Assembly (NCBI GenBank): GCA_031254105.1
Contig: JAIRVB010000021.1
Span: forward strand, 1 to 64,000
DNA from: Chitinispirillales bacterium
Lineage (GTDB): Bacteria; Fibrobacterota; Chitinivibrionia; Chitinivibrionales; Chitinispirillaceae
Length of the DNA stretch: 64,000 nt
Direction: 5' to 3'
Positions 1-64,000 of the stretch are shown here, piece after piece. The position numbers and the translations under genes are program-made. Within the stretch, counting starts at the first letter, position 1. Each line of letters opens with the position of its first letter. A model generated the notes under the pieces. The model ran no database searches and was not told the origin of the DNA. It saw nothing but the letters and a program-made list of their open reading frames with translations.

Positions 1-563
1 TCATTTATACCTTTTAACGATGGCTCTTTGAAACGTCCTAGTCCAAGATAATGTATTTGTCTGGGACCTTTCTGCTTGAAGTAAAGAACAGCATGTTCAG
101 GAATAAAAGGAACGCCCAACGGAGTAAAGAGTACTGGGTTAAGATTTGCTCTCTCGGGATAATCTTTTAAGAGTGGCCCCCAAATATAATTATCTGATGA
201 AATAGAAGATCCCCCAATAGTCCCAGGCAGTCCTTCTGAAATATCTAAAAATATCTCATAAAACGGTTTGTTATGTGCCATTACCAAAATACGCCAAAAA
301 CCGGACGGCTCAATGATTTCACTAAAAGGAATAGTATCAGGGTTCGCATTAAGAGAAACATACTTGAATCTGTACATTTCTATAACCTTTATACTCAAAT
401 CCTCTGGCTTTACAGAAATTCCCTCTCTTTTCGCATGATACTGAAAACTAGCAGGAACTGTTGAATCTTTTGCATAGTTCTCAGCAAACGCTTTTATTTC
501 CTCTCGTGTTTGTCCGTAACTGATACCAATCACACAAAAAGCAAAAACTATAAGTCTTCGCAT
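1..563 (-). CDS. exported protein of unknown function, 3' end cut by window edge
   Basis: The reverse frame from the ATG at 563 is open to base 1, giving 187 codons with no stop, so the C-terminus lies outside the window. The ATG is preceded by a strong AGGAGG-type ribosome site. The first ~18 residues (MRRLIVFAF...) form a short signal peptide, so the protein is exported. It is a paralogue of the next gene (794-1486). The two share blocks such as IIEPSG(F/Y)WR, LVMA, PLLKDYPE, NPVLF and GVPF at matching spacing. No known family is recognised. The pair are tandem, same-strand genes 230 bases apart, consistent with a local duplication that has diverged. Confidence 0.8.
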   Translation of the reverse strand, partial: MRRLIVFAFCVIGISYGQTREEIKAFAENYAKDSTVPASFQYHAKREGISVKPEDLSIKVIEMYRFKYVSLNANPDTIPFSEIIEPSGFWRILVMAHNKPFYEIFLDISEGLPGTIGGSSISSDNYIWGPLLKDYPERANLNPVLFTPLGVPFIPEHAVLYFKQKGPRQIHYLGLGRFKEPSLKGIN

Positions 564-793
564 TTACAACCTCCTTCCAAAAGTAGATTTAAGTAATAAA
601 TCCTTACCTTTTAAAATATATTATTCTATTAGTCGTATAGTCGTAGCAAGTGCTTCTATAATTATATTTCTTATTATTACATAGTCATTATAAATAAAGA
701 TTAGGAGACACTTTGTGGATTAAACATCGGCATTTATGGCAATGAACGACAGTGCAGGCAGATTAATCAAGATTCTGTGGCATTTATGTTTTT

Positions 794-1486
794 TCATTTT
801 TCACCTTCGGTTTTAGCACGATTGACCCCACGTCTGCCTACCTCATTAAGTCCCTGTTTTTTCCAATATCTTATAAGCTCTTTGCTATCATCCAAAGTTT
901 CGAGCGACTGATCTCCGAAACGATCTTTGAGGTAACGTATTTTTCTTGAATTTTTATGTTTGAAGTAGAGAAAAAAATCATCCCGATTAAAAAAAGGAAC
1001 TCCTGATTTCGAGAAAAGTACAGGATTAACCCTTGTTGATTCCGGATAATCTTTTAACAATGGATCCCATATATGGCTGCCATTAGAAGGAAGAGAAGCC
1101 ATTCCCGCAAATACCGGAACTTTTAGTGAATCCCTCAAGTATACTTCGTAAAGTGGCTTTCTTTGTGCCATTACCAACACGCGCCAATAGCCGGATGGTT
1201 CAATTATCTTACCAAAATCAACAGAGTCAGGATATGCTTCAAGGAAAACATGTTTAAACCTGTACATTTGAAGAACTCTCACTCTTAAATCCTGAATATG
1301 TATCGAATCTATTGAACCTTTAATAAATCCAGCTCTTTTAGCTCTTAAAAATCCGTAGCGAGCGTTGGGATCAGTATCCTTAACATTATTTTCTACCAAT
1401 CTCATTAATTCTTTAGGTATTTCCTGCGGATATCCCCCACCAACCATACCAACCGCAAAAAAAGCAAAAACTATCAGTTTTCGCAT
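794..1486 (-). CDS. exported protein of unknown function, paralogue of the adjacent gene
   Basis: 230 residues, with an N-terminal signal peptide (about residues 1-21, ending near GGGYPQ) and a ribosome site (AAGGTGG) before the ATG. The mature part is soluble and mixed in charge, with many aromatic residues. It matches the partial gene at 1-563 along its whole length in conserved blocks (MYRFK, IIEPSGYWR, LLKDYPES, NPVLF, GVPF). I recognise no catalytic motif or named domain. Its C-terminus is basic. Likely a lineage-specific periplasmic or secreted protein; the function is unknown. Confidence 0.8.
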   Translation of the reverse strand: MRKLIVFAFFAVGMVGGGYPQEIPKELMRLVENNVKDTDPNARYGFLRAKRAGFIKGSIDSIHIQDLRVRVLQMYRFKHVFLEAYPDSVDFGKIIEPSGYWRVLVMAQRKPLYEVYLRDSLKVPVFAGMASLPSNGSHIWDPLLKDYPESTRVNPVLFSKSGVPFFNRDDFFLYFKHKNSRKIRYLKDRFGDQSLETLDDSKELIRYWKKQGLNEVGRRGVNRAKTEGEK

Positions 1487-1596
1487 TTATAACCACCTTC
1501 GCAAGGTAGGTTTGGGTAATATATACTTACCCTTTTAAAATATGTTTTGTCCATCAACCACTCCACGCGCATTCCGCAAAATGTATTTTTTCTATC

Positions 1597-4479
1597 ATGA
1601 CTAAAACAAAAAAGAAAACATTTTCTGGAAAAATTTTTAAAATATTTATTATTCTAATCATTATTGTAGCTGCGGGCAGTGTTCCCGCCTATTTTGGAAT
1701 TCGTTTCGTTTTTAACGAATACTTTGAGCGGTGGGGTGATAAGCTTGTTGACCTTGAGAAGCGCGGTCTGCTTTCCAAAGAATACGGCGCAGGCTGGCAG
1801 GATGTGCTCATGGACAAGGCGATGGAACTTGAGGCGCAGAGAATCACCGACAAAAACGATCCGCAAAGCGAGGAAAAAGTTGTAAGCGGCGTTGCAGTCG
1901 CCGATTACCCGTCTTTGTCAGTAGTAAGGCTGCTCAATGAGGTGCGCGTATACTCAAACACCATCCTGATAACCGACCGAAAGAACCGTCCCATCACGCG
2001 CATAAAAACCGACCATCAGCGGGCGCGCATAGAGGAATTTCCTCAAGTTTTGATTACCGCGCTTGTAGCCTCAGAAGATAAAAACTTTTATAAAAACGCC
2101 CGCGGTATCGAATTTGACAGCTTTTTTCGGGCTATCGCGCGTTCCGTTTCGCAGACTATTTTGACAAAAAAGAGGTCGATGCCCAAAGGAACTTCTACTA
2201 TTACTCAACAAGTAGCGAAACTTTTTGTATCAAGGCTTGATGAGGCAGGTCAGCGCCATGTGCCAAACAGTGTGAACCGCAAGGTGCGTGAGCTGCGGCT
2301 CGCCGCTGCTTTAAGAAAAATGTATACTCCTGACGAGATCCTCGAAGTTTACATGAATCACGCGGTTACAAGCGATTATGGCCTTATTGGATATAAGGAT
2401 ATCGCCAGAGGCTTGTTTGAAAAGAAGCTCTCGGAACTCAGCGATGCGGAGTGCATTTACCTTGCGAGAATGGTCAAATGGGGGCGCAATGTTAAACCCA
2501 AAATCGCATCCCAGTGCCGTATTGACATGGACAGAATGGCAGACGCGCTCTCGTGGGATAAGGAAAAGCGGGAGCAGGTTCTCGCGGAAGTTAACGCTCT
2601 GACCTTTGCGCGCCCCAAACGTATAGAAGGAGAGCATGGCCCTTTAGTAGATCTTGCTAATGAGTTCTGGCTTCTGACCCTGCGCCGCAGCGGTTCAAGC
2701 CCGCAGCAAATCGCGCAGATGGATCTGATAGATCCTAACTCACTTGTCAGACGCAAAGGCAATCTCACAATAAAACTTTCTATTGATCTTCCGCTTCAGA
2801 GGCAGCTTGAAAACCTGGTCGGTCAAAGAGGTTTTGGGCCTGATACTACTATTGTAAGTGAAGTGCGTATAGGAAGTTTCGGTGAAACTATTTCTGTAGC
2901 CGGTAAAGCTCCGAGAGATACATTGCGGAAAATTCGCATAGTTACGGAAACTGAGGATTTTTCCGAACCTGGTCACTCTTTTGTTACCACTTTATCCTCC
3001 GGCGATACGGTTATTGAAAACATCCGCTATAATAAAGCTGACGGAGGCCGTTTCCGGCGCAGTGTTTTTTACTACGTACACAGACCCAAAGTTGTTAACG
3101 GACAATATTTTGCGTATTCGATTATGTGTTCGGAAACAGGAAAACTTCTGGCTTATCATTCAAAGGACAGGCTTGGCTCCAGGCTTAATTGTCTTTTAAA
3201 AAACCGCACTCCGAACGGCTCAGCTTTAGCTAAACCTCTTTTTAACGCGCTCAGCTATGATCTTGGTGTATTTCAGCCACACAGCCGCTGGACAGACGCG
3301 CTTCCGGTAACTGAGGATGTTCCATGGAACAGGTCAATACAGTATCAGGGCGGTAAGCCCATTGGTGTTTTATTTTCCCAGAGCGCGGTACGGGGCAGGG
3401 GATATCCGGTGCATAACATGGGGAGGAAGTTTGAAGGATGTCAATATGTTTTCGATCTGCTTACCACATCTAATAATATACTTGGAGTAGAAACGTTGTA
3501 CAGGCTCAACCGCCGCCTTTATGACAAAGACGGAATTGCCGGAGGCGCGTTTCCTTTAGTCAATTATTTCTACCGTGTGGGAGCGTTAGTCAGAGTACGG
3601 GATGAGTTAAAACTGCAATCTGTAACCGGAGTCAGGGTGTATAAGGAGTTATGCCGGATCGCGGGCGTTCCTGTTGACAGTATGACGCAGGGAAACAGAA
3701 AAATAGCGGTATCCGACAGCCTGTACTCTGTAGCTCTCGGTACAATGGAGATGTCGCTTTACGAACAGATGCATCTGTTCAATATTCTTTACAATAATAA
3801 CTTGATTGCACAGCCGTCCGAACGTAATTCACTTGTAATTGAGTCCATAGAATTAAATGGAATGCCTGTGGCCCTCAATGATACAATCAGGCGTTACCAT
3901 CCTTTTTCCGATATCAACACAATCCGTCCCACTCTTCTTGGACTTCATAAACGGCTCACAGGGAACCGATGGGAAGGGTTAGGCGATTATGATGTTTTTT
4001 ATGACGCGGACCCGGGCGATCCGGTTTACAACTCAAACCAATTTGACGAGGATGCTTTTTATCTTGATGAGCCGCTTTCAAATTTCGCAAAAAGCGGCAC
4101 AACAGATGACATCCTGCGCCCGTTCAACGTTGACGCGTCAAGCGCAAAGAAGACCAATTACTGTATATGGAACGCGGTTGTACGCATTGATATGTCCCGC
4201 CTTGCGGCAAGCGGCAGCGCAGAGCCGGAACAGAGGGACATCACAATTGCCTGTATCGGTGAGGGAAACTATCAGTACACCGGCCCTCGGGACGGAAAAT
4301 CTATGCACCGGTTCCTGACAACCGGACTGCTTAAAAGCGCCGGAGTAAAATCTCCCGGCGGATATTTCAGTCAGTATGAAAACTACCTCAAAAGCCTGCC
4401 CCCGGAAACAGAAAACTGCGGCATAGAACCACCGTCTGTTCCTGTCAGCCAAATACCGGCGGAAGAGATAGATGACTGA
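1597..4479 (+). CDS. class A PBP-like peptidoglycan glycosyltransferase with unusual transpeptidase motif
   Basis: 960 residues. A basic N-terminus and one membrane anchor (about residues 14-38) place the rest in the periplasm. The GT51 transglycosylase domain follows: SEDKNF with the catalytic Glu at about 160, the KGTSTITQQ block at 197-205, and a RKVRELR...EILEVYMN helix at 228-254. This domain polymerises lipid II into glycan strands. The C-terminal half resembles a penicillin-binding transpeptidase, with an SxN-like S625-N-N and a KSGTT box at 832-836. At the expected SxxK position the sequence is NGSALAKP (S542, K546), one residue too long, so transpeptidase activity is doubtful. The FxxHxG part of GT51 motif 1 is also degenerate. 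It is long for the family (usually 700-850). No SD is obvious before the ATG. Confidence 0.85.
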   Translation: MTKTKKKTFSGKIFKIFIILIIIVAAGSVPAYFGIRFVFNEYFERWGDKLVDLEKRGLLSKEYGAGWQDVLMDKAMELEAQRITDKNDPQSEEKVVSGVAVADYPSLSVVRLLNEVRVYSNTILITDRKNRPITRIKTDHQRARIEEFPQVLITALVASEDKNFYKNARGIEFDSFFRAIARSVSQTILTKKRSMPKGTSTITQQVAKLFVSRLDEAGQRHVPNSVNRKVRELRLAAALRKMYTPDEILEVYMNHAVTSDYGLIGYKDIARGLFEKKLSELSDAECIYLARMVKWGRNVKPKIASQCRIDMDRMADALSWDKEKREQVLAEVNALTFARPKRIEGEHGPLVDLANEFWLLTLRRSGSSPQQIAQMDLIDPNSLVRRKGNLTIKLSIDLPLQRQLENLVGQRGFGPDTTIVSEVRIGSFGETISVAGKAPRDTLRKIRIVTETEDFSEPGHSFVTTLSSGDTVIENIRYNKADGGRFRRSVFYYVHRPKVVNGQYFAYSIMCSETGKLLAYHSKDRLGSRLNCLLKNRTPNGSALAKPLFNALSYDLGVFQPHSRWTDALPVTEDVPWNRSIQYQGGKPIGVLFSQSAVRGRGYPVHNMGRKFEGCQYVFDLLTTSNNILGVETLYRLNRRLYDKDGIAGGAFPLVNYFYRVGALVRVRDELKLQSVTGVRVYKELCRIAGVPVDSMTQGNRKIAVSDSLYSVALGTMEMSLYEQMHLFNILYNNNLIAQPSERNSLVIESIELNGMPVALNDTIRRYHPFSDINTIRPTLLGLHKRLTGNRWEGLGDYDVFYDADPGDPVYNSNQFDEDAFYLDEPLSNFAKSGTTDDILRPFNVDASSAKKTNYCIWNAVVRIDMSRLAASGSAEPEQRDITIACIGEGNYQYTGPRDGKSMHRFLTTGLLKSAGVKSPGGYFSQYENYLKSLPPETENCGIEPPSVPVSQIPAEEIDD

Positions 4480-5040
4480 ACAAATTATAATGTACAATGT
4501 ACAAATAAGACCAAAAGATTAAAAGGCAGAAGTATTTCCTGATTTTGACAATGCTTCGCACTCTTTGATTTTTCCCGAAAGTTTTTGTCAGATAGCCTTG
4601 CTGCAGACTTATGCTTCTAAGTCGGCAGCATCGTTTTAGTTTCCCCGCTTAAAGACAGTTGTACTGCTCATAGACCATGCTTGCCAGCAGGCTCGATACT
4701 GGTGATATATCCTTTCAGGCCGTCCCTCCGCTTATCCTTGACATTTTCCCCGCCGCACGTCTTTTGGAGCGCACAGCCACGGGTTGCGTTTTTTGCATTT
4801 ATGCTCTTTTTACAATCATGCGGCATTCATATGAAACTGTGAAAGGAGATAAATGTATGAGTGTGTTTAGCCGGCAGTTCGGTGCAATTTGTCTTGCTTT
4901 ATTGTAAATTTGTCTGCGTAGTGTAGTGCCCGCGTCGTAAACGAGTTGGTTTGCTGATGGCATTGATTTGAGGAACAATTAACTTTAAAACTCGGATTTA
5001 ATTTCCGGGTAAGTCTAATCTTTTAGAAAGAGGGTATTGT
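4480..5040. other. intergenic region with repeat fragment, no convincing gene
   Basis: 561 bases. At 4482-4540 lies a copy of the GTACAATGTACAAATAA-type repeat also found at 5759-5853. A 16-codon ORF at 4857-4907 (MSVFSRQFG...) has a good ribosome site (GAAAGGAG) but ends at once. Its nucleotides TGAGTG...GGCAGTTCGGTGCA weakly resemble the 5' end of the group II intron at 14070, so it may be a decayed mobile-element end. The longer frame 4677-4907 shows no coding character. Confidence 0.4.
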
Positions 5041-5601
5041 ATGGAAGAAATTTTCAAAGGGCTTAGCGACAAAATTAACAATGACCCTAGTAAATTTATA
5101 CCAGAAGGCGCATTGTCGAATATTCCGGTCATTGTAGACGGAGCTAGATACTATATTCGGAACTGGGAATCATCTAAGGTCATGGATGTAGAGGGTGGAT
5201 CAAAAGGCGATTATACCAAGGTAATCCTTTATGATAATGGCACCGGCGACAATCAGAAATGGGTAGCTGTCGCATCCAAAAGCTCCCCTGGATTTTTCTC
5301 TTTCAGAGCTGTCCACAGCAGCAAATATTTGGATGTAAAAGGCTGCAATGTGAAAAACGAATTGATTCAATATCATGGGAACGGTTCAGAGGCTCAATTA
5401 TTCACGGTGCAAGAAACCGGTGATAAAAATGCTGCCGGTGAAAGAGCCGTTTACCTGGTCTCTGTGATAGATTACAAACCAAATTCTACTCAAAATTATA
5501 GAATTTCTACTTGGGACAAAGTTCATAAAAACGGAAGTTGGCTATGCCTTAACACCGATACGTCTAACAGATCAAAATGGAAATTTGTGTCGGCAGGTTA
5601 G
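5041..5601 (+). CDS. ricin-type beta-trefoil lectin domain protein
   Basis: 186 residues. From about residue 36 to the end the pattern is a ricin B (RICIN/CBM13) beta-trefoil: YYIRNWESSKVMDV, DNQKW, KYLDVKG, SEAQLF and a final SKWKF give the repeated sugar-binding subdomains with QxW-like ends. Such domains bind galactose, xylose or other carbohydrates. There is no signal peptide or membrane segment, so the protein is predicted cytoplasmic or exported by a non-Sec route. The ribosome site AAAGAGGG sits 7 bases before the ATG. It stands alone, with a strong terminator about 90 bases downstream. No enzymatic domain is attached, which is unusual because most bacterial RICIN domains are fused to hydrolases. 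Confidence 0.8.
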   Translation: MEEIFKGLSDKINNDPSKFIPEGALSNIPVIVDGARYYIRNWESSKVMDVEGGSKGDYTKVILYDNGTGDNQKWVAVASKSSPGFFSFRAVHSSKYLDVKGCNVKNELIQYHGNGSEAQLFTVQETGDKNAAGERAVYLVSVIDYKPNSTQNYRISTWDKVHKNGSWLCLNTDTSNRSKWKFVSAG

Positions 5602-5691
5602 TCGATTGAGCGGCGCGACGGGACAAACTGCATTTAACAAATGGTAATTAATTACCGCCCTGTTCAGGCGGTTGGACTACACAATACACAA

Positions 5692-5729
5692 AACCGTGTT
5701 CGGGCTTGCGCCCGCGCGCGGTTTTATCT
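5692..5729 (+). terminator. Rho-independent terminator after the lectin gene
   Basis: AAAACCG...CGGGC-TTGC-GCCCG...CGGTTTT forms a long GC-rich hairpin with A and T flanks. It follows the lectin gene and could act in both directions. Confidence 0.6.
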
Positions 5730-5758
5730 CCGCCAAAAAAGCTGCCGAACAAATTGCG

Positions 5759-5853
5759 AATTACAATGTACAAATTACAAATAAAATCAAAACCAAAATG
5801 TTAAAGGATAGAAGTTATCTTCATCTGTGTTTTTTATTTGTACATTGTAATTT
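5759..5853. repeat. inverted repeat with 17-bp arms (AATTACAATGTACAAAT)
   Basis: The left arm at 5759-5775 is matched by its reverse complement at 5837-5853, with a 61-base AT-rich loop. The right arm supplies the stop codon of the outer-membrane gene 5852-6856. The left arm plus part of the loop (AATAA-AT-CAAAA...AGAAGT) recurs at 4482-4540, so this belongs to a dispersed family. Confidence 0.6.
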
Positions 5854-6856
5854 AATAATAATACGTTGCCGTAATTCCCCATTCCTTCTTTCCTGTAAAG
5901 AAATCCAGCTGCAGCGGCTTTACGAAAACACCGACGCCGCCAAAGAAAAGGTTTTTGTAATCGAAGTCTTTTATCAAGTCCATAGGATCATCGGGGGCGT
6001 GGGCGTATCCAAAGCGGAGAGTATAAAGCTGAGAGATTCGCGCTTCCAGCCCCGTGCGTAAAATGTATTTGTTTGAGATTGACTTTTCAAACAGATTTGT
6101 CATTTCAATGTCTAATGGAATTTGCAGCAGTATGTTTTCACCCATAAACGGAGTGGAGTAAACTACTCCCATAATGATCGTGCGGTGCCCGCCGCCGATT
6201 TTGCCGGAGGATTTTTTTCCATTATCAGGATCATTCCAACCGTATCCGGTCAGGTTTCTTATAACCAGCGCGAAATCAAGACCCGGCATAATACGGGACT
6301 GGTAAAACCCAATGTCAAGCACTACGCTGTTATTTCTCATTTTTGAGCTCCGCTGGTTGTCCTCTGTATTCAAAAGATAATATTTCCATACCGATTGTTC
6401 ATAGCGTATATTCATGCCAAAGTCAACGCCGCCCTGATCATCAACCTGCTCAAAGAGCTTCCCCGCGAAATTTAGTGTAAAGTCATGAACGGAACCGCTG
6501 CTGCCGTGAAGAAACCGGTAATACATGCCCATTGCTCCATTATTATCTGTTAAAACAACTCCAAGCGGCAGTGCTGCATTATTAAATACCGGATCCCTTC
6601 CGTAACCCGCTGCCAGACTTCCGGTAGATTTACAATTGGCAGTCAGCGCCGGATTAATAAGTCCCTGCATACCGCCATCAGGCATTGCTGTACCTGCTCC
6701 GGCAAGCGACTGAGACACAGTGCTGTAAAGAGACGCTCTGGAGAAAAGATTCAGCTGCTTATCATCAACTTGAGCGGAATACAAAAATACCGGTGTAAGG
6801 ATAACGCAGACAGATGATATCAGATGAATACGAACGTTTAATCTTTTTCTGTACAT
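5852..6856 (-). CDS. PorV/PorQ-like outer membrane beta-barrel protein
   Basis: 334 residues. A signal peptide of about 28 residues is followed by SLAGAGTAMPD..QGLINPAL, the glycine-rich plus NPA signature near the N-terminus of PorV/PorQ/UPF0164 barrels. The remainder alternates polar and hydrophobic residues as in outer-membrane strands, and the chain ends in aromatic residues (ATYYY), as barrel proteins do for BAM recognition. In the Bacteroidetes type IX system PorV/PorQ carry cargo, but no other T9SS gene is visible here, so the role is unassigned. It overlaps an inverted-repeat arm at its stop codon. Confidence 0.75.
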   Translation of the reverse strand: MYRKRLNVRIHLISSVCVILTPVFLYSAQVDDKQLNLFSRASLYSTVSQSLAGAGTAMPDGGMQGLINPALTANCKSTGSLAAGYGRDPVFNNAALPLGVVLTDNNGAMGMYYRFLHGSSGSVHDFTLNFAGKLFEQVDDQGGVDFGMNIRYEQSVWKYYLLNTEDNQRSSKMRNNSVVLDIGFYQSRIMPGLDFALVIRNLTGYGWNDPDNGKKSSGKIGGGHRTIIMGVVYSTPFMGENILLQIPLDIEMTNLFEKSISNKYILRTGLEARISQLYTLRFGYAHAPDDPMDLIKDFDYKNLFFGGVGVFVKPLQLDFFTGKKEWGITATYYY

Positions 6857-7009
6857 TTTTATTAAGCTTTCATTTTTAAATTGACAATTACAATAAAATC
6901 CCCGCGTTTGCGAAGATACCGGTGTACGGGGAACTCTCGCGGCTGCCCTTCCCGTCCCTGATTCTCATCCTGGCAGGTATCACAGGTTCATGCGCGTCTA
7001 TATTCACCG

Positions 7010-7909
7010 CTAAAACATATCCTGTGGATTCTTAGGTTCCACCCTGACCGATTTGCATCTCTCGGCAATGACTTCGCCTGCGGGAGCGTGACGCCGTTTA
7101 TGCACGAAACGCGCTTCGGTTACGTGTACTTCAGCAAAAGATGTATGCTTTGCTTTTGAGAACCAGACAGCAAGCTGAGCGGCCTTATATATCACTTCTG
7201 CTGGAGGAGGCGGAGTGTTTTTGGGGCGGCGTATTACAACATGGCTTCCCGCGTGTCCGGCCACATGAAGCCATATATCGGATGGCTTGGCAAAACGGGT
7301 GGAGAGTTCATCATTTTGAGTGCTGTTATTACCCAAAAATATTTCCCAACCATCGATAACAAATCTCTTAAACGGAATTTTTTCAGTTTTAGTTAGATTT
7401 TTTTGCTGACCCGCGGCAGTGGTTTCCTGCGGCAGAAAAGATTCAGTCAATTCCCGCACATGTTTAGCATCTTGATCTGTGAACAATTCAGGTTCTTTTT
7501 TCTCGTTGATTAATTTGTCGATCCGCTCAATAATTTCCCGCAATCCGGTAACTTTTGTTTCGGTTTCACGCATAAGTTCCAGGACTGTCTCATGACCGCG
7601 CTTTCCTTTGCGGGCTTTGCGGTAAAGAAGCTCCGCGTTTTCTACCGCGTGAAATCCGGGATTTAACGCTATCTCCTCAATCTCTCCGGTGTGCGCGTTT
7701 TCGATTAAAGCTTTTGCGGTACCGCGCGGGGCAGCGCTGGGGTCAGCCATTAAAGAGTCTGCCATCTGGCTGTAGCGCAGATATTGCCCCGCTTCACGCT
7801 CATCCTGCTTTTGCTTTTCAAGTTTCCTTAATTCGTGCTTTAGCAAAGCTTTTATTTTATGACGGATAGCACGTATTTGTTCAAGATTTGAGGGTTCGTC
7901 CGATTTCAT
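7010..7909 (-). CDS. NFACT-R (DUF814) domain protein, RqcH/Rqc2-related without the N-domain
   Basis: 299 residues. The N-terminal ~170 residues are charged and helical (coiled-coil-like, with KLEKQKQDEREAGQYLRY resembling the CC-M region of NFACT proteins). The C-terminal ~110 residues are the NFACT-R module: SDIWLHVAGHAGSHVVIRR, then EVIYKAAQLAVWFSKAKH and VHKRRHAPAGEV. RqcH/Rqc2 proteins bind obstructed large ribosomal subunits and recruit tRNA-Ala for C-terminal tailing. Full-length members are 550-600 residues with an NFACT-N domain; this one lacks it. It may be a split or specialised RNA-binding version. The start ATG at 7909 is chosen as the first in frame. Confidence 0.8.
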   Translation of the reverse strand: MKSDEPSNLEQIRAIRHKIKALLKHELRKLEKQKQDEREAGQYLRYSQMADSLMADPSAAPRGTAKALIENAHTGEIEEIALNPGFHAVENAELLYRKARKGKRGHETVLELMRETETKVTGLREIIERIDKLINEKKEPELFTDQDAKHVRELTESFLPQETTAAGQQKNLTKTEKIPFKRFVIDGWEIFLGNNSTQNDELSTRFAKPSDIWLHVAGHAGSHVVIRRPKNTPPPPAEVIYKAAQLAVWFSKAKHTSFAEVHVTEARFVHKRRHAPAGEVIAERCKSVRVEPKNPQDMF

Positions 7910-8073
7910 ACTTATTCAACTCTTGACGCTGCACAGTTCGGGTGATACAATATTAATTGTGATCATTTAAAATAATTGGATCAGCTCCGGCATGTTTCAT
8001 TTATGAAACGGTGAACTGCTTTCCGGTCACAATAGTTCTATGCTTTTAATAAAATATTCAGAGGACATATTTT

Positions 8074-8490
8074 ATGGTAAAGACCTTCACTATGAAATGC
8101 CCGCAATGCTCGCATGTTTGCGATGTATTTTTAAGCAAAAAAGCAAGTGTCATCATCCTTACCTGTCCGTCCTGCACTTCACCCATGTTGTACTTTGACA
8201 ATCAGGTGTTTGTTTTATCTGAAAACCAGATGGAAACGATTCGCAGCACACGTCATAGTTGGGCTATTATGCGTATCATGGAACATATAAAACATACCCA
8301 AGCCGCGCTTTCCGGTTTCAATCAAAATTTCGGTGAAGCAGTTCGGACTTCAGAACCTGAAAGCGCGGTTCCGGCTCCACGTCCTTCTGATATTGAAAAA
8401 TACATCACTGAAGATGATGTAACAAATTTACGCATAGAACTTGAACTTTGCAAAGATTCTCAGCAGTTTATTGATAGGCTGGTCAATTAG
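8074..8490 (+). CDS. zinc-ribbon protein of unknown function
   Basis: 138 residues, with a clear ribosome site (AGAGGACA). The N-terminus carries two CxxC knuckles, CPQC at 9-12 and CPSC near residues 32-35, spaced as in a zinc ribbon. The C-terminal part is acidic and helical with no recognised domain. Such proteins often bind nucleic acid or the transcription machinery, but nothing here proves a role. It lies between the divergently oriented NFACT-R gene and mraY. Confidence 0.7.
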   Translation: MVKTFTMKCPQCSHVCDVFLSKKASVIILTCPSCTSPMLYFDNQVFVLSENQMETIRSTRHSWAIMRIMEHIKHTQAALSGFNQNFGEAVRTSEPESAVPAPRPSDIEKYITEDDVTNLRIELELCKDSQQFIDRLVN

Positions 8491-8511
8491 TATTTTTGTT
8501 TAACGCAAATA

Positions 8512-8635
8512 GCTGTCATCCCCGCGAAAGCGGTACCTTGTTTATTGGGTCGAAGGCAATCCTCTGTTCCACTTTTTGTTCTAAATCCAAAAAAAGGAAC
8601 AATAGGCCCCGTCTTCGCGGGAATGACGTGAATGT
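8512..8635. repeat. dispersed palindromic repeat, family A copy 1
   Basis: Starts TGTCATCCCCGCGAAAGCGG and ends with GGAACAATAGGCCCCG followed by TCTTCGCGGGAATGACG, so the ends are inverted relative to each other. The GGAACAATA(R)(R)CCCC..TTCGCGG..AATG core recurs at 10804-10890 and 58440-58545. It occupies the gap between two convergent-neutral genes and codes for nothing. Confidence 0.65.
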
Positions 8636-8720
8636 GAATTTTTTTCAAATAGTCAAATAATTTATTCACAATTAAAAAGGTCGCGGCATGTATCCCGCGC
8701 GGGCATAATCACTATTAAAA

Positions 8721-9887
8721 ATGATTCTTGAATTTCTTTATCAGCATACCGGAATTTATCTGTTCTACAGCCGCCTTTTCAGTACAAGCGTAGCTACAGT
8801 TATCTCATTTTTGCTTGCGATCTCACTTTTTCCCGTTTATATAAAGTTTTTACGCAAGTTCCAGTTCTCTTCAGAGTTTGAAAAGGAGACGGCAGGGCCT
8901 GTGATGCCTGCGGGTATACTTTTTTTGGTTATTGTTATACTTTCCACTCTCATTGCGGTTCGTATAAATTCCTATGTGGTCAGCGCGCTTATTATATACT
9001 GTTTTTTCAGTATTATTGGCGCGGTGGACGATGTTGCCAAGGTTATAAACAGAGTCAAGGTCGGCAAGGGAGAGATCACTAGGCAGGATTACCAGTATAA
9101 AGCGGACGGTATCTCTTCATCTCTGCGTCTCACGCTTTACATCGCTATCTCTCTTGGTGTGGCTATTTTTGCCTATAAATATATACCAAAAATAAACGGC
9201 GATATAGTTTTGCCTTTTATGAGTATTGACAAAGGTTATCCATCTATGCCGGTCTGGCTGTTTATTCCATTTATGACCATGACAATAGCGATATTGGCAA
9301 ATGGGGTTAATTTTACCGATGGTTTTGATACTTTAGCGGCAGTACCTTCTATTTGCTGTCTGCTGTTTTTGGGAGTAATATCTTTTGTGTCAAGTAACAG
9401 CGTATGGAGCAGCTATCTGCTTATACCGTTTATTCCCGGGTTAGAGGAGATTTTGCCTCTCATCGGAGCTGTGATAGGGACGCTTTTGGCTTATCTTTGG
9501 TACAACTCGCCTCCTTCCACAATTATAATGGGCGACAGCGGTTCGGTTGGTTTGGGGGGGCTTATCGGTATTTTGTTTGTTTTCTCAAAATCAGGCCTTT
9601 TTCTTCCTATTGTCGCTTTTATCTTTCTTTTGGAATTCGTTTCGGTATTTACGCAGATCGGCTGGTTTAAACTGACCGGCAAAAGAATTTTTCTCTGCGC
9701 GCCGATTCATCACCATTTTCAGTTTCTCATGCGCAGGAGCGGCCGCTACGGCCCTCTCACAGGGACATTGAAAAAAGTGAGTGATTTAGGAGAGTTTCAG
9801 ATCAAATCCAAAATAGCGTGGCGCTTTCATATCCTGTCGGTTGTATTTTTAATTATCGGTCTGGTCTCATATCTGAAAATCCGCTAG
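8721..9887 (+). CDS. mraY: phospho-N-acetylmuramoyl-pentapeptide transferase
   Basis: 388 residues with about ten transmembrane helices. It transfers phospho-MurNAc-pentapeptide from UDP to undecaprenyl phosphate, making lipid I at the inner membrane. Diagnostic motifs are GAVDDVAKV (the DDxxK-type Asp pair), NGVNFTDGFDTLA (MraY NxxNxxDGxDGLA), MGDSGSVGLGG and the MraY-specific PIHHHFQ near residue 330. The HHH box separates it from WecA-type enzymes. It is outside any visible dcw cluster: no mur or fts gene flanks it. The ATG at 8721 lacks a strong SD but no alternative is better. Confidence 0.9.
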   Translation: MILEFLYQHTGIYLFYSRLFSTSVATVISFLLAISLFPVYIKFLRKFQFSSEFEKETAGPVMPAGILFLVIVILSTLIAVRINSYVVSALIIYCFFSIIGAVDDVAKVINRVKVGKGEITRQDYQYKADGISSSLRLTLYIAISLGVAIFAYKYIPKINGDIVLPFMSIDKGYPSMPVWLFIPFMTMTIAILANGVNFTDGFDTLAAVPSICCLLFLGVISFVSSNSVWSSYLLIPFIPGLEEILPLIGAVIGTLLAYLWYNSPPSTIIMGDSGSVGLGGLIGILFVFSKSGLFLPIVAFIFLLEFVSVFTQIGWFKLTGKRIFLCAPIHHHFQFLMRRSGRYGPLTGTLKKVSDLGEFQIKSKIAWRFHILSVVFLIIGLVSYLKIR

Positions 9888-9914
9888 TTTTAATAGTGAT
9901 TATAAGTTGTATGG

Positions 9915-9933
9915 AAGTACATGCCATGTACTT
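9915..9933. promoter_or_regulatory. 19-bp palindrome, possible operator
   Basis: AAGTACATG-C-CATGTACTT has perfect 9-base arms with one central base, between mraY and the methyltransferase gene. Symmetry and position suggest a regulator site, but there is no independent support. Confidence 0.35.
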
Positions 9934-10027
9934 GCCACGCATAGTCTTTGTAATCAATGCAAACAACAGGATAAACTATATCTTTTCGTAACGGTAGATA
10001 TTACAAACTGACAACTGGAAACTAAAA

Positions 10028-10747
10028 ATGGTAACTGACGCGTACTACAACTTCACCTCTCCGGGCGGCAGGGAATGCACCGTTGCGGCGGCGCGTTTTG
10101 CGGCTGTAAATCCATCAAGCAGTATTCTTGTTTTGGGATGCGGATGCGGTGCGGGGGCGGTTGTTCTCGCTAAGGAATTCCGCTGCAAAGTGCTTGCGGC
10201 GGAGACAAGAGACGGCCTTAGTCAGGAAGCACGAAGGTCTTGCGAAAACAAAGGGGTAAGCCACTTAGTTACTGTTTTAGATATTGATCCCATTGAATCC
10301 AAACGCGATGATGAAGAACTCTTTGATCTTATTATAGCCGAAGGCGGTTATTTGACTTCCGCTTCAAGAGCGCCTTTCTTTAAATATATTAATAAAAAAC
10401 TTGCGCCCAGGGGCTGGGCGGCGTTTGCTGATAAGATTTATACCTCATCACAAATCCCTCTTACGGTTCAAAAGGTCTTTGGAGAAAAAAACAAAGATAC
10501 TTTGAGTGAAGAACTTTACAGAGATTTAATTAAAGACGCTGGTCTGGATTTACAGTATACCGGACTTACTCCCGCAAGCGGTTGGGATAACTACTATGCT
10601 CATATGGCCAGAAGACTGACCGACACTCAGGGCTACTACAGCGGCCAGACGGTTAAGTCCGCGCTTCATAAAGAGATAAATCAGTTTTATAAGATGGATT
10701 GTCTTAAGTATCTTGGATATTTGTTTTGTATTTGCAGAAGGAAATGA
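10028..10747 (+). CDS. class I SAM-dependent methyltransferase
   Basis: 239 residues. The Rossmann motif I is LVLGCGCGAG at about residues 37-46, followed by an acidic residue at the end of strand 2 (AAETRD) and DLIIAEGGYL as motif post-II. There is no signal peptide, so it is cytoplasmic. The substrate cannot be told from sequence; the layout resembles small-molecule or protein methyltransferases of the Methyltransf_11/25 type. Cysteines flank motif I. No obvious ribosome site precedes the ATG. It stands 140 bases after mraY on the same strand. Confidence 0.75.
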   Translation: MVTDAYYNFTSPGGRECTVAAARFAAVNPSSSILVLGCGCGAGAVVLAKEFRCKVLAAETRDGLSQEARRSCENKGVSHLVTVLDIDPIESKRDDEELFDLIIAEGGYLTSASRAPFFKYINKKLAPRGWAAFADKIYTSSQIPLTVQKVFGEKNKDTLSEELYRDLIKDAGLDLQYTGLTPASGWDNYYAHMARRLTDTQGYYSGQTVKSALHKEINQFYKMDCLKYLGYLFCICRRK

Positions 10748-10803
10748 TAGTGTTTGATGGTTATGCGGGATTATTTTCCTGACGGGTTGTTTTTTGCCAT
10801 TTA

Positions 10804-10890
10804 TCCATCACCGCCTGCAAAGTGAAGGTTTTTACAAATCCGCAATCATCTTTTGGAACAATAAACCCCGTTTCCGCAGGGGTAATGTGA
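10804..10890. repeat. dispersed palindromic repeat, family A copy 3 (diverged)
   Basis: Contains GGAACAATAAACCCCG then TTTCCGCAGGGGTAATGTGA, matching copies at 8.5 and 58.5 kb. The CCCC...GGGG hairpin lies just past the stop of the minus-strand deaminase gene and could end its transcript. Confidence 0.55.
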
Positions 10891-10895
10891 GAAAG

Positions 10896-11390
10896 TTACA
10901 AACTCTCAGTCCCAGCCATCTCTACCTGCCGCATCTCAATCCCTGCCTCCTTCGACACAGCAAGAACCTTTTCGTCTCGATAAAACTCAAGATAAAAAAC
11001 CCTGCGAATGCCGCTGTTAGCAATAAGTTTAAAGCAGTTCCAGCACGGGGAAGCGGTCACATAGATATCCGCGCCGTCAATAGCAGTTCCGTTTTTGGCA
11101 GCCTGTATGATTGCGTTGGCTTCGGCGTGTACGGTAGCGACGCAGTGGGTGTTTACCATCATGTGGCCAACGTCGTCGCAGTGGGGCATTCCCCGCACAC
11201 TGCCGTTGTAGCCGGTTGAAAGTATCGCCTTATCCCGCACAATTACAGCGCCCACATGTTTTCTATCGCATGTTGAGCGGGTAGCGGCCTGCAACGCAAT
11301 CTGCATAAAATATTCATCCCATGATGCGCGTTTGCGCTTTGCGGGGGCGGATGCGGATACAGTTGTTTGCTCTTCAGCTTGAATGTTCAT
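10896..11390 (-). CDS. dCMP deaminase family protein (ComEB-like)
   Basis: 164 residues. The zinc-dependent cytidine deaminase signature is complete: HAE at 88-90 with the catalytic Glu, and PCWNC at 115-119 with the two zinc cysteines. The additional Cys/His of the dCMP deaminase subfamily (GMPHC, THC) are present. It converts dCMP to dUMP, feeding thymidylate synthesis. The N-terminal ~20 residues are a low-complexity extension before ASWDEYFM, the usual start of the domain. Cytoplasmic. Confidence 0.88.
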   Translation of the reverse strand: MNIQAEEQTTVSASAPAKRKRASWDEYFMQIALQAATRSTCDRKHVGAVIVRDKAILSTGYNGSVRGMPHCDDVGHMMVNTHCVATVHAEANAIIQAAKNGTAIDGADIYVTASPCWNCFKLIANSGIRRVFYLEFYRDEKVLAVSKEAGIEMRQVEMAGTESL

Positions 11391-11588
11391 TGTAAATAGC
11401 TCCGTGACTATTATTAATAAAGATTAAAAATTATCTGCATTACACTAGGTCGGCCGCGGGGCCGCCTCTACGGATTATTATCTCCTCTTTTGTAAAGACA
11501 ACCATCGCGATTGCGCCGTCACGCACAAAAACACACTTCCTCTGTATGGGTGAATAGTCATTCGCCCCATCCCGCGCTCCCTGTCAAG

Positions 11589-11780
11589 TTAAGAATCTTT
11601 TTTTACAGAAGAACACTCCCGGCAAACCAATTTGTTTTCAACAGACTGAAGCGATTCTGACTTGGAACCGCATTTACTGCAAGTACCGGATGTTATTTTG
11701 GGTGATTTTTTGTTGCTTAGTATAATAAATCCCAAGATTGCCGCTGTCAGTATTACTAAGATAATTTGGGTAACGGTCAT
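11589..11780 (-). CDS. small single-pass membrane protein with zinc-ribbon tail
   Basis: 63 residues: one N-terminal membrane helix (about 4-22), a short basic stretch, then CSKCG..and CREC, a four-cysteine knuckle in the cytoplasm. A ribosome site (AAAGGAAC) precedes the ATG. The composition looks like a real gene rather than a chance frame. The family is unknown; it could be a metal or redox sensor tethered to the membrane. It is upstream of the deaminase on the same strand, with 198 bases between. Confidence 0.6.
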   Translation of the reverse strand: MTVTQIILVILTAAILGFIILSNKKSPKITSGTCSKCGSKSESLQSVENKLVCRECSSVKKDS

Positions 11781-11822
11781 GATATGTTCCTTTTATGAGT
11801 TGAGTTGCGTTGTTATCAGGTT

Positions 11823-11850
11823 TTGCGGGCGGCAGGTTGCCGCCCTTACG
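11823..11850. repeat. GGCGGCA-TGCCGCC palindrome, family C
   Basis: GGGCGGCAGGTTGCCGCCCTTACGAA sits in the gap before rpiB. Related palindromes lie at 15957-15975 and 16010-16025, and a GC-rich relative at 11450-11470. Short dispersed palindrome with terminator potential. Confidence 0.45.
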
Positions 11851-11859
11851 AAGATGCTT

Positions 11860-12303
11860 CTATGCATCAAGCATCTTTACTCGCTTTTCATGCCGTCCGC
11901 CTTCAAAGGGTCCGGCAAGCCAGGCGTCTAAGATAGCTTTGGCTGTTTCCAAAGACGTTGTCCTGCTGCCAAGCACTAAAACATTTGAATCATTGTGAGC
12001 GCGGCTGAGTGTGCCCATTTCCGGGGTAAAGCAGAGTGCGGCCCGCACCCCTTTTTTACGGTTTGCCGCGATAGACGCTCCAACGCCTGTGCCGCAAAAC
12101 AGCACCCCTCTTGGAATTTCCCCGCTGCTGACTTTTTTGGCAAGATCGAAAGCAAAAACAGGGTAATCATCATCCCTGTCATACTCCAAAGCGCCGCAAT
12201 CATGTACTTCATACCCTTTTTTTTGAAGGTACTCAGTGATAGCGCCCTTAAGTTCAAAACCGGCATGATCACCAGCCACACAGATTTTCTTACCCTCTTC
12301 CAT
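11860..12303 (-). CDS. rpiB: ribose-5-phosphate isomerase B
   Basis: 147 residues from the ATG at 12303, chosen because a GGAAGGGA ribosome site precedes it and the family begins here (KICVAGDHAG). The frame is open further upstream, but that part has no homology pattern. RpiB interconverts ribose-5-phosphate and ribulose-5-phosphate in the pentose phosphate pathway. Motifs: GDHAGFELK, an FCGTGVGAS loop that binds the phosphate, and NDSNVLVLGSR. Cytoplasmic, usually a dimer or tetramer. Confidence 0.93.
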   Translation of the reverse strand: MEEGKKICVAGDHAGFELKGAITEYLQKKGYEVHDCGALEYDRDDDYPVFAFDLAKKVSSGEIPRGVLFCGTGVGASIAANRKKGVRAALCFTPEMGTLSRAHNDSNVLVLGSRTTSLETAKAILDAWLAGPFEGGRHEKRVKMLDA

Positions 12304-12570
12304 TAATAAAATCCCTTCCGAATAGAAGTCTAACTGAAAATTAATCATCCCACATTCTATGCGGAGATGTTGTACACAACGCTCCCGCACGGATGCGCGG
12401 TATTTGCACTTTAACGTATTAGCGTTGCGTGCAACGCCCTTCCCGAATATTTCTTATTTTAATAGAAATCCGGCGTATCTGCGGTCATTACCAGAAAATA
12501 CTACACGCCCATTTTATAAGGAATGTAATTTCTACTGTAACGAATATCTTTTACAGGGAGTCTAATTGTT

Positions 12571-13113
12571 GTGACAGAAATAGATGAATTCACACTTGAA
12601 CAGGCAAGGCGGGGCAGTAAGAAGGCTTTCAGGAGTCTCTACCGGCACTACTCCCCTTTTGTCTGGAGGCTGTGTTTCAGGTCATCTAACGGCGACACTT
12701 TGCGCGCGGAGGAGATAACGCAAAATACTTTTGTAAAAATCCACCGCTATTTGCCGGACTTTTCCGGGAACTCGGCGTTGTCTACATGGATTTACACAGT
12801 TACTTTCAATTGCGTCAACGAATATTTTGCGAAATTGACAAAATACAATAACCGTAACGTTTTGCTTGATGAAGAATCTGTAGGAAGCGCTTCCGATTAT
12901 CTGCCGTATGAGAACCGGCAGCTTGTTTCTCAGATACTAAAAGACCTGTCTGAAAAAGAGCGGTTTCTGCTGACAGCAAGAGAGGTGGATGGTCTCTCTT
13001 ATGAAGAGCTCGCTGTTATTACCGGTGAACCGGAGGGTACGCTCAGAACAAGGCTCTCGAGACTTAAGTCCGATATAAGAAAACGAATCGAACAAACAGA
13101 AGAAGGAGTGTGA
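12571..13113 (+). CDS. ECF-type RNA polymerase sigma factor
   Basis: 180 residues. Region 2 contains AEEITQNTFVKIHRYL and STWIYTVTFNCVNEY (promoter -10 recognition and melting); region 4 contains LSYEELAVITGEPEGTLRTRLSRLKSDI, a helix-turn-helix for the -35 element. No region 1.1 or 3, as expected for group IV sigma factors. The GTG start has GGGAGT upstream. It is the first gene of a tight operon: the next gene begins 3 bases after its stop, and a Cys/His-rich Spy-like protein follows. The arrangement suggests an envelope or metal stress response. Confidence 0.9.
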   Translation: MTEIDEFTLEQARRGSKKAFRSLYRHYSPFVWRLCFRSSNGDTLRAEEITQNTFVKIHRYLPDFSGNSALSTWIYTVTFNCVNEYFAKLTKYNNRNVLLDEESVGSASDYLPYENRQLVSQILKDLSEKERFLLTAREVDGLSYEELAVITGEPEGTLRTRLSRLKSDIRKRIEQTEEGV

Positions 13114-13116
13114 AAC

Positions 13117-13419
13117 GTGGACGCATCAAAAGAGAAACGGTTCTACGACTCGCTCGGCATAGTCCCGCAAGTATCAAATGGCGTTCTGAAGAATATTGAG
13201 CGTATGACAGGGCGTTCAAATTTTGTAAGACGCGGTTTGCTCGCTGCCTGCTTTGCGCTGGCGTTTATTATACCGGCGTTTGTGCTCACAAAAATAACGC
13301 CTTCCGCTGCTTACGCCGGCGATTATGAATCTATAAGCGAACTGATTTACGCATTTGAATACTTTAACGGTGATTTTGACAATGACAATTCAGCATACGG
13401 TTATCTCTTAGACGAATAA
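13117..13419 (+). CDS. single-pass membrane protein, candidate anti-sigma factor
   Basis: 100 residues from a GTG start. A short cytoplasmic N-terminus (~40 residues) is followed by one membrane helix (about 42-62, LLAACFALAFIIPAFVL) and a small acidic periplasmic tail rich in Asp, Asn and Tyr. It has no HxxxCxxC zinc anti-sigma motif. The role rests on position: 3 bases after an ECF sigma gene, with the topology of small anti-sigma proteins such as CnrY/NccY. The acidic tail could bind cations. Confidence 0.6.
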   Translation: MDASKEKRFYDSLGIVPQVSNGVLKNIERMTGRSNFVRRGLLAACFALAFIIPAFVLTKITPSAAYAGDYESISELIYAFEYFNGDFDNDNSAYGYLLDE

Positions 13420-13454
13420 ATGTTTTCTAATTACATTAAGAAAGGGGTTCTCAT

Positions 13455-13994
13455 ATGAGAGCAAAAATGTTTCTATGTTCTATGCTAATTTTGTCCATGC
13501 TTCTGCCTGCTGCCGGATGGTCGCGGGAAACACAGAGGCGAGACCGCCATCCCATGAAGAAGAAGATGGAAAAACTCGGTCTTACCTCTCAGCAGGAAGC
13601 TCAACTCAAAGAACTTCATACGCAAACCGCCCCAGTCAGAAAAGAGCGGATGGGAAAGATTAAAGAGCTGCGGGGAGAAATAAAACAGGAATTGCTTAAG
13701 GATAAACCATCCAGGACTGCTTTAGATAACTATGCCGCGCAAATGGGTAATCTTCACAAATTACAGAATGAAGAGTCCATTAAACATCTGCTCAAGGTAA
13801 AGGAGATATTGACCCCTGAGCAGTTTGTCAAATTTACAGATAAGGGCCTTATGGATGGCCCGGGCGCACGCACGCATAATAATAAAAGCGATGGTTTTCA
13901 TAAAAAATGCGATTCGGAAAAACACCGCGCGCACAAACAGAAATGCGCTGACTGCGACAAAGATGGAGCTTGCTGTAAGAAAAAAGGTAACTAA
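13455..13994 (+). CDS. periplasmic Spy/CpxP/CnrX-like protein with Cys-His-rich tail
   Basis: 179 residues with a signal peptide (about 1-23, cleavage near AAGWS) and a ribosome site (AAAGGGG). The central part is helical and charged with LGLTSQQEAQLKEL and ILTPEQFVKF, the two LTxxQ motifs of Spy/CpxP chaperones and of the CnrX/NccX metal sensors. The last ~40 residues are packed with Cys, His and Lys (HKKC, KQKCADCDKDGACCKKK), a plausible site for Cu, Zn or Ni. As third gene after an ECF sigma factor it probably senses periplasmic metal or misfolding. The IS remnant begins 1-2 bases after its stop. Confidence 0.78.
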   Translation: MRAKMFLCSMLILSMLLPAAGWSRETQRRDRHPMKKKMEKLGLTSQQEAQLKELHTQTAPVRKERMGKIKELRGEIKQELLKDKPSRTALDNYAAQMGNLHKLQNEESIKHLLKVKEILTPEQFVKFTDKGLMDGPGARTHNNKSDGFHKKCDSEKHRAHKQKCADCDKDGACCKKKGN

Positions 13995-13995
13995 A

Positions 13996-14069
13996 CAGTG
14001 TCTACGCAAGATATTAACAATTTGATTTTTGATATTATAATTTCGTATGTAAGGGGATATTACATATGA
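13996..14069 (+). mobile_element. left end of an IS5-like element, interrupted at the transposase start
   Basis: Begins CAGTGTCTACGCAAG and runs to a ribosome site (AAGGGGATAT) and ATGA. The same stretch recurs with substitutions at 15800-15873, where it leads into an IS5-type transposase fragment. Here the group II intron starts directly after ATGA, so the rest of the transposase is missing. Confidence 0.6.
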
Positions 14070-15005
14070 GTGCGCCAGTTCGGTGCATATAATATAGCGT
14101 GGCGAGCATACAAATGTATTATATGCATACCTGGGAGGTCTGATGGTTTCCGGCAGTATTTTTTTCTGCCCGGTAAAGGTGAGCGAAGTTCTGAGAAAAG
14201 ACGGAGTGAGCCATACAGATCATCAGAAGTCGGATTATCCCATATTAGCGCAGAACCGCATGAAAATGCGTGGAGCGAATGGGGTAACAAGTCAGTGATT
14301 CCTTTTAACGAAATACGTATGGCACCGGAGGTCAAATGAGCGCGGAACATGAGTTTAAAGGAATAAAGTATCAGTCCCAAAGATATGCGCGTGTACAAAC
14401 GTTAATGCATAATGTAAACGAAGAATCCCTAAGGGAGAAACATCGCAAACAGGAATGCAGGAAAGCCAGTGGAGTAAACGGAGTAACCAAAGATGTGATG
14501 TTTGGCCGAAGATAAAACACGAATACTTCCAATGGGACGGTTCAAAGGCACTAAAGAAAAGTTCGACTTCTTAGGATTTACGTTTTACAATGCTAAAACG
14601 CGAGAAAGCAGATACAGAGTTGGCGTGCGCACGAGCAAGAATAAGCTAAAAGGCAAACGGTAAAAGAGTGGATAGGAGGAAGACGTACAAAACCGGTATC
14701 ACAGACAGCGAAGTCAATAGCTGCAACCCTTAAAGGTCACTGCAACTATTATGGAGTAAACGGTAATCTTGGAATGATAAGGAAATTTTACAGTTATGTA
14801 AAGTTTACATTCTACCGCATGCTTAACAGGCGCGACCAGAAAGGCAGATACCGTTATGAGAAATTCAAACGTCTATGGTACTTCTATGTCCAAAGTCCAC
14901 GACTGTCGGTAAATATTTGGAACTGAAACAGATGCTGATTTGAAGAGCCGTACGCGGGAAAACCACACGTACGGTTCTGTGAGGGGCAGCTAATTTTCCT
15001 CTCAC
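14070..15005 (+). mobile_element. group II intron remnant with intact domains V and VI
   Basis: The 5' end is GTGCGCC, a canonical group II start. Domain V spans 14945-14978 (34 nt) and has the AGC catalytic triad, GTAC stem and terminal GGTTCT. Domain VI follows (14979-15005), pairing GTGAGGGG with CCTCTCAC across a loop containing A residues for branching, and the element ends in AC. Total length 936 bases, far short of the ~2-2.5 kb of an ORF-bearing intron. The shortening is in the maturase gene, which lacks its reverse transcriptase core. It lies between an IS-like left end and the 39-aa-repeat gene. Domain I and IV details were not folded. Confidence 0.85.
14336..14926 (+). pseudogene. 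ltrA: group II intron maturase/reverse transcriptase, core deleted
   Basis: The ATG at 14336 (GGAGGT upstream) starts 59 codons that match the maturase N-terminus (MHNVNEESLREKHRKQ, KASGVNGVTKD), then a stop at 14513. The next readable part, RILPMGRFKGTKEKFDFLGFTFY, belongs near the thumb/X region. After a further frame change GHCNYYGVNGN and LNRRDQKGRY give the usual C-terminus, ending at 14926. All catalytic RT blocks, including YADD, are absent, so the intron cannot make its own maturase. Confidence 0.85.
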
Positions 15006-15035
15006 TGGGAACAAACTTTGAAAGGAACGTTTAAG

Positions 15036-15716
15036 ATGTTTACTCGACAAAAAAGTTTTTGTTTTACATTGATTTTATTCATTTTTGGGTTATTGTTTGT
15101 TCAGAATATTTTTGCTTCTGGTACAAGTGATGGATATTCTGGAGCAAAAAATTCGTTACAGAAATTCAAAAGTCGTTTTATTGAAATAATGGGCGACTGG
15201 GAATTTAACAGAATACGTGGTATCGATATACCTTCAGTATATTACGGAAGTCATGCCGGATCGCAAAATTCTCTACAAGAGTTTAAGAGACGCTTTAGCG
15301 AAATAATGGGCGACTGGGAATTTAACAGAATACGTGGTATCGACATCCATTCATTCTATTATGGAAACTATGCTGGATCACAAAATTCTTTACAAGAGTT
15401 TAAAAGACGTTTCATTGAAATAATGGGTGATAAGGAATTTAACAGTATACTTGGTATCGACATCCATTCATTTTATTATGGAAACTATGCTGGATCACAA
15501 AATTCTCTACAAGCGTTTAAAAGACGTTTCATTGAAATAATGGGTGATAGGGAATTTAATAATATACGTGGTATAGATATACCTTCAGTATATTATGGAA
15601 GTTATGCCGGATCACAAAATTCTCTACAAGGGTTTAAAAGACGCTTTAGCGAAATAATGGGCGACTGGGAATTTAACAGGATACGCAATATTGATGTACA
15701 TTTGTTTTATTATTAG
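15036..15716 (+). CDS. exported protein of five tandem 39-aa repeats
   Basis: 226 residues from the ATG at 15036, preferred because AAAGGAAC sits at the right distance; a TTG at 15018 is in frame but lies at the ribosome site. Signal peptide about 1-28 (FCFTLILFIFGLLF, cleavage near FASG). The rest is five near-identical 39-residue units with the consensus SLQxFKRRFxEIMGD, xEFNxIRGIDI and a YYG..AGSQN linker. Each unit looks like one or two amphipathic helices followed by an aromatic turn. I do not recognise the family. The last unit is truncated at FYY, the C-terminus. It begins 30 bases after the intron end. Confidence 0.75.
   Translation: MFTRQKSFCFTLILFIFGLLFVQNIFASGTSDGYSGAKNSLQKFKSRFIEIMGDWEFNRIRGIDIPSVYYGSHAGSQNSLQEFKRRFSEIMGDWEFNRIRGIDIHSFYYGNYAGSQNSLQEFKRRFIEIMGDKEFNSILGIDIHSFYYGNYAGSQNSLQAFKRRFIEIMGDREFNNIRGIDIPSVYYGSYAGSQNSLQGFKRRFSEIMGDWEFNRIRNIDVHLFYY
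15153..15713 (+). repeat. five 117-bp tandem coding repeats
   Basis: Units start at 15153, 15270, 15387, 15504 and 15621, exactly 117 bases (39 codons) apart. Units 2 and 3 share HSFYYGNYAGSQ; 1 and 4 share IPSVYYGS, a pattern expected from repeated unequal exchange. Confidence 0.9.
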
Positions 15717-15799
15717 TAAGTATCAATGGGCGTACTGCACATAACAGGCCTGTATGCGCTTCGCCGCCTTTCGGCGACTCGTGCTCCGTTTTTGCTAAG

Positions 15800-15985
15800 C
15801 AGTGTCTACGCAAGTCATTGCCGATTTGATTTTTGGTGTTATCATTTTATATGTAAGGAGATATTACCTATGAAAACATTACCAACCGGCATGACTTAAC
15901 AGACGGCCAATGGGCCAGGATCGAGCCTATAATAACAAATATGTTAGGTAACTGGGGCGGCAGCCTGCCGCCCATCCGCATATGA
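15800..15985 (+). pseudogene. IS5-family transposase fragment with its upstream end
   Basis: 15800-15868 repeats the IS end at 13996. From 15869 the frame reads YENITNRHDLTDGQWARIEPIITNMLG, the standard N-terminus of IS5-group (DUF4096) transposases, then runs into a GGCGGCA palindrome and stops at 15983. The ATG at 15870 is out of frame with it, so a frameshift is already present. Only ~38 of the usual ~250+ residues remain. Confidence 0.75.
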
Positions 15986-16265
15986 CAGGTATGCATGGTA
16001 CGCGGAAGGCGGATTGCCGCCTTACTACGGGGAATCTACGTTGCCATATATGCCGATATGTCGTGTCTATGTATGGGTGAACCTATATTCTCCCCTGTCC
16101 CGCGTATCATCTTATTTGCGCCCGCCGCGAATCTCACTATCTTAAAATCACCATCATAAATAAATAGCGGCCTGATACGAATTATCTCTCCATATACAAC
16201 ATTCACAATCAGTTGTCTCTTCCGGTTTGTAAACAGTTACTTTACACTATATAAAGGACTAATTA
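15957..16265. other. intergenic repeat-rich stretch
   Basis: Holds two GGCGGC..GCCGCC palindromes (15957-15975, 16010-16025). It also has a TATGGGTGAA..TCCCC..TCCCGCG segment at 16070-16110 that resembles 11546-11580 near the minus-strand zinc-ribbon gene. No coding frame; the last ~60 bases must hold the promoter of the next gene. Confidence 0.4.
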
Positions 16266-16574
16266 ATGAGGACAAAACGATCTTTTCTGTCTATGATGCT
16301 CATCTCAGCGTTCATTTTTACCGCACCGTTTATTTTTACCGGGCAATTTTCTATTGCGGCTAACCAGACACACGATGGTAATTGCGGAAAACCCCATACT
16401 GAAAATTCAAGCGTCAAGCTTGAATGCGCAAAGAAACGGGAACTTGAAAATACCCGTAAGGATATGGTAGATGACGCTAAACAGGGATACGTGTCGGGCA
16501 GCGAACTTAAAAAAGGATCACCTCAATTTCTCAGAGCGGTGCACTGCCCTGAGCTTGTAGAGAAGGTCAAATAA
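16266..16574 (+). CDS. small exported protein of unknown function
   Basis: 102 residues with a good ribosome site (AAAGGACT) and a clear signal peptide (about 1-31, FIFTAPFIFTGQFSIAA). The mature part of ~70 residues is charged and contains three cysteines (NCGKP, LECAKK, VHCPEL), which may form disulphides in the periplasm. No family is recognised. Monocistronic; the hairpin at 16588-16645 follows its stop. Confidence 0.65.
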   Translation: MRTKRSFLSMMLISAFIFTAPFIFTGQFSIAANQTHDGNCGKPHTENSSVKLECAKKRELENTRKDMVDDAKQGYVSGSELKKGSPQFLRAVHCPELVEKVK

Positions 16575-16587
16575 AACTTCAAAATAA

Positions 16588-16645
16588 TAATGCAGAATAC
16601 AGAAATGGTTGAACGCTGATGTTTTTATTTCCGTATTCTGCATTA
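16588..16645. terminator. long hairpin between convergent genes
   Basis: TAATGCAGAATACAGAAAT at 16588-16606 pairs with its near-exact complement at 16627-16645 (one mismatch), loop 20 bases. It sits between two convergent stops and belongs with the AATGCAGAAT-type repeats at 30.5 and 44.0 kb. Confidence 0.55.
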
Positions 16646-16684
16646 GTAAATTATTTTTCCAGGAGAAACAATAATACGGTTCAA

Positions 16685-17533
16685 CTATATACCTCCATCC
16701 GGAAAAAATATAGGGGCTATAGTTTCTTCCTCTCTTGCCGCCTGCCATTTTTGCTTAGTTCCGTCAGGTAAAGTCGCGCTGCCCTCAATGATATTTTCTT
16801 TTACAATTCCGGTGAGTACGGTTTTGCCTTTACCGTTCTCATCGATAACAACGCGTATTTTATCTCCGCTCATCTGCAGTTCTCTGATCCGCGGGGTACT
16901 GTTGCTGCTGGTGATGCTGCCCGAAAGCCGCTGGTATCTTTGAATAACACACAATGAAAAACGTTTACGTTTTTCGTTTGCAAAGTTCCAGTTCCAGGTT
17001 CCTGAAACGTTGCCCGGTACGACCCACATATAGATTGTGCTCTTTTCAGTGTGGATTACAGAATCAGCCTCCCACTCTCCCATGTGAAAATCGTGCGATA
17101 CGACTCTGGAGCCGGGTTTTAATTCGTTAAGTAATTTGGGACGCAGTTTGATATTTACTTCAGGAAGAAGATAGATAGCCACAACGGACGCTTTCGCCAA
17201 AGGTACCCGAAAAAAATCAGTTTGATAAAATTTGATCTGCTCATCTACACCCAAAAGTTTGGCATTCTCTTCACAGTCACTTATTTTATTTGCGTCAAGG
17301 TCTATTCCTATTCCCCGCGCTCCTCTTATCGCCGCGCTTATCGCTACACGGCCATCCCCGCAAGCAAGATCAAATACCATATCACTTTCCGTGAGCTCTA
17401 CCGCGTCTAACATGACGTTTATAATCTCTAAAGGCATGGGTACGAATGGAGAGTTATATTCATTACGCTCCTGCGGGGAAGGCATTGCCGCACAAACCCA
17501 AGCCGCCAATATTGCTATGCAAGCCGCTCTCAT
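16685..17533 (-). CDS. SAM-dependent methyltransferase with an N-terminal signal peptide
   Basis: 282 residues. The first ~18 residues (MRAACIAILAAWVCAAMPS) look like a cleavable signal. The domain that follows has PFVPMPLEIINVMLDAV, then motif I DLACGDGRVAISAA (about residues 54-67), an acidic strand-2 end (GIDLD) and FYQTDFF. This is the class I fold of the secreted 'PFVPTP..V..ML' methyltransferase group, related to the DOT1-like/Methyltransf_31 type. A C-terminal ~90-residue extension is beta-rich. SAM is not known in the periplasm, so export is puzzling unless the segment stays as an anchor. The substrate is unknown. Confidence 0.75.
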   Translation of the reverse strand: MRAACIAILAAWVCAAMPSPQERNEYNSPFVPMPLEIINVMLDAVELTESDMVFDLACGDGRVAISAAIRGARGIGIDLDANKISDCEENAKLLGVDEQIKFYQTDFFRVPLAKASVVAIYLLPEVNIKLRPKLLNELKPGSRVVSHDFHMGEWEADSVIHTEKSTIYMWVVPGNVSGTWNWNFANEKRKRFSLCVIQRYQRLSGSITSSNSTPRIRELQMSGDKIRVVIDENGKGKTVLTGIVKENIIEGSATLPDGTKQKWQAAREEETIAPIFFPDGGI

Positions 17534-17737
17534 ATGAGATCTCCGGTTTTAATTAGTCCCGCCCTCTCTTAAGTGCTTAAAATGCAAAACAGGGGCCACC
17601 AATAGAGAAATTTCCGCACACAGATAATCATAAATAAAAGGTTAAAAAAATGGGTTTAAGGCCGATAAACTATACAAGACAGGAAAGCTTTCACCTTTTT
17701 AACCACTATTTAGTTCAGAAAAGAGGAGTGCGGAACG

Positions 17738-18796
17738 ATGAAAATCGATTCTTACGCGGTAGCAGTGTCTTCAACTTCTTCTTCGGTGAAAAGTTATTCT
17801 GTGACAGAGCAGATTGTTACAGGCGCACAAACTAATCCTGCTGGCGCTCAATCTTCAGGAAATACGCAAGGAGCTGTGCTGTTATCATTAACACCCGAGG
17901 GTGAAGAGCAGTCCGCAAACAATCAGGCCGTAGCGGCAAATGAGCAATCAAGACCAGCATCAGGTTTTAGTATCCCTGATAAGTACAAAGCAAGGCTGCT
18001 TATGGTTCAACAGCTTTACGAATCGCTCACAGGGAGAAAACCCATTTTTAACGTTCTTGACAACCTTTTTATAAACAACAGCCAGTTCAATAATGCTATC
18101 TCTCTTGCGCCAGCGCAGCAAACAGTTATCTCCTTACAGAGAACCGAAACCTATTACGAACGTCAAGAGATGTCTTTTCAGGCATCGGGTGTTGTAAATA
18201 CAGCTGACGGGCGGCAAATTACGTTTGATATGAACGTTATGATGAGCTACGAATTCTATTCATCAAATTCAACGGCAATACAACAGGCTGTACAAAATTT
18301 CCGGCTTTGCGATCCGCTTGTTATTAATTTTGACGGTAATCTTCCTGAGTTTACTGAAGACAGGTACAGCTTTGACCTTATAGTCGGCGGCGAACAGGAA
18401 AATATATTTATGCCGACAGGCGGCTCAGGATTTCTTGCCCTTGACAAAAACGGTAATGGCGCAATTGACGACGGATCGGAACTCTTTGGAGCCGCAACAG
18501 GCAACGGATTTGCCGAACTTTCGGCTTACGACAATGACGGTAACGGATGGATTGATGAAAATGATGCCATATTTGAAGATCTTAAAATAATGTTAATGGA
18601 TGAGAAGAGCGGCGAATATGTATTAATGTCTTTAAAAGACGCCGGTGTAGGCGCGATATTTCTTGGCTCAACAGCCAATGATTTTGAAATTAACAGCAGC
18701 CAAAACGAAACTCAGGGTGTGATACGAAGAAGCGGGTTTTTTCTTTATGAGAATGGGAATACGGGGACGGTACATCATATTGATTTGACATATTAA
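17738..18796 (+). CDS. EF-hand-like calcium-binding protein of unknown function
   Basis: 352 residues; the ATG at 17738 follows AGAGGAG. The N-terminus is Ser/Thr-rich with no signal peptide, like flagellin-associated or non-classically exported proteins. Two DxDxDG-type loops stand at 236-248 (DKNGNGAIDDGSE) and 265-277 (DNDGNGWIDENDA). The phrase DDGSELFG between them is typical of a family with paired calcium loops often found near hemolysin/RTX-type proteins. The C-terminal ~60 residues are beta-rich (VGAIFLG, GVIRRSGFFLYENG). It is alone, followed by a perfect hairpin. Confidence 0.7.
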   Translation: MKIDSYAVAVSSTSSSVKSYSVTEQIVTGAQTNPAGAQSSGNTQGAVLLSLTPEGEEQSANNQAVAANEQSRPASGFSIPDKYKARLLMVQQLYESLTGRKPIFNVLDNLFINNSQFNNAISLAPAQQTVISLQRTETYYERQEMSFQASGVVNTADGRQITFDMNVMMSYEFYSSNSTAIQQAVQNFRLCDPLVINFDGNLPEFTEDRYSFDLIVGGEQENIFMPTGGSGFLALDKNGNGAIDDGSELFGAATGNGFAELSAYDNDGNGWIDENDAIFEDLKIMLMDEKSGEYVLMSLKDAGVGAIFLGSTANDFEINSSQNETQGVIRRSGFFLYENGNTGTVHHIDLTY

Positions 18797-18814
18797 TCTC
18801 AGGAAGGTCTAATT

Positions 18815-18834
18815 CCCCGAAGCTTGCTTCGGGG
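18815..18834 (+). terminator. hairpin CCCCGAAGC/GCTTCGGGG
   Basis: A perfect GC-rich stem (CCCCGAAGCTTGCTTCGGGG) lies 19 bases after the stop of the EF-hand gene. There is no long T-run, so it may be a Rho-aided or 3'-protective hairpin. Confidence 0.45.
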
Positions 18835-18943
18835 TAGTTCATTTGGCTAATCAATAAATTGAATACTAAAAACTCTATTTCGGTATTCATCATGCCGCAG
18901 GCACTCATCATCACAAGGAGTATTTGAGTTTCTGTCCTCCAAA

Positions 18944-18981
18944 GGACAGTGGTTATGATTCTTCATGCAGAACCACTGTCC
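18944..18981. repeat. 11-bp inverted repeat GGACAGTGGTT/AACCACTGTCC
   Basis: Perfect 11-base arms enclose 16 bases about 90 bases before the DUF3990 operon. A terminator, small RNA or operator are all possible; no T-run follows. Confidence 0.5.
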
Positions 18982-19069
18982 GTATCCTTTCACTTTACCC
19001 AAACCCTGAGCTATATTCCACCAAATAAAAAAACCACATAAGGTATCATTCTATGTATATTTTACTATA

Positions 19070-19555
19070 ATGATAGTTTACCACGGCACAAATATTGTAA
19101 TAAAACAACCCAGAATAATGAACCGCCTTAAGACGCTGGATTTTGGGGAAGGTTTTTATACGACAGAGAATGAGGAACAAGCTAAGAATTTTGCGTTAAA
19201 AATTAGTGCGCGAAGAAGTCCATCGTTTTACCCGGTTGTGAATTGTTACGAATTTAACGAAGATATTAATAAATTTATCACTCTTAAATTTGACGCGCCA
19301 AATGAAAAATGGCTGGATTTTGTTGTTGACCGAAGAAAGGGTGTTGCTTTAAGCGAGAAGTACGATTTAATAACCGGCCCGGTAGCCAATGATGATGTTT
19401 TTGGTACAATAATTTTATATGAAGCCGGGCAATTAGACAAAGAAAGCGCCATAAAGAGATTCAAAGTTAAAAAATTATATAATCAAGTAGTGTTTTGTAA
19501 TGAATATGTCTTAAATTGTCTGACGTTTACACGATCATATAAAGTGGATATTTAA
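19070..19555 (+). CDS. DUF3990 family protein, ADP-ribosyltransferase-like toxin candidate
   Basis: 161 residues, full length for DUF3990. The N-terminus is VYHGT, the GEGFYTTEN segment follows at ~25-35, and the C-terminus has YNQVVFCNEYVL. This His...Tyr...Gln/Glu order is that of the H-Y-E ADP-ribosyltransferase fold, so a NAD-using toxin is a reasonable inference, not a demonstrated function. It is the first gene of a three-gene run: the next gene starts 2 bases after its stop and the third overlaps by 4. No SD is seen before the ATG. Confidence 0.8.
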   Translation: MIVYHGTNIVIKQPRIMNRLKTLDFGEGFYTTENEEQAKNFALKISARRSPSFYPVVNCYEFNEDINKFITLKFDAPNEKWLDFVVDRRKGVALSEKYDLITGPVANDDVFGTIILYEAGQLDKESAIKRFKVKKLYNQVVFCNEYVLNCLTFTRSYKVDI

Positions 19556-19556
19556 A

Positions 19557-19805
19557 ATGAAAGACAAAAATGAAGTGTCAGCGCTTTTAGGCGTTTGCGT
19601 TATTCCGCAAATCATTACTGAGATAAAAGAACACTACGATAATCAGGAAGAAACAGCTATAAAAGAGTTTTACAAATCGCAATTATATGATAAATTAAAG
19701 AATCCCGCTACAGGACTTTGGCATTTAAGTCCTAAAACACTGGCACAAATGTTTTTAACGGAAGTAAAGAGCGGGATAATAGAATTTCCGGAAGAGCAAT
19801 CATGA
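19557..19805 (+). CDS. small protein between DUF3990 and DUF3791 genes
   Basis: 82 residues, no membrane segment. It contains AIKEFYKSQLYDKLKNPATGLWHLSPKTLAQMFLTE, a pattern seen in small proteins encoded beside DUF3990 toxins. The stop overlaps the next start (ATGA). Probably a partner or antitoxin component; the family name is uncertain. Confidence 0.7.
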   Translation: MKDKNEVSALLGVCVIPQIITEIKEHYDNQEETAIKEFYKSQLYDKLKNPATGLWHLSPKTLAQMFLTEVKSGIIEFPEEQS

Positions 19806-20005
19806 GCGAAGAGAACATTTTTTTAGTTTTTGTCGTTGAGTATTACCGTAATAAGAAAAACATATCCGGAAAAGAAACAATCGCTTTGTTTGACAAATAC
19901 GACATATGGAATTTGGCAAAAAGGTCATACTTTATCTGGCATATAGAATCACCGGAAAATTTTGTTCGAGAAATTGACAATTGCGTATCAGCGCGGAAAC
20001 CATAG
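19802..20005 (+). CDS. DUF3791 family protein, antitoxin candidate
   Basis: 67 residues matching the DUF3791 pattern: an N-terminal helix (IFLVFVVEYYRN), then SGKETIALFDKYDIW and a C-terminal FVREIDNCVSARK. DUF3791 genes commonly sit next to DUF3990 genes. Translational coupling by ATGA overlap indicates co-production. Confidence 0.75.
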   Translation: MSEENIFLVFVVEYYRNKKNISGKETIALFDKYDIWNLAKRSYFIWHIESPENFVREIDNCVSARKP

Positions 20006-20211
20006 ATGAAAGGATTGCCAGCTCAATTTTGACGCGCTGATGTCACAATTTGACCCACCCATTCAACCCCGCAGGGGTATGATACGCTGCCGGTCGGTTA
20101 AGCCTGTCGTTCTTTTACCCTCAAAATCTCCCGCCCCCTTGTCATTCCAAACGCCTTCCACTATTTTATATATCTTTGTATTCTACACATTTAAAATAAG
20201 GAGACGTTCAA

Positions 20212-20784
20212 ATGTCAGGTAAAAACGTTGTGCTTTTCGGCCCGCCTGGAGCCGGCAAGGGTACTCAGGCGGCTAAACTCAAAGATCTTCTCAATGTTCC
20301 CCATATCTCTACAGGCGATATGTTCCGTGAGAACATCAAAAATAATACGGAACTTGGCCGCACCGCTAAAGAATACTCAAACAGCGGGCGTCTTGTGCCG
20401 GATGAAGTTACCATAGCGATGGTAAAAGACCGTCTTGGCAGGGATGATATGAAAGGCGGATTTCTGCTCGATGGTTTTCCGCGCAGCGTTCCTCAGGCTG
20501 AGGCTTTGGACAGAATACTTAAGGAGCTGGGAATAAAGCTTGATCATGTTGTAAATATAGCGGTTGCCGATCAGGAAGTAAAAGACCGTCTGGCCAAACG
20601 CGCGGCTATCGAAGGTCGTGCTGATGACGCTGATCCGAAAGTGATCGAAAACAGACTCAACACCTACAAAAACCAGAGCGAGCCCTGCCTCTCTTACTAC
20701 CGTCCCCAAAATATTGTGCGTGACATTGATGGTATAGGAACGATTGACGAGATCTTCGGCAGGATTCAAAAGGTCTTTTCCTGA
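20212..20784 (+). CDS. adk: adenylate kinase (short-lid form)
   Basis: 190 residues; it interconverts ATP + AMP with 2 ADP in the cytoplasm. P-loop GPPGAGKGT at 10-18, NMP-binding STGDMFR and GFPRS, and RAAIEGRADDADPKVIENRL, the short LID with the EGRxDD signature instead of the long zinc lid. AAGGAGACG lies 6 bases before the ATG. A terminator hairpin is 39 bases after the stop, so it is probably monocistronic. Confidence 0.96.
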   Translation: MSGKNVVLFGPPGAGKGTQAAKLKDLLNVPHISTGDMFRENIKNNTELGRTAKEYSNSGRLVPDEVTIAMVKDRLGRDDMKGGFLLDGFPRSVPQAEALDRILKELGIKLDHVVNIAVADQEVKDRLAKRAAIEGRADDADPKVIENRLNTYKNQSEPCLSYYRPQNIVRDIDGIGTIDEIFGRIQKVFS

Positions 20785-20822
20785 ATATGTAGAACTCAGA
20801 ATTCAGTGCTTAGAACTCAGAT

Positions 20823-20850
20823 AAAACCAATGCGTTGGAGACGCGGTTTT
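20823..20850 (+). terminator. terminator after adk
   Basis: AAAACC-AAT-GCGT-TGGAG-ACGC-GGTTTT, a broken stem, followed by GTTCTGAGTTTTTTC. Flanking words (GAACTCAGAATTCAG and TTCTAAGTTCTGAACTCTG) pair over a longer distance (20790-20930). Confidence 0.6.
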
Positions 20851-20974
20851 GTTCTGAGTTTTTTCATTTTTATGACTGAATTCGAAGCGTTTTTTATTCT
20901 CTTAATTTCTAAGTTCTGAACTCTGTAGTTGCCAAAGTGTTGAAAAAAAGTTATACTTTAGTATATAACTTAAT

Positions 20975-22306
20975 TTGAAACAGAGGCATGGGCTTTCTGT
21001 TCTAATTAAAAAACTTGCGGACGCGCAAAATAATACCAATGGAGCTTGTATCCCGAGAATGAGTACTCCTGATAATGAGGCCGTTAATTTCACTACACCG
21101 GAAAATCCGCACTCTATGAAGGCGGATAATAACGCAGATTTGATCATTGCGCGCAAAATCCAGCAGGCGATGATTCCGCGAATTCTTCCTGAGTCAGACC
21201 GTTTCACTATGGCTTCCCTTTATCTGCCTAGCTCGGCGGTAAGCGGGGATCAGTTTGACGCTATTCAGACAGATGAAAAGATATATACATTTTTACTTTT
21301 TGATGTTGCGGGTAATGGGGTATCCAGCGCGCTTTTGTCTTCGCTTGCGCGTGTATATTTCGCTACCCATTTGCGTAATAATAAAAGTCCGAAAACAATT
21401 ATTGAACACGTAAATACAGATTTGACTAAAACCATAGGCGAAAAATTTCACCTTACGGCATTTCTCGCGTTTTTGGATCTGCATGACAACAGGCTGACAT
21501 ACTGCAACGCGGGCCATCCATTTCCTATTCTTTACAGAAGCGGCAGCGGCAGCACCGCGGTACTCAAGACAGAAGGTACTATTGTAGGATTTTTTGAAAA
21601 CGCGTATTATGAAGAACAAAGTATATTTCTGGAGCCTGACGACTGGCTCTTTATGTTTACTGACGGGGTTTTTCAGGCTCTTAACCCGGGAAGCTGGGAC
21701 ACGTTTGAAAAAACGATTATTAACCTGATGGAATCAAGCTCGCCAAGTTCCTTTATTTCCGCGCTTAAAGCAAGGTGTATCGCCGCTCAAAAAAGTTTTT
21801 TATTTGAAGATGATGTAGCCGCTCTTGCGCTGAGGATGGAACCTGACTCAACCAGCGTCACTCTTAAGGAGATGCTTGGTTTTCATCCCAATAATCACGT
21901 TTATATTCAGATCGTTAGAAACTATTATGATGTTGATAAAACAGTGGGAACAGTGCTGGCTGCAATGGACCGTGCGGGTTATGGAGATGACAGCGTACGC
22001 AGAATGAAAATCTCTCTTCCGGAAATAATAATAAACGCTATCTATCATGGAAATAAAAAAGACCTCTTCAAAAAAGTTGTTGTCGGCCACATGGTTACGC
22101 CCGGGGAAGCGCGGGTATCTATTCTTGACGAAGGAGATGGTTTTGATCCCTACTCCATACCCGACCCGACACTTGAGAAAAACCTTATGAAAGAGAATGG
22201 CCGCGGGGTTTACATCACCCGCTACTACTGCGACAAAGTGGAATGGAATGAATCCGGCAACCGCACTACGCTCGTTGTTGTAAGTAATAACAACAGAAAG
22301 GCGTAG
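20975..22306 (+). CDS. SpoIIE-type PP2C phosphatase fused to an anti-sigma-like HATPase
   Basis: 443 residues if the TTG at 20975 is used; 415 from the ATG at 21059. Neither has a clear SD. The N-terminal half is an RsbU/SpoIIE PP2C: SGDQFDA, LFDVAGNGVSSA, FTDGVFQA and EDDVAALALR supply the Asp metal ligands. The C-terminal third is an RsbW/SpoIIAB-like GHKL kinase domain: N-box LPEIIINAIYHGN, G1 LDEGDGFDP, G2 NGRGVYI. Such fusions switch anti-sigma-factor antagonists by dephosphorylation and kinase action. There is no sensor domain or membrane segment. coaE follows after 4 bases. Confidence 0.88.
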   Translation: MKQRHGLSVLIKKLADAQNNTNGACIPRMSTPDNEAVNFTTPENPHSMKADNNADLIIARKIQQAMIPRILPESDRFTMASLYLPSSAVSGDQFDAIQTDEKIYTFLLFDVAGNGVSSALLSSLARVYFATHLRNNKSPKTIIEHVNTDLTKTIGEKFHLTAFLAFLDLHDNRLTYCNAGHPFPILYRSGSGSTAVLKTEGTIVGFFENAYYEEQSIFLEPDDWLFMFTDGVFQALNPGSWDTFEKTIINLMESSSPSSFISALKARCIAAQKSFLFEDDVAALALRMEPDSTSVTLKEMLGFHPNNHVYIQIVRNYYDVDKTVGTVLAAMDRAGYGDDSVRRMKISLPEIIINAIYHGNKKDLFKKVVVGHMVTPGEARVSILDEGDGFDPYSIPDPTLEKNLMKENGRGVYITRYYCDKVEWNESGNRTTLVVVSNNNRKA

Positions 22307-22310
22307 AGCA

Positions 22311-22913
22311 GTGCGCATTGGCGTTGCCGGTTACATGGGATCGGGAAAAACCAGCTGTGTACACACCTTTGATTCCCCGGATACATTTGTTATTGACGCT
22401 GATGCGCAGGCCAAGATGCTCATGCAATCCGATATCCAATTGCAGTTTAGCCTCAAGAGCGCATTCGGAGAAAGTGTACTTGACAGCAATGGGCTCAATT
22501 TTAGTGAACTTGGGTGCAGAGCGTTTCAGTCGCTTGACACCCTTGTTGAACTTAACAAAATAGTTCATAAGCCGCTTGTCAAACATCTGGAACACTTTGT
22601 GTTAGACAACGGCAAACCGCTTTGTATTCTTGACGCGGCGCTTATACCCCTGTGGCGTGTGGAATCATGGTTTGACCTGTGCGTTTGGGTAGAGGCGCCG
22701 TTTGAAATCAGACTTAAGCGGTTGCTGCGGAAAAGATCCGGTATGCGGGAGGATGAACTGCGCCGCAGAATGCGTTTACAGGAAGATGTGATGGCTGTTC
22801 CGCGGGAAAAACAATGGATCAGGCTGCCGGATTCTCAATGCAGGCAATATATCCTTGATCATATCGAAATAAAAACTCCTGATTTTAAGAACAGGGGTAA
22901 CCGTAAATGTTAA
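22311..22913 (+). CDS. coaE: dephospho-CoA kinase
   Basis: 200 residues from a GTG. The P-loop GYMGSGKT at 7-14 and IDADAQA match CoaE, which phosphorylates dephospho-CoA in the last step of CoA synthesis. LVKHLE, DAALIPLW and VWVEAPFEIRLKRLLRKRSGM agree with the lid and CoA-binding regions. It starts 4 bases after the phosphatase gene and overlaps the next by 7, so the three are probably co-transcribed. Confidence 0.87.
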   Translation: MRIGVAGYMGSGKTSCVHTFDSPDTFVIDADAQAKMLMQSDIQLQFSLKSAFGESVLDSNGLNFSELGCRAFQSLDTLVELNKIVHKPLVKHLEHFVLDNGKPLCILDAALIPLWRVESWFDLCVWVEAPFEIRLKRLLRKRSGMREDELRRRMRLQEDVMAVPREKQWIRLPDSQCRQYILDHIEIKTPDFKNRGNRKC

Positions 22914-24295
22914 AAGACCATTCCGCGTTTATCAAGCAGCTGACCGCAGGGTTTGATTGCCTGCTTATTTTAATCGCCTTTTATACAAGCTATTATCATA
23001 TCAGCCAGGTTCATGAGTTTGTACCTTTTATCAGTTACGCCATGAACCACTGGGTGATGCTCGTGGGTTTCACTTTTTTCTACCTTTATTTCGCGGAAAC
23101 ACGTTCTCTCTTCTCCATTTTGCGGTTCAGATGGATGAAGGGTTTAGCGCTGCGCACGATGAAAGTTTTTTTCTACGCAGGCTCTCTTGGCGCCGCGCTT
23201 CTTTTTATTATGCCCACGCATAATATTAATCCTCACCTTTATGTGTCGTTTGTGATTTGCTCCTTTATATTTATATGCACAGTAAAGATAGTTATAAAAA
23301 TGGTAAATATCAGGTTCAGAAGCAGCAGTTATAAAACCAAACCGGTAATGGTAATGGGAAGGGGCCGCGCCGCTGCACAGATATGTCAGGAGATCGACAG
23401 CCATCCGGAATGGGGGTTAAGGATCATTTGCAAAATGGATGTTAGCGTATCTGTAAAAGAATTTGAGAATGTGATAAAAAACAGTTACGTGGAAGAGATA
23501 TTTTTCTGCTTTCCACGCAAGGTGCCAAGTATCAATTTTTCCGTTGATCCATACGTTAAAGCGTGTGAAGAGATGGGTCGGCCTGCAAGAGTTTTTTTAA
23601 ACATGCCCGCTGTCACCAATTTCGCCAGCTGGGATTATCATCATTTCATGGGAAGAGCTACGCTTATCAGCCACACGATAGAACTTGATCCGGATCAGCT
23701 TGTTTTCAAGAGAATTTTTGATATTGTGGGCGCGTCTTTTGGTATTTTTCTGCTTTTTCTGCTGTATCCGCCTCTTGCTCTGCTTATTAAATTAACTTCC
23801 CGCGGGCCGATTTTCTTTAAGCAGGTGCGTGTGGGTAAAAACGGTAAACATTTTGTACTGCATAAGTTTCGCTCCATGTATATTGACGCGGAGGTAAAAA
23901 AGCTTGAGCTTGAAGAGCAGAATCAATGTACAGGTGCGATTTTTAAGATGAAGAATGATCCGCGCGTTACTTTAGCCGGCAGAATTATGCGTAAATTCAG
24001 CCTCGATGAAATGCCTCAGTTTATTGATGTGCTAAAGGGTGAGATGTCTCTTGTGGGAACACGCCCGCCTACCCCCGAAGAAGTTGAAAAATATCAAAAA
24101 TGGCACCATAGACGCATAAGCGGCAGACCCGGAATGACCGGACTGTGGCAGGTAAGCGGGCGCAATAAAATAACGGACTTTGACGAAATTACCAGGCTGG
24201 ATCTGAAGTATATTGACCAGTGGAGTATCTGGCTTGACATTAAAATAATACTGAAAACCTTATTTGTTGTGTTTAAACGGGACAACGCATATTAG
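22907..24295 (+). CDS. polyprenyl-phosphate sugar-1-phosphate transferase (exopolysaccharide initiation)
   Basis: 462 residues. Four or five N-terminal membrane helices and a CoA-binding-like middle (MVMGRGRAAAQI) precede the bacterial sugar transferase domain: KRIFDIVGASFG, a membrane re-entrant helix, HKFRSMYIDAE, SLDEMPQF, GEMSLVGTRPP and GRPGMTGLWQVSGRN. It loads the first sugar phosphate onto undecaprenyl phosphate (WcaJ/WbaP/ExoY group). It probably serves the polysaccharide locus at 41-56 kb, although encoded apart from it. It overlaps coaE by 7 bases. Confidence 0.9.
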   Translation: MLKDHSAFIKQLTAGFDCLLILIAFYTSYYHISQVHEFVPFISYAMNHWVMLVGFTFFYLYFAETRSLFSILRFRWMKGLALRTMKVFFYAGSLGAALLFIMPTHNINPHLYVSFVICSFIFICTVKIVIKMVNIRFRSSSYKTKPVMVMGRGRAAAQICQEIDSHPEWGLRIICKMDVSVSVKEFENVIKNSYVEEIFFCFPRKVPSINFSVDPYVKACEEMGRPARVFLNMPAVTNFASWDYHHFMGRATLISHTIELDPDQLVFKRIFDIVGASFGIFLLFLLYPPLALLIKLTSRGPIFFKQVRVGKNGKHFVLHKFRSMYIDAEVKKLELEEQNQCTGAIFKMKNDPRVTLAGRIMRKFSLDEMPQFIDVLKGEMSLVGTRPPTPEEVEKYQKWHHRRISGRPGMTGLWQVSGRNKITDFDEITRLDLKYIDQWSIWLDIKIILKTLFVVFKRDNAY

Positions 24296-24624
24296 TAGTA
24301 TACTATTGATAAGATGCTATATAAACTCCGTACCCTGAAGAGGCGTACAGCCGCAGTGCTGACTCTAAAGCCCCGTGTTACAACACGAGGCTACGCGCGA
24401 GCGTGTGGGAAGCGTGCGTTGGGGGGCGTTGCGCGCAATGCACGTACAGTTTATTTATTGCCAATTAAAATTTTTATTTGTGCCTGTACAGTTTATCGGC
24501 AGGTGCAAGCATAGTCTTTGTGCATCGTTCCCGCCCCGCGCTAAAGCAAAGGGTTATAAAAACAGCCCTGTGGCTGTGCGCCCCTTTAGGGCGCGGAAAA
24601 TCTCCTAACAGAAAATTAATAAAA
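24296..24624. repeat. intergenic region with dispersed GC-rich repeat, family B
   Basis: Contains CCCCGTG-TTACAA-CACGAGG, GTTGCGCGCAATGCAC and, at 24560-24603, ACAGCCCTGTGGCTGTGCGCCCC followed by TTTAGGGCGCGGAAAA. The last block recurs at 33625-33676 and 44207-44255. The frame 24478-24624 is open but has no protein character. Confidence 0.5.
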
Positions 24625-25362
24625 ATGACCGAAAGTGAAATATTTTATATCTCCGGTGAGCCTTTGACGGTTCCTGATTCTGCGTTGCGGCTGCATAAAG
24701 ACATTGTCGCGGAGCTTCGGGTATTGCTTGAATGCCGAACGTCAAATCCGCTTGATATCGGTTTCAGAAGCGGTTTTGAAAAAGTGCTTTCTATCTATGA
24801 TGCTTATCAGAAAGAGACACTTATCGCAAATGGAAAGCAGATAAGCTGTCGGGCGGGTTGCAGTTGCTGCTGCGCTCATTGGGTAGAGGATGTAAACTCT
24901 TTTGAGATTCAGATTATCGTTGATTATATTAAGAAGTATATGCCGCGTCAGGTAGGGGAGATTATACGTACTTGTAAAGAAGATATTGCGGCGATGGAAA
25001 ATCTTGAAAAAATTGTTGATGAGAAACTTGCGGCGCTTGATACGCAAGCGGAGATAGATTCGTCTTTACTTCTGCTTTCATCATTTTATCAGCTTGAACG
25101 TCCATGCCCTCTGTTAACCTCTCAGGGACAATGCAGCGTTTATAGTGTGCGTCCGGTTACCTGTCGCATCTATATGAACTTATCCGATCCAATCCGCTGC
25201 AGTACTTCTAACATAAATTACGGCGAAGTAGTGACCTGCGTTCTGGATATGCAGGAAGAGGCTAATGAACTTTTGGATGAGCTGCATTTGAAGTTCCGTC
25301 GCGGCGGAGGGTGCAGCGCGCTTAGAGCGGGGATTTGGGAAGAACTGAATGGAACGGCTTGA
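24625..25362 (+). CDS. YkgJ-family cysteine cluster protein
   Basis: 245 residues from the ATG at 24625; the frame is open for 49 more codons upstream, but those lie in a dispersed repeat. The CRAGCSCCCAHW cluster and the later CPLL...GQCSVYSVRPVTCR match the YkgJ (CxxxCxxCC) family, thought to bind an Fe-S cluster or zinc. The exact reaction is not known. It overlaps recD2 by 14 bases. Confidence 0.85.
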   Translation: MTESEIFYISGEPLTVPDSALRLHKDIVAELRVLLECRTSNPLDIGFRSGFEKVLSIYDAYQKETLIANGKQISCRAGCSCCCAHWVEDVNSFEIQIIVDYIKKYMPRQVGEIIRTCKEDIAAMENLEKIVDEKLAALDTQAEIDSSLLLLSSFYQLERPCPLLTSQGQCSVYSVRPVTCRIYMNLSDPIRCSTSNINYGEVVTCVLDMQEEANELLDELHLKFRRGGGCSALRAGIWEELNGTA

Positions 25363-27505
25363 AGGTACAATCGAAAGTGTCACTTACCAAAATGAAGATA
25401 CTGGATTTTGCGTTCTGCAGGTTCGCTGCGCAAGCGGGGTGTACGCATGTGTGGGCAACGCGCCCACGGTGCGTAAAGGCATAGCGGTTACTCTTGAAGG
25501 CTCCTGGACTCAGCATAGAAAATTCGGCAGACAATTCACTTTTGAAAGCTATGAAATCTCGCGCCCTACCACACTGGAAGGAATAACTCAGTTTTTGGAA
25601 TCCGGGTTGGTAAAAAAAATAGGGTCAAACCGGGCGCGGTTGATAGTCGAAAAATTTGGTCTTGATACTATAGCTATATTAGATGATGATCCGGACAGAC
25701 TTTCTGAGATACCCGGCATCGGAGCCAAAACACTGGGAAAAATCAAAGATAGCTGGGCGCAGCAGCGTCATATTCGTGGTCTTGTGTTGTTTTTACAGGA
25801 TTATGATATCTCTGTGACAATGGCCGCGCGTATCTATAAAACATACGGATCGGATGCTAAAAAAAAGATAAGCGAAAATCCATATGCCCTTATTGACGAT
25901 GTTTGGGGAATTGGGTTTGTTAAGGCGGACGCTATAGCGTCAAAGCTTGGTTTTGATACCAGTTCTTACAAAAGGATAAAGGCCGGGCTAACATTTGCTT
26001 TGCAGGAAGCCGCTTCCAATGGTCATACTTTTTTGAGTAGAAACGATATAGAAACGCGTTCATCAGAATTATTAAATGTAAGTCAGGAACAGATTACATA
26101 CACCGTTGACCACTGCGCCAACGAAGAAATTTTCATCTGCGAAAATGATTGCGTTTACCTGCCGTATCTTCATAAAGCGGAAAGCTTTGCGGCAAATGAC
26201 CTTTCGTCAAGAATTTTTAACAATGACGTACAATTAATCGTTAAACCGCAGGAGGTAGAAAATTTTATCTCATTCTACCAAACAAAAACTGGATGGACCG
26301 GCGCGCCGGAGCAGCTTGAAGCGGTACGGCACGCCGCAAGAAGTAAAGTGTTTATCCTCACCGGCGGTCCGGGTACTGGGAAAACTACCGTACTTCAGGT
26401 TATTGTGGCGCTTTTTACACATCTCAACATGAATGTACAATTAGCCGCTCCTACAGGACGCGCGGCGCAGCGCATGGGGTCGATATCAGGAGTCACAGCC
26501 CGTACAATTCACAGGCTGCTTGAGTTTAAACCGGGAGGATTTGACAAATACAGATTTCAAAAATGCGCTGAAAACCCGATTGACGCGGATGTTATAATAC
26601 TTGATGAAGTCTCAATGGTTGACATTCAGCTGATGAAAAGTTTTCTCTTGGCTGTCAAAAAAAATACCACCCTCATTTTTGTGGGTGATCATAATCAATT
26701 ACCCTCTGTCGGGCCTGGCAATATTCTTTCGGATATGATTGCGTGTAAACTTATACCTCATGTACAGCTTACACGTGTTTTTCGTCAGAGCGCTCAAAGC
26801 CGCATAGTTACGGCAGCGCACGAAATTATAAATGGAGATATTCCAAATTTTTCAAACACGGCTTCTGATAACTGTTTTCTCATTATTGAAGATGATCCGC
26901 AAAAATGTTTAGATACGATTGTTGATTTAGTCAATCGAAGATTATTATTACGCTTCAATCTGAATCCGCTTCTGGATATTCAGGTGCTGTCTCCAATGCA
27001 TAGGGGAACGCTTGGTACAATCAATTTGAATGCCGCTTTACAAAGTATACTTAATAAAAATGAATCCAGGATCAACCACGGACAGCACACTTTTATTTTA
27101 GGCGATAGAGTCATTCAAACCAGAAATAATTACGATTCGGGAGTGTTTAACGGTGATATCGGAATAATTACCGCAATTGTCAAAGATACGGTAGCGGTTA
27201 CTTTTGATAAATCACCCGTTTATTATGAGCAAAAAGATTTTGACCAGATTATCCCCGCCTACTGCATAAGCATTCACAAAAGCCAGGGATCGGAGTTCAA
27301 GGCGGTTATTATTCCAGTATCAACTCAGCATTATATTATGCTGCAAAGAAATCTTATCTATACCGCGCTTACACGCGCGAAAGATTTGTGCGTACTTATA
27401 GGCTCGCGCAACGCTCTTTCTATCGCTATAAGAAATGATAAGGCTCTTACGAGAAACTCACGGCTTAAAGAGCGGATTGCAGACGGGTTCAGATTAATAG
27501 TATAG
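25349..27505 (+). CDS. recD2: RecD2-type SF1B 5'-3' DNA helicase
   Basis: 718 residues. N-terminal OB/HhH region with IPGIGAKTLGKI near residue 125, then the motor: Walker A LTGGPGTGKTT (about 336-346), DEVSMVD (about 417), GDHNQLPSVGPGN, and motif VI-type TALTRAKD preceded by SIHKSQGSEF. RecD2 is the RecBCD-independent helicase used in DNA repair and replication-fork processing. The length is normal for the family. It overlaps the YkgJ gene, so the two are translationally linked. Confidence 0.94.
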   Translation: MERLEGTIESVTYQNEDTGFCVLQVRCASGVYACVGNAPTVRKGIAVTLEGSWTQHRKFGRQFTFESYEISRPTTLEGITQFLESGLVKKIGSNRARLIVEKFGLDTIAILDDDPDRLSEIPGIGAKTLGKIKDSWAQQRHIRGLVLFLQDYDISVTMAARIYKTYGSDAKKKISENPYALIDDVWGIGFVKADAIASKLGFDTSSYKRIKAGLTFALQEAASNGHTFLSRNDIETRSSELLNVSQEQITYTVDHCANEEIFICENDCVYLPYLHKAESFAANDLSSRIFNNDVQLIVKPQEVENFISFYQTKTGWTGAPEQLEAVRHAARSKVFILTGGPGTGKTTVLQVIVALFTHLNMNVQLAAPTGRAAQRMGSISGVTARTIHRLLEFKPGGFDKYRFQKCAENPIDADVIILDEVSMVDIQLMKSFLLAVKKNTTLIFVGDHNQLPSVGPGNILSDMIACKLIPHVQLTRVFRQSAQSRIVTAAHEIINGDIPNFSNTASDNCFLIIEDDPQKCLDTIVDLVNRRLLLRFNLNPLLDIQVLSPMHRGTLGTINLNAALQSILNKNESRINHGQHTFILGDRVIQTRNNYDSGVFNGDIGIITAIVKDTVAVTFDKSPVYYEQKDFDQIIPAYCISIHKSQGSEFKAVIIPVSTQHYIMLQRNLIYTALTRAKDLCVLIGSRNALSIAIRNDKALTRNSRLKERIADGFRLIV

Positions 27506-27920
27506 CCTTTTTCAAACGTAAGACAGCAGATAAACTCTCGCAGAATACGTCCGTTATTCTCTCTAAACGCCACGCAAAATCTGCTCAATAACGTCCCCAT
27601 CCATTAGTGAGTGATATTTTGTCAATTATCTTCGCTATCGGTAAATTACTGTATTTTTAATAATTGGGAATAAACAATGAAATTTTTCAATTTTACAATC
27701 AGCAAAGTCTTTGAATTTAGTCCAAGAATGCTCGGAATAAAAATTTTTGTAAAATTGATATAGAGTAGAACATTTGCATAGATATTGTTGCTCCCTTAAT
27801 CAGTCACCTCGTTTTTACAAATTAATTCGGCCCGCAAGTTGCAAAATTTTTACACAAGTATGGCGTAATATTAATATATTTTAAAACATACGGCCAAATT
27901 TGCGGCAAAAAGGGTGAAAC
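27506..27920. other. intergenic, no gene recognised
   Basis: 415 AT-rich bases between recD2 and the Panacea gene. I see no terminator, tRNA or significant frame, only AT-rich promoter-like stretches near 27850-27900. Confidence 0.4.
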
Positions 27921-28529
27921 ATGAAAAAAGCTCCATCTGTTCGTAAGATATTGCAAGCTTTGTATTACATACAAAGCAAAGCTCCGTTTGATAATCAAAG
28001 CCGTTATAATAAAGTTTACCTGTTGAAAATGATATTTACCGCAGACAGATATCATTTGCGCCATTATGGGTTGCTTGCAACAGGTGACAGTTACTTCGCG
28101 ATGAAGCTTGGGCCGGTTGCTTCGGCCACATATGACATTTTAAAGAAAAGCCCGTATAACATAAATTCAGCCGAGGAAGTTTATTTTTCCGCTATTAAAG
28201 AATTAAGCGAGAATGATGTTCTTATTGATCCGCAGGAAGAAGATGAATTGTCGGTAAGTTTCAAAAAAGCGCTTGATTTTGCTTTAAGAGAATTTGGAGA
28301 CTACGATTGGAATACGTTGAGCAATATCTCACATTGCTATCCTGAATGGAAAAAACACGAAGAAAACCTTCCCGGACGCATGCCTATGGATATAAAGGAT
28401 TTTTTTGATGATCCGGCAGATGAAAATTGCTTTATAGTATTCGGCAAAAAAGACGATCCTTTCAAAGAAAACAAAGATTTTCTGGCATTATTAAAAGATG
28501 ATTATGATGCGGATTCCATTTCCATCTGA
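27921..28529 (+). CDS. Panacea (DUF4065/SocA-like) domain protein, antitoxin candidate
   Basis: 202 residues. YNKVYLLKMIFTADRYHLRHYGLLATGDSYFAMKLGPVAS followed by YDILKKSP is the Panacea domain (shared with SocA). The helical C-terminus includes YDWNTLSNISHCYPEW. Panacea proteins neutralise many unrelated toxins in two-gene cassettes, sometimes acting as chaperone-like antitoxins. The neighbour overlaps its 3' end by 32 bases, as in such pairs. Confidence 0.85.
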   Translation: MKKAPSVRKILQALYYIQSKAPFDNQSRYNKVYLLKMIFTADRYHLRHYGLLATGDSYFAMKLGPVASATYDILKKSPYNINSAEEVYFSAIKELSENDVLIDPQEEDELSVSFKKALDFALREFGDYDWNTLSNISHCYPEWKKHEENLPGRMPMDIKDFFDDPADENCFIVFGKKDDPFKENKDFLALLKDDYDADSISI

Positions 28530-28932
28530 TCTTTTATCCATAGAAAAATGGAAAGCGTTTAAAGGGAAATACCCTCCAAATTCTACTATTGACCACAGGA
28601 TTATTATCATCTATAAAAATGATGGGATTGTAAAATATTTTTACGTTACGTCAAAAGTCGAAAACGCCCGCAGGATAGCAAAATATGACATCGGCTCGTT
28701 AGTGGATGGACTAAATAATAATGATTGGAATGTACTTACTGTGGAATCCTGTATCCAATGTAACAAAAAACATTTGTATGACATTTGCGAAAATGAGTTG
28801 AGACGCGCATACGAAAACGGCGGTATTGAAGTTCTGGGGGAAGTACCTGAAAAGATTAAATCCGCGATAATTTTCGCTGTTTGCGCATCGGAATCATTTA
28901 CAGATACTGAGAAAAAAATATATACGGTTTAA
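28498..28932 (+). CDS. Panacea partner protein, toxin candidate
   Basis: 144 residues from the first of three close ATGs (28498, 28504, 28507); the true one is unclear. Mixed alpha/beta. HRIIIIYKNDGIVKYFYVTSKVENARR suggests a small barrel or PemK-like strand set, and CIQCNKKHLYDICENELRRAYENGG follows, with an ordinary Cys pair. I do not recognise the family. Position right after a Panacea gene, overlapping it, marks it as the probable toxin. Confidence 0.7.
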   Translation: MIMMRIPFPSDLLSIEKWKAFKGKYPPNSTIDHRIIIIYKNDGIVKYFYVTSKVENARRIAKYDIGSLVDGLNNNDWNVLTVESCIQCNKKHLYDICENELRRAYENGGIEVLGEVPEKIKSAIIFAVCASESFTDTEKKIYTV

Positions 28933-28953
28933 TTGAGATTTGCGGATGACCAA

Positions 28954-29421
28954 TTACTTCAACAGCTTAAGTATCTCTTCAAGTTCTCTGCGCAAACCGC
29001 AAATAAAATCAGATGATGAAGACTGCGGTACAGTACCGAAAAGTTCTAACTGAGTTTCGGCTTCCAAAGGCGGAGGCGGTAGGGTTTGCGGTTCTTCCGG
29101 TTTGGGAGATGAACGTACAGGGACAGCGTCTTGCGTCTCCTTCCGCTCTTCGGTAAGTTTCCGCTTTGCTCCGGTAATAGTATACTTTTCTTCGTAAAGA
29201 AGACGTTTTATCCTGCAAACTATCTCTATATCTCTATCCTTATAAGCCCGTTTACCGGAACGGTTCTTTTTGGGACGCAGTTGAGGGAACTCACTCTCCC
29301 AATACCGCAAAACATGAGGCTCAAGATTTGTAGCGCGGCATACTTCACTTATGGTATAATATAGCTTCCCTGAGGGGATTAAGCCGCCCTGTTCGCAATT
29401 ATCCAAATCTTCTTCAGCCAT
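28954..29421 (-). CDS. MerR-family transcriptional regulator
   Basis: 155 residues. YYTISEVCRATNLEPHVLRYWESEFPQLRPKKNRSGKRAYKDRD is the MerR winged helix with the LRYWE signature, followed by a short helix and a proline-rich tail, then a short coiled-coil end. The lack of a metal- or ligand-binding Cys tail suggests the HTH-only group (similar to those adjacent to ihf/pheT genes). It lies 54 bases from gpsA on the same strand. Confidence 0.88.
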   Translation of the reverse strand: MAEEDLDNCEQGGLIPSGKLYYTISEVCRATNLEPHVLRYWESEFPQLRPKKNRSGKRAYKDRDIEIVCRIKRLLYEEKYTITGAKRKLTEERKETQDAVPVRSSPKPEEPQTLPPPPLEAETQLELFGTVPQSSSSDFICGLRRELEEILKLLK

Positions 29422-29474
29422 TTTTATTACCTTATCTCACATTCCGGTAAGAATAACTAAATATACAACTTTTC

Positions 29475-30491
29475 TCACCAAAATTCAGGTTTTGTTTCCC
29501 TCATCATAAGATCACGAACCGCTAATTTGGCCGGTTTACCTTCAAAAAGCATCTTGTAAAGCTCTGTGGTGATCGGCATTTCAATACCGATTTTTTTGGC
29601 AAGCGCATAAGCGCTCCTGGTTGTTTCAACACCCTCGGCAACCATTGTCATGCGGTCAAGGGCCTGGTCAAGCGTCAACCCCTGAGCAAGCAGTTCACCC
29701 ATACGGCGGTTACGGCTGTGGCGGCTTATGCAGGTAGTGATAAGATCGCCGATACCTGCCAGACCGGAAAATGTACTGTCGCGCGCGCCCATTTTTTTGC
29801 CCAGACGCATCATCTCCGCAATGCCTCTTGTCATAATGGCGCCTTTAGTGTTATCGCCGAATCCCATACCGTCTGTTATACCGGCAGCCAGCGCAATCAC
29901 GTTTTTGATACTTGCGGCAAGCTCTACGCCGCGCATATCGTCATTTGTATAGATTCGAAAAGTATCGGTTGAAAACTGTTCCTGAATAAGCTGGGCAAGC
30001 TGCTGATTTTCAGAGGCAGCTACAACGGTAGTAGGCATATTTCTGGATACCTCTTCCGCGTGTGAAGGGCCGCTTAGCACCGCGACTCTGTCATTCTTAA
30101 GATTTGGTATCTCATCGATAAGCACATCTGTCATAAGCTCAAGCGTACCGGTCTCTATCCCCTTAGACGCCATTATCCATCCTTTTATGTTTGCGAATAC
30201 AGGTGGATTTGTTTCATTAACAGCGGTTTTAAGCGTCTGGCGAGTAGTCTGAGATGGTACTGCGCACAGCACAAGCTCAGCCATTTCAAGCATTTGACTA
30301 ATACTATTTGTGATTTGAATATCTTGAGGAATAATAATGCCAGGAAGTTTTGAAGGAAGTTCCCGTTTCTCATTAAGAAAACGGGCCGCTTCATCGCTGT
30401 ACTCCCACATGCAAAGCTTATGACCTTTTTTGTGAAGCAGTACGGAAAGCGCTATTGCCCACGATCCCGCTCCTAAAACTCCAATATTCAT
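29475..30491 (-). CDS. gpsA: glycerol-3-phosphate dehydrogenase [NAD(P)+]
   Basis: 338 residues. N-terminal dinucleotide fold GVLGAGSWAIALSVLL; GPSHAEEVSRNMPTTVV and the ELAASIKNVIALAAGI block with the catalytic Lys; GDNTKGAIMTRGI and GIGDLITTC in the substrate domain. It makes sn-glycerol-3-phosphate from DHAP for phospholipid synthesis. The start ATG at 30491 has GGAGG upstream. der follows on the same strand, upstream in transcription. Confidence 0.96.
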   Translation of the reverse strand: MNIGVLGAGSWAIALSVLLHKKGHKLCMWEYSDEAARFLNEKRELPSKLPGIIIPQDIQITNSISQMLEMAELVLCAVPSQTTRQTLKTAVNETNPPVFANIKGWIMASKGIETGTLELMTDVLIDEIPNLKNDRVAVLSGPSHAEEVSRNMPTTVVAASENQQLAQLIQEQFSTDTFRIYTNDDMRGVELAASIKNVIALAAGITDGMGFGDNTKGAIMTRGIAEMMRLGKKMGARDSTFSGLAGIGDLITTCISRHSRNRRMGELLAQGLTLDQALDRMTMVAEGVETTRSAYALAKKIGIEMPITTELYKMLFEGKPAKLAVRDLMMRETKPEFW

Positions 30492-30514
30492 TTTACTCCT
30501 CCATTTAGATTAAT

Positions 30515-30663
30515 GCAGAAATAATAACGCGGAATGCAGAAATAAAAGCATTACTTCTTTATCTCGACATAAGGCAAATTATTTCCGTTTTTATTGATCA
30601 GAAATCATCCATAAAAAACAATCGTCTTTACATTTCTGCATTCTGCATTATTATTTCTGTGTT
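30515..30663. repeat. long inverted repeat whose right arm encodes the C-terminus of Der
   Basis: GCAGAAATAATAACGCGGAA then TGCAGAAATAAA at 30515-30546 pairs with the reverse complement at 30628-30663 (few mismatches, ~80-base loop). The right arm contains the last twelve codons of der. Related words (AATGCAGAATGCAGAAAT) occur at 16.6 and 44.0 kb. Confidence 0.65.
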
Positions 30664-32007
30664 ACTGTTAGCTCGTCTTCCGCGTGATTTAAACTCAAGA
30701 ACTACCGGACAACCGCAAAAATCATACTTTTCGTAGATCTTATTCGCGAGATATCGTTTGTAAGCTTCACTGACGATCTCAGGATGAGTGACAAAAAAAC
30801 GAAAATGCGGAAAAGGCGCCCCTGTCTGTTTTGCGCCAAGAAACCGCACGGGACTGCCGGGAGTTACCGGATGAGGATGAACTTTTACCCACTCAAAAAT
30901 CTGATCTTCAAATTCCGCGGAACCCACTCTTTTTCCCATACGTTCTTTAATGTCAAACACCTGGTCTACAAGCGGTAATACTCTCTGACCTGTCAATGCT
31001 GAGACAGAGATCATAGGCACGTGTTTCAGTTCCTGATACTCCTCCCGTACATCGGCGGCTAAGTTGTCGAATGTTTTGTGGTCTTTGGGCAAAATATCCC
31101 ATTTGTTCCAGGCGAGTATCAATCCCCTGCGTGTCTCAAAAATTTTGCGCAGTATGCGCATATCCTGTACGCCAATCCCCTCGCCTACATCTATCACCAG
31201 AATACAAACATCACAGCGTTCGATACTGTCAAGCGCACGAAGATTTGAGTAATATTCCAGATCCTGCTTTACACGGGATTTTTTGCGCAATCCGGCAGTA
31301 TCAATCAGCACTAATTTTCTCTCACCAAATACAAGCGGCGAATCTATAGCGTCACGGGTGGTGCCGGGTTTAGAGTCAACGATCATGCGGTTCTGTTTTA
31401 AAAGCTTGTTAACAAGTGATGATTTTCCGGCATTGGGTCTGCCGACTATGGCTACTTTTAGCTCTTCCTGCTCCTCAGAAACGCTCTTTTCTTTTACCCC
31501 GCATTCCTGTACGCGTTTTACTGTTTCTTCCAGCAGATCCCCGACCCCTTTTCCGTGCAGCGCGGAAATCGGATATGGTTTGCCAAGCCCAAGCTGCATG
31601 TAAGCGGGAACCTCGTACACCGCCTTGGAACTTTCCGCTTTGTTCACTACCAAAAGAGTTTTGGACGCAAATGACCGTCTTAATTGCTTTGCTATTTGAA
31701 GATCAAAATCAGTGACGCCGGTTCCAAGCTCAACAACAAAAATAATGACAGCGCTCTCTCTTATAGCGATATCCACCTGCTCGTGTATCGCTTCAGGGAT
31801 AGCTTCATGAAGATTAGGGATAAGCCCGCCTGTGTCAACAAGCGTAAATTCAACATTGTCCCAGCCCGCTTTCATGTAATTACGGTCACGGGTTACACCG
31901 GCAATATCGTCAACGACAGCGACTCGCTTTCGCAGAATACGGTTAAACAAACTGCTCTTGCCCACGTTGGGACGGCCGACAATAGATACTACGGGAAGGT
32001 GTGACAA
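30628..32007 (-). CDS. der: ribosome-assembly GTPase Der (EngA)
   Basis: 459 residues. Two tandem GTPase domains, G1 GRPNVGKSSLF and GRPNAGKSSLV, each with DxxG (DTAG/DTGG) and NK(A/W)-type base-recognition motifs, then a KH-like C-terminal domain (FRFFVTHPEIVSEAYKRYL). It helps assemble the 50S subunit. The TTG start at 32007 is supported by AAAGGAG. The last residues (NSNTEIIMQNAEM) are not conserved in the family and come from the inverted-repeat arm. Confidence 0.95.
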   Translation of the reverse strand: MSHLPVVSIVGRPNVGKSSLFNRILRKRVAVVDDIAGVTRDRNYMKAGWDNVEFTLVDTGGLIPNLHEAIPEAIHEQVDIAIRESAVIIFVVELGTGVTDFDLQIAKQLRRSFASKTLLVVNKAESSKAVYEVPAYMQLGLGKPYPISALHGKGVGDLLEETVKRVQECGVKEKSVSEEQEELKVAIVGRPNAGKSSLVNKLLKQNRMIVDSKPGTTRDAIDSPLVFGERKLVLIDTAGLRKKSRVKQDLEYYSNLRALDSIERCDVCILVIDVGEGIGVQDMRILRKIFETRRGLILAWNKWDILPKDHKTFDNLAADVREEYQELKHVPMISVSALTGQRVLPLVDQVFDIKERMGKRVGSAEFEDQIFEWVKVHPHPVTPGSPVRFLGAKQTGAPFPHFRFFVTHPEIVSEAYKRYLANKIYEKYDFCGCPVVLEFKSRGRRANSNTEIIMQNAEM

Positions 32008-32211
32008 CTGCTGACTGCTCCTTTAGGGAGGCGCGTGCAGGCGCAGCGCGCTCATGCTCTCCCAGACACTGTTACTTTTATTTGAGTCGGCGCTGAACTG
32101 CCGCACTGATAAAATACATAAAAACACACGCGGAAGTGGCATAAACAAGAACTCCCGAAACCATGTTGGGTAAAGACCCGCGGCAGCTGCAAAAAAAGTG
32201 AGTAGAGAGTT

Positions 32212-33459
32212 TTATTGGGGTAATGTTACCTCTTTTTTATATGTCACGAAAACATCAAACACGCGCCCGCGGGATAGTCGGCGTACTTTGAACTCCACCC
32301 CCTCAAACTCTGTTTTAAATCCTTCCGGAATTTTTCCCGCGCATAAACCCTGAATCCATTCATCCATTGTCAGATCCCAGTCAGGCAGCGTGTCAGATAC
32401 ACGTAAGCGCAGTTTTCTAAACGCGGAGCCTCCGCCAACCCTGAAACTATGCTCCGTTACCTGAATAAAATAGTCTGCGGGCAGATCATACTCATCTTTT
32501 AATTCACCAACTAAAGATTCTACCAGGTTCTCTAATGTCACCATACCCTGAGTCTTCCCAAACTCATCGCGCACAACCGCTATATGTTTATACCCTCCGG
32601 TCAGCACCCTGAATAATCTTGAGAGCGGCATGGTTGGGTTGACAAAATTTAAAGGACGCATAATTCCGCCAAGAGTTGGATTCTCAGGATTAAGCCGAAG
32701 CGCTCCAACTATATCTTTAAAATTGACATATCCGATTATTTTATCAATATCTCCATCTTTAGCCAATGGAAAGCGGGTATGATTATGAAAATGGGCGGCA
32801 ATGAGCGCTTCGCTCAAACTCATCTCAATGGATAGAAAGTGTATTGCTTCCCGCTTTACCATAATGTGTGAAGCCGCCTGGCCTGACAGATCAAGCGTAC
32901 GTTTAATCAGCTGTTCCTGCTCCTGGCTGATTTTACCATCAAGAAGCGCGGCGCGGGCCAGTGTGGAGATTTCAAGATTAGCGATCAGTTCCCCTTTTTT
33001 AAAACGGGTTGCGTCAAGCGCGGTTAAAACTGTATTGAATGAGCCGGCAAATGGCCTAAGCATTGTTTGGCTGATGATTATAAAAGGCGCGCAATTTTGT
33101 GCTATAAACATTTTGTAACTGATACCCCAGATTCCCGGCAAAATTTTTGTAAATAAAATCAACACTATACAAATAGCAAGAACAACCAGGTGCAGATACT
33201 TAAGGCCAAACGAATGAACAAAAAAAACCGCGGATACCGCGCTACCCGCTATAAGCGCAAACGTGTCAAGCATAGAAGCAACCGCAACAGTACGGTAACG
33301 GTTCTGTCTCAAGCCGCGCCAAACCTCCGCAGCCTTTGAACTAGTCCTGGCAAGCTGCTCAATATCTAAACTGCTGATCTCCAAAAGCACGTTTTTCATC
33401 AGCGTTATCAAGAATGATATTAAGCATGTTAAGACAAAGCTTACGGCGATTATCATCAT
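32212..33459 (-). CDS. CNNM/CorC-type membrane protein with CBS pair
   Basis: 415 residues. Three membrane helices in the DUF21/CNNM part (about 1-25, 60-80, 88-110), then a linker, a CBS pair (HFHNHTRFPLAKDG, GYKHIAVVRDEFG..GMVTLENLVESLVGE) and a C-terminal CorC_HlyC domain (RVGGGSAFRKL). Family members export or sense magnesium or other divalent cations; 'hemolysin' is an old label. The start is ATG at 33459. Separated from der by ~200 bases on the same strand. Confidence 0.88.
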   Translation of the reverse strand: MMIIAVSFVLTCLISFLITLMKNVLLEISSLDIEQLARTSSKAAEVWRGLRQNRYRTVAVASMLDTFALIAGSAVSAVFFVHSFGLKYLHLVVLAICIVLILFTKILPGIWGISYKMFIAQNCAPFIIISQTMLRPFAGSFNTVLTALDATRFKKGELIANLEISTLARAALLDGKISQEQEQLIKRTLDLSGQAASHIMVKREAIHFLSIEMSLSEALIAAHFHNHTRFPLAKDGDIDKIIGYVNFKDIVGALRLNPENPTLGGIMRPLNFVNPTMPLSRLFRVLTGGYKHIAVVRDEFGKTQGMVTLENLVESLVGELKDEYDLPADYFIQVTEHSFRVGGGSAFRKLRLRVSDTLPDWDLTMDEWIQGLCAGKIPEGFKTEFEGVEFKVRRLSRGRVFDVFVTYKKEVTLPQ

Positions 33460-33539
33460 ATTCCTTTTTGACGATTATAACTTTTCCGCTCCCCTGAATG
33501 GGCGCACAACCGTAAGGATGTTTTTATAAACCCATGCTT

Positions 33540-33676
33540 TAGCGTGGGGTAGGATGCATGCGCACAAAACAGGCGGCCTTGCCCCTTATGTAGCGGCGCT
33601 GCGCGCAACGCACACATCCCGCGCGGCCTTTAGAGACAGCCTTACGTCTGTGTGCGCCCATTCAGGGCGCGGAGAA
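33540..33676. repeat. dispersed GC-rich repeat, family B copy
   Basis: CTGCGCGCAACGCACAC and GAGACAGCCTTACGTCTGTG then TGCGCCC...GGGCGCGGAGAAA match the blocks at 24.5 and 44.2 kb. It occupies the gap (33460-33778) together with the following terminator. Confidence 0.5.
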
Positions 33677-33702
33677 ACAAATAACTAACTATCCGCCAGA
33701 AA

Positions 33703-33742
33703 ACAAAAACCTTCTCTGCCGCGGTTAAGCTGACAGAGAAGG
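33703..33742 (-). terminator. Rho-independent terminator of the TPR gene
   Basis: On the minus strand CCTTCTCTG and CAGAGAAGG form a 9-bp stem (arms 33710-33718 and 33734-33742), followed by TTTTTG. It lies 37-76 bases past the TPR stop codon. Confidence 0.7.
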
Positions 33743-33778
33743 ATATACACACTCGTACCGGTAAATCACCGCGAAAAA

Positions 33779-36700
33779 CTACCTTCGTCCTGTAAAACCA
33801 ATTCTACGCTCTTCCTGTATCTCCCTGCTATTAGGATCAAGTTTTTGAGCTCTGTCAAGACGGTTGTTGTACTCTTTTTCGTCTCTTGCAGCCTTGGCTA
33901 CTCTTGCGAGTCCAAGTTCGGCAAGAGCATACTTGGAGTCTATTCTAAGGGCGCGTTCGTAGAAACTTTTAGCTTCCGAAAATTTCTGCTGAAGCAGGAA
34001 CACGTTTGCACGTTCATAGAGAGCGGGAGCAAAATTAGGGTTGATATAACCCACATTTTTATACGTCTCCATAGCGTCTTCGTAATTGCGCATTGCGGTT
34101 TGAATTCTTCCCTTAAGCATGAGAGCTTCTATATTTTCACGCTGTTTTGTAAGAACTTCATTAGCAATGCCCATCGCTTCACCATGCCTGTTGCCCCCTA
34201 CGCCTAAAAGAGCGGTAGCATACTTAATAAGATAGGCTGGTTCTCTCTTTGCGTCAACTACAGCTTTCCACTCAACCGCGGCATCCATAGATCGGCCGAG
34301 TTCAAGATAAACTTCCGCCAAAGCCACCCTCAGTTCCAGATCAACTGGAGCGCCGCGGGAACCTCTTATAACTCTTTCGAGAAGCCTCATAGCGTCTTCA
34401 GACCTGCCTATTCTCAGATATCCTCTGGCAAGCATACCCATTATTTTCGGATCATTGGGTTTAAGCGCGTTTGACATCTCAAGAAACATCATCGCTTCAT
34501 TAGGCATGCCGCGGACATTGAGCAGGTATTCACCGACTCTCAGAATAGCATCAGCGTTTTTCGTTTCAATACCAATAAACTTTTGAAACGCGTTCATCAT
34601 CTCACTGTCTTTTTTCTGGTTTCCGTAAAGAAGTCCCAGCTCAAACCAGGCGCGGGAGATCGTATCAGCCAGAGCAACGCACTTTTCAAGCATAGCGGCG
34701 CCCTTAGCGGCGTTTTTACCTCTGCGCGGATCGGCATAATAGATACCTGCTTTAAGGAAGTTTCTGTGGTCGCGCGGATAGGTTACCGTGTTGGCATCAA
34801 AAACCGCTATCGCGGCCGCGGCGTTGTCCGATTCAATCAAAAGACCCCGCTTGTAAGCAAGCTCCTGATCCTTTACGCCAGGGCCTTTCAGGTACTCCTC
34901 AATCGCCGCCGCCGCCTTCATGTTGTCTTTTTCCGCCTCATAAGCGAGAGCAAGCCGTTTGAGTCCATCGTCTCTGTTGGGTACAGGGGTTCTGGCGGGG
35001 GCAGCCCTTACCGCGACCCTGAACTTCTCAAGCGACTCAATTGCGGCTTTGTTGTTTTTAACTTCCGATGCGCTCAAACCCACTTTGTAATGGTAATCAG
35101 GAGTGTTGTCTCCCTTAACCATCGTGAGAAACTTAAGCGCTTCCGCATATTGTTTCCTGCTGAAAGCGTTGTCTCCCACAAGCTGGGCAACTTGTGAATT
35201 GTCAGGCGCCCTCTCAAGAAATCTTTTGTACATGTTCATCGCCTGATCAACTTTTTTATCCTGCATGTAAATATCACCAAGCGCCTTAAGTTCATTGACA
35301 GCTCTCGGATTGAGCGCTATAGCCTGTTCGTAGGTGATTGCCGCCTCCCTGATCTTACCGGTTTTAAACTGACAGTCGGCAAGTTCGGCTAAGTAAACCG
35401 CGTTGCGCGGATCAAGTTTTGAGGCCTGTTCAAACATAGGTACCGCTTTGGCTAATTCATTTTTACTTTTATGAATTGCGCCGAGAGCGGCATACATGCT
35501 CACATCCGCCTCATTGGCAGCGATGGCTCCGGTGAGAGCGCTGATCTTCTCCGCTTCAGGGGCTGACTTTAAGACAAGAGACACATAGTTCTTATAAAAC
35601 CCTTTTGCGGCAGGGTCAGCTTTTAGTACCGCGCGGTAAGCGGCCAGGGCGCCAGGTTCATCTTTGCGCGCGAAGAGAGCATCACCCAGTCTGCGCTGAG
35701 CAGCGGCATCGTTGGGCTGCAGAGCCGCGTATTTTTTGAGAAACTCAACAGCCATTTCAGTGGAGTTAGTACGGTTGCACACATCCTCAAGCATCTTAAA
35801 CACTTCCGCGTCTCTGGGAGTTAAAACGGAAAGTTCTCTAAGAACGGTAAGCGCCCTTGGATTATCCTTAGCTTCATAGGCCGCTGTTCCGTACATCTTC
35901 AAAAATGCCGGTTTTTTAGCCTCCTCACCCTGTACCATGGCAAAGTATTTCACAGCCTCAGAGTGCTGTTTTGCGTTAAACGATTCACGTGCCACCATCA
36001 GCGCAACCGCGTGGTCTGTGGGTGTGCGTTCAAGGTACCGCTTGTACATACGCATAGCCTGTTCGGGCTTTTTCTGACTTGTGTAGAGATCACCGAGCGT
36101 CTTGAGTTCCGCCGCCGCTCTTGTATTCATAGCTACGTACTGTTCATAGGTGATAATGGCCTCATTGATCATACCCGCCGCTTGCTGGCTCATTGCGAGA
36201 GCGAGGAGCAGTTCAACATTTCTGGGATCCGCTTTCACAGCCCTGTCAAAAAGCGGAACCGCTTTTGCCGGCTGATTCTGCTGACGGTAAATGTTGCCCA
36301 GCTCAATAAGCATTTTGGGATCAGCTTCGTTGGCCGCGATAGCTCCCTCAAGAGCCGCTACTTTTTCAGCCGGAGTACCGCCCGCCATCACAAGCTCTAC
36401 AAAATTCTTGTAAAAATCCTTCGCTTTTGGATCGGCGGCAATAAGAGCTCTGTAGGCGGCCAGCGCTCCGGGTCTGTCTTTACGGTCGTAAAGAAGGTCG
36501 CCAAGCGTCTTCTGCATTGCGGCATCGGTTGGGCGCAGCGTTGTGTATCTTCTGAGATGAGTAACAGCCTCATCCCTTGCTCCCATTCTTACAGCGAGAT
36601 CATATAGGGTCTTTACATAATCGGCATTCTGAGGAGCAGCCGTGCTGAGCTGTCTGTAAATACCAACCGCCCGCTGGTTATTCTCAGGATTCTTAACCTC

Positions 36701-39700
36701 AAAAGCAGCCTGGCCTAACATCTGCAAAAACGGTATTTTTTTAGCTTCTTCACCCTTGACCATCGCAAGATACCTTACGGCTTCCGCGTAGTTTTTATTC
36801 TGAAAAGCAACCTCTCCGACAAGTTTTGCCGCAACGTCATCGCTGCCTTTTTCAAGGAATTTTTTGTAGGCGTTAACAGCCTGAGGGATTCTTTTTTGAG
36901 CAACGTAAAGATCGCCAAGTATCTTGTATTCGGTTACAGCGTTAGGGTTAAGAGCTGTAACCTGTTCAAAAATAACTATAGCCTCAGCCGCGTTGCCGCT
37001 CTTTACGTGACAATCCGCAATAGAGGATAGCACCCCCGCGTTCCTCGGATCCATTTTAGAAGCTTCTTGAAGCACAGGCAGGGCGGCGCGGCAGTTGTTG
37101 GCGGCTCTGTGCAGGTCGCCAAGCTTTGCGTACATTGCGGCGTCAGCCTCTTTTGCCGCGATAGCGGCGGTAAGCGCCGCGGTCTGTTCTTCGGGGGTAC
37201 CGCTTCTGAGCACAAGTTCAACAAAATTTTTGTGGATACCCTTAATCTGGGGATTTACTCTGAGAGCGGCGCGGTAAGCGGTCAGGGCGCCTGTTTGGTT
37301 TTTGGCGTTATAGAACAAGTCTCCCAAAGCTTTCTGCATTTCCGCATCGTTTGGAACCAAAGCGACATATTTTCTGAGCGCTTCGGCGGCTGCGGTTTCA
37401 TTCTTATTTATCCGCTCAATCTCATAAAGCTTTTTTAGAGGCTCAGGATCTCTTGGCGTAGCGGTTGTGAGCTGAGTAAAGAGCTGTGTCGCTCTTTGAT
37501 AGTTCTTTGCCTCAAAGCATGAATTAGCGAAATTCTTGAGAAAATCGGGCTTGGCAGCTTCGGCGCCGCTTACCATTGCGTAATACTTATTGGCTTCCAC
37601 CCATTTCATTTGTGAAAATTCATAATCTCCGACAAGTCTTGCGGTCAGAATGTCGGTAGGCGTTTTTTCCAGATATTTTTTATAAGCCGCTACAGCCTGG
37701 GGCATTTTTTTCTGCTGTATGTAAAGATCGCCAAGCGCCTTAAACTCCCGCACGCTTGACGGGTTGAGCGCGGTAGCCTGTTCATAAGTAAGAATCGCCT
37801 CATCAATCCTGCCCGCCTTTTCCTGACAAAACGCCAAAGCGCTGAGGCTCGCCATGTTTTTGGGGTTGAGTTTCAGCACTTCCTGATGCGTCTCAATCGC
37901 TTTCGGCCAGTTTGACTGCTTCTGGTATATGGCGGCAGCCGCTACAAAAATCGCTTCATCCGCTTCTTTGGCTGCTACGGCGGCAACAAGAACCGGCATG
38001 AGTTCCGCGTCGGGAGCCTTCTCTTTAATGAGGATAGAAGCGTAATTTTTGTACATCCCTTTTATATTGGCGTCAGCTCTCACAGCGGCGCGGTAAGAAG
38101 CAAGCGCGCCCTTTTCATCCTTTGCCTCAAATTGAAGATTTCCAAGATCGCGGTGACCGGCGGCGTCATTTGGCTGCAACGCTAAAAGCGCTCTTAAATG
38201 AGTCATCGCCTCGTTGTTATTTTTCTGCTTCAGAGCGATCTCATATAAACTTCTGTGAACTTCAATATTTCTTGGCTGAAGTACGGCTAATTCCTTAAAC
38301 AAGTCATAGGCGGTCTTGAAATCGTTTGCAGCCTCGGCCTGCTTGGCTACTCGGGTTCTTGAATTAACATCTTTTGAATCAAGAGCGATAATGCGTCTGT
38401 CGGCATCCGCCAAACCCTGCCGGTCGCCAAGTTTTTCGCAGCTTTCAGCCAAATCTTTCCACAGAGGCAGATTGTTCTGGTCGCTCCGCAGGAGTGTGAG
38501 CAGAACGCCTCTTGCGCCTGCGTAATTCTTCTCCATCATGTAGATTTGGGAAAGCATTACCTGCGGCTCTTTTAGAGCGGGGTCTCTGTGCAGGGCGGAT
38601 TCAGCGGCATCGCGGGCTAAATCATAACGCTTGAGGTGCCATGCCGCGTTCATCATACCCAGAGCCGCTTCCTTAGTTCCTGCCAAAGTAAAGCTGCGCT
38701 GGAAATTTCTGAGCGCGTCGGCATACTTTTGCGACTTGATGTTGTACTCTCCAAGCGCAAGGTGAATTCTTGGATTGTTCGGATCCAAAGCTATCAGCCT
38801 GTCATAAGTCTCTTTTGCCTTAGCCTCCTGGCCTGCCTTAGCGTAAAGATCGCCAAGCCTCGCGTAAGCTTCTACATTATTTTTATCCTTAGCTATAGCT
38901 CTCTCTAAAAAGCTTATTGTCTGAGAGGAATTCCCCAGACCCTCATATACCTGAGCCATGAGGAAAAGAATATCCGGCACCACTTTTCCATCTCTGTCAG
39001 CATTAAAAAGGGGAGTAAGTACGGTTTCAGCGTTTTTCCACGATTTTTTCTCCAAATGATCACGCCCGATCTTTTCGCGGGCGCTGAGAGCGTTGGGTGA
39101 AGTAGAGCTGCCGTATTTCTTCAGAGCCGCGTCATAAGCATCAATAATTCTTTTAGAGTCCGCTTTTATATTCTCCAGACTCACAGCCCACGCGAAAAGA
39201 TCATCACCGGTGAGAGAGTTTCTGTTAGCTTTCTCAAAATTTTCGCTTGCGTTTTTAAAATCTTTATTTGCGTAATAGAGCTGAGCAACTTCAAGAAGCG
39301 CTTCGGCCTTGGGTTTTGACCTGTCGCTTGCCGCCCGGTTGAAATACACAATAGCGGAATCAATCTGATTCTGTTCTCTGTGAGCAATGGCGATTTGGAG
39401 CGCGATATCGCTGTCCGCCTGGCGCGCAATAGCTCTCTTGAGCAGCGGCAAAGCTTTGGCGAAATCTTTTTCCTTATAGTATATCTGCCCTAATTCCCGG
39501 TTAGCCACAACATTTGATTGGTCTGTCTTTACAACTTCCTCAAGCGCCCTTTTGGCTTCGCCGGCCTTACCCTGACCGATAAGCGCGCGCGCATACTCCC
39601 AGCTTGCCTCTCCGGTCATCTTTATGTCCATAGCTTTTTTGGCCATGTCCGCGGCGTTGTCAGGCTGGTTTAGCCTGTTATAAACGGTAGCCGCTCCAAG

Positions 39701-39976
39701 ATGCGCCTCGTAACTTTGGGCATCCATTCTTATAGCGACCAAAAAGCAGGCAAGCGCTTTCTCAGGAGCGCTGCTCTTCTCATTGGCAATGCCAATGCTT
39801 GCCCACAACTTCGCGTCCCTGTTTGTAGCCGGGATGTTATCGTCAGCATGTTTGACAGCGGCAGCGTAATTTTCCGCCCCAAACAAACGGTAAAAAGTCT
39901 CATCTGAAAATCCGTCCACAACAAAAACGCCCATGATAAACAGACAAACAAAATGCCGTGCAATCCGGTGCCTCAT
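33779..39976 (-). CDS. giant exported TPR protein (2065 aa)
   Basis: A signal peptide (about 1-25) and TTGGAGGC ribosome site mark the start. The rest is ~55-60 TPR helices pairs with the usual W/L/G/Y/A/F/A/P spacing (for example AKALPLLKRAI, GALAAYRA, DPRN). TPR solenoids bind proteins; in the periplasm a scaffold role is likely. In the central part the array is built from a ~273-residue module present four times (anchors at about 35640, 36456, 37278 and 38097), with LGD(L/A), AYR and KADP segments repeated. There is no catalytic domain or membrane anchor. It stands alone with its own terminator. The size and modular build are exceptional. Confidence 0.92.
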   Translation of the reverse strand: MRHRIARHFVCLFIMGVFVVDGFSDETFYRLFGAENYAAAVKHADDNIPATNRDAKLWASIGIANEKSSAPEKALACFLVAIRMDAQSYEAHLGAATVYNRLNQPDNAADMAKKAMDIKMTGEASWEYARALIGQGKAGEAKRALEEVVKTDQSNVVANRELGQIYYKEKDFAKALPLLKRAIARQADSDIALQIAIAHREQNQIDSAIVYFNRAASDRSKPKAEALLEVAQLYYANKDFKNASENFEKANRNSLTGDDLFAWAVSLENIKADSKRIIDAYDAALKKYGSSTSPNALSAREKIGRDHLEKKSWKNAETVLTPLFNADRDGKVVPDILFLMAQVYEGLGNSSQTISFLERAIAKDKNNVEAYARLGDLYAKAGQEAKAKETYDRLIALDPNNPRIHLALGEYNIKSQKYADALRNFQRSFTLAGTKEAALGMMNAAWHLKRYDLARDAAESALHRDPALKEPQVMLSQIYMMEKNYAGARGVLLTLLRSDQNNLPLWKDLAESCEKLGDRQGLADADRRIIALDSKDVNSRTRVAKQAEAANDFKTAYDLFKELAVLQPRNIEVHRSLYEIALKQKNNNEAMTHLRALLALQPNDAAGHRDLGNLQFEAKDEKGALASYRAAVRADANIKGMYKNYASILIKEKAPDAELMPVLVAAVAAKEADEAIFVAAAAIYQKQSNWPKAIETHQEVLKLNPKNMASLSALAFCQEKAGRIDEAILTYEQATALNPSSVREFKALGDLYIQQKKMPQAVAAYKKYLEKTPTDILTARLVGDYEFSQMKWVEANKYYAMVSGAEAAKPDFLKNFANSCFEAKNYQRATQLFTQLTTATPRDPEPLKKLYEIERINKNETAAAEALRKYVALVPNDAEMQKALGDLFYNAKNQTGALTAYRAALRVNPQIKGIHKNFVELVLRSGTPEEQTAALTAAIAAKEADAAMYAKLGDLHRAANNCRAALPVLQEASKMDPRNAGVLSSIADCHVKSGNAAEAIVIFEQVTALNPNAVTEYKILGDLYVAQKRIPQAVNAYKKFLEKGSDDVAAKLVGEVAFQNKNYAEAVRYLAMVKGEEAKKIPFLQMLGQAAFEVKNPENNQRAVGIYRQLSTAAPQNADYVKTLYDLAVRMGARDEAVTHLRRYTTLRPTDAAMQKTLGDLLYDRKDRPGALAAYRALIAADPKAKDFYKNFVELVMAGGTPAEKVAALEGAIAANEADPKMLIELGNIYRQQNQPAKAVPLFDRAVKADPRNVELLLALAMSQQAAGMINEAIITYEQYVAMNTRAAAELKTLGDLYTSQKKPEQAMRMYKRYLERTPTDHAVALMVARESFNAKQHSEAVKYFAMVQGEEAKKPAFLKMYGTAAYEAKDNPRALTVLRELSVLTPRDAEVFKMLEDVCNRTNSTEMAVEFLKKYAALQPNDAAAQRRLGDALFARKDEPGALAAYRAVLKADPAAKGFYKNYVSLVLKSAPEAEKISALTGAIAANEADVSMYAALGAIHKSKNELAKAVPMFEQASKLDPRNAVYLAELADCQFKTGKIREAAITYEQAIALNPRAVNELKALGDIYMQDKKVDQAMNMYKRFLERAPDNSQVAQLVGDNAFSRKQYAEALKFLTMVKGDNTPDYHYKVGLSASEVKNNKAAIESLEKFRVAVRAAPARTPVPNRDDGLKRLALAYEAEKDNMKAAAAIEEYLKGPGVKDQELAYKRGLLIESDNAAAAIAVFDANTVTYPRDHRNFLKAGIYYADPRRGKNAAKGAAMLEKCVALADTISRAWFELGLLYGNQKKDSEMMNAFQKFIGIETKNADAILRVGEYLLNVRGMPNEAMMFLEMSNALKPNDPKIMGMLARGYLRIGRSEDAMRLLERVIRGSRGAPVDLELRVALAEVYLELGRSMDAAVEWKAVVDAKREPAYLIKYATALLGVGGNRHGEAMGIANEVLTKQRENIEALMLKGRIQTAMRNYEDAMETYKNVGYINPNFAPALYERANVFLLQQKFSEAKSFYERALRIDSKYALAELGLARVAKAARDEKEYNNRLDRAQKLDPNSREIQEERRIGFTGRR
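35085..38310 (-). repeat. four ~819-bp super-repeats inside the TPR gene
   Basis: Equivalent points (the AAYRA motif) are spaced 816, 822 and 819 bases, i.e. 272-274 codons. Each unit also carries YKNxVxLV, EAD, KAVPxF, AxTYEQ, LGDxY..QK and a MVxGE-type segment. Unit limits are estimates. Confidence 0.8.
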
Positions 39977-40500
39977 CTCTCACGCCTCCAAAACAAATTA
40001 ATCATTAATTGATGTTATATAATTAAGTACTATAGTTCAAAATTTTTATATGATCCATGTACAGGTATTACATACCACGCTCTTTTGATCCTTCGCCTGC
40101 ATGGCACCACTCACCACATAAGCACCCGCAAGTGGGTATCCCCCCGATCGATGTATTTATTGCGCCTGTCCCATGAATTTATGCCAATTTTTTTGCCTGT
40201 ACAGTCCCTCCTGCGGGCGCTTCAAATTTATCAGCCCTCAATTTATTCATTTTTATAATATTATCATGAATTTAACCAAAATATAACCAAAAAATACAAA
40301 ACTTCCCTTTGCAGCAAAAACAGTTCCATTTTTACGCTGGCAGAAATATCGCAAGAAACGCCTAAATAAAGGTTTTTAAGCTTTGAAGCTCCTGACCTTC
40401 TCTAAAATAATATACATTATAGAAAGATTTCTTTTAAAGTTTTTTGGTATACTTTCCCAAATCAGGAATTTTTTGCAAAACATTGCGGCAGTTTGCCGGA
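39977..40500. other. intergenic region upstream of the TPR gene, no gene recognised
   Basis: 524 bases between divergent-type neighbours. It must hold the TPR promoter near 39990-40060 (AT-rich). A small CACCCGCAAGTGGGT hairpin is at ~40130. Frames of up to 62 codons occur (40383-40571), but they overlap the regulator's end and lack coding character. Confidence 0.4.
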
Positions 40501-40809
40501 TTATTTCGATTCCAATCCAAGCAAAATATTCACCGCGTGCTGAACCTCCGTTTTTGTGCGGTAGGCCATAATTATCTCTTTTTCATGACTGTTCATATCT
40601 TCCGGATTAAAACGGATATCGAGCATGTCATCGGCGGATACTCCAAGCGTCTCGCAGATTTTTGCGAGAGTATCTACATCGGGGCGCGTATAACCTTTCT
40701 CCCAATTGGATACAGTGGTGTTTTTTGCGCCTATAGCCGCCGCGAAATTTTTTTGCGAAAGCCCCTTCTGCTCGCGGAACATTTTAATGCGCTTACCGAT
40801 CTCGTACAT
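40501..40809 (-). CDS. XRE/Cro-type HTH regulator
   Basis: 102 residues. IGKRIKMFREQKGLSQKNFAAAIGAKNTTVSNWEKGYTRPDVDTLAKICETLGVSADDML is a complete HTH_3 domain; the C-terminal ~40 residues are helical and probably dimerise. It is encoded divergently from the small HTH gene and SLBB exporter, so it may control the polysaccharide locus. Its own ATG has AGGAGG-like sequence upstream. Confidence 0.88.
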   Translation of the reverse strand: MYEIGKRIKMFREQKGLSQKNFAAAIGAKNTTVSNWEKGYTRPDVDTLAKICETLGVSADDMLDIRFNPEDMNSHEKEIIMAYRTKTEVQHAVNILLGLESK

Positions 40810-41266
40810 CCTGCAGACCTCCTACTTAATATTAAACTTGTTGATAAACATGATGTACTTTAATGATGAGTTCTTCTTAAACATATATTACCATATATTA
40901 TTCAACATATTATTCAACAATCCAAATGAATAACCGGATAACTCTACCATTTCCAAACTAAATGCGCTCCTTTTTTAATGTAATATACGTTTTTTACCAA
41001 ATAATCTCAAATGAGGCTGTTTAAGAACCTGTAAAATTTCTCTATAAATTCGTCTTTCAATCAACCAAAAAGCAAATGCGGACCGGGTTTATCGAGGCGT
41101 AAGCTGCCTTGTTTACCGTGCCGTAAGGCAAATAGAAAGCGCTTGATAACACAACAAAAATTCTACGATATCTTTATTTTAATTTCTGCATTGATCAACA
41201 ATCACTTACTCGTTCCCATTTTTCAAACGCACTATACATATTCAATTATTTATATGCTTTTGACAT

Positions 41267-41357
41267 TTCATGATTATTGTATTGTGTACATAATTTATGA
41301 ATTTCTATAGCTTGATCTTCATGAAATTATATATATTTAGATGCAGTAGTTCATGAA
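41267..41357. promoter_or_regulatory. cluster of TTCATGAA palindromes upstream of the HTH/exporter genes
   Basis: The 8-bp perfect palindrome TTCATGAA occurs at 41318-41325 and 41350-41357, with a one-mismatch copy (TTCATGAT) at 41267-41274. All but one are flanked by AAAT/ATTT. A further perfect copy is at 41674-41681. Likely an operator for a small HTH protein, by inference from repetition and position. The region 40810-41266 has no gene. Confidence 0.5.
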
Positions 41358-41385
41358 ATATGGAATTGCATTGAGGAGTTATATA

Positions 41386-41613
41386 ATGGGTACATATGAA
41401 AAAGTAAGGAATTACATTGAAAAGCATAATTTACGAAAATGCGTTGTCGCGAAAAAAGCGGGCATTCCCGTTACCGCGTTAAGCGCACTTTTGAATGGCA
41501 AGCGCAAAATGTATCCGGAAGATTTAAGGTCTATATGTTACGCGCTGAATGTAAGCGCCGCAACTTTTATAGAGCGCAAATCCGATTCGGGTAACATGGA
41601 AACAGATATTTGA
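41386..41613 (+). CDS. small HTH DNA-binding protein
   Basis: 75 residues from the ATG at 41386, chosen because GAGGAGT precedes it; the frame extends 11 codons upstream across an operator-like palindrome. RNYIEKHNLRKCVVAKKAGIPVTALSALLNGKRKMYPEDLRSICYALNVSAATFI is a Cro/XRE-type helix-turn-helix that fills nearly the whole protein. It may bind the TTCATGAA sites before and after its own gene, giving autoregulation and control of the exporter. Confidence 0.78.
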   Translation: MGTYEKVRNYIEKHNLRKCVVAKKAGIPVTALSALLNGKRKMYPEDLRSICYALNVSAATFIERKSDSGNMETDI

Positions 41614-41673
41614 CTGGTTTTTATTATGTAAAATTATTTCTAAAAAACATTAACATTTCACAAAATCCAGAAT

Positions 41674-41681
41674 TTCATGAA
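41674..41681. promoter_or_regulatory. TTCATGAA palindrome overlapping the exporter start
   Basis: ATTTCATGAACA, the reverse complement of the site at 41350 (TGTTCATGAAAT-like), contains the first ATG of the SLBB gene. Binding here would block transcription or translation. Confidence 0.4.
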
Positions 41682-44001
41682 CAGTAATCAAATAATGCAG
41701 CATACAAATAACCGCGAAAACATCTTTAAGGCGTTGCGTTTTTTGCCGGGTATAATGGCAGTACATGTGTTATTATGTGTTTCTGCCATTTCAATGACTG
41801 CGGAGGAGTTTGAAAAAGAAGCAATGCGGCAGGGTATGAGCGGCACGCAGATCAGGGAACTCAGAAGAAGTTACGAATCCACTCCGGGACAGCCAACCGC
41901 TCCCAAACCATTCATAACGCAAGTGTCAACCGAAGAGATAAACCTTGACAGTTTAATCGAAATTACCACACTGCAACGGGCGGACACCACACTGCAACAC
42001 TTCGGATACAATCTTTTTTCATCTACCCCCGACGCGTTTAAACCAACTGCGATAGGGCCTATTGACCCTGGGTACATGACAGGCCCGGGCGATGTGCTGA
42101 GGCTTGCCGTGTGGGGACAGTCGGAATTTCAGTATGAACTTACTGTCAATAACGACGGTAAAATTCTTATCCCGCTTGCCGGACAGGTGCATGTTTCCGG
42201 CATCCCGTTTGAGCATCTCCAAAGTAAAATAAAAAATCTGCTCTCACGTCACTACTCAGGTCTCTCCGCCACTCCGCCCCGAACATTTATGGATTTGAGT
42301 ATCGCGCGGTTGCGGCCAATAAGAATTTATATCATGGGTGAAGTAAAACAACCGGGCGGATATACGGTTTCAAGTTTCGCCAACGCATTCTCCGCTCTTT
42401 ACAGCGTTGGCGGCCCGCTTGAGGCGAGAGGTTCCATGCGCGAAATAAAAGTGCTCCGCGGAGATTCTATCGCGGCTACAATTGACATTTATGATTATCT
42501 GCTTACGGGACGTTCAAAAACCGATATACGCCTGCAAAACAACGATATCGTGTTTGTCCCTATCCGCGGCAAGACAGTGCATCTGTCAGGCGCGGTAACG
42601 CGCCCGGCAATTTACGAACTCAAAAAAGATGAGCACTTTCAGGATTTACTTGTCTTTTGCGGAGGAGTGCTGTCTGCATCTAATGTAAACCATGCTCATT
42701 TACAAAGGATATTACCTTTTACGGAGCGTTCGGGAGCGCGGCAGATGACGCAAAAAATAGACATAGACTTAAACCGTTTTATAGACAATAAAGAGGAGCT
42801 TATTCTTTATGATATGGACAAAATACACATTGTTCCTCTCTTTGGCGATCTGCGTAACATTGTTACGGTTTCCGGCGCTGTACAGTATCCGGGAATTTAT
42901 CAGAGCGGTAATATGACGCTTAAAGGCCTTATCTTTGATCAAGCCCGTATAATTGACAACAAAACATTCTCTAAACGCGCTGACCTTATAAGGCTTAATG
43001 AAGACAAAGTTACCACAACCATCATCCCGTTAAATTTGGAGACGCTTCAAAATGGCGCCGGTGACATGAATATGGAACCGGGTGATGAAGTTATAATTTA
43101 TGATATTGCCGTAGCCCGCCCCACAGACCCGCTTATAACCGTTGAAGGAGAAGTGCGGCAGCCCGGCGTCTATTTACTGCACTCCAATATGACAATTACA
43201 GACGCGATTCTTGCCGCCGGAGGCTTTACACGTGCGGCGCTTAAAACCGGATTCGACATTTACCGCCTCAACCTTGATGATGAAAGAAAGCTGATTCATA
43301 TTCTGAAATCGCAGCTGCCGGATTCGGTTCATTTTACAGAGGAAGCTTTGCGCAAAATTGAGCTGCTTGACAGAGACCGGATTATCGTGCGGCGTGATCC
43401 AAACTATTCGGAAGGACGTTTCGTAATTGTAAATGGCGCGGTCCGGTATACCGGAATGTTCGCCATGGAAGAAAAAACCGAACGGTTTACTACTGTCATA
43501 GAAAAAACCGGCGGCTTTGAACCCGATGCCTACTTAAACGGCATTTACATTACAAGAAACGGCAGCCGTATAATCATAAACACAGACGCCATCTATAATG
43601 ATAAAAAAAGAGGAACCCGTGAAGATATTTTCCTTGAACACGGCGACACTATTACCATACCAAGGCGGCCCAATACCATAACGGTAAGCGGTCAGGTAAA
43701 CAACGACGGGATTTTCGGATATGTACCAAACATGCGCATGCGCGGTTACATCGAACGGGCAGGCGGATTCGCCGACAGCGTAGATCATGTATTAATTTTT
43801 GACCCGAACGGCGAAGTCAAAAAAGTAAAGAAAAACTCAAATACCGGAATTAATGACGGTTCGTCAATCCTAGTTGTCAAAAAACAGGCTAAACCGCAAA
43901 CCGCGCGCACAGGTCCGTCAATAGCCGATGTTATTAAAGACTCGCTTGCCATTGTAGCAAGCGCCGTTACAATTCTTGTGCTGGCGGCGCAGATTAAATA
44001 A
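41677..44001 (+). CDS. Wza-like SLBB polysaccharide export protein
   Basis: 774 residues from the first ATG; later starts at 41695 or 41755 would leave the signal peptide MAVHVLLCVSAISMTAEE at the very N-terminus and may be right, since no SD is seen for 41677. The Poly_export domain begins at MTGPGDVLRLAVWGQSE, with DGKILIPLAGQV and VYIMGEVKQPGGY, followed by five or so SLBB folds (VSGAVQYPGIY, VEGEVRQPGVYLL and VSGQVNNDGIF). The last ~25 residues form a membrane-like helix (ADVIKDSLAIVASAVTILVLAAQI). It forms the outer-membrane exit channel for capsule or exopolysaccharide. No Wzc-like kinase gene is in the window. Confidence 0.92.
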   Translation: MNSNQIMQHTNNRENIFKALRFLPGIMAVHVLLCVSAISMTAEEFEKEAMRQGMSGTQIRELRRSYESTPGQPTAPKPFITQVSTEEINLDSLIEITTLQRADTTLQHFGYNLFSSTPDAFKPTAIGPIDPGYMTGPGDVLRLAVWGQSEFQYELTVNNDGKILIPLAGQVHVSGIPFEHLQSKIKNLLSRHYSGLSATPPRTFMDLSIARLRPIRIYIMGEVKQPGGYTVSSFANAFSALYSVGGPLEARGSMREIKVLRGDSIAATIDIYDYLLTGRSKTDIRLQNNDIVFVPIRGKTVHLSGAVTRPAIYELKKDEHFQDLLVFCGGVLSASNVNHAHLQRILPFTERSGARQMTQKIDIDLNRFIDNKEELILYDMDKIHIVPLFGDLRNIVTVSGAVQYPGIYQSGNMTLKGLIFDQARIIDNKTFSKRADLIRLNEDKVTTTIIPLNLETLQNGAGDMNMEPGDEVIIYDIAVARPTDPLITVEGEVRQPGVYLLHSNMTITDAILAAGGFTRAALKTGFDIYRLNLDDERKLIHILKSQLPDSVHFTEEALRKIELLDRDRIIVRRDPNYSEGRFVIVNGAVRYTGMFAMEEKTERFTTVIEKTGGFEPDAYLNGIYITRNGSRIIINTDAIYNDKKRGTREDIFLEHGDTITIPRRPNTITVSGQVNNDGIFGYVPNMRMRGYIERAGGFADSVDHVLIFDPNGEVKKVKKNSNTGINDGSSILVVKKQAKPQTARTGPSIADVIKDSLAIVASAVTILVLAAQIK

Positions 44002-44014
44002 AAGCAAATAATAA

Positions 44015-44260
44015 TTCAGAATGCAGAATGCAGAAATTAAAAAGAAGATATTATGAGAGTTTTTGTTGCACTATTAACAGATGTTACGCACTGTACGGTA
44101 TTTCCTGTGCCGTCATCCGCCCGTCGGCGGGAGCAGGTTCTTAACGTAGGGAACGATCATCGATCGTTCCGTAATAACAAACAAGAACAATATCCCGCGC
44201 ACGGAGTTATAAAGACGGCCTGCAGCCGTGCGCCCCAAAAAGCGCGCGGAGAAAAGATAA
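44015..44260. repeat. intergenic repeats between exporter and GT4 gene
   Basis: 44015-44035 has AATTCAGAATGCAGAATG then CAGAAATTAAA (the AATGCAGAAT repeat). 44120-44190 contains a diffuse inverted GATCATCGATCG motif. 44207-44255 is family B (GACGGCCTGCAGCCGTGCGC then CCC...GCGCGCGGAGAAAA). Confidence 0.5.
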
Positions 44261-44328
44261 GTCTATAATTTTGCCGTATCACGTAATCCATAAATTATGA
44301 ATTATAAGCACGCGATTCCAAATAAACG

Positions 44329-45495
44329 GTGAATAAAATGAAAAAAGTATTACTTGTCGGAAACCACGAAATTGTTATCTACAATTTCAGAAAAGAGTTG
44401 ATTGAGCGGCTTATTTCTGAGGGTTATGAAGTTTACATCTCACTGCCTTATGGAAAAAAAGTTGATATACTAAAAGATAAAGGCGCAAAGTTTATTGATA
44501 CGCCGATGTATCTTAATGGGCGCGCCAAAAATCCGGCTGCCGATCTGCTGCTTATCAGAAGATACAAAAAAATGCTCAAACGGTTACGTCCCGACATAGT
44601 ACTTACATATACCATAAAACCAAATTTGTATTGCGCTCTCGCGTGCGGGTCTTTGGGCATACCTCAAATCGCCAATATTACCGGACTTGGTACGGCAGTG
44701 GAATACCCCGGTATTTCGCAGCTGCTCACTTTAACAATGTACAAAATAATGTTTAAAAATGTTACATCTGTTTTTGTTCAAAATAAAGAGAACGAAAACT
44801 TTCTTAAATGCAAAGGTATACTTAATGGACAAAGTAAACTCCTGCCCGGTTCCGGCGTAAATCTACAGCAGTTTTGCCTGAGAGATTACCCTGCGGAAGG
44901 AAACATCAACTTTCTTTACTCTGGACGAATACTTAAAGAGAAGGGAATTGACCAATATCTCGAAGCCGCGGATATAATAAAAAGAAAGTATGAAAACGTA
45001 CAATTTACGGTAATTGGAGAGTGTTCTCCCAAATACCGCGAAAAAATCAAAGATTATGATATAAGCGGCATAATTGATTATCATGGTATGCAGAGCGATG
45101 TTATACCGTTTTTAGCTCAATCCCACTGCTTTATAAACCCAACCTATTATCCAGAAGGCATATCAAACGTTCTGCTTGAGGCGGGGGCGACAGGCCGCCC
45201 GGTAATAGCCGCAAACAGAAGCGGATGCCGCGAAACTGTAATTCACGGAGTAAACGGATACCTGTTTGAACCCCAAAATACACAGATGCTCATTGAGCAG
45301 ATAGAACGGTTCATAAGTTTAAGCTATGAACAGAAAAGACAAATGGGACTTGAGTCAAGAAAAAAAGTAGAACGGGAATTCGACAGAGAATTAGTTGTGA
45401 ACGCTTACCTTGAGGAGATTGAGAGACTTATAGGGTCTGGATTTACGTTCTCAAAAAATCAACTGTCAGGGATGATTTTGAGGCACAGGGAATAA
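44329..45495 (+). CDS. GT4-family glycosyltransferase
   Basis: 388 residues. GT-B fold of the CapM/PglA type: N-terminal KVLLVGNHEIVIYNFRKEL, TIKPNLYCALACGSLGIP, then the nucleotide-sugar site PEGISNVLLEAGATGRPVIAANRSGCRETV with the EX7E pair. It adds a sugar to the lipid-linked repeat unit in the cytoplasm. The C-terminal residues after YLEEIERL (about 363-388) read in a different frame from the Rpn remnant that begins at ~45432, so the native end of the protein was probably replaced by the mobile-element junction. The catalytic part is complete. Confidence 0.88.
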   Translation: MNKMKKVLLVGNHEIVIYNFRKELIERLISEGYEVYISLPYGKKVDILKDKGAKFIDTPMYLNGRAKNPAADLLLIRRYKKMLKRLRPDIVLTYTIKPNLYCALACGSLGIPQIANITGLGTAVEYPGISQLLTLTMYKIMFKNVTSVFVQNKENENFLKCKGILNGQSKLLPGSGVNLQQFCLRDYPAEGNINFLYSGRILKEKGIDQYLEAADIIKRKYENVQFTVIGECSPKYREKIKDYDISGIIDYHGMQSDVIPFLAQSHCFINPTYYPEGISNVLLEAGATGRPVIAANRSGCRETVIHGVNGYLFEPQNTQMLIEQIERFISLSYEQKRQMGLESRKKVEREFDRELVVNAYLEEIERLIGSGFTFSKNQLSGMILRHRE

Positions 45496-45704
45496 AAGAA
45501 GCAGCTGTCAAATTAGACGAACTGAAGATGACTAAAGCAGAGCGGGAAGCCTGCGAAAAATTCTTGATGGATAAACAGAATATCGACAGCGCTATACGGA
45601 CTGCGGAAATGAAAGGCAAAGCGGAAGGCGCAAAAAAACTTGCAGAACTCATTGAAAAAGGAATTCCGTTGCCCGAAGCAATGAAGATGCTTGGGATAGA
45701 TTGA
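45432..45704 (+). pseudogene. C-terminal fragment of an Rpn/PD-(D/E)XK transposase-like gene
   Basis: The frame reads RVWIYVLKKSTVRDDFEAQG, then ELKMTKAEREACEKFL and the tail EGAKKLAELIEKGIPLPEAM-KMLGID, the usual C-terminus of Rpn family recombination-promoting nuclease/transposase proteins. Only ~90 of ~280-300 residues remain, and the start is fused to the GT4 gene. The same tail occurs inverted at 56438. Confidence 0.85.
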
Positions 45705-45865
45705 GGCATTGGATTTACTGCAAATCTAAATATGCATGTCAGTTATATACACTAAATTCAAAAATCCGATAGCTGTCTTGCTAAATCCATAAATAATGAA
45801 CTATTTTATATTAAGTTCATTGATTTAATATATAATGTAGTTCTGTAGTATTACGTCACTGTTGG
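45600..45865. mobile_element. left Rpn-type flank of the polysaccharide island
   Basis: 45620-45737 (tail coding plus TTGGATTTACTGCAAATC-TAAATA) matches 56410-56530 in reverse. 45770-45857 (TTGCTAAATCCATAAATAATGA and ...GTAGTATTACGTCACTG) matches 57070-57150 in reverse, the upstream side of the other Rpn copy. So element ends and perhaps a second element head are present. Confidence 0.65.
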
Positions 45866-45979
45866 ATTAAGTTGAAAATTTGGAAAAATCGTCTGAAATG
45901 AATAATTCACCCCAAATTATCTCCCCAACTGTTGAAGAGAATGTCAAACTCTTCGGCAGAGAACTATTAAGGGGATAAT

Positions 45980-47098
45980 GTGGAACCAATAAGAATCTTG
46001 CAGGTTGTTACGCAGATGAATTGCGGTGGGATTGAAAATTTGCTGATGAATATTTACCGCAATATTAACCGCAAATATATACAATTTGACTTTCTTACAT
46101 TCAGAAAAGAAACCGGCTATTTTGATGAAGAGATAAAATCTCTTGGAGGAAAAATATTTTATACTAAATCCTTAACTGTGAAAAACGTTTTGAGTAACAG
46201 TAAATTGAATTCTTTTTTTCTTAAACATCCCGAATATAAAATTGTTCACGCGCATCTTAACCAATGGTGTGGAATTGTATTAAGAAGTGTAAAATACGCA
46301 GGAATACCCGTGCGGATAGCGCATTCGCATACTTCGTTAAATAAGATTAATCTTGAAAATAGTGTGAAAAATATAATTAAACTTTCCGTAAATGCTAATA
46401 AATACGCGACACACAGGTTTTCATGTTCATCAAAAGCGAGCTGTTGGCTTTATGGCAAAAAAGAGGTTAAATATGGAAAAATAAATATATGGCCAAACAC
46501 CATTGATTGCGATAAATTCAGATATAATGCAGAGACAAGAACAAAGAAACGTTCGGAACTGAGATTGAATGACGCATACACATTAATTCATGTAGGCAGA
46601 TTACATCCTGCTAAAAATCATCTGCTTTTAATTGATATATTTGATAACTTGTCAAAGAAAATTCCTAACTCAAAATTGTTAATTATAGGTGATGATCAAA
46701 TGAATGGCCAATGTCAAAAATACGCCTCTCAGAAAAAATCCGTTAATAATATTATGTTTTTAGGCGGTCGTTCCGATATTGCAGAATTACTTCAAGCAGG
46801 AGATGTGGTTGTCTATCCTTCATTCTATGAGGGTTTTCCTGTTGCGGTGTTAGAAGCTCAGGCTGCAGGATTGCCTTGTGTAATATCAGACACTATTACA
46901 AACGAAGTTTGCTTAACTGATAATATTGTACAATTACCTATAAATAAAGGTACAGATATTTGGATGAATAAAATTATGGAATTTAAGAATTTGGACAGAA
47001 TAGACACGTATGATACTTTGGTTGGCAAAGGGTATGATATTCACGCGTTATGCAAAAATCTAAGTGAATTTTATGGAAATCAGCACAATTACTATTGA
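45980..47098 (+). CDS. GT4/EpsF-like glycosyltransferase
   Basis: 372 residues from GTG at 45980 (AAGGGGAT upstream). GT-B fold: RILQVVTQMNCGGIENLLMNIYRN matches EpsF-type N-termini; HVGRLHPAKNHLLLIDIF, LLIIGDD and YEGFPVAVLEAQAAGLPCVISDTI hold the donor site with the EX7E motif. It transfers a sugar during exopolysaccharide repeat assembly. First gene inside the Rpn-bounded island. Confidence 0.9.
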   Translation: MEPIRILQVVTQMNCGGIENLLMNIYRNINRKYIQFDFLTFRKETGYFDEEIKSLGGKIFYTKSLTVKNVLSNSKLNSFFLKHPEYKIVHAHLNQWCGIVLRSVKYAGIPVRIAHSHTSLNKINLENSVKNIIKLSVNANKYATHRFSCSSKASCWLYGKKEVKYGKINIWPNTIDCDKFRYNAETRTKKRSELRLNDAYTLIHVGRLHPAKNHLLLIDIFDNLSKKIPNSKLLIIGDDQMNGQCQKYASQKKSVNNIMFLGGRSDIAELLQAGDVVVYPSFYEGFPVAVLEAQAAGLPCVISDTITNEVCLTDNIVQLPINKGTDIWMNKIMEFKNLDRIDTYDTLVGKGYDIHALCKNLSEFYGNQHNYY

Positions 47099-47272
47099 TA
47101 ATACATTTGGTGCAGCAAGCCTTTTTTACCTCTTAGCGCAAATATTATCTTAATGAATGGATAATCGTAAGCGAAATAAGGGAATAGTAGATTGAGAGTT
47201 TGAGGGTGAATAATATATATTAATCGGTTGGCCTCTGAATTGAAACTAATTCCGATATTAAAGGGAGAAATT

Positions 47273-47530
47273 GTGAGAAAGAAGTTTTTTGATTTGCATA
47301 AACTACAAGTTCAAGGCTTTTTGGATAATGCTGCTGCTATAGATTCAGATTCTTTCGTCAATAAAAAATACACATTGGGGTGCCCCAATAACTCCCCCGA
47401 ATCAACTTTGTGCGGCGTACAATCGGCCCTTAAACGTATTATGCCTAATCAAAACAGAAGTGATGATGCCTTTTTCGGCGTTCATATCAGGGAAACAATC
47501 AATCAAATTCGTACCCTGTTCAGACGTTAA
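47273..47530 (+). CDS. small protein of unknown function (cassette gene 1)
   Basis: 85 residues from the GTG at 47273, preferred for its AAGGGAGAAA ribosome site over the TTG at 47228. Soluble, basic C-terminus (RETINQIRTLFRR); PNNSPESTLCGVQSALKRIMP may be a loop plus helix. Nothing recognised. The next gene starts 7 bases after the stop. Confidence 0.55.
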   Translation: MRKKFFDLHKLQVQGFLDNAAAIDSDSFVNKKYTLGCPNNSPESTLCGVQSALKRIMPNQNRSDDAFFGVHIRETINQIRTLFRR

Positions 47531-47537
47531 ATAGCAA

Positions 47538-47699
47538 ATGAGAAATGATTTTCAGGCTAAGACAAAACTATTAGCTAAAATATCCTTTTCTGCGGCATTT
47601 TTCGTATTAGGCGTGGTACTTGTTTTTTCCAGTGACTCTGTAAGGCAAAGTTTGGGAGCGGGTTTTTTGGGAGTTGTGATAGGATATTGGGTAAAATAA
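47538..47699 (+). CDS. 53-aa two-helix membrane protein (cassette gene 2)
   Basis: ATG at 47538, stop 47697-47699. Two short hydrophobic stretches (AKISFSAAFFVLGVVLVFSS and LGAGFLGVVIGYWVK) form a small hairpin membrane protein. The next gene begins 1 base after the stop, so the three are surely co-translated. No family is recognised. Confidence 0.55.
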   Translation: MRNDFQAKTKLLAKISFSAAFFVLGVVLVFSSDSVRQSLGAGFLGVVIGYWVK

Positions 47700-47700
47700 T

Positions 47701-48204
47701 ATGAGCAATGAGAGTATTAAGGATAAAAGGATCGAATGCCTCTGCCAATCATTTAAAACACTCAAAGAAGCGGGCTTGATTTCTACCGATACGATGTATA
47801 TGTCTGTTCCGCTACTGGAAGAAACCGTCAAATACTATTTATCAGATATGGAAGTTCTCAAAAAGAGGTATAGCATAACTGATAGAATACAGTTGCATAA
47901 AATAGCAGGGTTACTTACAAATGCTATAGTAAGGGTTAAGCCTGTAGTACCTATACCCGATATTAAATCTTTCTCCAAAGACTCTGAAATTTATGCAAAT
48001 GAGATACTGGCTATTTATGAGGGATTGGCTATATGTTCCGAGTACGATTTAGAATACCAAATAACAAAAGAACCGTGGTTTGACGAATGGTTTAACAATT
48101 TTATATTCATGTTGCATCATCGCAGACATACTGCTGAATCACTTATGTTTATTTTTGAAACTGTCTCAAGAATCTGTTTCCCTAATGCTTTTTTGGACAG
48201 TTGA
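47701..48204 (+). CDS. helical protein of unknown function (cassette gene 3)
   Basis: 167 residues, all-helical by eye, no signal or membrane segment. It includes KDKRIECLCQSFKTLKEAGLI, YANEILAIYEGLAICSEYDL and HHRRHTAESLMFIFETVSRIC. Clear coding character and tight coupling to the two preceding small genes. Function unknown. Confidence 0.6.
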   Translation: MSNESIKDKRIECLCQSFKTLKEAGLISTDTMYMSVPLLEETVKYYLSDMEVLKKRYSITDRIQLHKIAGLLTNAIVRVKPVVPIPDIKSFSKDSEIYANEILAIYEGLAICSEYDLEYQITKEPWFDEWFNNFIFMLHHRRHTAESLMFIFETVSRICFPNAFLDS

Positions 48205-48216
48205 TAAAAAGATGTG

Positions 48217-49242
48217 CTATGTTTTTTTACTCCACAATTTCACACCGTTTTTGAGACAAGCTCTGAATAAAGACAATAACCCATAATAACCATTATCAAA
48301 GAGAAGAAATAGAATCTTATAATAAGGTTTCTTAATTATTGTAATTTTTTTATACTTTTTCATTTCTTTATAGCAGTCATGTTCTTTTATTGTTAATAAT
48401 TTTTCTTTATTTTCTAAACTCCAAAAATGGTAAATTAAAAATCCTAATGAACTTTTATAAGTATCAAAAAACATGTTCTTATCTTTATTTGAAATCATAT
48501 TCATTTTTTTCATATATTTATATTTTTCAGACCTTACAAATAGAATAGAATCTAATGCTCCAATTTTGGGTGCATTAGTAAGACCTTTTTCATTATGAAA
48601 ATACATATATAGTGCCTCATTAATATATAGAATCTTTGATGCTTCATATACTAATGGCAATAAACGATATGAATCATTGCCTTTAATTATTTTGATATAA
48701 GTAGGCTTAAGTTCATGTTTTTTGAATAATGAGTATCGGAATGCTTTAGACCAAATATTATTCATTTCATAGTTTTTAATAATTTCACGAAAAAATTCCT
48801 CTATAGATAGTTTTGTAGTTTTATTAAAAATATTGATCACTGTTCTTTTTTTGCGTGTCTCTTTATAAAAATTAAATGCGAGAATATCATATTCATTATC
48901 ATCTGATAAATAATTATGTAGGGTTTCTAGATATTCAGGAACAACATAATCATCTGAATCTACAAACAATATATAATCTGAATCTCGTGGAACATTTTTT
49001 ATTTCGCTCAAAGCTCTTTCGCGCGCCAACAAAGTACCTTTGTTTTTTTGATCTATTATTGTAAAACGGTCATCATTTTTGATAAGATCAGAGCAAACGG
49101 AGTAACTGTTGTCTGTAGACCCATCATTAACAATAACTACTCTAAAAATTTTGTATTTTTGTGACAAAATAGAATTTACACAGCGAGTTACATACTGTTC
49201 CGTATTGTAGAGTGATATCAAGATATAAAATGTAATATCCAT
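48217..49242 (-). CDS. GT2-family glycosyltransferase
   Basis: 341 residues. N-terminal GT-A fold: FYILISLYNTEQYVTRCVNSILSQ, VNDGSTDNSYSVC and the metal-binding DSDDYVVPEYL. The C-terminal half is AT-rich and varied, as in capsule transferases. Minus strand like all following island genes; start ATG at 49242. Confidence 0.9.
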   Translation of the reverse strand: MDITFYILISLYNTEQYVTRCVNSILSQKYKIFRVVIVNDGSTDNSYSVCSDLIKNDDRFTIIDQKNKGTLLARERALSEIKNVPRDSDYILFVDSDDYVVPEYLETLHNYLSDDNEYDILAFNFYKETRKKRTVINIFNKTTKLSIEEFFREIIKNYEMNNIWSKAFRYSLFKKHELKPTYIKIIKGNDSYRLLPLVYEASKILYINEALYMYFHNEKGLTNAPKIGALDSILFVRSEKYKYMKKMNMISNKDKNMFFDTYKSSLGFLIYHFWSLENKEKLLTIKEHDCYKEMKKYKKITIIKKPYYKILFLLFDNGYYGLLSLFRACLKNGVKLWSKKT

Positions 49243-49277
49243 GTAAAAAATGTACCTCCTGTTTTCCGTCTGGATTT

Positions 49278-50330
49278 CTATAACGACTCTATTAAATCAG
49301 CCATTTGTTTACCAATTGTTTTATATGTACATCTGTTTTTTACAACTTCATAAGCGCCATGAGCGATTTTATTACGTAATGATGAGTCAGCATAAAGTTT
49401 CTCCACACAAGACGCAAGCGCCTCCGGGGTAGGTTCGCACAAAGCAATAGATTCACCGTCACGAAACAATTCTTTTATTGCTTTGGTTTGAGCGGTAATA
49501 ATTGGTCTTCTGCAACCGGCATAATGAAATACTTTATTGGGTATTACAATGTCCGCTTTAAGAGTCTTGCCAAAAATTCCCAAACATATATCCCAGTTAT
49601 TTATATATTTATAGAGTTCGTTGTATGGTTTTTTCCCAAGTAAAGTAAGTGTTCCAGTTTGTTCTAAAGGCCGAATCAAATTTGCCTTCCTTTTAAACTC
49701 TGCTTGATTGTCACCAATGAACTCAAATTTTATTGGCATATTTTTTAATATTGTCGCGGCCTTCAAAATAGTTTCGATTCCATTTAATGGTTGGAAATTC
49801 CCGTAATGCCCGATTTTAAATTCACAACAATCTTTTTCTACTGGAAAAAAATCTTCATCATTATATCCTACATATATTATTTTTAATTTACGTGGATTAA
49901 TTTTAAAAAATTCCGAATAACACTGTCCGTGGGTAATTGTGTCCGAAAGTATGATATCTGAAAATCCAAAAGATAATTTATCAATTCGTTTGTTTGCATA
50001 AGCATACCAACCTAAAAATCCTGGTTTCTCGAAATCATATATTTTAGATATATATCTTGATATTAACGGATCAAAAATTATTGCTTTATCCGTGAGTTTT
50101 CTTATAACCGGAACTTCATAATGGCAAAAAGACGGAATAAACACTATGTCAAAATCAGAATGAGTATTTTTCAAGAAGCATTTTTTTAAATCCCTTGTGC
50201 GTTTTAGAGGAGAAGTAATTGGTACATTTATATGCTCTATTTTATAGCCTTGTTCTAACAAACCTTTATAAATAACATGAGTTCTATTGTAATTCAATTC
50301 GTATGCGCCTGCGAATAAAATTTTTTTCAT
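49278..50330 (-). CDS. GT4-like glycosyltransferase
   Basis: 350 residues. GT-B fold: KKILFAGAYELNYNRTHVIYKGL near the start and IGHYGNFQPLNGIETILKAATIL, FEFIGDN and VFHYAGCRRPIITAQTKAIKEL in the C-terminal domain. The second Glu of EX7E is hard to place. Overlaps the next upstream gene (AsnB-like) by 4 bases, so they are one operon. Confidence 0.82.
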   Translation of the reverse strand: MKKILFAGAYELNYNRTHVIYKGLLEQGYKIEHINVPITSPLKRTRDLKKCFLKNTHSDFDIVFIPSFCHYEVPVIRKLTDKAIIFDPLISRYISKIYDFEKPGFLGWYAYANKRIDKLSFGFSDIILSDTITHGQCYSEFFKINPRKLKIIYVGYNDEDFFPVEKDCCEFKIGHYGNFQPLNGIETILKAATILKNMPIKFEFIGDNQAEFKRKANLIRPLEQTGTLTLLGKKPYNELYKYINNWDICLGIFGKTLKADIVIPNKVFHYAGCRRPIITAQTKAIKELFRDGESIALCEPTPEALASCVEKLYADSSLRNKIAHGAYEVVKNRCTYKTIGKQMADLIESL

Positions 50331-51844
50331 TTTTTAATTACCTTTTTTATCTTTCTGATTAGATGCACATTTATCCCCAAACTTTTTAGACTCTTTTTGG
50401 TAAATCGTTTTGTAGTTTTGAACAATTTAATTATTAAGTTTTTCTCATTATCATAGGGAAATTTCAACAAAATTGGGGTTTTATTTGAGATTATTTTTTT
50501 GTATAGTTTATTGTCATGCTTTTTTCTATAATTGTGATGAAGGGTTAGCATTGTGTAAAGCAATTCTCTATTATTGTGTGGGTTGTAAGTTTCTTGCACA
50601 ATATCCCATTCCAATTGACCTTGAGCCGCCCAAGAACCGCATCTTTGTTCCCAATATACCAAGTCAAGTAAGGATATATAAAAATTGTCCTGAAAAAATT
50701 TCGCTTCGTCAAACCATTGTTTTAGGGCTTTTTCGTTAAATGATAGTTCTAATTGTGAATAATAGCCTACTTTATTTACAAAGTCTTCATAACAGCTAAA
50801 TCCAATAAGCGTTGAAGAATAACGCCAAGAAGGTATTGCTGATGATAATCCTTTAATATTTAATCGTTCCTTTGGATAATATTTATCCATGCCGTAGCAA
50901 ATGGCGCATAATTCTTCGTGGGCCATTGTTGAGTTTTTCATATAAACAGATAAAAAATCAACTGAGGGGGAAGAAGTACAATCGAAGATGTTATGATGTA
51001 TTCCTAATTCTTTCAATATTTTCGCAGGTACTTTTATATCATAGTGGTTATTAACAACACTCCTATAACTCATCGTATAATAAAACACATCTTCGCAACT
51101 GTTATCTAAAAACGCCATTAACAATCGTGTGTCTCTTCCTGCAGTTACTGTACAGGCAAGACTATAATTTCTATGCTTGAGTGCACTAAACGTTCCAACA
51201 AGAATTCCTATGGATTTTTTGACAATAGATTCAATGTCATCTGTTTTAATAACTTTTTTATTGGGGAAATAACGAATCTGAATTAACGCGTCTGTTTTTA
51301 AGTAATGATTCGGAATTAACTTATAGGTTCTTTCGTATAAGGAAACTCCTGCAAAAATCCAATTTTCCAACTCTTTTTTAAGTTCGGAGTTTTCGTATTC
51401 AGCAAACTTTTCACCTTTTTTCAAAGTTATAATTTCATTAATAATTTGTTCATCAGAGCCAAAGATTAAACCCTCATCCGTTTTAGTGTATGTAACTGTC
51501 CTGAAACCACAAGGGTCGTGGAATACAAATAATTGCTTATTGATTTCTATAAAAAGAGCAAAACGTCCGCTTAACGGATACAACAACTCGGATACATCAT
51601 CAACTGTTTGCGTATTGTTGCAAATATATAACAGAATTTCATCATCTTGCAAATGAGGACTATGAGGATCAATAATGTAACCCAACAACAAAATTTTTAC
51701 ATTTTTCGCATCAATTTTTTTAAATGGCAATAAAGGATGTACATATACATAATAATTGCCAAATAAAGTGTTTTGGAAATCCTCAAACTTGTTTGACTTG
51801 ACAGAAGACATTATAAATTGACGGCTAAACTTTTTACTTGTCAT
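50327..51844 (-). CDS. asparagine-synthase-like protein of polysaccharide clusters
   Basis: 505 residues. The C-terminal half has TAGRDTRLLMAFLDN at about residues 228-242, a variant of the SGGxDS PP-loop that binds ATP in asparagine synthetases, followed by KVPAKILKELGIHHNIFDC. The N-terminal half has the glutaminase fold remains (HDPCGFRTVTYTKTDEGLIFGSD), but the catalytic Cys at position 2 is absent. Such proteins in O-antigen/capsule loci are thought to amidate sugar acids. Ammonia or another nitrogen donor would be needed. Confidence 0.78.
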   Translation of the reverse strand: MTSKKFSRQFIMSSVKSNKFEDFQNTLFGNYYVYVHPLLPFKKIDAKNVKILLLGYIIDPHSPHLQDDEILLYICNNTQTVDDVSELLYPLSGRFALFIEINKQLFVFHDPCGFRTVTYTKTDEGLIFGSDEQIINEIITLKKGEKFAEYENSELKKELENWIFAGVSLYERTYKLIPNHYLKTDALIQIRYFPNKKVIKTDDIESIVKKSIGILVGTFSALKHRNYSLACTVTAGRDTRLLMAFLDNSCEDVFYYTMSYRSVVNNHYDIKVPAKILKELGIHHNIFDCTSSPSVDFLSVYMKNSTMAHEELCAICYGMDKYYPKERLNIKGLSSAIPSWRYSSTLIGFSCYEDFVNKVGYYSQLELSFNEKALKQWFDEAKFFQDNFYISLLDLVYWEQRCGSWAAQGQLEWDIVQETYNPHNNRELLYTMLTLHHNYRKKHDNKLYKKIISNKTPILLKFPYDNEKNLIIKLFKTTKRFTKKSLKSLGINVHLIRKIKKVIKK

Positions 51845-51857
51845 TTTTTTTGCCCTT

Positions 51858-52907
51858 TTAATAGTTTAAATCAAAATAGCTGATTTCTTCATTCATGAGA
51901 GTCCATGTTCTTTCCATGTACATTGTTTTAAAAGGCAGAAATACAAACAGGATAAAAAATGCTAAGCAAATCCTGACTCTTTTCTCAAGTATGCTTCCAG
52001 GCAGCGAAATGAGATGCGCTAATGTGTATGTCAAAAGATAACATTGAATTTCTAACAATCTGAATGCAAGTATAAAGCTACTACTGCAAATAATAAAACA
52101 TGGCATTATTAAGCCAACCGATACCCAGTACACTCTTCGCAATGCTGGTAATTTGTAAAAATCACCATGTCTTAACAATAGTGTGATTAATGCCATGAGT
52201 GTTATTGGAAAATACGCGCCTATCATACCGTCTCTATCTGAATATGCTGCTGTTCTGGGAAATAAAATTAATAAAATCGAGTAACCGCAAACTGTAAATA
52301 AACCGCTTAGAATGATAATCTTCGAACCATTAATAAGTGATATTTTGTTATTTACAAAGGCAAAGGGCGCTGAAACTAATGCAGATGCGTGCGAGGCAAA
52401 TGCTAGAAACGCAGTCGCTAATCTTTGGGGTAACTTTATTCTAAGCATAGCAAGAGCAATCAATGGAATAGCCAAAGCGGCTCTTATGGCCGCGAAATCC
52501 AACGCCGGAGCTAAAAAAAATCCATATAAAGTACAAAACAATACCGCTCCTCTGCCTAATTGTACGCTTATCAAGTAGCGGAAAATCCCAGAAAGTACCG
52601 CAAACGTAATAAATACAAAAGGCACCCAATCAAGTATATGAACTGCAATAAAATTAATTAATCCAACCATAATATCTTTGGAAATCAACATAGCAAAAAA
52701 AAAGTTACCGTCAAACATTCTCATTGTATCTGTCATCTTCAAATAATTACCAAAATCTGCTCCGCCATTCCTAAATGCGGCAAATAAAACCACCACAAGA
52801 GTTGACATAAATGCCCAAAATCTAGGTCTTCTATCTACAAAAGATATTATCTGAATTGCAAACAGGAGATAGATATATAATTGCAACATAGAGTCTGTCT
52901 CAAACAA
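51858..52907 (-). CDS. EpsG-type polysaccharide polymerase
   Basis: 349 residues with about ten membrane helices. FVDRRPRFWAFMSTLVVVLFAAFRNGGADFGNYLKM near the N-terminus is the EpsG signature (R-N/GxD..NYL). It acts like Wzy, joining lipid-linked repeat units on the periplasmic side. The start is ATG at 52907. Confidence 0.85.
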   Translation of the reverse strand: MFETDSMLQLYIYLLFAIQIISFVDRRPRFWAFMSTLVVVLFAAFRNGGADFGNYLKMTDTMRMFDGNFFFAMLISKDIMVGLINFIAVHILDWVPFVFITFAVLSGIFRYLISVQLGRGAVLFCTLYGFFLAPALDFAAIRAALAIPLIALAMLRIKLPQRLATAFLAFASHASALVSAPFAFVNNKISLINGSKIIILSGLFTVCGYSILLILFPRTAAYSDRDGMIGAYFPITLMALITLLLRHGDFYKLPALRRVYWVSVGLIMPCFIICSSSFILAFRLLEIQCYLLTYTLAHLISLPGSILEKRVRICLAFFILFVFLPFKTMYMERTWTLMNEEISYFDLNY

Positions 52908-52909
52908 TC

Positions 52910-53733
52910 TTAAGTTATTGATTGACGCATTTTTAAATGTTTATTGATAATAAAATTTAGGGAACTTCTAACACCGAACGGAAACGATACGTCTTCTACT
53001 TTTATTCCCATTTTCCATAATACAAATGTAAGTGAACATTGATCTCTCTTTGAATATTTCTCAATTAAACTCCACCACTCATCACACATTTTTTTAACTT
53101 TTATATCATTGTGTTTTCTATAAATAATACAGTTCTCTAAAAGTCCATAATTTTTCGGCATTTTATTTTGTTTCAATAATGCGACCATACTTTCAATAGC
53201 TTCTTTGCTGTCAAGGCCTGATCTCATAACATATTCACATTCTTTGTACAAACATTTACGACGCTGGTGGAAAGGTATATTAATAATTCCTTTTTTACTT
53301 TTAAATAATAGATCATTTCTTATATCTATGTTAGGATCTATGAAAATGCTTTCTTGATATTCAGGAAAAAGCACATGTGGATGAGTTTTATGCTACCTGC
53401 AATTTCTTCTACTCTCAAAATTATCATTGGCTAATTTTTTAATTTTCCAAACGTCATAACGTCCAATATTTATTAAAGTGTCATTATCAGTAAAGCAAAC
53501 ATAATCATAGCTCGTGTCGACATATCTGTGTTTTGTCAGGTAATCATAATTACCAACAATCGTTGTATATACAACACCTTTTCTCGTGCCTTTTGTATCC
53601 AAATGAGATTTTACTATTATATTTCTAAATAATTCATTTTTTAAATCCTGCACCAAATCGAAAGTTTGCTGCGTTTTCAGGTATAATCTCCCCCCACAAG
53701 CTTATGTAATATTTTTTCAAAAAGTTTGATCAT
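52910..53733 (-). pseudogene. DUF616 (TOD1/MUCI70-like) glycosyltransferase, broken twice
   Basis: The ribosome site AAAGGAA precedes an ATG at 53733 that opens 18 codons (MIKLFEKILHKLVGGDYT) and stops. Adding one G to a run of six G (53690-53695) would join this to the frame of VVYTTIVGNYDYL...YDYVCFTDND. That frame then meets an in-frame TAG at 53393-53395 between NCR and HKTHPH, after which VLFPEYQESIFIDPNIDIRNDLL, the metal-site region of DUF616, continues to 52910. Two lesions make this a probable pseudogene, although G-run slippage could be phase variation. Confidence 0.75.
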
Positions 53734-53749
53734 TTGATACATTCCTTTT

Positions 53750-54667
53750 CTATTTGAAATGCTTATCGTGAATTTCTTTGAATGTCCAAACTATTACCGA
53801 AAATGGCATTAGCGTCAAGATTAGTAATTTCTTATACCAAGCATTACTATCACGCATCATCTCCGTAAATTTAATGCCAGATTTCTTTGCATTTGGATAG
53901 ATACTGAGTAATGATTTAAAGATGCGTTTATTATATGTTACCTGTTCAAACATATTATTTATACAATATTGACTCATATAATAATAACGTTGAGGTGGTA
54001 TAGTTTTTACCAAACTATTTGGTGTGTCCGTATGATATATTGTAAAGATGTCATTCACACAGTATTGATCATAATCACTGTTGACTGTTTCATATATTAT
54101 ACCCGGTGGAAGAGTACCTTTAAAACCCGGATAAATAGGGTAAAGATATTTACAAAAAATATTGCTTTTTTGACAAAGAGGATTCTCTCCTTTAAGTGCT
54201 TTAAGAACTTGTTTATGCTGTTTTTTCCCCTTAAGTGTGTTTATTCCTTGCGGCCATTCATCACTCATTACTTCACCAGTTTCAGCAACTATGCAACGCC
54301 CTCTTAAACACCAAAATCTATCATAATCTTCCTGCGGAATAGATTCCCATGCCTTTTTAATTTGCTCCAATGTATTGTCAGGAAGTTCATCGTCGGAATC
54401 AAGTGTAATTCTGTATTCGGTCTTAACAAATTCGTGAGAAAAATTATATGCAGTATGTTTCCCCCCATTCTCCTTATAATAATATTCAATGGGAAATACC
54501 GCCTCTTTTTTAAATTCCTCAACAAGCTCATTTGTATCATCTGTGGACCCATCATCTACAATAAGCCAAATAAAATCCAGAAACGTTTGTCTTTGTAAAC
54601 TTTCAAAAGCCCTTTTTAACGTATGCTTGCGGTTATAAGTAGGTGTAAAAACTGTTACATATGCCAT
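53750..54667 (-). CDS. GT2-family glycosyltransferase
   Basis: 305 residues. GT-A fold: VTVFTPTYNRKHTLKRAFESLQRQ, VDDGSTDDTNEL and LDSDDELPDNT with the metal-binding DSDD. C-terminal membrane-like end (KKLLILTLMPFSVIVWTFKEI). It precedes the broken DUF616 gene on the same strand. Confidence 0.92.
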   Translation of the reverse strand: MAYVTVFTPTYNRKHTLKRAFESLQRQTFLDFIWLIVDDGSTDDTNELVEEFKKEAVFPIEYYYKENGGKHTAYNFSHEFVKTEYRITLDSDDELPDNTLEQIKKAWESIPQEDYDRFWCLRGRCIVAETGEVMSDEWPQGINTLKGKKQHKQVLKALKGENPLCQKSNIFCKYLYPIYPGFKGTLPPGIIYETVNSDYDQYCVNDIFTIYHTDTPNSLVKTIPPQRYYYMSQYCINNMFEQVTYNKRIFKSLLSIYPNAKKSGIKFTEMMRDSNAWYKKLLILTLMPFSVIVWTFKEIHDKHFK

Positions 54668-54678
54668 TTTTAATTTCC

Positions 54679-56226
54679 CTATTTCACATTCTCAACCATT
54701 TCGAACGCCGTACGTTTCAGTAATATTTTTAACCTCGCATAAAACCAATTTTTTTCCTGCTTAGTTAATCCTACAAACATTACACATAGAAATGTGGACA
54801 TTAGACATACTATAGATACGATAAAAAAAGATACCCATGTTTCGGTTAAATATCTTTTAATGACCAAAGGAGGTATAAAAGATAACGCCGCTACTATAAC
54901 GGATACTCCTAAAACGGAAAACACAAAGTTCCATGCTGAGAATTGCGGTATTTTAATTTTTACAATTATTATCTTCAAAAGCGCAGCAACCGAATAAAAC
55001 AATATTGAAACATAGAAAACCACTACCGGTTGATATCCTGATTTCAAAAACAGATATGAAACAGGAACATAAAATAACAACATACCGCTTATAACCAAGT
55101 GGTACTCCATTATTTTTCCTGTTGCACTGATCACAATATCAAAGACATTGGTAAATGAATTAATAAGAGAATTAATAATAAGTAATTTTGTGAAAATCAC
55201 GGAATGCTTTGGAATCTCGGTTAACCAAATATTTAATAAATATTCTGTTTGAAGAAGAACAGGCAATGTAATAAGGAAAAGTAAAAAAAAAGAAAATTTT
55301 GCTCCTCGCGCTATCAAGCTGGTCATTTCACCAATGTTATTTGAGGCATATCTCTTGATAATCTGAGGTTTTATGGCTGTAGAAAATTTTTGCGAAAATT
55401 GGTTAAAAGCAGTACTGATCATATTTGCGATACCAAACGCAGCATTTACTGCAATACCAAAGAAAATATTTAAAAGTATACTTATACCTTGAGTCTTCAA
55501 AATCCAAGCAACATTGCCAACTAAACTCCACCCCACAAACCCCATCATCTCCCTTTGCAACTTCCAATTAACCACCGGCCTAAAGCTATACCCATCTTTA
55601 ATATTCCTGCTGCAATAAAAATGATAAATCAAAAAAATCCCAATCGTACTTAACATAAGCAAAAACGCGTAAAGCACCAACTTATCACCCTTTGTAAACA
55701 CAACCGCCATCGCCACGCCTAACTTTACAACCACATCCACAATACCTAAATAGGCGTAAACTTTCATTCTCTCAGTAGCGATTATCAATGCGGTAAGCGG
55801 AGTTTGCACAATGGTAACAAAAACTCCCACAACAGAAAAATGAAACAACCAAACTGCGGCGCTCATTCGTTCCGGCGGTATAACTAACTTATTCTTAAAA
55901 AGCCAAAGTCCTAAAACTTCAAGCAGAACAACCGCGACAACTCCATAAAACAGATGAGTAAACAAGGCCGACCTGAAAACCGTTTTTAAATTATCGCTTC
56001 TCCCTTTGCCGATTTCAAACGCGAAAAACCGTAAAGCAGCCGCATTTAACGGCCCGTTAAAAAAGGCGAACAAAGTTACAAATCCGCCAACTACTGTATA
56101 AATGCCGTAGTTATCAACCCCAAGATTTTGCAGTACAATCCTGTATGTAAACAACGACACGCCCATAGAGAAGAACATGCGTATGTATAAGGCAAGCGTG
56201 TTTTTTGCGATTCGTGAGTTGCTCAT
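54679..56226 (-). CDS. Wzx-type oligosaccharide flippase
   Basis: 515 residues with about 12-14 membrane helices of the polysaccharide biosynthesis (MATE/MOP) family. The N-terminus is MSNSRIAKNTLALYIRMFFSMGVSLFTYRIVLQNLGVDNYGIYTVVGGF. It moves the lipid-linked repeat unit across the inner membrane, between the cytoplasmic transferases and the EpsG/Wzy polymerase. First gene of the minus-strand operon of the island. Confidence 0.92.
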   Translation of the reverse strand: MSNSRIAKNTLALYIRMFFSMGVSLFTYRIVLQNLGVDNYGIYTVVGGFVTLFAFFNGPLNAAALRFFAFEIGKGRSDNLKTVFRSALFTHLFYGVVAVVLLEVLGLWLFKNKLVIPPERMSAAVWLFHFSVVGVFVTIVQTPLTALIIATERMKVYAYLGIVDVVVKLGVAMAVVFTKGDKLVLYAFLLMLSTIGIFLIYHFYCSRNIKDGYSFRPVVNWKLQREMMGFVGWSLVGNVAWILKTQGISILLNIFFGIAVNAAFGIANMISTAFNQFSQKFSTAIKPQIIKRYASNNIGEMTSLIARGAKFSFFLLFLITLPVLLQTEYLLNIWLTEIPKHSVIFTKLLIINSLINSFTNVFDIVISATGKIMEYHLVISGMLLFYVPVSYLFLKSGYQPVVVFYVSILFYSVAALLKIIIVKIKIPQFSAWNFVFSVLGVSVIVAALSFIPPLVIKRYLTETWVSFFIVSIVCLMSTFLCVMFVGLTKQEKNWFYARLKILLKRTAFEMVENVK

Positions 56227-56255
56227 TTATTTACTGGGAAGATAATCGGTTCGCA

Positions 56256-57180
56256 ATTTTATGAATTATCTATAAAATAGTTCATTGTTTATGGAATTGA
56301 CAAGACATTCATTAAAGTATTTTGAATTTCCTCAAAAATCCAACTCTTAGCAAGACATCAATCTGAAAAGTTCTCATTTGAAAACATACTTGAGAATTAT
56401 GAACGTGCGTATTTAGATTTGCAGTAAATCCAATGCTTCAATCTACCCCAAGCATCTTCATTGCTTCGGGCAAGGGAATTCCTTTTTCAATGAGTTCGAC
56501 AAGTTTTTGTGCGCCTTCTGCTCTACCTTTAACTATGCCTTTGGCTATACCTTTAGCCATACCCTTCCGCTCTGCATTGCCCAAAGCCGCAGTTTCGTTG
56601 TATCGTGTCCGTTCGCGTAAACGTACCAACTGCTGAAACTCTTCTGTTGCGCTAACACGAGGGTATGCTCCGATTGCTTCTTTCATAACAGATACCCCCA
56701 AAGATTCAATTTTTGCGAGTTCTTCTTCTGTTTCTGCTTTAAAAAGCGTCAGCCACCTCTCAACTCATCATCTTTACAAACAAATTCAGGGACTTTGGCA
56801 GTTCAAAATAATGTAAACTCAACCGGTCTGTAAGCGGGGTGTGGCGCGTTACCTCAAGAGCGCGAAATTCCGAATGAAATGAGTCACAATCAAACATCTC
56901 GAAAGCGGTTATACTTACAACTTAAATTCAATTAGTATCAGTAATAATTTGAAAATTGAAAGCGAGAGACTGAGAGAAGGATAAAACTTCAATTATTAAA
57001 ATAGTTTTCACCGCATTGTTTGTGGGATATGAGGCGGTTTTTGCAAAGTTCCAACTTAAGCTAATCTGACAGTGACGTAATACTACAGATACTACGGAAT
57101 TACATTGCATATTGAATCAATGAACTCATTATTTATGGATTTAGCAAGATACCTATCAACTTTTTTTGAATGAAATAATG
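56256..57180. mobile_element. right Rpn-type flank of the polysaccharide island (decayed)
   Basis: Read on the minus strand: a 5' flank (57180-57070), a decayed Rpn gene (to 56438), its 3' flank (56437-56410) and another GTCTTG..CCATAAACAATGAAC-TATTTTATA motif (56330-56280). Sequences match the left flank at 45600-45865 in reverse orientation. The 510-base stretch 56891-57400 has no other gene. Confidence 0.65.
56438..56890 (-). pseudogene. Rpn/PD-(D/E)XK transposase-like gene, C-terminal half with frameshifts
   Basis: Minus-strand reading: FRALEVTRHTPLTDRLSLHYFELPK, a frameshift, then RWLTLFKAETEEELAKIESLGVSVMKEAI and the tail ELIEKGIPLPEAMKML. This is the Rpn family core past the nuclease. 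The N-terminal catalytic part is missing and two frame changes occur between 56700 and 56780. Confidence 0.85.
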
Positions 57181-57269
57181 CGCAATTCAAAAACTTGCCA
57201 AAATATTTTGCATTAATCTCCGCAATAATTTATACTATTAGTACGAAGAGTTGTATTGCCCGTAAAATA

Positions 57270-57375
57270 AAAGATTAACAAACTGAACAGCTTCCGGAGT
57301 TCCGGAGAGCGGGCCGCTATAGCGGCAGCGGGAAAAACGCCCGCGGGACAGTAATATGTTCCGCGGGCGTTTTTT
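57270..57375 (+). promoter_or_regulatory. structured leader with terminator-like hairpin before the CDF gene
   Basis: CTTCCGGAGTTCCGGAGAG and CGGGCCGCTATAGCGGCAGCG are short palindromes. They are followed by AAAAACGCCCGCGG...CCGCGGGCGTTTTTT (57333-57375), a strong hairpin with T6 only 26 bases before the CDF start. No known riboswitch consensus was matched. This is either attenuation or the end of an upstream transcript. Confidence 0.5.
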
Positions 57376-57400
57376 ATTTACTTTAATTTTGAGAGGCGGT

Positions 57401-58342
57401 ATGGAAAAAATTAAGCTTGACGACAGAAGCAACATCAAAATCGCGAACCGCGTTTCGATCTTAACGATTATCGTTAATCTCGTATTTACCGCGCTTCAAA
57501 TCGCGGCCGGAATATTGGCGAACTCTACCGCGATGATCTCAAGCGCGATACATACGCTTTCCGACCTTCTCACCACGTTTATCGTTATAGCTGGTGTGAA
57601 TGCAGCCGGACAAAAATCCGACAGCAAACACCAGTACGGTCATGAGCGCTTCGAATGCGTCGCTTCAATATTACTGGCGCTCATACTTGGATTCACCGGC
57701 GCCTGGATAGGGTGGAGCGGCATTAGCGGCATAACAAGCGGTGACTACTTAAATAAAATACCAGGGTTAACAGGCGGAAGTTTGGCGCTTGCTGTAGCGG
57801 TTGCGACAATAGCTGTTAAGGAGTGGATGTATTGGTACACGCGCGCCGCGGCAAAGAAAACCAATTCCGGCGCGTTGATGGCTGACGCATGGCATCATCG
57901 TACAGACGCGATGGGGACAATGGGCGCGTTTATTGGTATACTGGGCGCGATGCTGGGATTTCCGATCCTCGATTCAATCGCAAGCATTGCCATCTGTCTG
58001 TTCATCATAAAAGCGGCATATGATGTTTTCATGGACGCTATAAATAAAATGGTTGACAAATCATGCGATGAAGAGACTCATAAAGAGCTTAAGGAGTTAG
58101 CGGTGGCCATAATAGGCGTAATTGCTGTAGATGATATTAGGACGCGCCTTTTCGGCTCCAGGATGTTTGTAGATATCGAAATTGCCGCCGACAAAGACCT
58201 GACGCTGACTCAGGCGCACAAAATTGCGGAGAACGTTCATGACGCGATAGAGAACCGTTTCCCATTGGTAAAGCATTGCATGGTACATGTAAATCCTTAT
58301 ATTGAAGACGCGAAGCGCTCCGTTGCGGAGCGGGGCGCGTGA
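57401..58342 (+). CDS. cation diffusion facilitator (CDF) metal exporter
   Basis: 313 residues from the ATG at 57401, chosen for GAGAGGCGG upstream; the frame extends 15 codons further into the terminator hairpin. Six membrane helices. Metal-site motifs are SAIHTLSDLLTT (HxxxD, helix 2) and ADAWHHRTDAMGT (HxxxD, helix 5), followed by the cytoplasmic ferredoxin-like domain with VMVHVNPY. CDF proteins export Zn, Mn, Co or Fe in exchange for protons; the metal is not evident. Confidence 0.93.
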   Translation: MEKIKLDDRSNIKIANRVSILTIIVNLVFTALQIAAGILANSTAMISSAIHTLSDLLTTFIVIAGVNAAGQKSDSKHQYGHERFECVASILLALILGFTGAWIGWSGISGITSGDYLNKIPGLTGGSLALAVAVATIAVKEWMYWYTRAAAKKTNSGALMADAWHHRTDAMGTMGAFIGILGAMLGFPILDSIASIAICLFIIKAAYDVFMDAINKMVDKSCDEETHKELKELAVAIIGVIAVDDIRTRLFGSRMFVDIEIAADKDLTLTQAHKIAENVHDAIENRFPLVKHCMVHVNPYIEDAKRSVAERGA

Positions 58343-58439
58343 GCCTGTTTTTACGGTTCGAATCTGTATGGAAAAAACGATATTTATGTATCGTAGAATA
58401 CTATATTCAGTTATAATTTTTTGAGTTGGCAGTTTAGGG

Positions 58440-58545
58440 CGTTTAACAAAATCAATCCTCCCGTAGAGGCGGGAAACATTGTTCCTATGACAAATAAAAT
58501 AAGCGGGAACAATAAACCCCCATCTTCGCGGAGGGGTAATGTGTT
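58440..58545. repeat. dispersed palindromic repeat, family A copy 2
   Basis: CCCGTAGAGGCGGGAAACATT... GGGAACAATAAACCCCCATC-TTCGCGGAGGGGTAATGTG; the second half equals the family A core. The two halves can pair (GGCGGG, CCCGCT). Confidence 0.6.
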
Positions 58546-58620
58546 AGCGGAATCTTTTGTTAAAATCCCCATATACCATAGTATTTTATACAAATAATAG
58601 AACTTAGAGAGGCGGATTAA

Positions 58621-60753
58621 ATGAGCGGTACAGAAAAAAAGGTTTTTTCCAGCATCACATCATTAACTATTCCTGATGAAATTGCGGCTGACGGAAAGAC
58701 TAACCGAAACAACCCGTTTGAAATTAAGTTCAGCGCCGATGGGGTGATACCATTCCCTCAGGTGATAATCCGTGAGTTCGGACGTGAGCATATTTTTAAC
58801 GGCAGCTCTATTGTCATGAAAAAGCCGGGAGAGTATTCTGTTATGGTAGGCGAAGGTAAATTGCCTCCGGGTAATTTTCAGGTGCAGGCGGAAGGGTGCA
58901 AAAAAGCGGACTGGCGGAATTCAGGCGGCGGGGATTGGGTTAAGACTTTTAGTGAAGTGAATATAGTCTTTCCAAAATCCCAGAAAAAAACAGGTACTGT
59001 AAGTATGGGGAAAAATAGCAAGGTAAAGATTTATTTTGGTATCCATAAACACATGCACCAGCCTTATTACCGGGCCGCTGATACAAATTACTGGGATGGT
59101 GAGAAAGATGGAATTTTCGGCTCAAGAGCAGGTAATTATACCACATTTCTTAAGGACGCGGTTGACCAGTACATAAGCGGGGGACTTGCGCGCGGAGGTC
59201 TCTCGACAAGTTGGAGCGGGTCTCTCATTGAGCAGCTTGACCGCTGCGGAGCGCAGGGTTTGTGCGGCGGCGCTTTCGGGTCATGGAAAAACGCTCTCAA
59301 AGAAACCGCTCCGCTTACAACGCGGGTTTCAGGAGCGAAAAGAATGGTGTTTACAGATTTTGGATTTTTTCATCCGTTAATGCCTCTTATCCCCGGACGC
59401 GATATTGTTACTCAGATCGAAATGCACCGCAGGATAATCAGGGAAGCGTTCGGCGTGGAGACATCGCGTACGCTTTTTCCGCCGGAAACAGCTTTTCATG
59501 TAAGAATGATCCCCTGGCTTAACAAAGCTGGAGTAAAGGCTGTAATTTACGACTCGGTTCACCGTTACAGGGCATGTAAAGATTATCCTTATCCGGGAAA
59601 GGAGGAAGGTATGCTTCCTCCTAATACGGCTGAACAGGAAAATAAGGCTGTTGACGGATGGCTGCGGCTGTCAAATATCTGGGCGCCAAGTCCAATAAAC
59701 CCGTCGCTCTTACGGCCTGAATATATTAAGTATGAAGATGTGGATGGAAGAGTTCACAAGATTATCGGTATACCGGCGGAGCGTTACATTGGAAACGAAG
59801 ATGCCAGAGGCGGCTACGGCGCTTTACAGTATGAGGCGATCTTTGGACAGATATACGATCACATGGTACAGAGCGATACATTTGATCCCGCTCATCCGCC
59901 TTTCTTTCTTCTCCACTCCGATGGCGACAATCATGGCGGCGGAGCGGATTCGTACTACCGTCACAACACGGGGGGAATGGTTGAGTGGTTAAAAAATGAT
60001 CCCCGCTTTGAACTTTCCACAATAGATGATTATCTTGACGTTTTTCCGCCTGACCCTGAAAACGCGGTGCATATTGAGCCTGGTTCATGGGCAGGGGCGG
60101 ACAACGGCGATCCTCAGTTCAGTAAATGGTTCAGCATGTATGACCAGCCTTACTCTCCGGATCTCAATTCATGGGCAGTGCTTACGGCTCTTCAGAACAG
60201 TATTTACACATTGGAAGACGCAGGACACACGGGTGAAGATATGGAGAGGGCGCGCCGCCTGCTCTTGACAGCAGAGACAAGCTGCTACTGGTACTGGACA
60301 GGTCAGGATGTCTGGGACAGTCAGGTTACTGAAGCGGCAAACAGCGCCATGTCTATCATTCGTGAACGCCTAAATAAAGTAATATCTGCAGGGACAGATA
60401 AAACCGGACCTGTGATCTTTCCGCCGTGGGTGACGCCTGAGAATCCCGGCGGCAAGGCGTGGGGTCAGGGCTGCTTAAAAGACGCTCCGAAAACCGGCAC
60501 AGTTCGTACTTTTATTTATGATGTATCCGGATTGTCAAAAGTAGAACTTGTTTTAAGAACCGAAGGTAAAAAAGAGAGCAGAATCCCTATGACAGGAGGG
60601 ACTTATCCTTCCCGTACATCACCCTTGGTTACAGGGGAATACTACACTGTGGAACTGCCGCAAGGGGTGGGGGATGTGCGGTATTATATAGAAGCGGCTG
60701 ACAAAAAAGGAAATGTTTCGGTATCGTCTTTGGAAAGAGTTTTTCTGGCTTAA
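58621..60753 (+). CDS. glycoside hydrolase family 57 protein
   Basis: 710 residues. The first ~130 residues are a beta-rich domain (ligand or carbohydrate binding). The GH57 (beta/alpha)7 barrel starts at IHKHMHQPYY (141-150, the HxxxHQP motif); FPPETAFH near 289 is the conserved PE block; HSDGDNHGGG has the conserved Asp D434. A beta-sandwich tail follows. GH57 enzymes act on alpha-glucans (amylase, branching, 4-alpha-glucanotransferase). No signal peptide, so cytoplasmic, probably glycogen metabolism. It stands alone; GAGAGGCGG precedes the ATG. Confidence 0.85.
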   Translation: MSGTEKKVFSSITSLTIPDEIAADGKTNRNNPFEIKFSADGVIPFPQVIIREFGREHIFNGSSIVMKKPGEYSVMVGEGKLPPGNFQVQAEGCKKADWRNSGGGDWVKTFSEVNIVFPKSQKKTGTVSMGKNSKVKIYFGIHKHMHQPYYRAADTNYWDGEKDGIFGSRAGNYTTFLKDAVDQYISGGLARGGLSTSWSGSLIEQLDRCGAQGLCGGAFGSWKNALKETAPLTTRVSGAKRMVFTDFGFFHPLMPLIPGRDIVTQIEMHRRIIREAFGVETSRTLFPPETAFHVRMIPWLNKAGVKAVIYDSVHRYRACKDYPYPGKEEGMLPPNTAEQENKAVDGWLRLSNIWAPSPINPSLLRPEYIKYEDVDGRVHKIIGIPAERYIGNEDARGGYGALQYEAIFGQIYDHMVQSDTFDPAHPPFFLLHSDGDNHGGGADSYYRHNTGGMVEWLKNDPRFELSTIDDYLDVFPPDPENAVHIEPGSWAGADNGDPQFSKWFSMYDQPYSPDLNSWAVLTALQNSIYTLEDAGHTGEDMERARRLLLTAETSCYWYWTGQDVWDSQVTEAANSAMSIIRERLNKVISAGTDKTGPVIFPPWVTPENPGGKAWGQGCLKDAPKTGTVRTFIYDVSGLSKVELVLRTEGKKESRIPMTGGTYPSRTSPLVTGEYYTVELPQGVGDVRYYIEAADKKGNVSVSSLERVFLA

Positions 60754-60997
60754 TTACAGGGCGCGCTAACACGCCCTGTAAGATTTCATTGGGAAACCTG
60801 TCTGCAATTTCCGAACGCTGCTTTCGCAAAAGTATAGTGAAATTTCGTATTTATTGACCTGATCTTTGCTCAGATTGTATTATTAATATGATTTTGGGGT
60901 TCAGAATTCGGAATAAAACAAAAATCGCAGCTTGTTTGCGGATAGTTTTTGATCTCTATCTCTTAATTCCTAATTTCCATGTTTAAAGGGAGTATAA

Positions 60998-61213
60998 ATG
61001 GGATTCATTGGAACTCATCAGCTGCTTTTGATACTGCTTATCGTGCTGGTTCTTTTTGGGGCGAAAAAAGTTCCGGAGCTGGCCAAAGGATTAGGAGCGG
61101 GGATACGGGAGTTTAAGAAAGCTGCGCGTGATATTCAGCAGGACGCGGCTGATCCAACAAGTGAAATATCTCAGTCAGAGAAAAGTTGTTCAACAGGTGA
61201 CAAAGAGAGCTGA
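60998..61213 (+). CDS. tatA: Sec-independent translocase TatA
   Basis: 71 residues: one short membrane helix (THQLLLILLIVLVLFGAKKVPELAKGLGAGIREFKKAARDI) with the FGxxxxPELAK hinge and an amphipathic helix, then a polar tail. TatA oligomers open the channel for folded proteins bearing twin-Arg signals. AAAGGGAG precedes the ATG. The tatC and tatB-like genes follow. Confidence 0.93.
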   Translation: MGFIGTHQLLLILLIVLVLFGAKKVPELAKGLGAGIREFKKAARDIQQDAADPTSEISQSEKSCSTGDKES

Positions 61214-61232
61214 AAACACCAACGAACAAAAT

Positions 61233-61934
61233 ATGACACTTACGGATCACCTTGAAGATTTGCGGTGGACGCTCATTCGCTGCGGCTTCGCTGTGATTAT
61301 TTGTGCAATACCCTGCGGAATTTTTTGGGGGCGTATTTTTGATCTTGCAGCCGCTTACCCGCTGAGACTAAGCGATCCGGCTCCTCAGATAATCTACACG
61401 ACACCCGCCGAAGCGATCATGCTGAGTATAAAGATTGCGTTGACTGGCGGCGTTTTGTTTGCCTCCCCATTTATTTTTCAGCAGATGTGGCGGTTTATAT
61501 CGCCGGGGCTCTATAAAAAAGAAAAAATGGTAATCCTGCCCGCCGCGGTTGCGTCTACATTTTGTTTTTTAGCAGGCATTGCTTTCAGCTACTCTCTGCT
61601 GCCGATGATGTTAAAATTTCTAACTGGTTTTGGCGCGGGGCGGCTCGACCCCCTGTTCAGGGCGGATGAGTATTTAGGGTTTATTATCAGAATATGCCTT
61701 GCTTTTGGCGCCGCTTTCCAACTTCCTGTGGTTGCGTTTGTATTGTCAAAAATGGGGGTTATAGACCATCGTTTTCTATTGCGCTATATTCGCCACTCCG
61801 TTGTCGGTATTTTCATACTCGCCGCCATACTCACCCCTCCCGATGTTCTCTCTCAGGTGCTTTTGGCCGCACCGCTGCTTGTACTGTACGCGGCCAGCAT
61901 TCTTATATGTTATTTTTCGAGGCGCAAAACATGA
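61233..61934 (+). CDS. tatC: Sec-independent translocase TatC
   Basis: 233 residues from the ATG at 61233, where the family's usual N-terminus (MTLTDHLEDLRWTLIR) begins; an in-frame GTG at 61197 would add 12 residues and overlap tatA. Six membrane helices; the N-terminal HLEDLR and FVLSKMGV regions match TatC, which with TatB recognises the RR signal. A stop-start ATGA links it to the next gene. Confidence 0.93.
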   Translation: MTLTDHLEDLRWTLIRCGFAVIICAIPCGIFWGRIFDLAAAYPLRLSDPAPQIIYTTPAEAIMLSIKIALTGGVLFASPFIFQQMWRFISPGLYKKEKMVILPAAVASTFCFLAGIAFSYSLLPMMLKFLTGFGAGRLDPLFRADEYLGFIIRICLAFGAAFQLPVVAFVLSKMGVIDHRFLLRYIRHSVVGIFILAAILTPPDVLSQVLLAAPLLVLYAASILICYFSRRKT

Positions 61935-62095
61935 GAGCGGGGGTCGGTTTTTTTGAGATAGTTTTAATTTTGACGCTTATTGTTATTTTTGTTGATACGA
62001 AGCAGATTCCCGGGCTTCTGCGGAAAGTTTATAAAATTTCCGCTCGGCTTCGCGGCGAAGTCAGAAAATTTTTTGATGAAATTAATTTGAAATAG
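61931..62095 (+). CDS. tatB: TatB/TatA-like protein
   Basis: 54 residues. A single membrane helix (FFEIVLILTLIVIFVDTKQIPGLLRKVYKI), the PGL hinge in place of PEL, and a positively charged amphipathic helix. Short for TatB (usually 90-170) but in the right place: it overlaps tatC by ATGA. Could be called TatA2. No gene follows. Confidence 0.8.
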   Translation: MRAGVGFFEIVLILTLIVIFVDTKQIPGLLRKVYKISARLRGEVRKFFDEINLK

Positions 62096-62125
62096 TCAAT
62101 CTTATTTGATTACTGAGATTATCTG

Positions 62126-62155
62126 AAAAAAATGGGGATTCCTAAGAATCCCCAT
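62126..62155 (-). terminator. terminator of the pepD transcript
   Basis: On the minus strand the hairpin ATGGGGATTC-TTAG-GAATCCCCAT is followed by TTTTTTT, 174 bases past the pepD stop. It could also stop the tat operon in the other direction. Confidence 0.65.
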
Positions 62156-62328
62156 CCCCCTCAAGCGTTGCACTTGAAAGTCCCATCATCATCACACACA
62201 TCTACCATTTGCATGGCATTACACCTAAGAAAAATATAAATAATATTCTCACAGCGCGCAACACGTTTTTTATATTTTTTTGCTCAGAAAGAGAGTGAGG
62301 AAGTTCAAGGGCTGAACCGCTGTGCTTC

Positions 62329-63300
62329 TCACAACTCTTCCAGAATCTTTACAAGATAGTCATATACCCTGTTATATGAGGATAAACTCATTCTTTCATC
62401 AGGAGTGTGGATGTTTTGAATTGTGGGGCCGATTGAAATCATGTCTGCTTCAGGCATTCTGGCGGCAAACGCCATACACTCAACTCCGGCGACTCTGTTA
62501 TTGATACTTGCGATTACCGGCTCTTCTTTATAGAAATCTTTAAACACCTTCACCATTTTATCTCTCAGCGGCGAATCTTCCCTGTAAGGCCAGTCGGGAA
62601 GGTTTGCTATTTTAGCCAGAGCTTTGGGAAGCATGGGTATAATTATTTCAGGATTATCATTCTGTTTACTGCCTGCAAGAAGAAATTTTTCTGTTATGTT
62701 ATCCAGATTAATAAGCCGTTGGCCGCTTAATTTTGATACGTCAAAATATAACGCTCCAATAAGTCCGATCTCTTCCTGGACTGTCAGCAAAGCTTCGACT
62801 GGAGGATGAGAGATGCAGTTTGAAGCAAGTATTGCCATGATCATGGAAACCCCGCTCCCATTATCCGCGCCGAGAGTCGTTCTATCTTGTGATCTTACCC
62901 AATCTCCCTCAATAACGGGTATAATAGGGTCTGTCTCAAAATTATGGTTTACAGCTAAGTCTTTATTGCAAACCATATCAATATGCGCCTGTAAAATGAT
63001 GGGCGGCTCACTTTCCCGCCCTTTCGAACCTTGCTTTTTGATAAGCAGATTAAACATGGCGTCTTGAAATATTTCAAATCCCAGCTGCTCCGCAAACGAC
63101 TTCAGGTAATCGCTCGCGGCTTTTTCACTTCCGGTACAGCGAGGCAGTTTAGACAGGTCTACAAAATATTCATACGGAGTTTTTGCGGCAACATCTTCCG
63201 TGCAGCCGCATTGATTACTGTTTGTGCCTGTATCGCCGCAGTATGTTAACAGTACGCACAATACAAACGGTACAAAAAGAATGTGTTTGTGTTTTTTCAT
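62329..63300 (-). CDS. PepD-like (Xaa-His dipeptidase, M20) lipoprotein with lid domain missing
   Basis: 323 residues. The signal peptide ends in a lipobox (LLTYC, Cys about 21), so it is a lipoprotein. The M20 metallopeptidase core is present: PRCTGSEKAA, QAHIDMVC with the first zinc His, TTLGADNGSG with the bridging Asp, VQEEIGLIGA with the general-base Glu, INLDN, and NIHTPDERM with the last His. Standard PepD has ~480 residues; here ~150 residues of the lid/dimer domain are gone between residue ~195 and ~225. The HAGLEC stretch is RVAGVEC, so that His is lost. Activity is uncertain. Confidence 0.85.
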   Translation of the reverse strand: MKKHKHILFVPFVLCVLLTYCGDTGTNSNQCGCTEDVAAKTPYEYFVDLSKLPRCTGSEKAASDYLKSFAEQLGFEIFQDAMFNLLIKKQGSKGRESEPPIILQAHIDMVCNKDLAVNHNFETDPIIPVIEGDWVRSQDRTTLGADNGSGVSMIMAILASNCISHPPVEALLTVQEEIGLIGALYFDVSKLSGQRLINLDNITEKFLLAGSKQNDNPEIIIPMLPKALAKIANLPDWPYREDSPLRDKMVKVFKDFYKEEPVIASINNRVAGVECMAFAARMPEADMISIGPTIQNIHTPDERMSLSSYNRVYDYLVKILEEL

Positions 63301-63324
63301 AGGTACTCTCCAAAATGCGTTTTT

Positions 63325-64000
63325 TTATTCATCGTCATCCTCCGCTTCTTCCATAATCTGTTTAAGTGACGCTGCGCGGCAGGTTTCCGGATCAACGTTC
63401 ATACATATTTTATATTGTTCTATAAAAACAGAAGCGTTGCCAAAACCGCTCATAACCGCAATACTGTTTATATCAAGATCGGGATTTCTCATCAGACTTT
63501 GCGCACGTCTTAGGCGTCTGAAGGAGAGCAGCTGATCGAAATCGCAGTCAAGCTCTTGTCTGATAGCTGTAGTTACTTTTTCCTCCGTTTGGTTTACTAT
63601 TTTAAGCGCCTCTTCCAAACAAAAATTTTCACTCGAAAGATGTTCTTCAATGCAACCGGTAATCATTTCCAAAAGAGGTGAGAAACCTTGCGCTTCTGTT
63701 TTCTCATAATGAGCGCTCTTACGCTTTTGTAAAATAGTGTGTAAAGCGGTCAGAACAAGTATCAAAATAGTAACCGCCGCTAAGAAAACAAACACAGCCT
63801 TAAGAGCGAACCACGCCTGGCTCAGCCGCGCGGTTCCCCAGCTTTTGGGACTGTAACGGTTAAATTGTTCTGCGTCGGCCCACGAATAAAACTGCTGCTT
63901 TCCTGTTTCATCCGTTCTCATCAAAGAAACATCAAAACCGAATTTTGAAGGAGGGAATTCTTTATCGGACAGAACAAAAAACGGAATTATAGCTTCAATT
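63325..64000 (-). CDS. membrane-bound AraC-type regulator with CBM9-like ectodomain, cut by window edge
   Basis: The frame is open to base 64000, so the gene begins outside. What remains (>=224 residues) ends with an AraC HTH: LSFRRLRRAQSLMRNPDLDINSIAVMSGFGNASVFIEQYK. Before it is one membrane helix (ALKAVFVFLAAVTILILVLTAL). Outside the membrane GFDVSLMRTDETGKQ, YSWADAE and RYSPKSWGTARL resemble the end of a CBM9-like sugar-binding domain. It probably senses extracytoplasmic carbohydrate and controls genes outside the window. Confidence 0.8.
   Translation of the reverse strand, partial: IEAIIPFFVLSDKEFPPSKFGFDVSLMRTDETGKQQFYSWADAEQFNRYSPKSWGTARLSQAWFALKAVFVFLAAVTILILVLTALHTILQKRKSAHYEKTEAQGFSPLLEMITGCIEEHLSSENFCLEEALKIVNQTEEKVTTAIRQELDCDFDQLLSFRRLRRAQSLMRNPDLDINSIAVMSGFGNASVFIEQYKICMNVDPETCRAASLKQIMEEAEDDDE

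Follow-up and report, generated by a model that had tools for sequence, protein, structure and literature searches.

Domain 6 of a group II intron as the probable source of the translation start of a gene for a putatively exported tandem-repeat protein in a Chitinispirillales bacterium

Background

Group II introns are usually considered harmless to the genes they enter only when they are spliced out. A stretch of 64,000 nucleotides from a Chitinispirillales bacterium (here called the window) carries a gene for a tandem-repeat protein next to remnants of mobile elements, and the locus raises the question of where this gene takes its translation start and what kind of protein it encodes. A Shine-Dalgarno (SD) sequence and an AUG hidden in the splicing helix of an intron could leave the host gene expressed from spliced as well as from unspliced RNA. 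Such a domain 6 (D6) would join splicing to translation in a single RNA switch, and it would account for remnants of introns having become permanent starts of host genes; the switch, if true, lets an intron enter genes at their start and yet keep them expressed.

The closest precedent is the C.te.I1 intron of Clostridium tetani, in which the start codons of downstream ORFs lie in domains 5/6 (D5/6) and unspliced RNA makes up ~75-95% of the mRNAs (PMC3919590). It has no intron-encoded protein and is found at one S-layer locus, where four D5/6 copies give rise to isoforms (PMC3919590). A start codon inside D6 is therefore already known. No report of an SD and an AUG placed together in the branch-point helix of dispersed, RT-encoding introns was found in our literature search (most subscription journals lay outside its scope).

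In this work we have analyzed the window locus and its relatives. The repeat ORF is a real, lineage-specific gene coding for a protein predicted to be exported, and its translation start was probably donated by a variant of group II intron.

Results and discussion

Structure and selection of the repeat gene

The features of the locus are collected in Table 1. The repeat ORF is intact, with 7-21 stops in the other five frames and an alternative TTG 18 nt upstream of its ATG. The five in-frame units spaced by 117 bp, reported in the initial annotation, were recovered by ORF prediction, by unit comparison and by TRF, which found a single array at the locus (15168-15713, period 117, 4.7 copies, 84% matches, score 714). 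Their similarity at the nucleotide level was likewise borne out, the identity between units being 73-88% for DNA and 68-90% for protein.

Table 1 Features of the repeat-gene locus and of the related Caedibacter locus (window positions unless another sequence is named)
Feature	Position	Strand	Remarks
IS-like 5′ end (RBS-like region and ATGA) as 5′ exon	13991..14069	+	84% identical to 15795-15873
Group II intron remnant	14070..15048	+	5′ end GTGCGCC; D5-D6 kept; losses in domain I and RT
Intron domain 5 (GAGCCGTACGCGGGAAAACCACACGTACGGTTC)	14945..14977	+	Rfam; strong fold, z -5.1 for 14938-15012
End of D6: SD-like AAGGAA, then ATGTTTACTCGAC	15022..15048	+	Rfam model end; common ends in relatives
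Repeat-protein ORF	15036..15716	+	226 aa, ATG start; exon part from 15049
Signal-peptide-like N-terminus MFTRQKSFCFTLILFIFGLLFVQNIFA	15036..15116	+	Hydropathy peak 2.9 and sequence
Five 39-aa units	15138-15254, 15255-15371, 15372-15488, 15489-15605, 15606-15713	+	TRF, unit comparisons
Second IS-like 5′ end leading into a decayed transposase-like frame	15795..15964	+	87% to contig C15 of the same genome (G000) over 179 bp
AUG-bearing D6 locus of Caedibacter pKAP298	L198 3002-3200

Between the units pS is 0.51 against a pN of 0.10, and omega is 0.08-0.24 per pair, which is a measure of past selection and not of current use. As synonymous change greatly exceeds non-synonymous change, purifying selection has acted on the units as protein for a long time. 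The intact frame, the good SD and these omega values argue against the ORF being a leftover of mobile DNA that is decaying or not expressed. Its low GC content (33%, GC3 26%, versus 42% for the window), its orphan status and the remnants on both sides would fit such an explanation, which we regard as improbable.

The mosaic pattern of the units noticed earlier (2/3 and 1/4) is real. In a Sawyer-type runs test, comparing the agreement of neighbouring variable sites between units with that of permuted sites, P was 1e-4 for all variable sites and 0.024 for silent codons only; units 1/4 and 2/3 pair in the last third of the unit, and 2/5 and 3/4 in the middle. The exchange was also taken to be recent; neither this nor a recent duplication is supported for the whole array, since dS between units is 0.35-1.5 and near-identity is limited to patches, so the array as a whole is old.

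An N-terminal export signal, also claimed at the outset, is predicted from a hydrophobic stretch; hydropathy and sequence would fit a Sec n-region, h-region and small-residue cleavage site. AlphaFold2 gave models of low confidence (pLDDT 55 for the whole protein and 40 for three units), in which the sole steady element is a recurrent helix of ~15 residues at NSLQEFKRRFIEIMG.

Search for relatives and the role of the protein

No credible relative of the repeat was found in its own genome, in 200 related genomes, in two GTDB-wide pattern scans, or in viral contigs, phages, plasmids and the PDB. The weak matches of the repeat searches score 10-18 bits, and some contain stops. Matches in Pfam, NCBIfam and PHROGs reach E ~1e-5, nearly all as sums over the repeats, and no single stretch passes. 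As controls, the columns of the unit were shuffled, five-unit proteins were rebuilt and seven of them were scanned; three of the seven passed the gathering cut-off of a Pfam family, the lowest E being 8e-8. Since shuffled repeats score as well, the weak family matches carry no weight. Two candidates were rejected in this way. For DUF3884 (PF13024, E 5.6e-5) no stretch passes alone and the shuffled controls are equal or better; for PGR5 (NF049860, E 7.7e-6) the 25.8 bits are summed over the units against a curated cut-off of 50, no single unit matches, and the own genome holds no PGR5 match. That the unit belongs to either family, as these E values might suggest, is refuted at the sequence level and can practically be dismissed; the earlier statement that no family is known for the 39-aa unit stands.

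The protein resembles exported tandem-repeat proteins of the solenoid type in its predicted signal peptide, short in-frame units, predicted recurrent helix and intragenic exchange, but differs from them in a unit that has no credible family in Pfam, NCBIfam, PHROG or the PDB. By inference only, it is possibly an extracytoplasmic (periplasmic or surface) helix-rich binding or scaffold protein; a surface or matrix role is a guess. The repeat protein is separate from the intron story and is a more ordinary orphan.

A second tandem-repeat ORF of 410 aa, open at the contig end, was seen on the minus strand of another contig of the same genome (L032 1-1230, contig C17). Its units, for example AIESEKLDLNQIMIVCEKSEWNKDICEV, are roughly 28 aa long and have no credible Pfam match, and it lies directly behind another maturase fragment of a group II intron (L032 1303-1395) that is 86% identical to that of the window.

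An accessory island with truncated IS-like ends

Gene order in two related genomes places the repeat gene in an accessory island: in the congener G001 uvrC directly follows the preceding gene (LTXXQ/metal-resistance family), and in G010 the orthologue of the window gene at 17738, the next conserved one, lies ~285 bp after it. The accessory location implied by the initial annotation is thus upheld. Its description of the flanks as IS remnants is right for the two IS-like 5′ ends of ~79 bp, which have the same orientation, while the upstream debris also includes a group II intron remnant. The upstream end is 87-92% identical to uninterrupted copies in contigs C15, C54 and C40, which continue with ATGAAAAC, ATGAAGAC or similar, whereas the 5′ exon in the window stops at ATGA. 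None of the IS-like fragments in these three contigs was seen complete.

The predicted signal peptide, the mosaic units and the island location could also indicate that mobile elements carry a surface or matrix protein that varies in phase or length, as the initial annotation proposed. We hold this to be rather unlikely, given the age of the array, the truncation of both IS-like ends, which leaves no intact mobile unit around the gene, and a search for a second copy of the gene for length comparison that yielded none.

The intron remnant upstream of the repeat gene

The Rfam model RF00029 matches positions 14943-15048 over its full length (1-77) with 42.8 bits, above the gathering score of 40, and its end at 15048 lies 13 nt inside the repeat ORF. 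This is the only RF00029 match in the genome. A GIIM maturase domain was found at 14651-14878. At the 5′ boundary the remnant begins with GUGCG (GTGCGCC at 14070) and aligns with the 5′ end of another intron: over 37 nt it follows the start of the intron L078 of G020, and the alignment then jumps downstream. Missing are ~200 nt of domain I and the greater part of the RT. The remnant therefore has neither a complete ribozyme core nor a complete RT, and with the core deleted its splicing should be impossible.

A candidate 3′ end at CCTCTCAC (15007) was ruled out by the ends shared among the G020 copies and by the Rfam model, which place it at 15048. These comparisons of sequence show that the 3′ end of the intron, in its D6, makes up the SD, the AUG and the opening 13 nt (ATGTTTACTCGAC) of the repeat ORF. 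The IS-like ORF of the 5′ exon is not continued on the far side of the intron, so this exon may have been joined to the remnant by recombination.

Related introns with the same 3′ end

The leader of the repeat gene shares a 62-bp match with contig C20 of its own genome. The same intron end was found in six copies in G020, in G032, G041 and G006, in C20, and in plasmid pKAP298 of Caedibacter taeniospiralis; the G020, G032 and G041 cases came from a similarity search with the D5-D6 end in which an SD was not required. The six G020 copies share everything, apart from one differing base, up to AAGGAG-AAACTTATA-ATGTCTACTCGAC; beyond that point their exons differ. In the three G020 copies scanned (L065, L067, L070), in G006, in G032 and in Caedibacter, the match to the Rfam intron model stops at this very base. 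The pattern of a D6 with SD and AUG is present in six of 168 genomes of the phylum, in one of them (G167) without D5, and never in a reversed control. In viral contigs seven matches to the AUG-D6 pattern were obtained, none with D5, and two D5-anchored patterns gave no matches. The ordinary RT-encoding introns of the phylum (e.g. L056, L059, L061, L063) have D5, a 3′ end of the type ...CTACTC[GA][AG]C and a bulged A in common with the variant, but their D6 loop is short and contains neither SD nor AUG.

G006 carries a complete intron with an RT frame of 449 codons; the introns of G032 and G041 are truncated. The relic in C20 (L033 1545-1557, contig positions 14382-14394) ends in ...ATGTCTACTCGAC at the junction with a 28-aa ORF, behind which lies a tandem array of exported paralogues of ~240 aa with repeated spacers. 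Many G020 contigs (L140-L197) end in a shared interspersed repeat, GGGGCTCTGCCCCGTAACGCCCC... with a GGATGTACACTGTACATCC palindrome.

When the G020 copies are read from the intron AUG into the exon, the products are an Hsp90 (MSTRQSMEFRAEAKQLLHLM...), a GT2 glycosyltransferase (MSTRRQENKNGDVSIVIPMYNE...), three lipoproteins, one of them a rhodanese, and in one copy a short ORF; in G041 the product is a YHS-type lipoprotein (30.2 bits, just under the cut-off of 30.3). Several of the genes entered in frame in this way are of full length, and they are unrelated. The frame is open for at least 100 codons at seven of the 11 junctions in the phylum versus 15% of random G020 positions (P 4e-4). As five of these seven come from one genome, and harmful insertions were possibly selected against, the excess shows compatibility with expression and is no proof of targeting. 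Short ORFs lie behind the other four junctions (C20, G006, G032 and one in G020), and likewise in Caedibacter. Exported proteins follow the intron in the window, in three G020 copies and in G041; by inference, this share may reflect signal peptides tolerating a few extra N-terminal residues that include arginine.

Orthologues place two of the G020 insertions near the gene start. Two GT2 orthologues read TTG-TTA-CAG-GAA-AAA and the exon behind the intron GT-CAA-GAA-AAT, an alignment that puts the intron directly behind the first base of codon 2. In the Hsp90 orthologues the junction falls within the first few codons, and ATGA in the window corresponds to the same point in codon 2 as in GT2. As the 5′ exon of G006 ends in ACACATAAA, not every member inserts behind a start codon. 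A search for the 5′ junctions of the G020 copies in the six junction contigs and 58 others found none.

Predicted fold of D6

In G020, G032, G041 and G006 D6 is predicted to form a single extended hairpin in which the branch-point A bulges out 7 nt before the 3′ end, the AUG pairs with CAU (CGU in G041) and the SD pairs with UCUCCU, CUUCCU or AUUCC. The z scores of the fold are -3.5, -3.7, -7.1 and -1.9, respectively, and the D6 of Caedibacter pKAP298 folds likewise, with UCUUC against GGAGA. For D6 alone the pairing probability is 0.96-0.99 for the AUG and 0.66-0.83 for the SD; with flanks included the fold is weaker in G041 and G006. In the window copy the canonical D6 pairs form at only 0.18, a loss as expected for a dead intron, though other bases still often pair with its AUG. 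Pair-keeping changes in the SD stem (C-G to U-A or U-G) support a conserved pairing, although with few sequences they are suggestive only.

The AUG belongs to the canonical D6 stem, and four of the 11 junctions lead nowhere, so that SD and AUG could be incidental: the AUG would simply be part of the stem, the in-frame genes would be survivors among tolerated insertions, and D6 would hold no dedicated start signal. This explanation appears unlikely, as an SD 6-9 nt from the AUG is kept in otherwise diverged D6 loops of several genera and of Caedibacter, as G020, G032 and G041 were found irrespective of an SD, and in view of the excess of open frames described above.

Splicing or translation from one helix

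We propose instead that the SD and the AUG of the variant D6 are a start signal, placed so that the last 13 nt of the intron, AUGUYUACUCGAC (phase 1), are read in frame into the exon. In a full-length intron the folding of D6 for splicing and the loading of a ribosome at the D6 start would be mutually exclusive. The host gene would then use its own start from the spliced mRNA and the start of the intron from the unspliced one. The reading frames agree for both forms, ATGN in the 5′ exon and the 13 nt of the intron each being in phase 1: in the window a spliced ATGA/AAAAAAGTTTTTG (the slash marks the junction) would read MKKSF, and the intron start reads MFTRQKSF. With no splicing, the repeat protein of the window would rely on the intron start. 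The weakest step of the proposal is the last, in which the five exported helix-rich units would act in extracytoplasmic binding or as a scaffold and would be kept alike by purifying selection together with intragenic exchange. N-termini reading MSTR or MFTR in such genomes are candidates for an intron origin and worth checking.

The broader view is tentative and stands somewhat below an even chance: a dispersed lineage of mobile introns, present in more than one phylum, would have locked a translation start into its branch-point helix as a splice-or-translate switch, and its dead copies would turn into starts of host genes. Like C.te.I1, the lineage has the start codon of the following ORF in D5/6 and exported or surface proteins as neighbours. 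Unlike C.te.I1, it includes an RT-encoding member (G006), its copies are scattered in front of unrelated genes, and SD and AUG are both predicted to pair inside the branch-point helix; several D5/6 copies serving alternative splicing were not found, the window genome having its one RF00029 match. The start codons in D5/6 and the abundant unspliced RNA known from C.te.I1 (PMC3919590) would also suit alternative splicing of that kind, with one 5′ exon joined to several downstream exons to yield isoforms. Such a mechanism is very improbable here, because the window genome has a single D5-D6 and a deleted ribozyme core, and the G020 copies lie on different contigs, where the genes behind them are unrelated.

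The intron of Caedibacter pKAP298 belongs to a distant phylum and shares with the lineage the AUG-bearing D6 with an SD (AGGAGAAACAGAAATGTCTACTCGAC) and the presence of an RT. It differs in that its D6 ORF, MSTRQKGAIA*, overlaps the start of the gene behind it (ATGA); this arrangement suggests that the two are translationally coupled and not fused.

A D6 with an SD-like AGGA and ATGAAAGAAAAATTATCACAGCATCTACCTAAC (33 nt, phase 0) was also observed in introns on plasmids of Ca. Megaera polyxenophila (L202, L203, L204). The 5′ exon ends in ATGAGT or TTGGGT (phase 0) in two of the three introns, and this D6 start is possibly an independent case.
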